A stretch of 40,197 nucleotides of DNA from Clostridia bacterium (GTDB taxonomy: Bacteria; Bacillota; Clostridia; RGIG6154): positions 1-40,197 of the forward strand of contig JAGAJK010000027.1 of assembly GCA_017626145.1 (NCBI GenBank). Reading direction: 5' to 3'. The position numbers were made by a program, and so were the translations under genes. How positions within the stretch are numbered: the stretch's first letter is position 1; the number at the start of each line of letters is the position of its first letter. Below, piece by piece: positions 1-40,197 of the stretch. The notes under the pieces were generated by a model. That model was given only the letters and a program-made list of their open reading frames with translations. It made no database searches and was not told where the DNA came from.

Positions 1-141
1 AAGCCTTGCGTTGCAAGTCTTTGCGGCTTTGCCGCCAATGTACTTCGTACATTTTGCAATATTGACGGCGTCGTAAAAATGCCCTTGCAAGCAAGCATTT
101 TTACTCCTGGTAACGGGTGCGAGAAAATCCAGTATTCTCGC
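1..141. repeat. Multi-hairpin dispersed repeat, copy 1
   Basis: A run of five short hairpins: CTTGC/GCAAG (5-17), GCGGC/GCCGC (23-35), AATGTAC/GTACATT (37-53), GTAAAAATGC/GCATTTTTAC (73-104) and GCGAGAA/TTCTCGC (119-141). A close copy lies at 17397-17538. The second stem differs between the copies by a paired change (GGC/GCC against GAC/GTC), so the pairing is kept while the bases change. No open frame of note crosses it. It may be a mobile miniature element or a structured RNA. I do not recognise the family, and the left end may continue outside the window. Confidence 0.75.
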
Positions 142-419
142 AGATTCTAAGGGGAAGACTTCAAGGAAAATCGTAGGGGTTGATGCCTACATCAACCCGC
201 CTCAAGAGTATAAAACGTAGTTTCTAACACGAGCTTGCGAGTACCAAGGCTTTCGGTGCCCAATATTGGGTGTTGGTTATTGTTACGGAGTAACAAGGGT
301 CTCCCCAATATAGAAATCTTTGATTTCGTTATATTTCGTGATGGTTCTTGTTATTCACTGTTTTCCTGACTTGACACAAACATTGCGAAGCAATGCAATG
401 AATTGATAGACGGCATAAA
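142..419. other. Structured non-coding region upstream of the first gene
   Basis: I see no gene here. The stretch holds further hairpins: GGGTTGATG/CATCAACCC (177-198), the palindrome CCCAATATTGGG (259-270), TTGTTAC/GTAACAA (280-296) and CATTGC/GCAATG (381-395). GTAGG (173-177) can also pair with CCTAC (186-190), which would compete with the 177-198 stem. This region has no counterpart next to the second repeat copy, so it may be a different element or a leader of the downstream gene. Confidence 0.5.
371..399 (+). promoter_or_regulatory. Candidate promoter for the EEP hydrolase gene
   Basis: TTGACA (371-376), a 17-base spacer and TGCAAT (394-399). The -35 box is perfect but the -10 is weak. 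The hairpin CATTGC/GCAATG occupies the spacer and part of the -10. This is a call from consensus match only. Confidence 0.35.
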
Positions 420-1307
420 ATGAAAACAAAGATTAATCTAAAAATGATTGGAGGAATTTTTCTGGGAAACTTGCGTATTATGAGTCACAATGTCTGGAAG
501 TGTGACAATAATCTTCCTGATTGGGAAGTAAAAGGGGAAGACTGTTCTGCATTTGTAAGGGCAAAGGGGATGATAAGGGTTTATGCTGAGACACAACCAG
601 ATATCATTGGTCTTCAGGAAATGTCTCCCGTTATGTCAGACCACATTATACAGGGGCTATCAGAACAGGGATACCGCTATGCTATGCTTTGGGGAAAAGA
701 TACGCCTGTGTTGTATCGTCAGGAAAGGCTTGAACTATTGGACTCTGATTTTCTGATGTACCCTACGGAAGTTCCTGGTCTTGATGGCGAATTCAACAAC
801 TATGGAACAAAGTCCTGGTGCTGTGCTGTGTTTAAAGATAAAACTGACGGTAAAAAGCTTATTTTTATGACTACCCATCTTTGGTGGATGAGTGGTGATT
901 CTGCTTCAAAAGAATATCAGGCAGGCTCTGATGAGGCGAGAGTTTTTCAACTGAATATGGCAATGGATCGTCTAGAAAATTTTAATAACATATACAACTG
1001 TCCTGTAGTTTTGGTTGGTGATTTTAACGCAGGCTATACAGAACCTGTAATTCATAATGCACTAAGCAGAGGCTATACACACGCACACGATATTGCTACG
1101 GAATTTGCAGATTCGGATTGGGGTTATCACTACTGTTTCGGTGATGGATACAAGCCTTATGTAAGAGAACCCTTTGAAAAAGGATTAGACCATATTATGG
1201 TGAAATTTGCACCTGAAGGTTTTGTTCGTCGTTTTGAACGGTATACCCCGGATTATTATCTGCCATTGTCCGACCATTCACCGGTTTTTGTTGATGTGAA
1301 GCTGTAG
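420..1307 (+). CDS. Endonuclease/exonuclease/phosphatase family protein
   Basis: A metal-dependent phosphoesterase of the EEP (DNase I-like) fold. The family motifs appear in order: SHNVW near the start, GLQEMSP with the metal-binding Glu, GDFNAG in the middle and SDHSP at the C-terminal end with the catalytic Asp-His pair. Length is normal for a single EEP domain with no signal peptide or extra domain. The substrate could be a nucleic acid, inositol phosphate or sphingolipid and cannot be told from sequence. The start is uncertain: ATG 420 has no clear ribosome site, GGAGG sits at 450-454 inside the frame, and the conserved domain starts at LRIMSHN, so TTG 471 or another internal codon may be the true start. 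Confidence 0.85.
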   Translation: MKTKINLKMIGGIFLGNLRIMSHNVWKCDNNLPDWEVKGEDCSAFVRAKGMIRVYAETQPDIIGLQEMSPVMSDHIIQGLSEQGYRYAMLWGKDTPVLYRQERLELLDSDFLMYPTEVPGLDGEFNNYGTKSWCCAVFKDKTDGKKLIFMTTHLWWMSGDSASKEYQAGSDEARVFQLNMAMDRLENFNNIYNCPVVLVGDFNAGYTEPVIHNALSRGYTHAHDIATEFADSDWGYHYCFGDGYKPYVREPFEKGLDHIMVKFAPEGFVRRFERYTPDYYLPLSDHSPVFVDVKL

Positions 1308-1378
1308 GTTTTTCAGTATTTTGTTTTTGGTGGGATTGTGTCCATGCGATAGATAAAAATATATTGAGGAGTAAAATT

Positions 1379-2059
1379 ATGATTGGAAGCATTTTTATTT
1401 TAGGAGACAGTTATTCTACATTTGAAGATTATATTCCTGATGGGTATGCATATTATTATGCTACCGATGGACCTAACTACGTAAAAAACGATCCGAATTT
1501 GCAATTGGGTGATAACGATGTCAGCGACGTAACGCAGACCTGGTGGTACAATTTAGCAAAGGAAAACGGCAAGCTGCTGAAAAACTGTAGCTGGTCGGGA
1601 ACAACTATCTGTAATACAGGCTATGGTGGAGCAGATTGCTGCGATAATTCCTTTATAGCAAGAATTGATAAATTAATTGAAAAGGGATATTTTGCCGAAA
1701 ACAAAGTTGACACTTTATTTTTATTCGGAGGAACAAATGATTCCTGGTCGAATGCACCTTTAGGTGAGGCTAAGTATTCCGATTGGACAAAGGCAGATTT
1801 ATATAACGTACTTCCTGCCTTCAGCTATTTAATTGACAGACTGGTTAAAAATCTTCCGGATACAAAAATATATTGTATAATAAATACCGAACTGAAAAAT
1901 GAAATTTCGGAATTTTATAAATCTGTCTGCAATAAAGAGAACGTAGATGTTATTGAACTTTATGACATTGAAAAAGTAAGCGGACACCCTACTGTAAAGG
2001 GTATGAAAAGTATAAAAGAACAAATTTTGGATTACATTAACGAAAGGAAAAAATTATGA
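1379..2059 (+). CDS. SGNH/GDSL-family hydrolase
   Basis: A probable cytoplasmic ester hydrolase of the SGNH fold. Block I is FILGDSYST, with nucleophile Ser11. Block III is FGGTND (about residues 116-121), which supplies the oxyanion-hole Asn. The catalytic His is in HPTVKGM (about residue 203). The Asp that usually lies three residues before this His is a Val here, so the triad may be incomplete. ATG 1379 was chosen because GAGGAGT lies at 1366-1372 with ideal spacing, which excludes a TTG at 1364. The stop overlaps the next start (ATGA at 2056-2059), so translation is coupled to the histidine phosphatase gene. The natural ester is unknown. Confidence 0.8.
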   Translation: MIGSIFILGDSYSTFEDYIPDGYAYYYATDGPNYVKNDPNLQLGDNDVSDVTQTWWYNLAKENGKLLKNCSWSGTTICNTGYGGADCCDNSFIARIDKLIEKGYFAENKVDTLFLFGGTNDSWSNAPLGEAKYSDWTKADLYNVLPAFSYLIDRLVKNLPDTKIYCIINTELKNEISEFYKSVCNKENVDVIELYDIEKVSGHPTVKGMKSIKEQILDYINERKKL

Positions 2060-2793
2060 GAATACTTCTTATAAGACACGCAGAACCTGATTATCCCAAT
2101 AATACCTTAACCCCTAAAGGCTTTGTTGAGGCGGATTTTCTTTCAGAAAAATTACAGCACAGCAAAATAACTCATATTTATTCATCACCTCTTAACAGAG
2201 CATTTTTAACAGCAAAGCCAACAGCCCAAAAAATCAATAAGGAAATAACGGTATGTGACTGGCTTACGGAGTTTGAAGGTAAGGTTATACTTAATGACGA
2301 AAAAAGAATACCCTGGAATATGCTTCCCCGTATCTGGCAAAATGAAGAGGGAATATTTGATATACATACTCTGGAAAAAAGCTCTTTGTATACATCTTCC
2401 GATATGCTTTTAAAATATGAGTATGTAACAGAAAATCTTGATAAATTACTTGAAAACCACGGTGCCAAAAGGGAAAATATTATTTATAAGGGCGAAAATA
2501 ATAACGATACAATTGCGCTATTTTGCCATTTTGCGGTGGGAATGGTTATCGCATCTCACTTAACTGGAATTTCACCGGTGCTTTTGTGGCAGACTATGTT
2601 TCTTCCCACATCCTCGGTTACAGAATTTATAACCGAAGAAAGAGTTAAAGGTGAATTTGTTTTTAAATGTAAGCAGATGGGGGATACCTCACATTTATAT
2701 GCTAAAAATGAACCTGTTTCCAATTCGGGACTGTACAGCGAGTTTTTCGGCGGTGAAGGAGAGGGCGCCCAGGTTGGGTTTGTGCGTAAATAA
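2056..2793 (+). CDS. Histidine phosphatase family protein
   Basis: A phosphoglycerate mutase-like phosphatase. The N-terminus MRILLIRHAEPDY carries the RHA version of the RHG motif, with the phospho-accepting His8. YSSPLNRAFLTA is the typical second block with its Arg, and FCHFAVG contains the second catalytic His. Length is slightly above that of small members such as CobC. The gene starts inside the stop codon of the SGNH hydrolase and is closed by a very strong terminator just downstream. The substrate is not visible from sequence; pairing with an esterase suggests a small two-gene unit that modifies or salvages a metabolite, but that is inference. Confidence 0.85.
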   Translation: MRILLIRHAEPDYPNNTLTPKGFVEADFLSEKLQHSKITHIYSSPLNRAFLTAKPTAQKINKEITVCDWLTEFEGKVILNDEKRIPWNMLPRIWQNEEGIFDIHTLEKSSLYTSSDMLLKYEYVTENLDKLLENHGAKRENIIYKGENNNDTIALFCHFAVGMVIASHLTGISPVLLWQTMFLPTSSVTEFITEERVKGEFVFKCKQMGDTSHLYAKNEPVSNSGLYSEFFGGEGEGAQVGFVRK

Positions 2794-2811
2794 TAAAGAA
2801 ACAAGAACAAA

Positions 2812-2862
2812 ATAAATAATGGGATGTAAAAAATCAATGATTTTTTACATCCCATTATTTAT
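2812..2862. terminator. Bidirectional terminator, 24-bp perfect stem
   Basis: Left arm 2812-2835, loop AAT, right arm 2839-2862, perfectly complementary, with runs of A and T inside the arms. It lies between two converging genes and its right arm touches the stop codon of the oxidoreductase gene (2864-2862), so it can end transcription from both sides. Confidence 0.85.
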
Positions 2863-3938
2863 CATAATTTTACAGGAGCACCTGTTGAAATACTTTCGTA
2901 AACTGCGTTCATAACTTCGATGGTTTTCTTATGCCACTTTAAGTTAATAAGAGGCAATTTGTTGTTTCTTATATTGTCATAAAATTCGTCAATTAAGCCA
3001 ACCCATTCATCGAAGTAGGTGTACTGAACTGTGTATCTGTCGTTAGGACAGCCGTTGTGGTATACGTTAGGACCGAAGCAATCCGCCATAACAGAACCGT
3101 TCTCGCCGTTTAAAGTAATGTTTACTTCCATTCTCTTTGGGAAAACTTCCCAGCCTGGACCGGGAACAGGAAGTCTTTCCTCCATCTTTGACCAGGATGG
3201 GTCAAGGGAGAATACAACGCCGTTTTTCATTTTACCGATAACTGAAAGCATATCCTCTTCTTCAAGATCGGGACGGATGTTTGGAGCAACCTCGGCATAA
3301 ATAGTATCAAAATCGCTGTTTGTCATATGTCTTATCATATCAAAGATATGTGGATGATCGCAAAGTGCACCGCCACGGAATCTGTGGTCACCCTCTTTAA
3401 TCTGAACACGCTTTCCGTAGCTTTTTTCGGGAACGCCCTGCCATGGGAATGCCCATACAGGTGAAAGTGTGATATTAGTTGCGTTAAATGATTTTAATTC
3501 ACCGATTTCATTGTTTTTAACAAGCTCTTTAAGTCTTAAAATAACGGGGTTATAATGCATTTCAAGCTCAATCTGACATACGAGATTGTTCTTTTCAACA
3601 AGCTCAATCATTTCGTCATATTCCTCCATATCAAATGTAGGAATTTTCATTGAAAGAATATGTATTCCTCTCTCAGCACAAAGCTTCATCTGTCTTAAAT
3701 GATCTGAGTTTTCGCTGGCAAGAACAACAGCTTCAATTTCGGGATGTGCATCAAGCATTTCGATTTCACTGTCGTAGCAGGGGATACCTTCAACACTGTT
3801 TAAAAAGATTTCCTTAACGGTATCATTAGCTGTTGAAACAGCAACCCAGTCAAGCTTCGGGTTTTCCTTTAATACCTGATAATATTTTCTTGTATGTCCG
3901 TGAGTCATACTCATCATAGCAATTTTTAATGGCTTCAT
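2862..3938 (-). CDS. Gfo/Idh/MocA family oxidoreductase
   Basis: A NAD(P)-dependent sugar dehydrogenase-like enzyme, probably acting on a sugar, sugar acid or inositol-type substrate. The N-terminal Rossmann half (about residues 1-125) includes AHPEIEAVVLASENSDH. The usual EKP lysine motif appears as MKIP (Lys98, Pro100). The C-terminal half carries GGALCDHPHIFD, resembling the substrate-binding Asp/His block. The glycine-rich nucleotide loop is poorly conserved (MMSMTHGH instead of GxGxxG), so cofactor use may differ or be weak. Last gene of the minus operon, two bases after an unrecognised 230-residue protein with which it is probably co-translated. Confidence 0.85.
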   Translation of the reverse strand: MKPLKIAMMSMTHGHTRKYYQVLKENPKLDWVAVSTANDTVKEIFLNSVEGIPCYDSEIEMLDAHPEIEAVVLASENSDHLRQMKLCAERGIHILSMKIPTFDMEEYDEMIELVEKNNLVCQIELEMHYNPVILRLKELVKNNEIGELKSFNATNITLSPVWAFPWQGVPEKSYGKRVQIKEGDHRFRGGALCDHPHIFDMIRHMTNSDFDTIYAEVAPNIRPDLEEEDMLSVIGKMKNGVVFSLDPSWSKMEERLPVPGPGWEVFPKRMEVNITLNGENGSVMADCFGPNVYHNGCPNDRYTVQYTYFDEWVGLIDEFYDNIRNNKLPLINLKWHKKTIEVMNAVYESISTGAPVKL

Positions 3939-3940
3939 TC

Positions 3941-4633
3941 TTACAACACCACCCTTTCACAATTTTTTGCAGATTTTTCAGCAGCCTGAACAAGATTGTT
4001 CAACTGTTTATCAGCAGCAATGTTTTCGTCATAGTTTTTCTTTTGAGCAAGCGCAAAAGCACTTCTTACAACAGCAATTTCTTCAATTGAAAGACCGTAA
4101 AGCTCAAAGTCTACATCTGTATACTTTTTATTTTCGGTTCCGTAAACATAAATTGAGTCCTGCTTAAGCTGGGCATCAACAACTACGTCACAGGCAATGC
4201 CACGCTCTGAAATAATCTCGTGTTTTTCGATAGGTCTTTCACCTTTCTTCAATGTAGCTGAAACTTCAATTGTGCAAACAATGTCTGATTTAGTTGTTGC
4301 GATAGCATTTAAAACATTACCGTTTTCCATAACAGTAATCTGCTTGATTTCATCATTTAAAATCCACTGACATAAGTCAAGCTCACGGTAAAGAGCCTTG
4401 TATAAGTCTTCACCCTTTTCAATAATTCTTGCAACTCTCATAACACTTATGCCAACCAAAGTTCCGCCTAAAGCGATGTTTTTAAGTTCTATAAACTGTC
4501 TCTGGTATCTGTGTGATAAAAGAGAGATGTCCTTGCCGTCAATTGTAACGGTGTTTAAATCTTTAATAACAGCCTTTGTTTCAACCTGATATTTATCAAG
4601 AAGAAAATCAAGCTTTTCTTGTAATTTTATCAT
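3941..4633 (-). CDS. Unrecognised 230-residue protein, partner of the oxidoreductase
   Basis: I do not recognise this family. It is a soluble mixed alpha/beta sequence with no signal peptide, membrane segment or obvious catalytic motif. It begins IKLQEKLDFLLDKY and ends in a helical segment rich in Lys and Glu. The middle (NGNVLNAIATTKSDIVCTIEVSATL) looks beta-rich and resembles the C-terminal dehydrogenase sheet of Gfo/Idh/MocA proteins, but this is only an impression. Start ATG 4633 was chosen because GGAG at 4643-4640 lies six bases upstream; an earlier in-frame ATG at 4666 lacks a site. Its stop is two bases from the oxidoreductase start, so the two proteins probably work as a pair. Confidence 0.65.
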   Translation of the reverse strand: MIKLQEKLDFLLDKYQVETKAVIKDLNTVTIDGKDISLLSHRYQRQFIELKNIALGGTLVGISVMRVARIIEKGEDLYKALYRELDLCQWILNDEIKQITVMENGNVLNAIATTKSDIVCTIEVSATLKKGERPIEKHEIISERGIACDVVVDAQLKQDSIYVYGTENKKYTDVDFELYGLSIEEIAVVRSAFALAQKKNYDENIAADKQLNNLVQAAEKSAKNCERVVL

Positions 4634-4685
4634 ATGAATCTCCATTCCGCCGCCATACGTCGGCATAAATATAATAATTAAATTT

Positions 4686-4820
4686 CTCTTATCCGTATGG
4701 CGAGGAATGATAAGAGATTTGTGCCCATGTGCGTTTCTTTGCTATAGCAAAGAAAATTTCGCACGGGCTATTTAAATCCGCCGGGTTAATAATGTGAAAG
4801 GAACTTTCACGTTATTAACC
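4686..4820. repeat. Three consecutive hairpins inside the sugar operon
   Basis: The gap between the SIS gene (stop at 4824) and the 230-residue gene (start 4633) is full of secondary structure: TCTCTTATC/GATAAGAGA (4686-4718), a bulged stem GCCC..GTGCG/CGCAC.GGGC with an inner TTTCTT stem (4724-4768), and a 17-base stem with a GAA loop and one mismatch or wobble (4784-4820). None is followed by a T-run on the minus strand, so they look more like mRNA processing or stabilising structures than simple terminators. Confidence 0.6.
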
Positions 4821-4823
4821 TCC

Positions 4824-5573
4824 TTATAACATTTTAATTCTTGGTTTGTATTTTTCTAAATATTTTGCGTTCTTTTCGTCGCCGCCGGGTGTATTTGCAC
4901 TTGACCATACCGGAGGGGTAAGACCTCGGTCAATACATTGCTTAACAGTTTCAATTTCAAGAAGATGAGCAATGTAAAAATCAATTATGTTTGAAACGGG
5001 AGCAATTGGAGTATCAAGTCCCGGAACATTAACAACCGCATCACCAACAGGGTTAAAGTCGTCAATGCATACATCCGCATAGTCAAACAAATTCTTTTTG
5101 TTGGGATGTCTTATAAAGTGATCCTCAGGCATTTCATTCTGCCAGAAAGAGCTTGAGATGGCGATAATCTTAACGCCGCTCTTTTTAGCTTCTTCTGCTG
5201 CATCGATAGTTGCGGGGTTAATTCCTATGTTATGGAAAATTATAAGAACATCGTCTTTTTTAAGATCATAGTATTTAACGATTGCACTTCCGTAATTAAC
5301 AGTTCTTTCAAGCTCTAAATACTTAAGCGCCTGATTAAAAACAGAAAGACCTGTTTCCATAATAGGGTTAATATTTGAAAGTCCGCCTGCGCGGAAGAAC
5401 ATTTCTCCCATACAAAGAGTTGTGTGTCCACCGCCACCATATACACTTATAAGTCTGTCATTCTCGATGGCATCTGTCATAAGTGATGCAGCTTTTCTTA
5501 TGTTTTCAGACTGTGTTTCGTTAACCTGACGGAAATTCTCCATCAAACTTTCAAAATATCCGAAATCATTCAT
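4824..5573 (-). CDS. SIS-domain sugar isomerase-like protein B (UPF0309-like)
   Basis: A phosphosugar-binding protein with one SIS domain, related to the UPF0309 / sugar isomerase domain group and to MurNAc-6-phosphate etherases. The glycine-rich VYGGGGHTTLCMGEMFFRAG block (about residues 44-63) and DVLIIFHNIGINPATIDAA (about 105-123) are the SIS phosphate-binding segments. In this copy the usual Ser-rich STSG loop is replaced by HNIG, unlike its paralog at 6421-7143, which keeps STSGKN. So one of the two may be catalytic and the other regulatory or of different specificity. Its start overlaps the end of the PfkB kinase gene by eight bases. Isomerase, etherase or epimerase activity on a sugar phosphate is possible; the substrate is unknown. 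Confidence 0.8.
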   Translation of the reverse strand: MNDFGYFESLMENFRQVNETQSENIRKAASLMTDAIENDRLISVYGGGGHTTLCMGEMFFRAGGLSNINPIMETGLSVFNQALKYLELERTVNYGSAIVKYYDLKKDDVLIIFHNIGINPATIDAAEEAKKSGVKIIAISSSFWQNEMPEDHFIRHPNKKNLFDYADVCIDDFNPVGDAVVNVPGLDTPIAPVSNIIDFYIAHLLEIETVKQCIDRGLTPPVWSSANTPGGDEKNAKYLEKYKPRIKML

Positions 5574-6405
5574 TTTTCATTCTCCTTTCAACTTCTTCTC
5601 TTTTTGGTATAGAATCGATTACGTGCTTTTTTGAAACACTTAATCCTGATGCCGTAACCGCTCTTACGCAAGATGTTTTTAAATCCATTCCTTCAGCAAT
5701 ACAAACTGCTAAAACTCCGCAAAAGGTATCTCCTGCACCGGTTGTGTCAACAACATTTGTTTTAATGGCAGGAATAATTTCACCATTTACAAGGCACCCC
5801 TTTGAACCAAGCGTAGTAATGCAGTTTTCCAAAACAGCATCACCGATAAATTCCTTTTCCTGCTCATTGGGAACAACAAGATAAATCTTGTCGCAAAGCT
5901 CTTTTTTCAGAGTTCTTGCAGGTGCAGGATTTAATATAACCTTTACATTGCTTTCATTTGCAATTTCTATTGCTTTTTCGTTAACTGCTTCAGGTACTTC
6001 ATTCTGAAGAAGCAAAACATCTGAACTTTTAATTTCATCTTCAAAAATTTCAACATCATCAATGCAAAGCTCGGCACCGCGGTAAACGGTTACTCTGTTT
6101 TCACCGTTTTTATCGGTAAGAATAAACGCACTTGCTGTGTTTTCATTTTCTTTTTTCACCCAGAAGCCGTTTATGGCGTTTTTCGTTGTAAATTCCTTGC
6201 ACGAATTTATACAGTCAGCGCCTGCTGCTCCTAAAAAGGAAACCTCTGCACCGAAGCGTTTTGCTGCTACCGCCTGATTTATTCCTTTTCCGCCAAGCTC
6301 GGTAAAAATACTGTCAGCCTTTAAGGTTTCACCGTTTTGGTGGAAATGGTCAACTGTCATAAATGTGGAATTGCCGCATATTCCTATAACCGCAATTTTT
6401 GCCAT
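5566..6405 (-). CDS. PfkB/ribokinase-family sugar kinase
   Basis: An ATP-dependent kinase of the ribokinase fold. GGKGINQAVAAKRFGA (from residue 38) is the first PfkB signature and DTTGAGDTFCG (about 220-230) the second, with catalytic base Asp226 in the GAGD anion hole. NPAPAR (about 159-164) and VVPNEQE match ribokinase-type members. Length of 279 residues is slightly short for the family. It lies between two SIS proteins, overlapping one and 15 bases from the other, which fits a route where a sugar is phosphorylated and then rearranged. Ribose is possible, but neither the neighbours nor the regulator resemble an rbs operon, so I give no symbol. Confidence 0.85.
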   Translation of the reverse strand: MAKIAVIGICGNSTFMTVDHFHQNGETLKADSIFTELGGKGINQAVAAKRFGAEVSFLGAAGADCINSCKEFTTKNAINGFWVKKENENTASAFILTDKNGENRVTVYRGAELCIDDVEIFEDEIKSSDVLLLQNEVPEAVNEKAIEIANESNVKVILNPAPARTLKKELCDKIYLVVPNEQEKEFIGDAVLENCITTLGSKGCLVNGEIIPAIKTNVVDTTGAGDTFCGVLAVCIAEGMDLKTSCVRAVTASGLSVSKKHVIDSIPKREEVERRMKNE

Positions 6406-6420
6406 AAGCGTTATCCTTTC

Positions 6421-7143
6421 TTAAAGATGCTTTATTTTAGGAAGAAATTCTTTTATAATCTTTTTGTTGTATTCACTTCCGCCTTCAACGTTTCCGCTCA
6501 TATAAACAGGCACTCTGCAACCGCTGTCAGCTGCAATTTTTGATGCCTCCAGAATAACAGACTGCAAGATAAACGAGCTTGCCGCAGTTGAAATACTTCC
6601 CATATTGGTGTCAATTCCGTCAATTTCCATAACCGCATCACCGTGAGGTACGCAGTTATCAATAAAGAAATCGCTTGCTTCATAAAGAAGGTGCGTATCT
6701 TTTTTATCATCGAAATATGCCGAAGAAACAACGGAAATATTTTTAATGCCGCGTTTTTTTGCTTCAAGTGCCATCTCAACGGGAACAGCGTTTTTCCCCG
6801 ATGTTGAAACAACAAACAAAACATCCTTTTTGGTAAGACAGTATCTTTCAAGAACATTCTCCGCAATACCACTCATTTTTTCCATTTTACTGCTTTTGGC
6901 TGCACCGTTGTGAAGCATCAGGTCGGTGTCTAAAATTGCACTTACATTTGCAAGACCACCTGAACGGTAAAAACAGTCAAGAGCGATTAAATGAGAGTGA
7001 CCGCAACCGAATATGTAAATAATTCCCTCATTTTTTATTACGTCCGCAACAATTTCAGCAGCTTTTAAAATCTTGTCCTTTTGCGTGTCTTTTATCTTCT
7101 CAAGTGTTTTGGTAATTTCACTAAAGTATCTGTCGGTAATCAT
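6421..7143 (-). CDS. SIS-domain sugar isomerase-like protein A (UPF0309-like)
   Basis: Paralog of the SIS protein at 4824-5573, with the same order of blocks and matching ends (KIIKEFLPKIKHL here, LEKYKPRIKML there). FGCGHSHLIALDCFYRSGGL (about 45-64) is the first SIS loop and VVSTSGKNAVPVEMA (about 111-125) the second, with the canonical Ser/Thr-rich phosphate loop intact. A NCVPHGDAVMEIDGID segment near residue 165 parallels NPVGDAVVNVPGLD in the paralog. The start codon overlaps the TIM-barrel gene stop (ATGA), so it is translated from the same message. Likely acts on a phosphorylated sugar, perhaps together with protein B. Confidence 0.8.
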   Translation of the reverse strand: MITDRYFSEITKTLEKIKDTQKDKILKAAEIVADVIKNEGIIYIFGCGHSHLIALDCFYRSGGLANVSAILDTDLMLHNGAAKSSKMEKMSGIAENVLERYCLTKKDVLFVVSTSGKNAVPVEMALEAKKRGIKNISVVSSAYFDDKKDTHLLYEASDFFIDNCVPHGDAVMEIDGIDTNMGSISTAASSFILQSVILEASKIAADSGCRVPVYMSGNVEGGSEYNKKIIKEFLPKIKHL

Positions 7144-8171
7144 TTTTTAAGAACCCTCTTATAGTTTCTTCCGATGTTATCCCATAATTCAATGGGGTCT
7201 TTTGCTGCAACAACTGTACCGTAACCGCCACGGTATGTCCAGGTTGCAAGTCTGTCAACGCCTAATTCCTCATACATATCAACAACCTTGTCAATCTGTG
7301 AGAAATCGTCGGGACGTTTATTATAACCCATAAGCCATCTTTCTGACTGCTTGCCGTATTTTTTAGCCATAGCAACAGTTCTTTCGGTAATTTCCCTGAA
7401 GAAGCTTTCGGGAAGTGACCAGTTGATAATTGTTGTTGAGAATACGTCAAAGTAAGGGCATGAAGCAACCATATCCCAGTTATCGTAGCCACGAAGTTCT
7501 GTTACATAGTATGAATTGAGCGTTGCGTGAACACAGCAGGTAATTTCAAGGTTAGGATTAAATTCCTTTAATGTTTTTGATGTGTCTGAAAGTGTAAAGA
7601 GAGCTTCTCTCCATCTGAACTGCTTAACATCGTCATTCATGAATTTGGGCATTTCGTAGCCATAGTATTCTTCGAACTTTTTCATGCATTCGGGACAACG
7701 GCAAGCCCAGTCATCGCCTGCACCGCCTGTAATTGATGCATAGGATTTCGGGTATGCGTAATGTGGTTCGTCCCAGAAAAATCCGTCTACTTCCGTATCT
7801 GTTGCAAGCTTAACGCAAAGTCTTTTAAAATAATCTCTGAAAGAATTTGTATTAAAGCAAGCTGCGTTCAATACTTCGCCTGTGTAAGCTGAAACCTGTC
7901 TGTGGTGAATGTTATTCTGCAGAAATAAGCTAACCTGTTCACCACCGAAATATTTACCGATACCCCAGGTATCTGCAAGAACACGAAGTCCCATTTCGTG
8001 AGCAAGCTTTACAATATTATTGATATTAGGGAACCAGAAGTCCATATCAAATTCTGTAATAGCGAGAATAACGGTATCGCAACCGTGCTCAATCATTTCC
8101 TTAAAATCTTCTTTTGCGTGTTCAACGTAGTTGAAGCCGTAATAGCTTACGGCAGTGTGCTTAATTGACAT
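7140..8171 (-). CDS. Glycoside hydrolase-like TIM-barrel protein
   Basis: First gene of the minus operon, with GGAGGGATAAAT before its ATG. It has a TIM-barrel pattern: VILAITEFDMDFW, then VLADTWGIGKYFGG, then DGFFWDEPHYAYP, where the Asp/Glu pair sits at a strand end as in glycosidase active sites. A CRCPECMKKFEEYYG segment is like the CxCxxC..F segments of GH42 and related hydrolase-like families and may hold a structural metal or disulfide. There is no signal peptide, so it should act in the cytoplasm on an imported glycoside. The exact family and substrate are not recognised, and an isomerase or other barrel enzyme is not excluded. Confidence 0.65.
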   Translation of the reverse strand: MSIKHTAVSYYGFNYVEHAKEDFKEMIEHGCDTVILAITEFDMDFWFPNINNIVKLAHEMGLRVLADTWGIGKYFGGEQVSLFLQNNIHHRQVSAYTGEVLNAACFNTNSFRDYFKRLCVKLATDTEVDGFFWDEPHYAYPKSYASITGGAGDDWACRCPECMKKFEEYYGYEMPKFMNDDVKQFRWREALFTLSDTSKTLKEFNPNLEITCCVHATLNSYYVTELRGYDNWDMVASCPYFDVFSTTIINWSLPESFFREITERTVAMAKKYGKQSERWLMGYNKRPDDFSQIDKVVDMYEELGVDRLATWTYRGGYGTVVAAKDPIELWDNIGRNYKRVLKK

Positions 8172-8201
8172 ATTTATCCCTCCGTAGGTTTATTTAACTT
8201 C

Positions 8202-8230
8202 ATTATATAAAAATGTACCGATATAGTAAA
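8202..8230 (-). promoter_or_regulatory. Promoter of the minus-strand sugar operon
   Basis: Read on the minus strand: TTTACT (8230-8225), a 17-base spacer and a perfect TATAAT (8207-8202), about 30 bases before the TIM-barrel start codon. The -35 is suboptimal and lies three bases from the operator repeat, as expected for an activator-dependent promoter. Confidence 0.7.
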
Positions 8231-8233
8231 CTC

Positions 8234-8266
8234 ATATTTCATAATTAAAAGGTGGATATTTCATAA
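8234..8266. promoter_or_regulatory. Candidate AraC operator: exact 11-bp direct repeat at 22-bp spacing
   Basis: ATATTTCATAA occurs at 8234-8244 and again at 8256-8266, a shift of 22 bases or two helical turns, the arrangement typical of tandem half-sites bound by an AraC-family dimer. The repeats fill the space between two opposed -35 boxes (8225-8230 on minus, 8268-8273 on plus). The neighbouring AraC-family gene is the obvious candidate to bind here. Confidence 0.65.
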
Positions 8267-8267
8267 C

Positions 8268-8296
8268 TTGACTTACAAGTGTTTTCGTGCTATTCT
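8268..8296 (+). promoter_or_regulatory. Candidate promoter of the divergent araC-type gene
   Basis: TTGACT (8268-8273), a 17-base spacer and TATTCT (8291-8296). The predicted start of transcription would fall only about ten bases before the ATG at 8312, which would give a very short leader. Confidence 0.5.
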
Positions 8297-8311
8297 AATA
8301 TTGGTGATAAT

Positions 8312-9067
8312 ATGATTTTTGATAATAAGTCTCCATTTATGTTTAAAATACTTTCTGTTCACGAGCTTTCCTGGAATGAAAGCAGGCGTTATACTGACGG
8401 ACGTGGTTTTCACGCCCTTTCATTTCGTATAAAAGGGAGTGCACAGTTTAAAAACGGTGATAATGTCTGGAATGCAGGAAGTGACAGTATAAGCTTTGTA
8501 CCAAAGGACTTTCCGTATTACCATTCTCATAATTACGAGCATCTTTATGTTGTTCACTTTAAAACCGATAAAGAGATGGAAAACGAAGAAATATTTACTT
8601 ATGTTCCGCAGACACCCCAGCTTTACAATACACTTTTTAAAAAGATGTATGATATATGGAATAATAAAGCCCACGGTTATTACTATGCGGCAACCTCTGT
8701 ATTCTACACAATTCTTGAAAATATGCAAAATGACCTTATTAACGCAAGCCTTAAAAAGACTGACAAAATGACCCGTGTTATGGAATATCTGCATACAAAT
8801 TTTACCGACAGTATGATTTCTGTTGCCAGATTGTCCGAAATATTCGGAACGAGCGAAACGTATTTTCGAAAAACCTTTAAAGAAGTGTATAAAACAACAC
8901 CCCTTAAATATATAAACTCACTACGAACCGATTACGCACTCGAGCTTCTCCGCTCCGGCTATTTCTCGGTAAGTCAGGTTGCTGAAAAGTCAGGCTTTGG
9001 CGATGCAAAATACCTGTCCCGCGTAATAAAATCAAAAACAAAAAAATCCCCCTCGCAGTTTAAATAA
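8312..9067 (+). CDS. AraC-family transcriptional regulator of the sugar operon
   Basis: The N-terminal half is a cupin-like sensor (FHALSFRIKGSAQFKNGDNVWNAGSDSISFVPKDFPYY region). The C-terminal 100 residues hold two helix-turn-helix motifs: SVARLSEIFGTSETYFRKTFKEV and VSQVAEKSGFGDAKYLSRVIK. ATG 8312 is preferred because GGTG lies just before it; a GTG at 8279 would place the start upstream of the predicted promoter -10. It is transcribed away from the sugar operon and shares a control region with it that has a 22-bp-spaced direct repeat, so it probably activates that operon in response to a small sugar. The ligand is unknown. Confidence 0.85.
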   Translation: MIFDNKSPFMFKILSVHELSWNESRRYTDGRGFHALSFRIKGSAQFKNGDNVWNAGSDSISFVPKDFPYYHSHNYEHLYVVHFKTDKEMENEEIFTYVPQTPQLYNTLFKKMYDIWNNKAHGYYYAATSVFYTILENMQNDLINASLKKTDKMTRVMEYLHTNFTDSMISVARLSEIFGTSETYFRKTFKEVYKTTPLKYINSLRTDYALELLRSGYFSVSQVAEKSGFGDAKYLSRVIKSKTKKSPSQFK

Positions 9068-9096
9068 CTGAAGCTAAAATGGAGGTAATTATTGCT

Positions 9097-9408
9097 ATGA
9101 AAAAGCTTATATCAATAGTGCTTGTTATCTGTGTGCTTACGGCAAACATAACAGCAATGGCAGAAACGAAGGAAGTTGAAGGCTTGCACGAAAAATTAAA
9201 TGCCATAATTCTTGAAAATAATTTTACCGAAGAACAAATAGCGGATATGGATGCTCAATTTGTAGAAGAATTTAACTGGGAGGAAGCCCTCGACATCTTA
9301 ATAAACGAAGGGATTTTGTCCGAAGAAGATACCACGGCAATGGATTTATTCACCCGTGGCGACATGGCAAAAATCATTTACGAATCTATGGAAAACGGTA
9401 TATTTTAA
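9097..9408 (+). CDS. Mini secreted protein joining the two ends of an SLH-type paralog
   Basis: A 103-residue protein with a signal peptide (MKK, a hydrophobic run, then AMAE). After it, EVEGLHEKLNAIILENNFTEEQIADMD matches the start of the mature protein encoded at 22481-23785 (EVKGLHENLEGLWMKNNFSEEELTALD). From EFNWEEALDILINEGIL to FTRGDMAKIIYE it matches the last 45 residues of that protein. About 330 central residues, including the complete SLH repeats, are missing. The reading frame is intact, and GGAGGT (9081-9086) serves ATG 9097. It may be an internally deleted copy that stays expressed or a genuine small secreted protein. Function unknown. Confidence 0.75.
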   Translation: MKKLISIVLVICVLTANITAMAETKEVEGLHEKLNAIILENNFTEEQIADMDAQFVEEFNWEEALDILINEGILSEEDTTAMDLFTRGDMAKIIYESMENGIF

Positions 9409-9431
9409 GTTAATAAAAGGGAGAAACATTT

Positions 9432-10598
9432 ATGAACGATTTTATTTATTACGCACCCACAAAGGTGTATTTTGGAAAAGACAAGGAAAACGAAGTAGGA
9501 AAAATTATTAAAGACTACGGCTATAAGACCATTATGATGCAGTACGGCAAGGAAAGCATCAAAAAAATCGGTCTTTATGACAGAGTTATGAAATCTCTTA
9601 AGGATAACGAAATAGAAGTTATCGAAATGGGTGGGGTAGAACCAAACCCTAAGGTTGAATTTGTAAGAGAAGCAATTAAGGTTGCCAAAGAAAATAAGGT
9701 TGAAATGATTCTTGCTGTAGGCGGCGGAAGTGTTATTGATTCGTCAAAAGCTACGGCGGCAGGTGCAATGTGCGATTTTGACGTGTGGAAATTTTCATCG
9801 GGTGAGGAAACTCCGAAAGCAGCATTGCCCGTAGGCTGCATTTTAACTCTTGCTGCGGCTGGAAGTGAAATGAGTGCATCTGCCGTTTTGACTGATTTAA
9901 GCATTAATATGAAGCGTGGCTACGGAAGTGAATTTAACAGATGTAAGTTTGCAATCTGCAATCCAGAGCTTACCTATTCGGTAAATAAATATAATACTGC
10001 CTGCGGTATTGTTGATATAATGGCTCATACAATGGAAAGATATTTTACACCTGTTGATGACACACCTCTTACTGACAGCATCGCTGAAAGCATTTTAAAA
10101 TCGGTTATTGATGCAGGAAAGGTTTTAATGACTGACCCTGAAAACTATGAAGCAAGAGCAACGGTTATGTGGGCGTCAAGCCTTTCACATAACGATTTAA
10201 CAGGGTGCGGAAGAGCAAATTATTTAGCTGTTCATCAGCTTGAACACGCCCTGAGTGGTGAATTTGACTTTGTTGCCCACGGTGCAGGTCTTGCGGTTTT
10301 ATTCCCTGCCTGGGCAAAATATATTTATAAACACAATATAAAAAGATTTTCACAGTTCGCAAGAAATGTATGGAATGTAAAAGAAACAGATGACGAAAAA
10401 TGTGCAATTAAAGGCATCGAATGTATGGAAGAATTTTTCAAATCCCTCGGTATGCCAACTACATTAAAGGAGATAGGAATAAGTAACGAAAACGCAGAAA
10501 AAATGGCGCTTCTCTGTACCTTTAACAAGAAAAGAACAATTAAAAGCTTTGTTGAACTTGACTATGAAATTATAAAGGATATTTTTGAAATGTGCTGA
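9432..10598 (+). CDS. Iron-containing alcohol dehydrogenase (butanol dehydrogenase type)
   Basis: A NAD(P)H-dependent group III alcohol dehydrogenase, most like the BdhA/YqhD branch. The N-terminus FIYYAPTKVYFGKDKENEVG and VGGGSVIDSSKATAAGA (about residues 97-113) form the nucleotide-binding half. GIVDIMAHTMERYF and VHQLEHALSG provide the conserved Asp and His residues that bind iron, with a further His in FVAHGAGLAVLFPAW. Full length for the family. GGGAGAAA precedes the ATG. In a fermenter it would reduce aldehydes to alcohols and regenerate NAD(P)+. It stands alone, 23 bases after the mini secreted protein, with no clear functional link to it. Confidence 0.9.
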   Translation: MNDFIYYAPTKVYFGKDKENEVGKIIKDYGYKTIMMQYGKESIKKIGLYDRVMKSLKDNEIEVIEMGGVEPNPKVEFVREAIKVAKENKVEMILAVGGGSVIDSSKATAAGAMCDFDVWKFSSGEETPKAALPVGCILTLAAAGSEMSASAVLTDLSINMKRGYGSEFNRCKFAICNPELTYSVNKYNTACGIVDIMAHTMERYFTPVDDTPLTDSIAESILKSVIDAGKVLMTDPENYEARATVMWASSLSHNDLTGCGRANYLAVHQLEHALSGEFDFVAHGAGLAVLFPAWAKYIYKHNIKRFSQFARNVWNVKETDDEKCAIKGIECMEEFFKSLGMPTTLKEIGISNENAEKMALLCTFNKKRTIKSFVELDYEIIKDIFEMC

Positions 10599-10682
10599 TT
10601 GGAAGAAATATGGATATAACTGAAAATAGTATTTTAAACAGAATTTACAATTTCAGCAGACAGTAAAATATAGTAATAAGTA

Positions 10683-10711
10683 TTGAATATTTTAATAATT
10701 TGTGATAAAAT
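10683..10711 (+). promoter_or_regulatory. Promoter of the flavodiiron-rubredoxin operon
   Basis: TTGAAT (10683-10688), a 17-base spacer and TAAAAT (10706-10711), followed by AGGAGA at 10730-10735 and ATG 10742. No obvious operator palindrome was seen around it. Confidence 0.6.
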
Positions 10712-10741
10712 TAGATAAAATGAAAATATAGGAGAATACAA

Positions 10742-11893
10742 ATGATTATTACAGACACAATTAAGTACGTAGGTGTAAACGATCACGTAATAGATTTGTT
10801 TGAAGGTCAGTATATTGTGCCAAACGGAATATCGTATAATTCATATGCGGTAATTGATGAAAAAATTGCGATTATGGATTCTGTAGATGCCCGTTTTGCC
10901 GATGAATGGCTTGATAATATTAAAAATACTTTAGGTGACAGAAAGCCTGATTATCTTATTGTTCAGCATATGGAGCCTGATCATTCGTCAAGTATTGTGA
11001 ATTTTGTTGAAGCTTATCCTGATGCAAAAATCGTTTCATCTGCGAAAGCATTTATGATGATGAAACAGTTTTTCGGTAACAGCTTTACTGCAAATCAGGT
11101 TGTTGTAGGCGAGGGTGATACAGTTTCTCTCGGAAGCCGTACTCTAACCTTTGTTACCGCTCCTATGGTGCATTGGCCTGAGGTTATCGTAACCTATGAT
11201 AATAAGGATAAGATTTTATTTTCCGCTGACGGCTTTGGAAAATTCGGTGCGTTGGACGTTGAAGAAGACTGGGCCTGCGAAGCAAGAAGATACTATATCG
11301 GAATTGTGGGGAAATACGGTGCACAGGTTCAGGCACTTCTTAAAAAAGCTGCAGCACTTGATATTTCAAAAATATGCCCACTACACGGTCCTGTTTTAAA
11401 GGAAAATCTTGGTTATTATATCAATCTTTACGATATCTGGTCAGGGTATAAAACCGAAACAGAAGGCGTAGTAATTGCCTATACCTCAGTTTACGGTAAC
11501 ACCAAAAAAGCGGCAATTTTCCTTAAGGATAAGCTTGAAGCTAAGGGTGTAAAGGTTGCAGTAAATGACCTTGCAAGAGTGGATATGGCAGAAGCTGTTG
11601 AAGACGCATTCAGATACGGTAAAATCGTTTTTGCAACAACAACTTATAACAACGATATTTTCCCGTTTATGAAAGAATTTATCAACCATCTTACCGAGCG
11701 TAACTTCCAGAATAAAACCGTAGGCTTTATCGAAAACGGAAGCTGGGCACCTGTTGCTGCAAAGGTTATGAAGCAGATGCTTGAAAAAAGCAAAAATTTA
11801 ACTTACGCCGAAAATGATGTAAAAATTATGTCAGCACTTGATGAAGAAAGCTTAAAACAGCTTGATGCACTTGCAGAAGAGCTTTGTAAATAA
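10742..11893 (+). CDS. Flavodiiron protein (A-type flavoprotein, FprA family)
   Basis: Reduces O2 to water and/or NO to N2O in anaerobes. The N-terminal metallo-beta-lactamase-like domain (about 1-245) has the di-iron ligands in order: His76, Glu78, Asp80 (HMEPDH), His144 (VHWPE), Asp163 (SADGFG) and His215 (PLHGP). The C-terminal flavodoxin domain starts with [14 protein letters not shown], the FMN phosphate loop. No extra C-terminal rubredoxin or flavin reductase domain is present, so it is a class A protein. The rubredoxin gene follows after 23 bases and should supply electrons. Cytoplasmic oxygen-defence role; all expected ligands are present. Confidence 0.93.
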
Positions 11894-11916
11894 TAATTAT
11901 TATGGAGGTAAATAAA

Positions 11917-12075
11917 ATGAAAAAGTATGTATGTGATGTATGCGGTTGGGTTTACGACGAGGCTGAAGGCTACGAGGAAGCAGGAATTGCTCCCGGAACA
12001 AAGTTTGAAGACCTTCCGGATGATTTCGAATGTCCTCTTTGCAGCGTAGGCAAAGACAACTTTTCGGAAGAATAA
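11917..12075 (+). CDS. Rubredoxin
   Basis: A 52-residue one-iron electron carrier. [18 protein letters not shown] gives the first CxxCG knuckle (Cys6, Cys9), and [13 protein letters not shown] gives the second (Cys39, Cys42). The core aromatic residues (Tyr4, Trp11, Tyr13, Phe30, Phe49) are in their usual places. GGAGGT lies upstream of ATG 11917. It immediately follows the flavodiiron protein gene and is ended by a terminator, so the two form an operon; rubredoxin is the usual direct electron donor of class A flavodiiron proteins. Confidence 0.93.
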
Positions 12076-12082
12076 TTAAATA

Positions 12083-12120
12083 CCTGTGCCGCGTCATTTT
12101 GTCGCGGCACGGGGATTTTT
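12083..12120 (+). terminator. Terminator after rubredoxin
   Basis: GTGCCGCG (12086-12093), a nine-base loop and CGCGGCAC (12103-12110), flanked by extra C/G pairs and followed by GGGGATTTTTGTT. A classic intrinsic terminator on the plus strand. Confidence 0.85.
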
Positions 12121-12137
12121 GTTAATAGGGTGAAATT

Positions 12138-12890
12138 ATGAATTTAGTATTAATTACAGCGTTAGGAGTCGGTGGAGCAACAGTTTTTGGTTCGCTTATA
12201 GGCTTTATATTTAAAAAAATGTCCCATAAGTTTTCCGACCTTATACTGTCCTTTGCGGCAGGAGTTATGCTTGCAGCGGCAGTTTTAGGACTTATTATGC
12301 CGTCTGTGGAATATGGAGGAAAATTCGGTCTTGTTATTACAGTAGCAGGAATTTTTGTCGGTGCAGTTTGTCTTAATCTTATCGACAAGCTCGTTCCTCA
12401 TCTTCATAGGCTTGTGGGAAGTGAAATCGAAAGCCATAATAATGCAAACTTAAGTAAGGTTTTGTTGTTTGTAACAGCTATTGCAATACATAATCTGCCC
12501 GAAGGTATCGCAGCAGGGGTGGGTTTCGGCTCGGGAGATACGACGCAGGCGCTGATAATAGCGGGTGGTATCGCACTTCAGAACATACCTGAAGGTATGG
12601 TAATAATAGCTCCTATGCTTGCGGCAGGTGTTACTCCAAAGAAAACATTTATTTGTGCTATGGCAACAGGACTTGTGGAAGTTGTGGGAACGTTAATCGG
12701 ATATTTTGCAGTAAGCGTATCTCAGGCAATACTTCCTTTTGCGCTTGCATTTGCAGGGGGAACAATGCTTTACGTTATAAGTGATGAAATGATTCCCGAA
12801 ACCCACGCACACGGCGGTGAAAGAGGAGCTACATACGCACTTTTGGCAGGCTTTTGCGTGATGCTTGTAACCGATGTGCTTTTAGGATAA
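12138..12890 (+). CDS. ZIP-family divalent metal transporter
   Basis: An integral membrane importer of zinc, iron or manganese, of the GufA/ZupT-like bacterial branch. About eight hydrophobic segments are visible. The two metal-binding helices carry AIAIHNLPEGIAAGVGFGSG and GGIALQNIPEGMVIIAP, with the HNxPEG and QNxPEG signatures of the family. The His-rich cytoplasmic loop is short and contains PHLHRL. AGGGTGA precedes the ATG. It follows the rubredoxin terminator, so it is probably transcribed on its own or by readthrough. The metal cannot be told from sequence. Confidence 0.9.
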   Translation: MNLVLITALGVGGATVFGSLIGFIFKKMSHKFSDLILSFAAGVMLAAAVLGLIMPSVEYGGKFGLVITVAGIFVGAVCLNLIDKLVPHLHRLVGSEIESHNNANLSKVLLFVTAIAIHNLPEGIAAGVGFGSGDTTQALIIAGGIALQNIPEGMVIIAPMLAAGVTPKKTFICAMATGLVEVVGTLIGYFAVSVSQAILPFALAFAGGTMLYVISDEMIPETHAHGGERGATYALLAGFCVMLVTDVLLG

Positions 12891-12949
12891 GCAGCAGCGT
12901 AAAAACACGGTCCCAAAACGGGTTCAGATATTAATTAAGGAGAAAACGT

Positions 12950-13648
12950 ATGAAAAAAGTTGTTATAACAGGCGGAAATAAAGGTATCGGTCTTTCGTGT
13001 ACAAAAATGTTTCTGGAAAAAGATTATTTTGTTACGGTTATTGCCCGTGACTTTGCAAATTTCCCATATAAAGATAATAAAAATGTTGAATGTATTGAAT
13101 TTGACATAAACAATGTTTCGAAAATTAAAGCACTTTGTGAAAAAATTTCAGGTGCGGATATTCTGGTAAATAACGCAGGAATTATGTATTCTCTGCCATA
13201 TAACGAATACCCAATGGAGAAACAGGAACGTCTTATGAATGTTAATTTGTATGCACCTATTGAGTTTATAAAGTGTTTCTCGGAAAAAATGATTGAAAAG
13301 GGAAGCGGAAGAATTATAAGTGTAACATCTGTTGCAGGGCAGATTGGGCACCCTGATATATGGTACGGTGTTTCAAAGGCAGGCTTGATTAATGCAACAA
13401 AAAGCTTTGCTAAAATTCTTGCACCAAAGGGTATAACCGTTAATGCCGTTGCTCCGGGACCTACAGTTACCGATATGATGAACGTAATTCCCGAAGACAG
13501 AAAAAATATGATGAAAGCAAATACATATACGAAAAGATTTGCAGAAGCCGATGAAATCGCAAAAACCATTGTATGGCTTGCAACAGACGCACCGGAATAT
13601 ATAAACGGTTTTTGCGTTGATTTAAATAACGGGTCATTCCCAAGATAA
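12950..13648 (+). CDS. Short-chain dehydrogenase/reductase (SDR)
   Basis: A classical SDR using NAD(P)H. TGGNKGIG (residues 7-14) is the cofactor loop, NNAG is at 74-77, and the catalytic set is Ser127, Tyr139 and Lys143, with Asn99 in NVNLYA. PGPTVTDM follows as in FabG-type enzymes. At 232 residues it is slightly short. The SDR superfamily is too broad to name the substrate. AAGGAG precedes the start, and the tautomerase gene follows after 18 bases, so the two are probably co-transcribed. Confidence 0.88.
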   Translation: MKKVVITGGNKGIGLSCTKMFLEKDYFVTVIARDFANFPYKDNKNVECIEFDINNVSKIKALCEKISGADILVNNAGIMYSLPYNEYPMEKQERLMNVNLYAPIEFIKCFSEKMIEKGSGRIISVTSVAGQIGHPDIWYGVSKAGLINATKSFAKILAPKGITVNAVAPGPTVTDMMNVIPEDRKNMMKANTYTKRFAEADEIAKTIVWLATDAPEYINGFCVDLNNGSFPR

Positions 13649-13666
13649 AAGAAAGGTGGTAATATT

Positions 13667-13894
13667 ATGCCGTATATTGCTATAAAAGCTTATCCAAAGG
13701 ATGAGGAAATCAAGAAAAAAGTCGTTGAAGAAATTAACGAAGTGTTTTTAAAATACTGGGGTTGTCCACAGGAAGCAATTTCAATTTCTATGGAGGAATT
13801 CGCTCCCGAAGAATGGGAAAATAAAGTTGTAAAGCCCGAAATCGAACCAAATGCCGACAAAATGATGATAATGTCAGGGAAAAAGAAATACTGA
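13667..13894 (+). CDS. Tautomerase-family protein (4-oxalocrotonate tautomerase-like)
   Basis: A 75-residue protein beginning MPYIAIKAYP. In this superfamily the initiator Met is removed and Pro2 becomes the N-terminal catalytic base, and that Pro is present. The pattern of a strand, a long helix (KDEEIKKKVVEEINEVFLKYWG), then a strand with ISISMEEF and a C-terminal segment fits one beta-alpha-beta tautomerase unit, which normally assembles as hexamer or dimer. AAAGGTGG precedes the ATG. Placement right behind an SDR suggests the pair handles an enol/keto metabolite; the substrate is unknown. Confidence 0.8.
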   Translation: MPYIAIKAYPKDEEIKKKVVEEINEVFLKYWGCPQEAISISMEEFAPEEWENKVVKPEIEPNADKMMIMSGKKKY

Positions 13895-13976
13895 TTCGGA
13901 TTACGGATAATGAATTGTAACAGTATTGTGAATTTTTGACACTGAATTTATTGAACAACAGCAAAAGGAGAGAAAA

Positions 13977-14792
13977 ATGTTAAATATTACAGTAACACAG
14001 CCTTCATATTTTGCAGGCGAAAATCCCGATGAAAAGATAGCACGGTTTTTGATTGAAGAGCTTAACAAAGCAACTCCCGGAGGACTTATTGTTCTTCCCG
14101 AGTATTCAAACGCAGGGGGCGTATCCGATGTTGAAAGTGAATTAAATGCATTGCCCCGTGCACAAGTGATGCTTATTGAGGCATCAAAGGTCGCCAAAAA
14201 CAAAGGCTGTTATGTTGCCGTAAATGTGTTACACAGATTAAACGGAGAAATTAAAAACAGTACATATTTGTTTAATAAAAAAGGGGAAGTAGCATTTGTA
14301 TATAACAAACAGCATCTTCCGCCATCGGAAATCAAGCTTGGCGTTGTACCGGGTAATGAAAACGGCAAGGTAGCATGTACCTGCATTCTTGACGGTATAC
14401 GTTTTGCATTTATGACCTGCTATGATGTTTATTTTAATGAACAGATTGAATATATCGCGAAATTTAAGCCTGATATTATATTAATTCCCGGTTATCAGAG
14501 AGGCGAACGAACAGATATTATAAGAGCCCAGGCAAAGCTTACAGCATTTCGCTGTAACGCCTACGTTGCCCGTTCTTCGTTTTCTATGGACGATGATGAG
14601 CATGGTGGTTGCTCAATGATAGTTGCTCCTGATGGACAGATTTTAAAAGATATGGGAAAAAATGCAGGTTCTGTATCAGCAGAAATTGACCCATTATTTA
14701 AATATATGCGTACAGCAGGTTTTGGCGGTGATACTGTAAGAAATGATGATTTCATATCAGCCGGATTATGTCCTGAAGCCTTTGAAATATAA
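13977..14792 (+). CDS. Carbon-nitrogen hydrolase (nitrilase superfamily)
   Basis: A thiol amidase of the nitrilase fold. The catalytic set is clear: Glu42 in VLPEYSN, Lys111 in VYNKQHLPPSE and Cys148 in FMTCYDVYF. Length of 271 residues is normal for a single-domain cytoplasmic member. The sequence after the Cys (KPDIILIPGYQRG, then RCNAYVARSSFSMD) follows the superfamily pattern. AAAGGAGAG precedes the ATG. It follows the SDR and tautomerase genes after about 80 bases, and a terminator closes the group. Specificity (omega-amidase, carbamoylase and so on) cannot be assigned from the motifs. Confidence 0.88.
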   Translation: MLNITVTQPSYFAGENPDEKIARFLIEELNKATPGGLIVLPEYSNAGGVSDVESELNALPRAQVMLIEASKVAKNKGCYVAVNVLHRLNGEIKNSTYLFNKKGEVAFVYNKQHLPPSEIKLGVVPGNENGKVACTCILDGIRFAFMTCYDVYFNEQIEYIAKFKPDIILIPGYQRGERTDIIRAQAKLTAFRCNAYVARSSFSMDDDEHGGCSMIVAPDGQILKDMGKNAGSVSAEIDPLFKYMRTAGFGGDTVRNDDFISAGLCPEAFEI

Positions 14793-14793
14793 G

Positions 14794-14830
14794 AACAACC
14801 CGTATGAGTTTTACTCGTACGGGTTGTTTT
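14794..14830. terminator. Bidirectional terminator between the nitrilase and GNAT genes
   Basis: A 15-base stem, 14794-14808 with 14814-14828, containing one T-G pair, begins with AACAACCC and ends GGGTTGTTTT. It sits between two converging genes and overlaps neither coding frame by more than the final stop codon. Confidence 0.85.
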
Positions 14831-15275
14831 AAAGGTCTTTTTTAAAGTAAATCATATCAATAAGCTGTTTTCCGCATTCAAAAATAGGGTGGTCATAGTT
14901 GTCTGTAAAAAAGTTTTTTATTAAATGGGAACGTACAAATCCGCACTTTTCATAAAATGGAACGGTTAAGGGACTATCACCTGTGCCAACCTGCAGCACA
15001 GAGTATTTATCCTTATACTTATTGCTCACAAATTCAATTAAATATCTGCCGTAGCCTTTACCCTGAAACTTTGGCACGGTTGCAATATTTTTTATTTCGA
15101 GAACTCCGTTTCCTTCGTCAGTAATAACGATAACAGCCATTACTTCGCTATCTTTCAGTACATACATAGTACCTCGTTCCAGATAACGGTCAATCATACT
15201 TTCCTGTTCATCGGCAATAAGCAGTAATTCTAAATATTCCTTTTTGTTGTTTTTTATTTCAATAATCCTCACCAT
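14829..15275 (-). CDS. GNAT-family N-acetyltransferase
   Basis: An acetyl-CoA-dependent acyltransferase. The motif A region IKNIATVPKFQGKGYGRYLIEFV has the Q/RxxGxG/A acetyl-CoA pyrophosphate loop (QGKGYG). PFYEKCGFVRSH is the typical C-terminal motif B. The size of about 148 residues fits a single domain. ATG 15275 is preferred, with GGCGG a few bases upstream; a GTG at 15281 is also in frame. The gene lies alone on the minus strand between two terminating or promoter regions. The acceptor is unknown. Confidence 0.87.
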   Translation of the reverse strand: MVRIIEIKNNKKEYLELLLIADEQESMIDRYLERGTMYVLKDSEVMAVIVITDEGNGVLEIKNIATVPKFQGKGYGRYLIEFVSNKYKDKYSVLQVGTGDSPLTVPFYEKCGFVRSHLIKNFFTDNYDHPIFECGKQLIDMIYFKKDL

Positions 15276-15355
15276 TCTCACCGCCTTTTTTATATTGTAC
15301 TACTTTATACACTTAATATCAATATAAATTTTATAATATGAATACGACAATTTTA

Positions 15356-15384
15356 TTGAAAATCCTGTTTGTATCTGTTATAAT
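15356..15384 (+). promoter_or_regulatory. Promoter of the small membrane protein gene
   Basis: TTGAAA (15356-15361), a 17-base spacer and TATAAT (15379-15384), a near-consensus sigma-A promoter 43 bases before ATG 15427. Confidence 0.75.
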
Positions 15385-15426
15385 GAGCATATTAAGTAAA
15401 TTGTTGCAATGCTCAGGAGGAAATAT

Positions 15427-15825
15427 ATGCCTTTGGTAGATATTTTTAAAATAACAGCAGTTGTTGCATTTGTAATAGCCTTTTTTATCCATAAAAAGAA
15501 AGATTATGAATATAATGAGCTTGATAAAAAGGGTGTAGTGTTCAATATAATTCTATCGGTGATATATATACCAATGTCAATTGCAGGCGTTTTTACAGTG
15601 TTTTTTGCTGATAACCTAAGCGGATTCACACAAACAAAACTTGCACTGTTGTATATTGCAATTTATATTGGACTATCAATACCTTTAGCATCAATAGTGA
15701 GTATATTTACTTCTGTTGTTGCAAGAAAAAGAGGAAAAAGCAAATTTAGCTTTGCCGTACAATTTATACCAATTGCCATATTTATAATCGCTGTTTTATT
15801 TTTGATTTGTGCGATGCTTTTCTAA
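15427..15825 (+). CDS. Small integral membrane protein, function unknown
   Basis: 132 residues with four predicted membrane segments: about 4-22, 40-62, 73-97 and 110-131. Short charged stretches lie between them (HKKKDYEYNELDKK and ARKRGKSK). No catalytic or transporter motif is recognised. AGGAGG at 15415-15420 is spaced six bases from ATG 15427, which excludes an earlier ATG at 15409. It has its own strong promoter, and the PHP gene follows after 49 bases, perhaps in the same transcript. Confidence 0.7.
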   Translation: MPLVDIFKITAVVAFVIAFFIHKKKDYEYNELDKKGVVFNIILSVIYIPMSIAGVFTVFFADNLSGFTQTKLALLYIAIYIGLSIPLASIVSIFTSVVARKRGKSKFSFAVQFIPIAIFIIAVLFLICAMLF

Positions 15826-15874
15826 AGCTTTGTATTAAAAATAAATAATTAACAAAATGTTTGAGGTGACCTAA

Positions 15875-16555
15875 ATGTACAAATACGAGACACATCTTCA
15901 TACTGCTCCTGTAAGTAAATGTGCAAAAGCAAGTGTTCGTGAAAGTCTGGAGTTTTATAAAGAAATGGGCTATGACGGAGTTTTTATAACCAACCATTTT
16001 ATTGACGGCAACAGTAATGTTGACAGAACAACTTCCTACGAAGATATGATTAATTATTATTTTTCCGATTACGAAGAAGGTTTAAAGTTGGCAGAGGAAA
16101 TCGGCATAAGGGTATTTTCAGGTATTGAAACCTCATACAAGGGAACCGATTTTTTAATTTACGGATTGGACAAAGAATGGTATCTTTCGCATCCTGAAAT
16201 TACGGATATGAAAAAAAGTGTGCAGCTTTCACTTTTTGCGGAAAACGGAGCACTTGTAATTCAGGCTCATCCTTTCCGTTCTGCAACTTATATAGACCAT
16301 ATCCGTCTTTTCCCCGAACAAATTCACGGTGTTGAAGTTATTAACGCCTGCAGAAACGAGCTTGAAAATAAAATGGCAAAATTATTTGCCGAAAACTATG
16401 AATTAATTGAATTCGCCGGCTCCGATAACCATAGAGGAAAAGCACAAAAAAAGCTCGCAGGAATGCAGTCTGAAAACCCGATAATGAACGAAACAGATTT
16501 TGCCGAGCGCGTAAAAAACGGCAAAATGAGCATTTTCAGTGTCGAAACAGAATAG
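15875..16555 (+). CDS. PHP-domain metal-dependent phosphoesterase
   Basis: A member of the PHP family related to histidinol phosphatase and the polymerase PHP domain. Metal ligands appear in the expected order: THLHT (His7, His9), ITNHF, SGIETSY with Glu, QAHPFR, and GSDNHR at the C-terminal end with Asp and His. The size of 226 residues suits a stand-alone phosphoesterase. GAGGTGA precedes the ATG. It could remove phosphate from a nucleotide, inositol or histidinol phosphate. No histidine biosynthesis genes are nearby, so hisK is not claimed. Confidence 0.88.
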   Translation: MYKYETHLHTAPVSKCAKASVRESLEFYKEMGYDGVFITNHFIDGNSNVDRTTSYEDMINYYFSDYEEGLKLAEEIGIRVFSGIETSYKGTDFLIYGLDKEWYLSHPEITDMKKSVQLSLFAENGALVIQAHPFRSATYIDHIRLFPEQIHGVEVINACRNELENKMAKLFAENYELIEFAGSDNHRGKAQKKLAGMQSENPIMNETDFAERVKNGKMSIFSVETE

Positions 16556-16690
16556 AAACTTTAAATACCAATAACCTGCAATATTAATTTCCCAAAAACG
16601 TAACTGTAATCTTTGTTTCTGACTTGACAAAAGTCAAATTGTGTCGAATATTGTCAAAATAATAAATAAGAATTTGATCAGGTGATTTAT

Positions 16691-17308
16691 TTGTATGCAA
16701 AATGGATTTTCTTTGATATTGGTTCAACACTTGTTGATGAAACAGAAGCCTATAATCATAGAGCAAGAGAAATGATAGAGAATACGGACATCACATTTTC
16801 TGTATTTGATGATAAAAGAATTGAATTAGCGAAACAAGGATTTGATGGTAATTCAGAAGTAATTAAGTATTTTGGATTAAAGAAAACACCGTGGCATTCA
16901 GAGGATGAAATACCATTTGAAGATGCATTGGACACTTTAGAAAAACTAAAGGAACGAGGCTACAAATTAGGTATCATTGCAAATCAATCTGTAGGAACAA
17001 CACAAAGATTAGAAAACTGGGGACTATTAAAGTATTTTGATGTTGTGGCTGCATCTACAGAACTCGGTATTGCAAAACCCGATAGGTTGATTTTTGAAAA
17101 GGCTATTGAATTAGCAGGATGCCAGCTTCAAAATACAGTAATGGTTGGAGATAGACTTGATAATGACATCATACCAGCAAAAGCTTTAGGTATGAAAACT
17201 GTTTGGATTAGAAAGGGATTATCAATATATCAGAATATTGATTTGGGGAAGAATATTGCGGATTGGGTAATTGATACTCTTGCAGATTTGAAAGTGATAT
17301 TTAGTTAG
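16691..17308 (+). CDS. HAD-superfamily hydrolase
   Basis: A haloacid dehalogenase-like hydrolase. Motif I is FFDIGSTLVDE: the nucleophile Asp is present, but the second Asp usual in phosphatases is Gly (DxGxT), as in some dehalogenase-type members. Motif II is IIANQS, the Lys of motif III is in AKPDRLIFEKA, and motif IV is MVGDRLDNDIIPAKALG. A helical cap lies between motifs I and II. TTG 16691 is the likeliest start because AGGTGA lies five bases before it; GTG 16682 overlaps that site. The substrate is unknown, and the changed motif I leaves classical phosphatase activity in doubt. Confidence 0.82.
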   Translation: MYAKWIFFDIGSTLVDETEAYNHRAREMIENTDITFSVFDDKRIELAKQGFDGNSEVIKYFGLKKTPWHSEDEIPFEDALDTLEKLKERGYKLGIIANQSVGTTQRLENWGLLKYFDVVAASTELGIAKPDRLIFEKAIELAGCQLQNTVMVGDRLDNDIIPAKALGMKTVWIRKGLSIYQNIDLGKNIADWVIDTLADLKVIFS

Positions 17309-17653
17309 ATAAATTGCAATTTAACGAGATGTTTCATATAATTTAATATAATAGTTTGCCGATTTTGATATTTGCATATACTATAATATATGCAACAAGC
17401 CTTGCAAAGCAAGTCTTTGCGACTAAAGTCGCCAATGTACTTCGTACATTTTGCAATATTGACGGCGTCGTAAAAATGCCCTTGCAAACAAGCATTTTTA
17501 CTCCTGGTAACGAGAGCGAGAAAATCCAGTATTCTCACGGTAACAGTTAGAAAATGGTTATAGGAAAAAGAAAATTTTGTTTTTTATTGTTTCCTGATGT
17601 GATAAATTAATTTATATTAAAGATTTAAGATATTATTTATAGGGGGAGCTATA
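17309..17653. other. Intergenic region with the repeat copy and MmgE/PrpD leader
   Basis: No gene is seen in this 345-base gap. It holds an AT-rich stretch, the second copy of the multi-hairpin repeat (17397-17538) and an AT-rich leader with GGGGGAG before ATG 17654. Confidence 0.6.
17397..17538. repeat. Multi-hairpin dispersed repeat, copy 2
   Basis: Near-identical in order and spacing to bases 1-141, with the same five stems. Differences cluster in loops (GTT against AAA in the first hairpin) or are paired: the second stem reads GCGAC/GTCGC here and GCGGC/GCCGC in copy 1. The last stem is slightly weaker here (TTCTCAC). Conservation of long loops such as TTTTGCAATATTGACGG between stems 3 and 4 suggests more than a simple terminator. 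Confidence 0.75.
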
Positions 17654-18982
17654 ATGGAGTTTATTACCAATTACAAGCTTGAGGATTATGTATTAAAAAC
17701 ACAATGGGAAGACCTGCCTGATGAGGTTCAAAAGCGCGCAATTGTATGCGGAATTGATCTGATGACGGCACTTATACTGGGAAGCCAAGGAGAACAGTTT
17801 AAAAACGGAAGACGCCTGACAGAATGGATGAAACCCGGCAACATTGAAATACCAGGTTGTGATGGAAGATTCAGCTTCCTTGGAGCTGCTTTTGCTATGG
17901 GACACGCATCTAACTCTTTTGATATCGATGATGGTCATAATATGATTAAAGGGCATCCGGGCACTTCATTTATTGGTGGTGTTATGGCAGCAGGTCTTGA
18001 AAAAAATATTACATACAGAGAATATCTGACCGCTGTTGTTGTCAGCTATGATGTTGCGGTGCGTATGGGTCTTGCTATTCAGGATCACTATCAATTTTTA
18101 CACAGCACCGGTACCTATGGTGCTGTTGCTACGGCAGCCGGTGCCGGACGAATTCTCGGTTTAAACAGACAGCAACTTAATACGGCAATTTCAATGGCAG
18201 AATTTCATGCACCAATGGTGCCTGTTATGCGGGCTGTGGAATATCCTTCGATGAATAAAGACGGAGTACCTTTCGGCGCTATGGTTGGTACCCTCGCCGT
18301 ACTTGATACGCTTGCCGGCGAAACGGCAAAAACGCACTTGCTGGAATTACCGGAATACCAAAACCTTTTAGATTCACTTGGGGAAACCTACGAGATTATG
18401 AATTTGTATTTTAAACCGTATACCTGTTGTCGTTGGGCTCATCAGCCTATTAAGGCAAGCATTGACCTGATGAGAGATAATCGGATTGCTTATACAGATA
18501 TTGAGTGTGTAAAGGTTCATACCTTTAATTCCGCTACACGATTGAGCAAAATAGTTCCCAATGATACGGATGAAGCACAGTATAATATTGCATATCCGGT
18601 TGCGGCAGCTATTGTACACGGAGAACTTGGCTATAATCAGGTGTGCAATGCGGCACTTGGTGATGAGAGAGTAACAGATATGATGAATAGACTGTCCTTT
18701 GAGGTTGATCCTGAAATGGAAAGTCAATTTCCCGAAAAACGTCTTGCATGGGTGGAATTTACTCTTAAAAACGGAGCATCATTCAGAAGCGAGGTGTATG
18801 CCGCAGACGGTGAAGCGACCGATTGTGTTGATTATGAATGGATTGCGAATAAATTCCGACGGATAGTTGCACCCTTTCTTTCACCGTGTGATTGTGATAA
18901 GCTTCTTTCTGTGCTGACTTGTAATCCGGACAGAAAACTGAGGGATATTGTAAAGGATGTCAATATAATTTTAGGCCAGTAA
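17654..18982 (+). CDS. MmgE/PrpD family protein
   Basis: A 442-residue, full-length member of the 2-methylcitrate dehydratase / cis-aconitate decarboxylase-like family. Family features include the N-terminal helical domain, HASNSFDIDDGH (about 93-104), HPGTSFIGGVMAAG, HSTGTYGAVATAAGAGRILGL and the C-terminal KPYTCCRWAHQPIKA block. These enzymes usually act on small tri- or dicarboxylic acids. No methylcitrate cycle genes are visible, so a dehydratase or decarboxylase role is likely but the substrate is open. GGGGGAG precedes the ATG. It stands apart from the propeller-like gene by about 200 bases. Confidence 0.88.
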   Translation: MEFITNYKLEDYVLKTQWEDLPDEVQKRAIVCGIDLMTALILGSQGEQFKNGRRLTEWMKPGNIEIPGCDGRFSFLGAAFAMGHASNSFDIDDGHNMIKGHPGTSFIGGVMAAGLEKNITYREYLTAVVVSYDVAVRMGLAIQDHYQFLHSTGTYGAVATAAGAGRILGLNRQQLNTAISMAEFHAPMVPVMRAVEYPSMNKDGVPFGAMVGTLAVLDTLAGETAKTHLLELPEYQNLLDSLGETYEIMNLYFKPYTCCRWAHQPIKASIDLMRDNRIAYTDIECVKVHTFNSATRLSKIVPNDTDEAQYNIAYPVAAAIVHGELGYNQVCNAALGDERVTDMMNRLSFEVDPEMESQFPEKRLAWVEFTLKNGASFRSEVYAADGEATDCVDYEWIANKFRRIVAPFLSPCDCDKLLSVLTCNPDRKLRDIVKDVNIILGQ

Positions 18983-19071
18983 ATAATGCATTGACTAATT
19001 ATTACAAAACATAGTGATAATTAACTAAACGGCCGGTCTGTTGTCCGAACAGATGTAAGTAAGCAGGTCAC

Positions 19072-19104
19072 TTCTCTGCTTAAGCAATTGCTTAGTGCAG
19101 AGAA
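19072..19104. repeat. Hairpin with nested 14-bp palindrome
   Basis: TTCTCTGC (19072-19079) pairs with GCAGAGAA (19097-19104), and the interior contains TAAGCAATTGCTTA (19081-19094). It is not followed by a T-run. It lies between the MmgE/PrpD and propeller-like genes and may be a leader structure or part of a decayed gene. Confidence 0.5.
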
Positions 19105-19120
19105 AAGAGGAGATAATTGG

Positions 19121-19149
19121 GTTATTAAAGCATAAAAGAAACAGATAAA
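19121..19149. repeat. 29-bp direct repeat, copy 1
   Basis: GTTATTAAAGCA followed by AAAAGAAAC and GATAAA. It matches 20439-20467 at 27 of 29 positions. Copy 1 lies 42 bases before the start of the propeller-like gene. Confidence 0.6.
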
Positions 19150-19191
19150 GTCAGAATTATTATAAAATCTGATAAAAGAAAGGTGGAATAT

Positions 19192-20229
19192 ATGATGTTC
19201 AAAAATAATATTAAAATTAGCGGTATCGCAACCGGACATGTTCAGGGAATAGCGGTAGATAAAGAACGAAAATATATGTGTTATTCATTCACAACATCTT
19301 TTATAAAGACTGATATGGATGGTAATATAATCGGTTCTGTAACAGGACTGGCAGGACATTTGGGTTGCATAGCATATAATTATGAAGACGGTAAGGTATA
19401 CGGGTCATTAGAGTATAAGCACGATGTTATCGGATGTGGAATACTGAAAAGCATTGATAATGACATTGATATAACAGACGGATTTTATGTTGTTGCGTTT
19501 GATGTTGAAAAAATTAACCGTTTGGATATGGATGCAGAAAATGACGGAATTATGGTTGCCGTACATTTAAACGAAGTATTGGATGATTATAAAGCAGAAG
19601 GACACAGATATGGCTGTAGTGGTATAGATGGTATTACTTTTGCACCTGTTCCGGGAAATTGTGAAGGTAAGAAATATTTGTATGTTGCTTACGGAATTTA
19701 TAGTGATACACAAAGAAAAGATAATGATTATCAGGTGATTTTAAGATATGACATCGAAGGATGGAATGAATTTGCAAAGCCGTTAAATCAAAGCAATATG
19801 CACAAACAGGGGCCTAAAGAACCTGATAGCAAATATTTTGTATATACGGGCAACACAACCTTCGGCGTGCAGAATCTTGAGTATGATGAAGCAACAAAAT
19901 GTATGTTTATGGCGGTTTATAAAGGCGAAAAAAAGGAGTTCCCCAACTATCCTATGTACGTAGTTGATATGCAAAAGGATGCAATCAAAGAAAAGCTTAT
20001 AAACACAGATGAAATCGGTGAAGTTATGCAGCTTGCAGAAGTGGGGAAAAGGGACGAAGTAACAGGAATTTGGGGTATAGAGTTTTTGTATGGTGCAACA
20101 GGTATGATTTCCCTTGGTGACGGCTACTTTTATTTTTCAAGAAATTTTTATGTTGATGATTTATGGGGAACAGATATTGGTTTGTATAAATTTTCGAAAA
20201 ACAATCCAAATGGCTGGTCTGTTATTTGA
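19192..20229 (+). CDS. Propeller-like protein of unknown function
   Basis: 345 residues, cytoplasmic (no signal peptide). The sequence is a series of short strands with repeated turns: GHVQGIAVDKERKYMCYSFT, TDMDGNIIGSV, GHLGCIAYNYEDGKVYGSLEY, YGCSGIDGITFAPVPG and GVQNLEYDEATKCMFMAVY. These resemble blades of a beta-propeller such as those in lactonase or SMP-30-like proteins. I do not recognise a specific family or catalytic site. AGGTGG is five bases before ATG 19192. It is preceded by a hairpin and by a 29-bp repeat that recurs before the eutH gene. Its role with EutH and MmgE/PrpD is unknown. Confidence 0.65.
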   Translation: MMFKNNIKISGIATGHVQGIAVDKERKYMCYSFTTSFIKTDMDGNIIGSVTGLAGHLGCIAYNYEDGKVYGSLEYKHDVIGCGILKSIDNDIDITDGFYVVAFDVEKINRLDMDAENDGIMVAVHLNEVLDDYKAEGHRYGCSGIDGITFAPVPGNCEGKKYLYVAYGIYSDTQRKDNDYQVILRYDIEGWNEFAKPLNQSNMHKQGPKEPDSKYFVYTGNTTFGVQNLEYDEATKCMFMAVYKGEKKEFPNYPMYVVDMQKDAIKEKLINTDEIGEVMQLAEVGKRDEVTGIWGIEFLYGATGMISLGDGYFYFSRNFYVDDLWGTDIGLYKFSKNNPNGWSVI

Positions 20230-20299
20230 GCATAAAAAGTATATTGTCTTTTTATTTGATTTTAATTTTAAAACATAATTTATATAAGGAGAATTATTT

Positions 20300-20463
20300 A
20301 TGTACACAAAACATGTATGGAAATCTGATAAGTATTTATTTTTAATTATGTAAAATATTTACCAAAAGATTATGACGAAAACAAAAGATATCCGCTGGTA
20401 TTTTTCCTGTATGGTGCAGGTGATGAGTTGATGGATTGGTTATTAAAGCAAAAAAGAAACTGA
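20300..20463 (+). pseudogene. Remnant of an alpha/beta hydrolase (esterase) gene
   Basis: AAGGAG (20286-20291) and ATG 20300 are intact and open MYTKHVWKSDKYLFLIM, then a stop at 20351. From 20353 a different frame continues as YLPKDYDENKRYPLVFFLYGAG, the typical opening of PHB-depolymerase or peptidase-type esterases. After GAGDE it passes straight to MDWLLKQKRN and a stop (20461-20463), a tail like the end of such esterases. The catalytic core is missing. The picture is a frameshift plus a large internal deletion that left both ends. Identification rests on motif resemblance only. Confidence 0.6.
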
Positions 20464-20467
20464 TAAA
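20439..20467. repeat. 29-bp direct repeat, copy 2
   Basis: Second copy of the repeat at 19121-19149. Here it encodes the last residues of the esterase remnant (WLLKQKRN) and ends 12 bases before the eutH start. Confidence 0.6.
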
Positions 20468-20479
20468 CTGGAGAAGAAT

Positions 20480-21559
20480 ATGAATTATCTTACATACGTT
20501 ATAGTAACATTTTCTGTTATCGGAGCGATTGACAAAATAATTGGAAACAAATTCGGCATAGGAAAGGAATTTGAAAAAGCCTTTAATCTGCTGGGTGCAA
20601 TGGCACTTTCGATGATTGGTATGATAATAATTTCGCCACTTATTGCGGATGTTATGAAACCGATTTCTGAGTTTTTGGTAAATGTACTTAATATAGATGC
20701 ATCAATTGTACCGGCAAGCTTGTTTGCAAACGATATGGGGGGAGCACCTCTGGCAACTGCAATGGCATCTGATGAAAAGATAGGACTTTATAATGCACTT
20801 GTTGTTTCGTCTATGATGGGTTGTACCATTTCCTTTACTATTCCATTTGCTTTGGGTGTAGTAAAAAAACAGCAGCATAAAGAACTGCTTTTAGGTCTTT
20901 TGTGCGGTATCGTAACTATTCCGTTAGGATGTATAGTATCGGGAATAATCTGCCAAATACCGTTTGGTGCGTTAATGCTCAATCTGTTACCTTTGGTTAT
21001 TTTTTCACTTGTTATCGGCTTCGGACTTTTGAAATTTCCCGATGTGTGTGTAAAAATATTTAAAGTTTTCGGCATTTTTATAACTGCACTTATAACTATA
21101 GGTCTTACTTTGGGAATTATAAGATTTCTTACAGGTTATGAAATTGTTAAAGGTCTTGCAACCATCGAAGAGGGAGCAAGTATTTGTATGAACGCAGCAA
21201 TTGTGTTATCCGGCTCATTTCCGTTTATGTATATTCTTTCAAAGCTGCTTTCTAAACCTCTTAAATATATAGGCAATAAGACAGGAATGAACGAAAACTC
21301 CGTAATAGGTGTCGTTTCCACCCTTGCTACAAGTGCAACAGCCTTCGGAATGATGGATAAAATGGATGAAAAGGGAATTGTTGTAAATTCTGCCTTTGCC
21401 GTGTCCGGCGCTTTTATAGCAGGAAGCCATCTTGCCTTTACTATGGCATTTGACAGTAGCTATATTTTACCTGTGCTTACAGGAAAATTAGTTGCAGGTA
21501 TTTTCTCAGTTATCCTTGCCAATATCATTTTTGGTAAAATGAACAAAAGCGAAGCTTAG
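20480..21559 (+). CDS. eutH: EutH-type ethanolamine transporter
   Basis: A 359-residue polytopic membrane protein with about ten to eleven hydrophobic helices. It carries EutH family features: IDKIIGNKFGIGKEFEKAF near the N-terminus, PASLFANDMGGAPLA (about residues 78-92), and the late SGAFIAGSHLAFTMAFDS. EutH is thought to help ethanolamine enter the cell at low concentration or pH. No ammonia-lyase, reactivase or microcompartment genes lie nearby, which is unusual, so the solute here could be different. GGAGAAG precedes the ATG. The AraC gene starts 13 bases downstream and is probably co-transcribed. Confidence 0.88.
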   Translation: MNYLTYVIVTFSVIGAIDKIIGNKFGIGKEFEKAFNLLGAMALSMIGMIIISPLIADVMKPISEFLVNVLNIDASIVPASLFANDMGGAPLATAMASDEKIGLYNALVVSSMMGCTISFTIPFALGVVKKQQHKELLLGLLCGIVTIPLGCIVSGIICQIPFGALMLNLLPLVIFSLVIGFGLLKFPDVCVKIFKVFGIFITALITIGLTLGIIRFLTGYEIVKGLATIEEGASICMNAAIVLSGSFPFMYILSKLLSKPLKYIGNKTGMNENSVIGVVSTLATSATAFGMMDKMDEKGIVVNSAFAVSGAFIAGSHLAFTMAFDSSYILPVLTGKLVAGIFSVILANIIFGKMNKSEA

Positions 21560-21572
21560 AGCGAGGTGTGAA

Positions 21573-22403
21573 ATGAGCGACTATAAAATGATATCCAGAG
21601 GTAACTGGCACGGTGTTGATTATCAGCATGTAAGCAGTAAATGCTCAAAAGAAACCGTTCATTCACCTCATACACATAATTCCTATGAGATTCTGCTGTT
21701 TGTAAGGGGAAGAGCCCATTATACCGTAGAAGGTGCAAAATATAATTTGTCGCCTATGGATATGATGGTAATGCGTAACAACGAGCTCCATAACATAACA
21801 CAGTATGCCGATGCCGAATACGAAAGAGTTGTTATAAATATTCGTCTTGATTTTTTTGAACGTTACGGATGTGAGGAATACAGAAGTATTTTTGAAGACC
21901 GTCTTGCGGGCAGAGGAAATTTAATATCTTCTTCTGTAATAAATAAGCATAAATTGTATGACATAATAAAACGTATGGAAAAATACAATGATGAAAAGGG
22001 TGACGATGCAGTAAAATCTTCCTGCCTTATCGAGCTTTTGTACCTTTTGAATAAATACGGAAAAACCGCTGAATACAAAAAAGCGGAAATCAATATAACC
22101 GTTGAGAAAATTATTAATTACATAAACGAAAACCTTTCGGAAAAATTAAGTCTTGATGAAATATCCGAAAAGCTGTTTTTGTCAAAATATCATCTTTGCA
22201 GAGTTTTCCGTGAGCATACCGGCTATACCATAAACCGCTATGTTGCCTACAAACGCATTTTAAGTGTGAAAAAGCTTTGCTTTGAAGGTAAAAGCCTAAC
22301 AGAAGCCAGCGAGCTTTCCGGCTTCGAAAGCTATTCGAATTTTTATAAAACCTATACTAAAACTATGGGTTGTTCCCCTAAAGAGGGAATATTCAGAAGA
22401 TGA
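21573..22403 (+). CDS. AraC-family transcriptional regulator with cupin sensor
   Basis: A 276-residue regulator. The N-terminal cupin domain shows HSPHTHNSYEILLFVRG and the following YNLSPMDMMVMRNNELHN, a sugar or small-ligand binding fold. The C-terminal double helix-turn-helix includes SLDEISEKLFLSKYHLCRVFREHTG and LTEASELSGFESYSNFYKTY. GAGGTGTG precedes the ATG. It follows eutH closely and is ended by a terminator, so it likely regulates the local eutH / propeller / MmgE group. It is a different subtype from the AraC protein at 8312-9067. Confidence 0.87.
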   Translation: MSDYKMISRGNWHGVDYQHVSSKCSKETVHSPHTHNSYEILLFVRGRAHYTVEGAKYNLSPMDMMVMRNNELHNITQYADAEYERVVINIRLDFFERYGCEEYRSIFEDRLAGRGNLISSSVINKHKLYDIIKRMEKYNDEKGDDAVKSSCLIELLYLLNKYGKTAEYKKAEINITVEKIINYINENLSEKLSLDEISEKLFLSKYHLCRVFREHTGYTINRYVAYKRILSVKKLCFEGKSLTEASELSGFESYSNFYKTYTKTMGCSPKEGIFRR

Positions 22404-22410
22404 ATTAATA

Positions 22411-22447
22411 CCCCCACGATTTGTTCGTGGGGGTGCTTGCTTTTTTT
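22411..22447 (+). terminator. Terminator after the AraC gene
   Basis: CCCCCACGA (22411-22419), a five-base loop and TCGTGGGGG (22425-22433), then TGCTTGCTTTTTTT. A second weaker stem, TGCTTGCT/AGCAAGCA (22434-22468), begins right behind it. It separates the plus-strand group from the converging secreted-protein genes. Confidence 0.85.
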
Positions 22448-22480
22448 GAAAGGTAGGTATAGCAAGCATTTTAGAAGGAG

Positions 22481-23785
22481 TTAATTGCTTATCAGTTTTT
22501 TACTTCGTGCTTCGTAAATAATTTTTGCCATATCACCTCTTGTGAAGAAAGACATATCTTCTGTATCAGTATCGGTAAGGATTCCCTGTTCAACTAGGAT
22601 TTCAAGGGCGTTTTCCCAGTTGAATTCATCAATGTTACTACATCGAAGTATCATTGTTGCAAATTCATTTGCACTTACTTGCTTGTCAGGGGAAAAAGTT
22701 CCGTCACCGTTTCCTAAAATTAATCCTTCCTGTGCAGCAATAAGGGCGGTTTCGTAGCCCCAGTGACTTTCGGGAACATCGGAAAAAACTTCCTCCGATT
22801 GAAGCGTTACAGAGTTCTCTATGCCGATAGCTCTTATCAGTATTGTCGCCGCTTCAATTCGTGTTAACGGCTTTAACAAATCAAGCCCTTTTTCATTGCC
22901 GTACAAAAGTCCTTGACTCTGCAGTGCTTCAGCTTCTTTGGTAAATGTAGTTTTTATTTGTCTTGCTCTTTCTGCGAACTGACCTGAATGGGTTGCCGCT
23001 TCGGTTAATTTAGGAGTTTTATCCAGCTCACCCCAGAATTCTTCGGCAGAGTACAGTCCAAACAGCTCAACACTATGCAGGTTTTGACCGTCAGGCTTGG
23101 CACCGGTATTTTCATCTAATTTCATAAAATACTCATTTCCGTTACAATTGACGTATAATATCGGGAATAGGTCTAAACCACAAAATATTTTTATATCCGA
23201 GACTTCGGTTTTACCCTTTTCAAGAATAAGAGCTTTGATTTTTTCTTCATTGCGAAGAAAATCAAGGGCTTCATCAGATAAATACATAGGATATCCGGTT
23301 GGATATTTTTGATTCCATGCATAGTAGCTTAAAATATTTCCGTTTGCTTCAAAATTTTGGTCACCGTTCCAAATATATTTTTTCTTTACATACCAGTAAT
23401 AATTGTCTAAAAGATATCCGAAAGTACCATTTTCTGCGTATTGTTTGTAGTAATATTTTGTATTAAGCAAGCTTACTTTAACAGCTTTATTGTAATCAAG
23501 AACAGCCTCGTGCATTAAAAGCTCGTACTCCTCTTCTGGCGTAGAGGTTCTGTTTTTAGGTATTTTAAATGCCAATGGAATATATATGTCTGTTAAGTAG
23601 CTTGAGGTGTATTCGGTATAGTGTTCATCCAAAGCTGTTAATTCTTCTTCCGAAAAATTATTTTTCATCCACAGCCCTTCAAGGTTTTCGTGAAGCCCCT
23701 TAACCTCTTGTTCCTGTGCAGACGCAGGAATAAAACAGCTAAAGAATACACATAAACACATTAAAACAGTTATAGCCTTCTTCAT
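22481..23785 (-). CDS. Secreted protein with C-terminal SLH repeats
   Basis: 434 residues. A signal peptide (MKKAITVLMCLCVFFSCFIPASAQ) is followed by EVKGLHENLEGLW, a helical middle with many Tyr/Trp, and S-layer homology-type repeats near the end: PLTRIEAATILIRAIG, FSDVPESHWGYETALIAAQEGLILGNGDGTFSPDKQVSANEFATMILR, and a last partial repeat with FTRGDMAKIIYE. SLH repeats attach proteins to pyruvylated cell-wall polymers. GGAGGT precedes the ATG. It follows the large secreted gene after 13 bases. Both ends recur as the mini protein at 9097-9408. No enzyme motif is seen in the middle domain. Confidence 0.8.
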   Translation of the reverse strand: MKKAITVLMCLCVFFSCFIPASAQEQEVKGLHENLEGLWMKNNFSEEELTALDEHYTEYTSSYLTDIYIPLAFKIPKNRTSTPEEEYELLMHEAVLDYNKAVKVSLLNTKYYYKQYAENGTFGYLLDNYYWYVKKKYIWNGDQNFEANGNILSYYAWNQKYPTGYPMYLSDEALDFLRNEEKIKALILEKGKTEVSDIKIFCGLDLFPILYVNCNGNEYFMKLDENTGAKPDGQNLHSVELFGLYSAEEFWGELDKTPKLTEAATHSGQFAERARQIKTTFTKEAEALQSQGLLYGNEKGLDLLKPLTRIEAATILIRAIGIENSVTLQSEEVFSDVPESHWGYETALIAAQEGLILGNGDGTFSPDKQVSANEFATMILRCSNIDEFNWENALEILVEQGILTDTDTEDMSFFTRGDMAKIIYEARSKKLISN

Positions 23786-23798
23786 ATTATTTTACCTC

Positions 23799-26012
23799 CT
23801 ATGTATTACTGAGTTCGGCTTTATATGTTGTTCCTACTTTTCCTATACAGCAAAGGGTTATTATATCAAATATGACTTCCTCTCCCGGTGGAATTATCGA
23901 AGTAATGTCGCTGACCCATGTACCGTTTGTCGCCCATTTGTTTCTGTAATATCCTGTAGTATATTCTGAGCTTTCATCAAAGCGATATCCTATAAGCATT
24001 TCATCAAAACCGGTGATTTTCACCGTAGCCCTTCTTGCGGATGTTCCGTTGTTCCTGAAGGTTACTTTGTATTTATATGCGGTACCCCATTCACCTAAAG
24101 ACAAGAATGGATTTACACTGCCTTCTTGCGGCAGACTTTCTGCTTTTATGCCGGTTTCAACACTTCTTTTTAAGTCCTCAAGCACATTATCGTCGATTTT
24201 TGCATTAGCTCCCGAGGAGTCAAGATTTAGTAGATCCTTATGAAATATGTCAAAATGAAATTCTTTCCCGTCCGAATTTGTATATACGAATTTGTGGAGA
24301 TTGTTCGGCATTGAATATTTAAATGCCGAATAGACATCAAAGGTTGGGCTTATATGGGACATCCATACATCTCCGGGACCTTTTACTCCGGCGGGGTATT
24401 CCTTGTCCTGATAGTATACCGGTAATGTGCCATTAGGCGTTGAATCGGTAAATTCAAAAGTCAGTTCTGTATCAATCCACGCACCTTGATTTTCAGCAAT
24501 TCCCTTAGCTTTATGGTGAATATCATGTTCATTTTCACGGTTTTTAAAATTTGTGTCTATATCCCCGGGTTTTATTTCACTACCGGGTGGACCAACTCGA
24601 TTTTCACCTTCTAAAATTAAGAAAAGTTCATCAGATGCGGCAAGGGAGCTTACAGTAACGGTTTTGCTATCCATAACCTCAAAATCAAATAGAATTGCGA
24701 GTTTGGTAAAATTTGTATATGCACCATTTTCGTTTTTGGATGGCTCAGGACATAATAATGATTGGTAAAAGGTTTCGGGAGAATGACCTAAAAGCAGATA
24801 ATGCTCTCCGGCGCCAACTGTAATGGTGAAGTCTAAATTGTTAGGAACTATATAAAAAACACTGTTTTCAAGTAATGTTCCGTAAGCAAGATCTGATATG
24901 TTTATAGTTATAGCCTCATTTGACGGATTATAAAAATCTACATCTATGTAAAAATCTTTGGTAGGGTAATTCCCGTTACCCCACCAGGCAATATGGGTTT
25001 CGTAGAATGTGTTTTTCCCTGTAACATTCTTCTGTTCAAATATTTTTGTTTTTTCAAAAGGTGCTTGATCCACAATGTCATAGTATGTGATGTATTCGGG
25101 ATGGTTTACGTAAATAAAACTTGAATCGTTTCGGATTTTCGGTGATACTACGGGTATGGAGTTATTTGTATCAATGTTGGTTATTGTAACAGTGTAATGA
25201 CCGGAGCCGTACATAAGATATAAATAATAATATCCGGCTTGTATATTTACTTTAAATTCTTTGCTTGCATTTAATTTCACAAATCCTACTTCAAGATCAA
25301 GCATTGTCATTTTAGGTTCTTCTCCTGTACAGGTACATTCTATTTTATAATTACCGCTTTGCGGAATGTACAAGAAGAGACCATCGATATCGTTGTTGTT
25401 CGCAATTCCACGTATCGGTTTGGAAATGTCGTCTATATATGATAAATGACGTTGATTAGAACTGTACATATCGCCACCTTCGTAAAATGCTTGTGCATAT
25501 GAATATGGTTGTAGAGTGTTCATATTTAGCATAAGAAATTTAACATAGCTACAGTCATCTGAAAAAGAGTAGTCCGGAATTTCGGAAACTAAAAGTGAAT
25601 TTGGATTTACTGTTTGTTCTATTGCTGTTATGCAACGTAGCATTTGACCAAAACCATTATATTCAACTATAATCGGAGTGTATCTGACAGAGTGTGATGT
25701 AAAATTATCAAAAATGAACCTGACAGTCTTGGGAGTTCCGTCAAGATATTCGGTATATCCCGAATTTTCTGAATAAAGTATTGCATGAGTGAAATAATCT
25801 GAAGCGATTAAGCCTGAGGAGAGATATATGTTGTTGTCCTCCGATGTGGCAAGATTATTTAACATTTGTATAGCTTCAACGTTTTCTTTGGCGCGTTGTT
25901 CTTCTTCTGCCTGACGCATTAGTTTTTCAAATTCTTCTTCCGTTAAACCATTTATAAGAATATTATTTTGTTTATTTACATTAGTAGTTTCGGTAACTAT
26001 CGGTTCTAACAC
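23799..26012 (-). CDS. Body of a large secreted protein, interrupted gene
   Basis: This 737-codon frame begins at a GTG with no ribosome site. The same frame runs upstream without a break to a single TAA (26156-26154), and beyond it to an ATG with a signal peptide at 26279, so the true gene is about 826 codons with one nonsense codon. After a Thr/Glu-rich N-terminal stretch and a charged helix (EEEFEKLMRQAEEEQRAKENVEA, given in part), the rest is beta-rich: SGNYKIECTC and YYYLYLMYGSGHYTVTI resemble PPC-like or Ig-like sandwiches, and the C-terminus YKYKVTFRNNGTSARRATV resembles a CARDB/Ig-type domain. A surface or matrix protein is likely; I do not recognise the family. Confidence 0.65.
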   Translation of the reverse strand: MLEPIVTETTNVNKQNNILINGLTEEEFEKLMRQAEEEQRAKENVEAIQMLNNLATSEDNNIYLSSGLIASDYFTHAILYSENSGYTEYLDGTPKTVRFIFDNFTSHSVRYTPIIVEYNGFGQMLRCITAIEQTVNPNSLLVSEIPDYSFSDDCSYVKFLMLNMNTLQPYSYAQAFYEGGDMYSSNQRHLSYIDDISKPIRGIANNNDIDGLFLYIPQSGNYKIECTCTGEEPKMTMLDLEVGFVKLNASKEFKVNIQAGYYYLYLMYGSGHYTVTITNIDTNNSIPVVSPKIRNDSSFIYVNHPEYITYYDIVDQAPFEKTKIFEQKNVTGKNTFYETHIAWWGNGNYPTKDFYIDVDFYNPSNEAITINISDLAYGTLLENSVFYIVPNNLDFTITVGAGEHYLLLGHSPETFYQSLLCPEPSKNENGAYTNFTKLAILFDFEVMDSKTVTVSSLAASDELFLILEGENRVGPPGSEIKPGDIDTNFKNRENEHDIHHKAKGIAENQGAWIDTELTFEFTDSTPNGTLPVYYQDKEYPAGVKGPGDVWMSHISPTFDVYSAFKYSMPNNLHKFVYTNSDGKEFHFDIFHKDLLNLDSSGANAKIDDNVLEDLKRSVETGIKAESLPQEGSVNPFLSLGEWGTAYKYKVTFRNNGTSARRATVKITGFDEMLIGYRFDESSEYTTGYYRNKWATNGTWVSDITSIIPPGEEVIFDIITLCCIGKVGTTYKAELSNT

Positions 26013-26153
26013 TACAATATTTTTGTTTTTTTCATGAAACAGGTTTACTTCCGGATTTGAATCAATTAGTTCTTTCGAAGTTTCAGGGGAGGAAACATTA
26101 CTTGGTGAGTTGCCCTCTGTTGAAAGAACGGTATCATCGATTTCTTCTGTTTC

Positions 26154-26279
26154 TTATGAGACCATTATATCATATTTTTCTATGTTGTCAATTTTTGTTA
26201 CCATATTGTTAGAGTATACATTATGATTCACAGATAAAATCATTGTGAAAACTAACATAAAAGTTATTATTCTTTTCAT
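26154..26279 (-). pseudogene. 5' end of the large secreted gene: signal peptide followed by an in-frame stop
   Basis: ATG 26279 is preceded by AAGGGA and opens MKRIITFMLVFTMILSVNHN, a clear signal peptide, then NIEKYDIMVS and TAA at codon 42 (26156-26154). The next codons, in the same frame, read ETEEIDDTVLSTEGNS and continue into the large protein ending at 23799. A single-base change of a CAA or GAA codon to TAA would explain it. A sequencing error, a recent mutation or readthrough are all possible. Confidence 0.75.
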
Positions 26280-26305
26280 AAAATTCCCTTCTTTCGTGAT
26301 TTTTG

Positions 26306-26332
26306 AACAGTACTGTTTTGTCATTTTATGAC
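26306..26332. promoter_or_regulatory. Palindromic operator candidates before the secreted-protein operon
   Basis: AACAGTACTGTT (26306-26317) is a perfect 12-base palindrome, and GTCATTTTATGAC (26320-26332) is an adjacent 5+5 inverted repeat. Both lie just downstream of the -10 box of the minus-strand promoter, a usual position for a repressor site. Confidence 0.45.
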
Positions 26333-26338
26333 GATCAC

Positions 26339-26368
26339 ATTATAGTTCATACTAAATGTAAAAGTCAA
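26339..26368 (-). promoter_or_regulatory. Promoter of the secreted-protein operon
   Basis: Minus strand: TTGACT (26368-26363), an 18-base spacer and TATAAT (26344-26339). It lies 60 bases before ATG 26279, which supports that ATG, and not the GTG at 26012, as the original gene start. Confidence 0.7.
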
Positions 26369-26403
26369 CAAAAACTCTTCGTCAAATTCGTTCATAAATT
26401 GAC

Positions 26404-26430
26404 AAAAACTGCGTTTTTGACGCAGTTTTT
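26404..26430. terminator. Terminator after the D-2-hydroxyacid dehydrogenase gene
   Basis: AAAAACTGCGT (26404-26414), loop TTTTG and ACGCAGTTTTT (26420-26430): a symmetrical 11-base stem. On the minus strand it follows the dehydrogenase stop at 26441 and precedes the secreted-protein promoter. Confidence 0.85.
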
Positions 26431-26440
26431 ATTGAAAAAA

Positions 26441-27442
26441 TTATTGTTTTTTGTAAGATATTGCGTTTTTTATTTCTTTATTATCAAAAAAGTCTTTTAG
26501 ATTCTGAAGAGTTACTTTGGCAATACTTTCTAAAGCTTCGTTTGTTAAAAATGCCTGATGTGAGGTTATAATAACATTTGGCATTGAAATAAGTCTTGGC
26601 AGGGTTTCGTCGTGAATTATTTCCTGGGAAAAGTCCTCAAAAAAGAAGTGTTCCTCTTCATCGTAAACGTCAAGAGCTGCACCGCCGACTTTTCTCGACA
26701 AAATTCCCTCAAGTAAATCCTCGCTGTTTATAAGCTGACCACGGGATGTGTTTATAATGTAAACTCCGTCCTTCATTTTTCGGATGCTGTCTTTGTTTAT
26801 AATGTTTTTTGTTTCCTTTGTTAAGGGACAGTGTAGTGAAATAATATCGGATTTTTCAAAAATCTCGTCTAAAGAAACATAGTTAATGCTTTTATCTTTG
26901 ACAGGGTAGGGGTCGTAAGCGATAATATTTGGCTTAAATCCTGATATTACATCAATAAATGTCTGACCTATTTTTCCTGTACCTATAACACCAACTGTTT
27001 TGCCGTAAATATCAAACCCTTCAAGTCCGCTGATGTTAAAATTATGCTCCTTTGTACGGATATAAGCACGGTGAGTTTTTCTGTTTAATGTAAGTAAAAG
27101 TGCAACAGCGTGCTCTGCAACTGCATAAGGTGAGTACACAGGTACTCTTACAACGGTTATTTTATCCATTGCCGCTTTTAAATCCACATTGTTATATCCT
27201 GCACATCGCATTGCAATAATATTAATTCCCAAAGCAGAAAGAATATTAACTGTCAATTCGTCAATTCTGTCATTAACAAAAGCACATACACCGTCAAAAT
27301 CTCTTGCGATAACAGCTGTATCTGATGTGAGCTTTACATCAAAATACTTAATATCAATTCCGAATTCTTCTTTATATTTGTCGAACCATATTTTATCATA
27401 GGGCTTTGTGTCAAAAAAAGCAATTTTCTTTATGGAAACCAC
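26441..27442 (-). CDS. D-2-hydroxyacid dehydrogenase (D-lactate dehydrogenase type)
   Basis: A NAD-dependent enzyme of the D-isomer specific family, most like fermentative D-lactate dehydrogenases. VGVIGTGKIGQTFIDVI (about 147-163) is the nucleotide loop. INTSRGQLINSEDLLEGI contains the substrate-binding Arg, LDVYDEEE includes the catalytic Glu, and the late ITSHQAFLTNEAL carries the catalytic His. At 333 residues it is full length. The start is weakly defined: GTG 27442 lies directly behind AAAGGTA. It reduces pyruvate or a related 2-oxoacid to regenerate NAD+. Divergent from the pyridoxamine kinase gene. Confidence 0.88.
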   Translation of the reverse strand: MVSIKKIAFFDTKPYDKIWFDKYKEEFGIDIKYFDVKLTSDTAVIARDFDGVCAFVNDRIDELTVNILSALGINIIAMRCAGYNNVDLKAAMDKITVVRVPVYSPYAVAEHAVALLLTLNRKTHRAYIRTKEHNFNISGLEGFDIYGKTVGVIGTGKIGQTFIDVISGFKPNIIAYDPYPVKDKSINYVSLDEIFEKSDIISLHCPLTKETKNIINKDSIRKMKDGVYIINTSRGQLINSEDLLEGILSRKVGGAALDVYDEEEHFFFEDFSQEIIHDETLPRLISMPNVIITSHQAFLTNEALESIAKVTLQNLKDFFDNKEIKNAISYKKQ

Positions 27443-27475
27443 TACCTTTCTTTTAATGATATCTTTTCAAAAATC

Positions 27476-27504
27476 TTGCTTTTTATGTACAGGTGTGATA
27501 CAAT
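27476..27504 (+). promoter_or_regulatory. Promoter of the pyridoxamine kinase-polA operon
   Basis: TTGCTT (27476-27481), a 17-base spacer and TACAAT (27499-27504), about 25 bases before ATG 27530. Confidence 0.6.
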
Positions 27505-27529
27505 TAAAGAATGTAAATGAGGTAATAAA

Positions 27530-28363
27530 ATGAAACAGAAACGAATAATGGCAATTAACGATATATCCTGCTTCGGAAAATGCTCTCTTACGGTAGCACT
27601 TCCTGTTTTATCGGCGTGCGGAATAGAAACCTGTCCCGTGCCTACGGCAATTCTTTCTACACATACAGGCGGTTTTTCAGGCTATCATTTTAAGGATTTA
27701 AGCGAACATATAATGCCGGTTACAAATCACTGGAAAAGTATGAATCTTGAATTTGATGCAATATATTCAGGATATCTTGGTTCAATAAAGCAGGTTGAGG
27801 ATGTTAAGGCTATAATAGATAATTTTTCATCGGATAAAACCGAAGTTATAGTTGACCCTGTAATGGGAGATTCAGGCAGACTTTATGCAGGCTTTGATTA
27901 TGAATTTGTAGGCGAAATGCAATCCCTTTGTAAATGTGCCGATGTAATCACACCTAACATAACGGAGGCTTGTTTTCTTACAGATACTCAATATAAAGAA
28001 GCTCCTTTTGATAAAGAATATATTGATATATTAATTGAAAAGCTTTCAAAAATCTGCAACGGGAAAATAGTTTTAACAGGGGTTTCCTTTGATGAAAAAA
28101 CAATGGGAGCCGCTGTTTACGACGGCGAAAAGACCGAATACATTTTTAACGAAAAAATAAACGAAACATACCACGGAACGGGCGATGTTTTTGCAAGCTC
28201 GTTTATAGGCAGTTACATTTCGGGTAAAACTATACATAATGCAACCCGTATCGCTGTTGATTTTGTAATAGATGCAATTAAAGCAACAAAAGCTCTTGAC
28301 GGCGATATTCACTACGGTGTAAATTTTGAAAGTTGCATTCAAAAACTTATAGGTGAATTATGA
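27530..28363 (+). CDS. Pyridoxamine/pyridoxal kinase
   Basis: An ATP-dependent vitamin B6 salvage kinase of the ribokinase-like fold. INDISCFGKCSLTVALPVLSACG (part of residues 9-30), LSTHTGGFSGY and VDPVMGDSGRLY (about 106-117) are characteristic of pyridoxal/pyridoxamine kinases. TYHGTGDVFASSFIG (about 215-229) holds the catalytic Asp of the GTGD anion hole. 277 residues is normal length. GAGGT precedes the start, and the stop overlaps the polA start by four bases, so the two are translationally coupled. The exact vitamer preference cannot be told. Confidence 0.9.
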   Translation: MKQKRIMAINDISCFGKCSLTVALPVLSACGIETCPVPTAILSTHTGGFSGYHFKDLSEHIMPVTNHWKSMNLEFDAIYSGYLGSIKQVEDVKAIIDNFSSDKTEVIVDPVMGDSGRLYAGFDYEFVGEMQSLCKCADVITPNITEACFLTDTQYKEAPFDKEYIDILIEKLSKICNGKIVLTGVSFDEKTMGAAVYDGEKTEYIFNEKINETYHGTGDVFASSFIGSYISGKTIHNATRIAVDFVIDAIKATKALDGDIHYGVNFESCIQKLIGEL

Positions 28364-30906
28364 AAAAATTAATGATTTTTGACGGTAACAGTATAATTAA
28401 CAGAGCCTTTTACGGAATTAAAATGCTTTCAAATTCCAAGGGCGTATTTACCAACGGCATTTACGGATTTTTGAATATTTATTTTAAATTTTTAGAAGAG
28501 GAAAAGCCCGATTACATTGCCGTTGCTTTTGATTTAAGAGCAAAAACCTTCCGTCATAAAATGTATGACCAATATAAAGCACAGAGAAAGGGTATGCCTG
28601 AGGAACTTGCTCAGCAGATGCCTTATTTAAAAGAAATACTGAAGGCAATGAATGTTACAATTCTTGAATGTGAAGGCTTCGAAGCCGATGACATTATAGG
28701 AACTGTTTCAAAAAAATGTGAGGACGAAAATATCCTTTGCCGTATTGTAACAGGCGATAAGGATGATTTACAGCTTGCCTCCGAAAATACGATTGTTAAA
28801 CTAATTGTAACCAGAATGGGCAGAACCGAAACAACAGATTTTGATGCCTCAGCCGTGCTCGAAAAATACGGCGTAACACCGAAAGAATTTATTTCGGTAA
28901 AGGCTCTGATGGGTGATAATTCCGATAATATTCCCGGGGTACCCGGAATAGGCGAAAAGGGTGCGTTTGAGCTTATTAAAGAGTTTAAAAGTCTTGATAA
29001 TCTTTATGCTAATACAGAAAGCTTAAAGGGTGCTAAAAAGACTAAAATTGAGGATGGAAAGGATATGGCATATTTAAGCTACACTCTTTCCGAAATAGTA
29101 AGGGATGTTCCTCTTGAGACCGAAATTTCCCATATGACAGTAAATGCTTACAATCAGGGCGAGCTTTTTGATATTTTAGATGAGCTTGAATTAAAGTCAA
29201 TAATTGAGAGAACAGGTATCGAGAAGCAAAAGGAAACAGCAACCTTTGAAGTTGTTGAGGCAACAGAAAAGGATTTTGAGACAGACGAATTTATCTATTT
29301 GATGGATTTTGATGAGCAGTTAAAAGAAATAGTGTTTTTCAAGGACGGAAAAATTTATTTTAAAACCTTTGAAAATGCTTTTGAAACTATAGCATACACA
29401 GATATACTCAAAAATATATTTGAAAATGAGAGCATATCAAAAGTTTCTCACGGCATAAAAAAGGATATAGTATTCTTAAAAAACAGCCTTGATATCGATT
29501 ATAACGGAAACTTTTTCGATACAGAAATTGCATCTTATATACTTGCACCTACAAAAAATGAATATATATTATCCGATTTATGCGAAGAATACCTTGGAAA
29601 AACAATTTCCGATAAGCAAAACGGAGTTGGTATATTAAAAGACCTAAAAGAAGTATTACAAGAAAAAATCAAAGAAAACCAGCAGGAAGAGCTTTTGTAC
29701 GACGTAGAATTCCCTTTGGTGACTGTTCTTGCTTCAATGGAAATTGAAGGCTTTAAGGTTGACCGTGATATGCTTCACGAATTTTCGGAATTTCTTGCAA
29801 AACGAATTATGGTTCTTGAAAGCGGAATATACGATATGGCAGGGGAGACTTTTAATATTAATTCTCCAAAACAACTTGGGGTGATCTTGTTTGAAAAGTT
29901 GCAACTGCCTGCCGTTAAAAAAACTAAAACAGGTTATTCCACCAATGCAGAGGTTTTGGAAAAGCTTTCCGGTAAGCACGATATAATAGAATATATTATG
30001 GAGTACCGCACTCTTACAAAATTAAAGTCAACCTACGCTGACGGTTTATACGATGTAATTAATCCACAGACAGGAAAAATTAATTCAAGCTTTAATCAGA
30101 CGATAACCGCAACGGGAAGAATAAGCAGTACCGAACCTAATTTACAGAATATTCCCGTAAGAACGGAAATCGGAAGAGAAATAAGAAAAATGTTTATAGC
30201 CTCCGATGATGAGCATATTTTAGTGGATGCTGATTATTCTCAGATAGAGCTTCGGGTTCTCGCTTCAATGTCAGGTGATGAAAATATGCAGGAAGCCTTT
30301 ATCGAAGGTGTTGATATTCATAAAATGACTGCATCAAAGGCTTTTAATATGCCTCTTGATATGGTAACGCCACTTCTTCGCTCAAGAGCTAAAGCAGTAA
30401 ACTTCGGTATTGTTTACGGCATAAGCGAATTCAGTCTTGCGCAAGATATTAAAGTTACCCGCAAGGAAGCTGCAAAGTATATTGAAGATTACTTTGCAAC
30501 TTACCCTGAAGTAAAAAATTATCTTGACGGTGCAGTTGATTTTGCAAGGGAAAACGGTTATGTAAAAACGCCTCTTAACAGAAGACGTTACATTCCCGAA
30601 ATTAAAGCTTCAAACTTTAATCTCCGTTCCTTCGGAGAACGTGTGGCAATGAATGCCCCTATTCAGGGATATGCAGCAGATATTATAAAAATCGCAATGG
30701 TTAAGGTTTATAAAAGACTTAAAAAGGAAAATTTAAAGTCAAAGCTGATTTTGCAGGTTCACGATGAGCTTATAATTGATGCTTTAAAAACAGAAGAAGA
30801 ACAGGTAAGAAAAATACTCAGGGAAGAAATGGAAAGTGCAGTAAAACTAAATGTTCCGCTTGAGGTTGATATGAAGAGCGGAAACAGTTGGTTTGAAACT
30901 AAATAG
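28360..30906 (+). CDS. polA: DNA polymerase I
   Basis: 848 residues. The N-terminal 5' nuclease domain (about 1-290) has FDGNSIINRAFYG, FEADDIIGT and VTGDKDDLQLA with the metal-binding Asp residues, and VPGIGEKGA as the helix-hairpin-helix. The central 3'-5' exonuclease-like domain (about 295-470) lacks the canonical DxE catalytic motif (LMDFDEQ in its place), so proofreading is likely absent, as in many Gram-positive enzymes. Polymerase motifs are complete: A DADYSQIELR (from about 623), B RSRAKAVNFGIVYGIS (about 674) and C VHDELIID (about 800). Gap filling and repair. First of the polA-coaE-transglycosylase group, coupled to the upstream kinase. Confidence 0.97.
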   Translation: MKKLMIFDGNSIINRAFYGIKMLSNSKGVFTNGIYGFLNIYFKFLEEEKPDYIAVAFDLRAKTFRHKMYDQYKAQRKGMPEELAQQMPYLKEILKAMNVTILECEGFEADDIIGTVSKKCEDENILCRIVTGDKDDLQLASENTIVKLIVTRMGRTETTDFDASAVLEKYGVTPKEFISVKALMGDNSDNIPGVPGIGEKGAFELIKEFKSLDNLYANTESLKGAKKTKIEDGKDMAYLSYTLSEIVRDVPLETEISHMTVNAYNQGELFDILDELELKSIIERTGIEKQKETATFEVVEATEKDFETDEFIYLMDFDEQLKEIVFFKDGKIYFKTFENAFETIAYTDILKNIFENESISKVSHGIKKDIVFLKNSLDIDYNGNFFDTEIASYILAPTKNEYILSDLCEEYLGKTISDKQNGVGILKDLKEVLQEKIKENQQEELLYDVEFPLVTVLASMEIEGFKVDRDMLHEFSEFLAKRIMVLESGIYDMAGETFNINSPKQLGVILFEKLQLPAVKKTKTGYSTNAEVLEKLSGKHDIIEYIMEYRTLTKLKSTYADGLYDVINPQTGKINSSFNQTITATGRISSTEPNLQNIPVRTEIGREIRKMFIASDDEHILVDADYSQIELRVLASMSGDENMQEAFIEGVDIHKMTASKAFNMPLDMVTPLLRSRAKAVNFGIVYGISEFSLAQDIKVTRKEAAKYIEDYFATYPEVKNYLDGAVDFARENGYVKTPLNRRRYIPEIKASNFNLRSFGERVAMNAPIQGYAADIIKIAMVKVYKRLKKENLKSKLILQVHDELIIDALKTEEEQVRKILREEMESAVKLNVPLEVDMKSGNSWFETK

Positions 30907-30917
30907 AAGGATTTATT

Positions 30918-31490
30918 ATGGTTATAGGAATAACAGGACCTACAGGGTCGGGAAAATCTACCGTTTCTGCTTATCTTGTAGAAAAGTACGGATTTTTTCT
31001 TATAGATGCAGATAAAGTAGCAAGAGCTGTTACTGAAAAAGGAACAGCTTGTATTGTTGAGCTTGCTTCTCGCTTTGGCCAGGAATATTTAAATAACGAT
31101 GGCTCCTTAAACCGGAAAAAGCTTGGTACACTTGTTTTTTCTGATAAGAACGCCCTTGAAGCATTAAACGTAGTTACTCATAAATACATTGTTGAAGAAA
31201 TTAAAAAGGCAGCAATGGAAAACGAAAATAGTATTATAGATGCTCCGCTTTTGTTTGAGGCGGGACTTGATGAAATCTGTGACAGAATTATTTTAGTTAC
31301 GTGTAATAAGGAAAAGCGTATTGAAAGAATAATGAAGCGTGACTGTATAACACTCGAGGAGGCACTGAACAGAATTAATTCTCAGAACGATTATTCAGAA
31401 TATCTTTCAAGGTGTCATCTCGAGGTTTTAAATGATGGAACAGATTTAGCTTTACAGCTGCAGGAGGTGGAGAGTTGGCAAAAAAATTAA
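30918..31490 (+). CDS. coaE: Dephospho-CoA kinase
   Basis: The last step of coenzyme A synthesis, adding the 3'-phosphate. The P-loop GPTGSGKST is at residues 7-15, IDADKVARAV supplies the substrate-binding Asp, and the lid region reads KEKRIERIMKRD. 190 residues is standard. AGAAGGATTT precedes the ATG. It lies 11 bases behind polA, a common arrangement in Clostridia, and its last 16 bases overlap the lytic transglycosylase gene. Confidence 0.95.
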   Translation: MVIGITGPTGSGKSTVSAYLVEKYGFFLIDADKVARAVTEKGTACIVELASRFGQEYLNNDGSLNRKKLGTLVFSDKNALEALNVVTHKYIVEEIKKAAMENENSIIDAPLLFEAGLDEICDRIILVTCNKEKRIERIMKRDCITLEEALNRINSQNDYSEYLSRCHLEVLNDGTDLALQLQEVESWQKN

Positions 31491-32017
31491 TAACACTGCT
31501 TTTTGTGGTTTTGCTCATTGGAGTCATTTTTGTGCATTTTGTTGATTTTATGCTGCCGGTAAAATATGAAAACGAAATAGAAAACGCATGTATGAAATAC
31601 GATGTGTCGGAAGAGCTTGTTTATGCGGTAATAAAAACCGAAAGCAATTTCGACGAGAACGCGACATCAAACAAAGCTGCAAAAGGACTTATGCAGCTTA
31701 AGGATGATACAGCCGGATGGTGTGCACAGAAAATGGGCTGGGAAACATTTTCTTTGGATAATGTATATGACCCTGAAACAAATATAAATCTTGGCGTATG
31801 GTACCTTTCTTATCTGATTGAAGAAACCGGTTCACAGGACCTTGCGATAATTGCCTACAATGCAGGTATAAACCGTGTCAATGAATGGATAAGTGAAGGT
31901 TTTGTAGAGAGGGAAATTGATGAGGATAACGAAATCCCTTATCCTGAAACCAAGAACTACCTGAAAAAAGTTAAATATTATAAAAATTTATATACTTACC
32001 GTTTAGGAAAAAAATAA
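31475..32017 (+). CDS. Membrane-anchored lytic transglycosylase (SLT domain)
   Basis: A peptidoglycan-cleaving enzyme of the Slt70-like family. One N-terminal membrane segment (LITLLFVVLLIGVIFVHFV) anchors it. The catalytic domain has VIKTESNFDENATSNKAAKGLMQL, with catalytic Glu56, and the later YDPETNINLGVWYL and AIIAYNAG motifs. The start is TTG 31475, directly behind a GGAGGTGGAG site that lies within the coaE 3' end. It acts outside the membrane on the cell wall. A terminator follows its stop. Confidence 0.92.
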   Translation: MAKKLITLLFVVLLIGVIFVHFVDFMLPVKYENEIENACMKYDVSEELVYAVIKTESNFDENATSNKAAKGLMQLKDDTAGWCAQKMGWETFSLDNVYDPETNINLGVWYLSYLIEETGSQDLAIIAYNAGINRVNEWISEGFVEREIDEDNEIPYPETKNYLKKVKYYKNLYTYRLGKK

Positions 32018-32024
32018 AAATATT

Positions 32025-32065
32025 AATAAATATTCGTCATATTCTGTTGACGAGTATTTATTTTT
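32025..32065 (+). terminator. Terminator after the lytic transglycosylase gene
   Basis: A 15-base stem (32025-32039 with 32048-32062, one wobble pair) with an eight-base loop, ending in a T-rich run. Its 3' arm also contains the -35 box of the next promoter. Confidence 0.8.
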
Positions 32066-32075
32066 ATGTTAAAAT
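32047..32075 (+). promoter_or_regulatory. Promoter of the DeoR-rhamnosidase unit, overlapping the terminator
   Basis: TTGACG (32047-32052), a 17-base spacer and TAAAAT (32070-32075). The -35 lies in the right arm of the preceding terminator. Confidence 0.6.
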
Positions 32076-32086
32076 TGTTGTATACG

Positions 32087-32101
32087 AACAATTCGGTTGT
32101 T
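32087..32101. promoter_or_regulatory. Inverted-repeat operator candidate for the DeoR regulator
   Basis: AACAA (32087-32091), spacer TTCGG and TTGTT (32097-32101), just after the predicted start of transcription and before the DeoR gene; further TTGTT/ACAAT copies flank it. Autoregulation by the DeoR protein is a reasonable guess. Confidence 0.4.
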
Positions 32102-32128
32102 TGAAATGAACAATAAAGGAAGAATATA

Positions 32129-32890
32129 ATGAATAAAAAAAGAAGAACAGACATAAATTCATATATCCAGTCAAAAGGTGAGGTAACAATGAATGAGCTG
32201 GAGAATCTGTTTCCTCAGGTTTCCTCTATGACGCTCAGACGTGACCTTAACTATCTGGAATCTCAGAACAAAATTATCCGTACACGTGGCGGAGCAAAGT
32301 CTATTGAATTTCTGTCAATAGGTGCGCAGGAGGAAAGGTATCTTAAGAAAACTCTTACACATATTGACGAAAAGAATATAATTGCTGCAAAAGCGGTTAA
32401 GCTTATAAGCCCGGAGCGTTCAATTTTTCTTGATGCAGGCTCAACCTCTATGTGTCTTGCTAAAATGCTTCCGGATGAGCGTTATTATGTATTTACTTCA
32501 GCTCCGAATGTTGCTATGGAGGTTGTGTATTCAACCTCATCAACTGTAAACTTAACGGGTGGAGAAATAAACAGGGATAATCTGGCAGTTTCAGGTGCCG
32601 GTGCAGTTGAATTTATGGAAAATGTTAATGTAGATATTGCGTTTATTGGTGTTCCGGCATTTGATTTGCACAACGGTTTTTCCTGCGGCAATATTAATGA
32701 CAGTCAGCTTAAAAAGGCTATTATTAAAAGAGCAGCAAAGGTTGTTGTGTTAATGGACAGCTATAAAAACGGCATTAATCTGCCATATACCTTTGCAAGA
32801 CTTTCGGATGTAGATATAGTTATAAGCGACGGCAAGCTTCCTAAGGAATTTCTTGATGAAGCAAAGAAAAACAATGTAAAGGTGCTTTAA
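32129..32890 (+). CDS. DeoR/GlpR-family transcriptional regulator
   Basis: 253 residues. The N-terminal winged helix-turn-helix contains VTMNELENLFPQVSSMTLRRDLNYLESQNKIIRTRGGA (given in part; about residues 19-56), the classic DeoR signature. The C-terminal sugar-phosphate sensor domain shows FLDAGSTSMCLAKML, LTGGEINRDNLAVSGAGAVEFM and the late VVVLMDSYKNG segment. Such proteins are usually repressors relieved by a phosphorylated sugar. AAGGAAGA precedes the ATG. It is followed after about 70 bases by a rhamnosidase-like gene, which is the likely target. Confidence 0.9.
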   Translation: MNKKRRTDINSYIQSKGEVTMNELENLFPQVSSMTLRRDLNYLESQNKIIRTRGGAKSIEFLSIGAQEERYLKKTLTHIDEKNIIAAKAVKLISPERSIFLDAGSTSMCLAKMLPDERYYVFTSAPNVAMEVVYSTSSTVNLTGGEINRDNLAVSGAGAVEFMENVNVDIAFIGVPAFDLHNGFSCGNINDSQLKKAIIKRAAKVVVLMDSYKNGINLPYTFARLSDVDIVISDGKLPKEFLDEAKKNNVKVL

Positions 32891-32927
32891 TCTTATTTAT
32901 GTAGGTTATTGGATAGACATTTAAGAC

Positions 32928-32940
32928 GCCGCTATGCGGC
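32928..32940. repeat. Short perfect hairpin before the rhamnosidase-like gene
   Basis: GCCGC, loop TAT, GCGGC, just upstream of AAAGG (32943-32947) and ATG 32960. It may influence access of the ribosome to this start. Confidence 0.5.
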
Positions 32941-32959
32941 AGAAAGGCAGCAAAGAATT

Positions 32960-35080
32960 ATGATATCAAACAGAGATTACAGATTTAAAAAGAGAGAAAC
33001 AAGTTTGATTTGTCCTGCCGAGGCACACCTCATATGGTCGGACACAAATAATAAGTATTTACCGTGGAAGAATTGCAATTCATTTTGTATGTTCAGAAGA
33101 ACCTTCCGTATCGATTTTGTACCGGCAATGGCAAAGATGAAGGTAATGGTCGATTCTAAAATGTGTCTTTATATAAACGGCAGATTTGTAAAAAGAACTC
33201 TGTATTCCGGGCTCACTTCAGCAAGAATATATGATGAGATAGACATAAACGGGTATCTTGTAAACGGCTTTAATGTTATTGCAATTTTAGCGTTGCACTA
33301 CGGTTATGATACGGTATTTTGTCAGAACGACAGACCGGGTCTTTTGTATGAATGTAAAATAACTGGAACTAACGGGGAAGAAATGATAGTTTCTTCAGAT
33401 AGAAATACAAAAGCAAAAATTTGTGATGCGTATGACCGTTTTGCACCAAAAATAAGTCTTAATGGCGGTTGTGTTGAAGTGTTTGATAACAGACGCTACG
33501 ATGAAAGCTGGACAAGTCTTGATTATGATGACAGCCATTGGCACAATGCATCAGAAGAGCTTTACGAATTTCCGGCAAGTAATCATACAAAAAGAATGAC
33601 CGATGGCTTGGTTGAAAAGAAACACTTTGCAAAAGCTATCGTTTCGGCATCTGTTTGTACTGAATCTCAGAAGGAAGGGATTTTTGAACGAATAACCGAA
33701 GAACTTGAAATGAGTCGTTTTAACGATATGTACGTAGTAGGCTCGTCCTGCGAAATACAGCCCTGTGAAATAGGGAAAATGAGTTATGTCGTGATGAAAT
33801 TCGGTAAAGTACGCAGAGGCAGAGTGGTGATTAATTGCGAAGGATATTCTTCGGACGTAATCGATATAGTATACGGCAACAGTTTTGAAAACGGAATATT
33901 CAGAATGTGCGGGCTTGCAAGCTTTACGCTGAAAAATGGTGAAAATATTCTTGAAACACGCTTTGACGACTGTATTTTTCAGTATGTTATGATAATAGCA
34001 CGTAATCACGTCAAAACTATAAAAATCAACAGTGTTGATATGATTGCTGACCGATACGGCTTTGATTATTTTATGGATTTTACGAGTGACGATCGTGAAT
34101 TTTGTGATATGTTCGAAAATATAAAAAGCGGTATAAAAAATCTGTATATGACAGAAACTGTTGATTATGACGGTTGTGAACCTGTGTGGCATTTAAGGGA
34201 CGACAGGTGGCAGAATCTGGCGTACTCAATAATATCAGGTGACGACGTTCATTTGAAACGTAATATAATAAAATATGCAGAGCTTATTGATGAAAGAGGA
34301 TACCGTAAATCGGTTTTGTCCCATAATAAGGCAGTTGAAATGGTAAGAGATTCGCTGGTGTGGATTTCATCCTTTGGCGACTTAGTCGACTTAACAGATG
34401 AGACATATCTTTTTGAAAGATACTTAAACAGAATTGTTTCAACACTTCGCTGGATTACCAATTTCGAAAATGAGGAGGGGCTCCTGACAGGACTTGATGT
34501 CCCTGATTTTTCACCGACAGTAATTAATTGTATGTATGTACATACAATAGAGAGTGTAGTTAAAATAACTAAAAGAATTGATGCGATACAGGAATATACC
34601 TATTATAAGTCGAAACATAAAAATCTTTTAAAGCTTATAAAGGAAAAATTCTGGAACGAGGAAAACGGATTGTATTGTGATGGCTTGCTTGGTGGTGTTC
34701 CTGTTGAAAAATGCGGTCAGGATGCAAATATAGCAGCAATTATATCCTTACATGAAAAGAATGAAAGAAGAATTAAAACAATAGTTAATAATGCGTTTGA
34801 AGGCAGGGAAATAAAGCTTGAGCGTGCTGACAGCTTTGTAAAAGCAATGCTCAAGGCGGGATGCGTTGATATGATTTACCAACAGCTCAAAAAAGGAATG
34901 AATGCAGAAGCGCAGGGCGTTTTTCTTGTAGAGGGTATTCTTGGACTTGATATGGGTAATGTTAAGGAAGGAATGGTTAAACCGTGGGTTCCCGAAAACA
35001 TAAGCTTTAAGGCAAGGATAAAAACACGTTTTCGAACCATAGAAATTGAAGCAAAAAATTCAAAATTCAAAGTAAGATAA
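32960..35080 (+). CDS. Alpha-L-rhamnosidase-like protein (GH78-type fold)
   Basis: About 706 residues. The N-terminal part is beta-sandwich (FRRTFRIDFVPAMAKMKVMVDSKMCLYINGRFV, shown in part), then a central beta domain with YDESWTSLDYDDSHWHNA. The second half looks like an alpha/alpha six-barrel with WITNFENEEGLL, FWNEENGLYCDG and the late GVFLVEGIL. This order fits GH78. The GH78 acid motif (DCPxRDER) appears only as DGCEPVWHLRDDRWQ, with Asp in place of the general-acid Glu, so activity may be changed or lost. No signal peptide; cytoplasmic. ATG 32960 is chosen because the residues before it in frame are basic and overlap a hairpin. Confidence 0.65.
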   Translation: MISNRDYRFKKRETSLICPAEAHLIWSDTNNKYLPWKNCNSFCMFRRTFRIDFVPAMAKMKVMVDSKMCLYINGRFVKRTLYSGLTSARIYDEIDINGYLVNGFNVIAILALHYGYDTVFCQNDRPGLLYECKITGTNGEEMIVSSDRNTKAKICDAYDRFAPKISLNGGCVEVFDNRRYDESWTSLDYDDSHWHNASEELYEFPASNHTKRMTDGLVEKKHFAKAIVSASVCTESQKEGIFERITEELEMSRFNDMYVVGSSCEIQPCEIGKMSYVVMKFGKVRRGRVVINCEGYSSDVIDIVYGNSFENGIFRMCGLASFTLKNGENILETRFDDCIFQYVMIIARNHVKTIKINSVDMIADRYGFDYFMDFTSDDREFCDMFENIKSGIKNLYMTETVDYDGCEPVWHLRDDRWQNLAYSIISGDDVHLKRNIIKYAELIDERGYRKSVLSHNKAVEMVRDSLVWISSFGDLVDLTDETYLFERYLNRIVSTLRWITNFENEEGLLTGLDVPDFSPTVINCMYVHTIESVVKITKRIDAIQEYTYYKSKHKNLLKLIKEKFWNEENGLYCDGLLGGVPVEKCGQDANIAAIISLHEKNERRIKTIVNNAFEGREIKLERADSFVKAMLKAGCVDMIYQQLKKGMNAEAQGVFLVEGILGLDMGNVKEGMVKPWVPENISFKARIKTRFRTIEIEAKNSKFKVR

Positions 35081-35102
35081 ACATTGAAAGGTAGTGTTTA
35101 AA

Positions 35103-36512
35103 GTGTCAGAATCAAAATTTGAAAAGCTGGAAAAGGAACTGTTGCTTGACAGAAGAAACGGTTTTGAAAAGACAGAGCATAAGGAAAATGAAGCTGCTTT
35201 TAAATTCAGCGAGGATTATAAAAAATTTCTTTCAGAATGCAAAACAGAGCGTGAATGTGCATTCTATTTTGAAGAGGAAGCGAAGAAAAACGGGTTTAAG
35301 GAGCTTGGTGAGTATAAAACTCTGCTTCCGGGCGATAAATTTTATATAAAGAATACAGAAAAGGCCATCTTAATTGGTGTTTTGGGTGAGAAAGCTATAA
35401 GTGAAGGCGTTTGCTGTATTGCCGCGCATATAGATTCACCTCGTCTTGATTTAAAGCCAAATCCTCTTTACGAGGATAGCGATATAGCGTATTTCAAAAC
35501 CCATTATTACGGCGGAATCAAAAAATTTCAATGGCTTACAATTCCTCTTGCAATACACGGTGTAATTGTTAAAAAGGATGGGGAAAAGGTAAGAATCACA
35601 ATTGGTGAAGATGAAAATGACCCTGTTTTCTGCATTTCTGATATACTGCCTCATCTTGGAAATGCACAGATGTCCGGAGAAGCAAGAAAGATTATTCCGG
35701 GTGAAAAATTAAATGTAATTATCGGTTCAGTGCCTGTAGACGATGAAAAGGTTTCAAAAAAAGTAAAGCTTAATGTAATGATGCTGTTAAATGAAAAATA
35801 CGGAATAACCGAAAAGGATTTTGTAAGTGCTGATATAGAAGTTGTTCCTGCTTATAAGGCTCGTGATATAGGTATAGACAGAAGCCTGGTAGGCTCATAC
35901 GGTCACGACGACAGAGTTTGTGCTTATACTGCGTTTAAAGCTATTCTCGAGGCAAATGCACCGCAGAAAACGGCAATTTGTTACCTCGTTGACAAAGAAG
36001 AAACAGGAAGCAGCGATTCAACCGGTATGCAGTCTGCATTTTTCGGAAACATCGTGGCACTTCTTGCCAAAATGACAGACGAAAATTATGATGATGTTAC
36101 AGCAAGAAAAGCGCTTATGAACAGCGAATGTCTTTCAGCCGATGTTACAGCAGCATATGACCCCAACTTTGCTGAGGTGTTTGAGGCAAATAACTCAACC
36201 TACCTTAACGGCGGTGTTGCACTTATGAAATATTCAGGAGCCAGAGGTAAGTCCGGTACAAGCGAAGCACAGGCTGAATTTGTTGAAAAAATCACATCAA
36301 AGCTTACGAAAAACGGTGTAATATGGCAGGTTGGTGAGCTTGGCAAGGTAGATGAAGGTGGCGGAGGTACTGTTGCACAGTTCTTTGCAATACTCGGTAT
36401 GAATGTAATTGATTGCGGTGTGCCGCTTCTTTCGATGCATTCACCTTTTGAAATAGCTTCGAAATTTGATATTTATATGGCATATAAAGCATATCTTACA
36501 TTTTTGCGATAA
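35103..36512 (+). CDS. M18-family aminopeptidase
   Basis: A zinc aminopeptidase of the aspartyl aminopeptidase family, 469 residues. Metal and catalytic blocks are visible: CIAAHIDSPRLDLKP (first His and Asp), YGHDDRVCAYTAFKAI (bridging Asp), VDKEETGSSDSTGMQS (Glu pair), ECLSADVTAAYDP, and the C-terminal MHSPFEIASKFDIYMAYKAY with the last His. GTG 35103 is preferred, with AAAGGT at 35087-35092; another GTG at 35094 is too close to that site. It trims N-terminal residues from peptides in the cytoplasm. Its last 17 bases overlap the converging flippase gene. Confidence 0.92.
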   Translation: MSESKFEKLEKELLLDRRNGFEKTEHKENEAAFKFSEDYKKFLSECKTERECAFYFEEEAKKNGFKELGEYKTLLPGDKFYIKNTEKAILIGVLGEKAISEGVCCIAAHIDSPRLDLKPNPLYEDSDIAYFKTHYYGGIKKFQWLTIPLAIHGVIVKKDGEKVRITIGEDENDPVFCISDILPHLGNAQMSGEARKIIPGEKLNVIIGSVPVDDEKVSKKVKLNVMMLLNEKYGITEKDFVSADIEVVPAYKARDIGIDRSLVGSYGHDDRVCAYTAFKAILEANAPQKTAICYLVDKEETGSSDSTGMQSAFFGNIVALLAKMTDENYDDVTARKALMNSECLSADVTAAYDPNFAEVFEANNSTYLNGGVALMKYSGARGKSGTSEAQAEFVEKITSKLTKNGVIWQVGELGKVDEGGGGTVAQFFAILGMNVIDCGVPLLSMHSPFEIASKFDIYMAYKAYLTFLR

Positions 36513-37986
36513 TTTTAATTTCATCCTTTTTTACTGCTTTGAGTATAAACAGTATTAATGTATATAAAAACGAAAATACAATAAAGGATGAAATTGTGTT
36601 AAGATTAAAAAGCTTTAAAACAGAAGCAGAAACTATAGCAGATACAGCAGGTTTAATTATTGAATTTGCTGTATCTGTTTTGTATTTTAAGCTTCTTTTC
36701 AGTATTAAATTACTTGTAATTCCGTTATAAATTTCACTTATATAGATAATTAATATATATCCTGTTGTTCCCATGACAGGCAAAATAAAGTTTATTAATA
36801 TAATGCAGATTATCGTGTCCGTAATGTTAATCAGAACTACCCATATTTGCTTATCAATTCCTTTAAGAACAGCATCCACCGTGCAATCATAATATATAAA
36901 AGGAATAATCGGGGCAAGGTACATTATATATCTTCCGACTGCTCTGTTTTTATAGAAAATATCTCCCATCTCACAGCCGTATAAAATAAGTATGCTTATT
37001 GTATACACCGAAATAATTATGGTGTACTTGTGAATTTTTGAAAGAATAGCAGCGATTTTTTTGTTTTGTTTTAAAACACAAAGCGAAGCTATTTCAGGTA
37101 CAAGGAGATTGGCAATTGATGTAAATAAACAACAGGGAAAAGTAATAATCGGCATAGCCATAGCGTTGATTTTGCCGTATTCTCCTAAGGCAGCTCCACA
37201 ATTGTTGGTATATTTTTCAAGCTTTAAAGGCACCAATGTATGCTTGAGCCCCGATAGGGCAGACTTTATATGCGAGCTTACGGCAACAGGCAAAACTATT
37301 TTAAACATTCTTTTTATAGTATTTGTTCCTTTTCCGACAGATTTCGGCTTTTTAATTTCAATATAAAAAAGTGAAATATGTATAATAAATGCAAGAATTT
37401 TTGAAAAAGCATTACTTAAAATAAGAATAAGGCAAATACCGTCAGCATCAACACGAGGAATAATATTAAGTAATATTACGGCAACTGCTATTTCTGAAAA
37501 ATTTTCAAAAAACTGTACCAGCGACATTTTGTATGCTTGCCTTATTGCAGTAAAATATCCTGAAATTGCTGAAGAAACAGAGATAAACGGCAGGCTTATA
37601 CAAAGCTTTTTTACGGTTGACGAGTGTACTTTACCGTGAAGCAGAATTTTTGCTATTGGTTCGTTAAACGTAAAAATAATTACACAGGCACAAAAGGAGC
37701 ATAAAAGACCGAAAGTAATACAATTATATACATTCTTAATGGCACTTTTATCGTTCCCACGTGCAATTTCTTCAGCGGTAATCCGTGAAGCGGCAAGGTT
37801 AAGTCCCGATGCGGATATAGCTATTAAAACTGTATATACCGACATAATAAGGGAATAAACCCCCATACTTTCAGCACCAACTTTGTTGGAAACAAAAATG
37901 TTGAACCACAAAAATGCGATACGAAACAAAATGGAAGCTATAACCGATGTTAATGTGTTCAAAATAAATACCTTTAATTTGCTCAT
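36496..37986 (-). CDS. Polysaccharide flippase-like membrane protein (SpoVB/MurJ type)
   Basis: 496 residues with about 14 membrane segments, of the MOP superfamily of lipid-linked oligosaccharide flippases. NTLTSVIASILFRIAFLWF at the N-terminus, VGAESMGVYSLIMSVYTVLIAIS, and SGYFTAIRQAYKMSLVQFFENFSEIAVA (in part) are typical of stage V sporulation protein B-like proteins. Start ATG 37986 has no clear ribosome site; TTG 37962, preceded by AAAGG, is an alternative. Its 3' end overlaps the M18 gene by 17 bases in a tail-to-tail arrangement without a terminator between. It probably exports a cell-wall or spore-cortex precursor. Confidence 0.85.
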   Translation of the reverse strand: MSKLKVFILNTLTSVIASILFRIAFLWFNIFVSNKVGAESMGVYSLIMSVYTVLIAISASGLNLAASRITAEEIARGNDKSAIKNVYNCITFGLLCSFCACVIIFTFNEPIAKILLHGKVHSSTVKKLCISLPFISVSSAISGYFTAIRQAYKMSLVQFFENFSEIAVAVILLNIIPRVDADGICLILILSNAFSKILAFIIHISLFYIEIKKPKSVGKGTNTIKRMFKIVLPVAVSSHIKSALSGLKHTLVPLKLEKYTNNCGAALGEYGKINAMAMPIITFPCCLFTSIANLLVPEIASLCVLKQNKKIAAILSKIHKYTIIISVYTISILILYGCEMGDIFYKNRAVGRYIMYLAPIIPFIYYDCTVDAVLKGIDKQIWVVLINITDTIICIILINFILPVMGTTGYILIIYISEIYNGITSNLILKRSLKYKTDTANSIIKPAVSAIVSASVLKLFNLNTISSFIVFSFLYTLILFILKAVKKDEIKIIAKM

Positions 37987-38043
37987 ACTAATTTATATAT
38001 TGTTGTTGCTGAATTTATGAGACAATTTGTTAAAGTTGGCATA

Positions 38044-38078
38044 CAAAAAGTGTAACAGTTATAAAACCGTTACACTTT
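38044..38078 (-). terminator. Terminator of the BspA-like gene
   Basis: AAAGTGTAAC (38047-38056) pairs with GTTACACTTT (38069-38078), with a twelve-base loop. On the minus strand it is followed by a T-run (A-run at 38044-38049 on the plus strand) and lies 15 bases after the stop at 38093. Confidence 0.8.
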
Positions 38079-38092
38079 AATAATATTAATTT

Positions 38093-40197
38093 TTAAAATT
38101 CTGTTATCGGTGCACACAAAGGCTCTAATGATTCCAAGCTTTTCCACACAAAAATCTTTATGTTATCGTACGATTTTGTTGCAGTAAAAGGAATGGCAGA
38201 TTCTGTTGTATAAGTGTAAGGAATCATTTCGGACAAAGTATCGCCATTATAATATGCAAAAATAATCGAACTGCCGGATGGCACATTTACAGGTGTAACC
38301 ATATGTGTTCCGTTTGTAATATTGACTTCCAATGAAATGTTTGATTTCCAGATTGCACTTAGAGTAATATCTTCATCACCTGCATTAAAAGCTTCCCTTG
38401 GGGCATATATATCGCCTGATTGTGTTGACCATCCCATGAAAATATAACCTGCCTTCTGAGGCATAATGTCAGATAAAGTTACCGAAGTATTACAAGGAAC
38501 CTTAATGCTGTCGGGCGTATTTTCTCCGCCGTTTACGTCATAGTGTATATAAACATATGTGCAGATTGGCTCAATATTTGCAAATGGTTCATTATTCCTT
38601 CCAACAGTTATAGCCGAAAAATCTGACCTTGCTCCGTTGTAAGTTATAGCATTTAGTTTTGTACAGTAATAAAATACAAAACTACCAAACTCTTTAAGTG
38701 TTGACGGAACAGAAAGCTCCTCAACATTTTTCAGGTAAATAAAAGGTTGGCCCTTAATTGCCTCTATTCCTTCTTCTATAATGATTTTTGTGATGCTTTC
38801 AGAAAATGGATACCATGGAGCAGGAATTACATCTGTATAATCCGATAATGTGCCATTTCCTTTAATTGTCAGAACGCCGTTTTCTAATGTGTAGGTAATA
38901 TCGGGGTTGCTTACAACATATTTGATTGAAAGAGAACTGCCGATTTCATACTTTTCTATTAACTTCCATTCTTCTTTTGAACCATAATAGTAAATATTCG
39001 TGAGCCACTCGCAGCTTGAAAAGGCATCTTCACCTATTTTAGTTACACTTGAGGGAACAGCTATATCCATAAGATATTCGTTGTTATAAAATGCATAATC
39101 ATAAATCGTTGTTACCGTATCCGGAATAAAATATACCTGAATATCTTCTTTATATGGAGGATACCTTAAGAGTGTAGTCATATCCTTATTAAAGAGAACA
39201 CCGTCTACGGATGTATAATATATGTTATCGGGATGAACGTTAAAAGAATAAGTTTCATTATTGTAGAACGCATCTTCTCCAATGCTAACTAAGCTTTTGC
39301 CGAAATATATTTGCGAACTAATGCAACAGCCGTTGAAAGCATTGCTTCCTACTGAAACTAAATCGTCACCTAAAGTTATTCTGTAAAGGTCGCCGCACAT
39401 GTAAAAAGCTTTTTCACCAATCTTTATTACGTTCGAAAGGTCAACGGACGCAAAAGAACAGCCGTTGAATGCTTTATTACCGATATGGGTAACATTATTT
39501 AAGTCTAAAGTTACGAGATTTTTGCAGCTGTGAAAACAACCGTTACCTATTTTTGTCACGCTGTCGGCAAGCGAAACATATTTAAGATTTGATGCATTCC
39601 TGAACGCATTTGCTCCGGTATATGTCACGCCTTCATTAATGATTACGCTTACTATATTCTTCATATAATCTCCCCACGGTGGAAGGGTAGAATCTGTTAT
39701 TCCGAAGTCATACATTTTACCGGTTCCTGAAATGGTAAGAACATTGTTTTCTATTTTCCACGTTAGGTTATCACCGCAGGGCTTTTCGGGCTCGGGCTCA
39801 GGCTCCGGTTCTGATTCGCCACCGGAAAAATAGAGTGTATATCCCGAAGAATCTTTGAAAACCGTTGTATTAGTAGTGGTAAAACTTATATTACCCCATT
39901 GTTCTTCTGAGCCAAGATAATATACATCAAGCTTTGGTGTAGCGTAAACCTTATATATTCCGTAGGAATCAATTTTAGTAACACTTGTGGGGATAGTAAT
40001 GCTACTGAACGGAAAATCAGAAAAACCACTGTTTATTGCATAGGCTCCGATAGTGGTTACCGTGTTGGGAATTGTGAATGAATCGACAGTTTTCGCTAAA
40101 GGATACGCATATAAAACATCTTTGTTTTTACTGTAAAGACATCCGTCAAGTGATGAAAAAACATTATTGTTTTCATCAACGGAAAAGCTTGCAAGTG
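38093..40197 (-). CDS. BspA-like leucine-rich repeat surface protein, 5' end outside the window
   Basis: The frame is open from 38093 to the right edge, so only the C-terminal 701 codons are present; the Met at 39715 is internal. It holds many LRR_5/BspA repeats with LTISGTG, ITIPTSVTKIDSYG, IPNTVTTIGAYAI and FNGCSFASVDLSNVIKIGEKAF patterns, DGVLFNKDMTTLLRYP inserts and YYLGSEEQW / YYYGSKEEW segments. An EPEPEPEPEK linker (about 39780-39815) splits two repeat blocks. Near the end, VHYDVNGGENTPDS to FMGWSTQSG is a Listeria-Bacteroides repeat (InlB B-type). Such proteins bind surfaces or host molecules and are exported; the signal peptide must lie beyond the window. Confidence 0.88.
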   Translation of the reverse strand, partial: LASFSVDENNNVFSSLDGCLYSKNKDVLYAYPLAKTVDSFTIPNTVTTIGAYAINSGFSDFPFSSITIPTSVTKIDSYGIYKVYATPKLDVYYLGSEEQWGNISFTTTNTTVFKDSSGYTLYFSGGESEPEPEPEPEKPCGDNLTWKIENNVLTISGTGKMYDFGITDSTLPPWGDYMKNIVSVIINEGVTYTGANAFRNASNLKYVSLADSVTKIGNGCFHSCKNLVTLDLNNVTHIGNKAFNGCSFASVDLSNVIKIGEKAFYMCGDLYRITLGDDLVSVGSNAFNGCCISSQIYFGKSLVSIGEDAFYNNETYSFNVHPDNIYYTSVDGVLFNKDMTTLLRYPPYKEDIQVYFIPDTVTTIYDYAFYNNEYLMDIAVPSSVTKIGEDAFSSCEWLTNIYYYGSKEEWKLIEKYEIGSSLSIKYVVSNPDITYTLENGVLTIKGNGTLSDYTDVIPAPWYPFSESITKIIIEEGIEAIKGQPFIYLKNVEELSVPSTLKEFGSFVFYYCTKLNAITYNGARSDFSAITVGRNNEPFANIEPICTYVYIHYDVNGGENTPDSIKVPCNTSVTLSDIMPQKAGYIFMGWSTQSGDIYAPREAFNAGDEDITLSAIWKSNISLEVNITNGTHMVTPVNVPSGSSIIFAYYNGDTLSEMIPYTYTTESAIPFTATKSYDNIKIFVWKSLESLEPLCAPITEF

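Follow-up and report, generated by a model that had tools for sequence, protein, structure and literature searches.

The stretch of DNA analysed here (the window) comprises 40,197 nucleotides, positions 1 to 40,197 of contig JAGAJK010000027.1 from a Clostridia bacterium genome (GCA_017626145.1). A short ORF encoding 103 residues is located on the forward strand at 9097-9408. The start codon and reading frame are intact and a Shine-Dalgarno sequence, GGAGG, is present at 9081-9085 (forward strand), which confirms what the preliminary description had stated. The ORF is packed tightly between co-directional genes, with an AraC-type regulator (8279-9067, forward strand) ending 29 nt ahead of it and an iron-containing alcohol dehydrogenase (9432-10598, forward strand) beginning 23 nt past it. 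Profile searches with Pfam and NCBIfam returned no model for the short ORF, and no SLH model matched it at E ≤ 10. The window also carries a 139-bp repeat, 92% identical between positions 1-139 and 17397-17536, with one copy right at the contig edge; it has no Rfam match and is probably a dispersed non-coding repeat.

A distant full-length paralog of 434 residues is encoded on the reverse strand at 22481-23785 and consists of a signal peptide, a globular domain and three SLH domains. The preliminary description had reported that the short protein resembles this neighbour at both ends, and the resemblance is real. The N-terminal ends align over about 55 residues (38% identity; BLOSUM62 score 118, or 82 for the mature part only, where shuffles peaked at 45), and the C-terminal ends over 42 residues (59% identity; score 153, with shuffles peaking at 53). 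In 2000 shuffles, not one of these scores was attained.

The 434-residue neighbour was however ruled out as the parent of the short gene, as a search of the organism's own genome revealed a far closer third paralog on another contig, C2 (G000:C2:33834-35060; 408 residues), which was the closest match and is only 44% identical to the neighbour in the window. The short gene shares 98.1% DNA identity with this C2 parent, with 6 differences in 312 nt, and the parent is longer by exactly 915 bp (305 codons). In the DNA alignment, the 5' part of the short gene (9097-9264, forward strand) corresponds to nucleotides 1-168 of the parent at 98.2% identity and covers the signal peptide and the first mature residues. 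The 3' part (9265-9408, forward strand) corresponds to nucleotides 1084-1227 at 97.9% identity and holds the third SLH domain (SLH3), as placed via a predicted model. The signal peptide, read by eye as MKK followed by a hydrophobic stretch and AMA-E, is of the same type as that of the parent.

Short repeats at the deletion edges were something the preliminary description had proposed looking for, and against the C2 parent such a repeat was found. The junction falls in a 12-bp direct repeat, GAAGA(G/A)TTTAAC, of which the parent has two copies agreeing at 11 of the 12 positions, GAAGAGTTTAAC at nucleotide 169 and GAAGAATTTAAC at nucleotide 1084. The sole copy remaining in the short gene, GAAGAATTTAAC, lies at 9265-9276 (forward strand). 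The chance of such a repeat at random pairs of breakpoints within the parent gene is about 5e-5. The two copies are in phase and each encodes EEFN, so the frame of the short gene survives the deletion; the peptide AQFVEEFNWEEALD spans the junction of the short protein. The junction sits at the border of SLH2 and SLH3 and leaves SLH3 whole; the short form retains SLH3 along with roughly the first 35 residues of the mature protein. The short gene is a copy of the C2 gene carrying one deletion with a repeat at its junction; as is characteristic of a deletion derivative, there is near-identity on either side of a single junction and an edge repeat with one copy left. The 'frozen deletion' put forward in the preliminary description hence stands as a deletion with mapped edges, but the gene that was shortened is the C2 paralog and not the neighbour in the window. 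Since full length is the rule for this family in different genera, the deletion is the derived state.

The near-identity between the short gene and its parent is limited to the ORF. It starts 1 nt before the ATG and stops about 6 nt after the stop codon, and past these edges only a few bases agree (e.g. GAGG-TAATTAT), not clearly better than in shuffled DNA. Three of the six differences, which are all of those in the 3' part, are confined to the final 13 nt (P about 0.001), a clustering expected if a conversion tract ended there. A comparable pattern is seen in another genome, E08__bin289 (G412), where paralogs share 84-93% DNA identity at both gene ends while their flanks are unmatched and the middle retains 17-41% protein identity. 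At least five family copies in this genome (L025, L026, L029, L031 and L060) have ends that are nearly identical, whereas the middle varies and the flanks are unrelated, and several of its contigs stop inside the gene. Judging from these alignments, ectopic gene conversion between old paralogs and the copying of near-exact coding units would both fit. Within the literature library searched, no paper joined SLH with Monoglobus, or SLH with gene conversion and paralogs.

The short copy has the GGAGG sequence, which is not shared by the C2 copy; the latter has no good Shine-Dalgarno sequence within 20 nt of its ATG, the nearest GAGG being at 24 nt. The gene may for this reason have been at the locus in the window for longer. 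Comparison of the window with 16 kb of DNA surrounding the C2 gene showed no larger duplicated segment. In the nearest relative (G002), the DNA beside the corresponding alcohol dehydrogenase (67%) showed no match to the regulator or to an SLH gene, and this comparison thus gives no pointer to the original locus. An IS110-family RNA-guided transposase gene lies just upstream of the C2 parent (L015:5310-6659, G000:C2). Insertion of this element, considered as an explanation for the 5' edge of homology lying at the ATG, was not supported: in two other genomes (G015 and G031), the IS110-related DNA already stops about 125 bp ahead of the parent's ATG, and the DNA upstream of the short gene had no match better than shuffles to the far side of the element.

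Relatives of these proteins are secreted, about 410-430 residues long and conserved at the C-terminal end. Full or long copies were present in 6 of 391 genomes drawn from the class, the genome of the window included, and most relatives fall in one family, which includes Candidatus Avimonoglobus. The preliminary description had suggested searching relatives for stand-alone short forms. None was found in 70 genomes of this relative-rich family, in the order to which the window belongs (six genomes, five besides its own) or among 12 loci retrieved by peptide patterns from 84,980 species genomes. One open frame of 127 residues (L030, G015) was rejected as a short form because it is the terminal portion of a full-length copy with a frameshift. 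Decayed full-length members do occur, one with this frameshift (L030/L046/L062, G015:C1:127258-128476) and another with an internal TAA (L053, G409:C135). Searches of viral contigs and phages returned no relative and those of plasmids only remote SLH matches; carriage of the gene by a phage or plasmid was accordingly not supported.

The predicted model of the 434-residue paralog (mean pLDDT 75) pairs an N-terminal globular region with a C-terminal region of 155 residues. The latter matches SLH trimers (for SpaA, Z is 17.9 and rmsd 2.5 across 148 residues), and Foldseek comparison of the model with SLH trimers gave TM values up to 0.80 by target length. The globular domain had only fold matches too weak for interpretation, with Z of about 3 or 4. 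SLH2 of the full-length parents passes the Pfam cut-off. The genome itself (2.8 Mb) has 97 SLH domain matches at E ≤ 0.01, indicating an SLH-rich surface. By alignment, the cut in the short form falls within the long helix 46-72 of the globular domain of the 434-residue paralog. The short protein's own model is poor (mean pLDDT 54), which, given the thin alignment behind it, is weak evidence. In the structures of SpaA and Sap, a pyruvylated wall polymer is bound in the grooves of the SLH trimer, the ligand pocket of SpaA is built from residues of all three SLH domains, and mutating two of the arginine motifs of SpaA rendered the module insoluble (PMC6081394). Functional wall anchoring is judged by the presence of three SLH domains, and the short ORF has the third only. 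Since the SpaA pocket uses all three domains, a lone SLH3 is, to judge from these other bacteria, unlikely to bind the wall in the SpaA manner, and most likely the short product neither folds as the parental domain nor binds the wall.

We consider it very probable that the short ORF is a young remnant, namely a recent paralogous copy of the three-SLH gene on C2 with one in-frame deletion of 915 bp between 12-bp repeats. In the proposed sequence of events, the surface protein gene now on contig C2 would have been duplicated recently; slipped replication or recombination between the direct repeats would then have removed the intervening DNA in frame; and the product would be secreted but would keep only the cut N-terminal helix and SLH3 and would probably be non-functional. 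Counted against a remnant is that the short gene may be transcribed and translated, given its intact ORF, start codon and Shine-Dalgarno sequence and its tight packing among co-directional genes. The same intact frame and ribosome site, together with the signal peptide and the whole SLH3 left by the junction, would suit a functional small surface protein in which SLH3 and the N-terminal piece would compete with the parent protein by attaching to it or to the wall polymer. Such a protein is improbable, as the ligand pocket of known SLH trimers takes all three domains (PMC6081394), the N-terminal helix is severed within a domain, and no second short form was found in the 70 family genomes or the five other genomes of the order. 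The 'designed minimal version' of the preliminary description, competing for the same site, is for these reasons unsupported.

A misjoin of C2-gene reads in the contig of the window (C93) was also weighed. The genome is in 98 contigs and members of this family break assemblies elsewhere, with contigs of other genomes stopping within the gene; but the short copy has base differences of its own in both halves and unrelated flanks on either side, and ordinary assembler joins need a repeat much longer than 12 bp. An artefact is very improbable. Virtually no weight is left for independent descent, in which the short form would be an old family member derived from the neighbour in the window or from shuffled end modules. 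Conservation in the family is indeed highest at the ends, and another genome has mosaic copies whose middle varies, but the short gene is 98% identical to the C2 gene to the left and to the right of the junction, which refutes this for the present pair.

A broader reading, to which we assign a small probability, is that the SLH family is spread or overwritten as near-exact coding units, paralogs at unrelated loci being almost the same between start and stop codon only, with shared ends and an exchangeable middle as in a recombining repertoire of surface proteins, and that the short form is a by-product of this exchange. As a single gene, the ordinary in-frame deletion copy of a surface protein is of small consequence. 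It illustrates that a protein seemingly made of the two ends of a neighbour can be traced to a hidden parent once the search extends beyond the window to the remaining contigs. Paralogs that are nearly identical within the ORF only could be of wider importance if the cause is ongoing gene conversion or copying of surface proteins in these Clostridia.

The three C-terminal SLH units of the full-length parents model as the same trimer as those of SLH (PF00395) wall-anchored proteins such as SpaA of Paenibacillus alvei and Sap of Bacillus anthracis (trimers 6cwc and 3pyw), from which the short ORF differs in having SLH3 only. The domain plan, the similar ends and the ORF-limited homology of paralogs are shared with the multi-copy mosaic SLH family of Monoglobus-like Clostridia (E08__bin289; L025, L026, L029, L031). 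Those copies are either full length or truncated where a contig stops and, unlike the short gene, none is an N- plus C-terminal deletion form. As in bacterial deletions between short direct repeats by slipped mispairing, one repeat copy is left and the intervening sequence is lost; the present case differs from typical ones in that the repeat is imperfect in today's parent and that the loss is in frame through the EEFN encoded by both copies.
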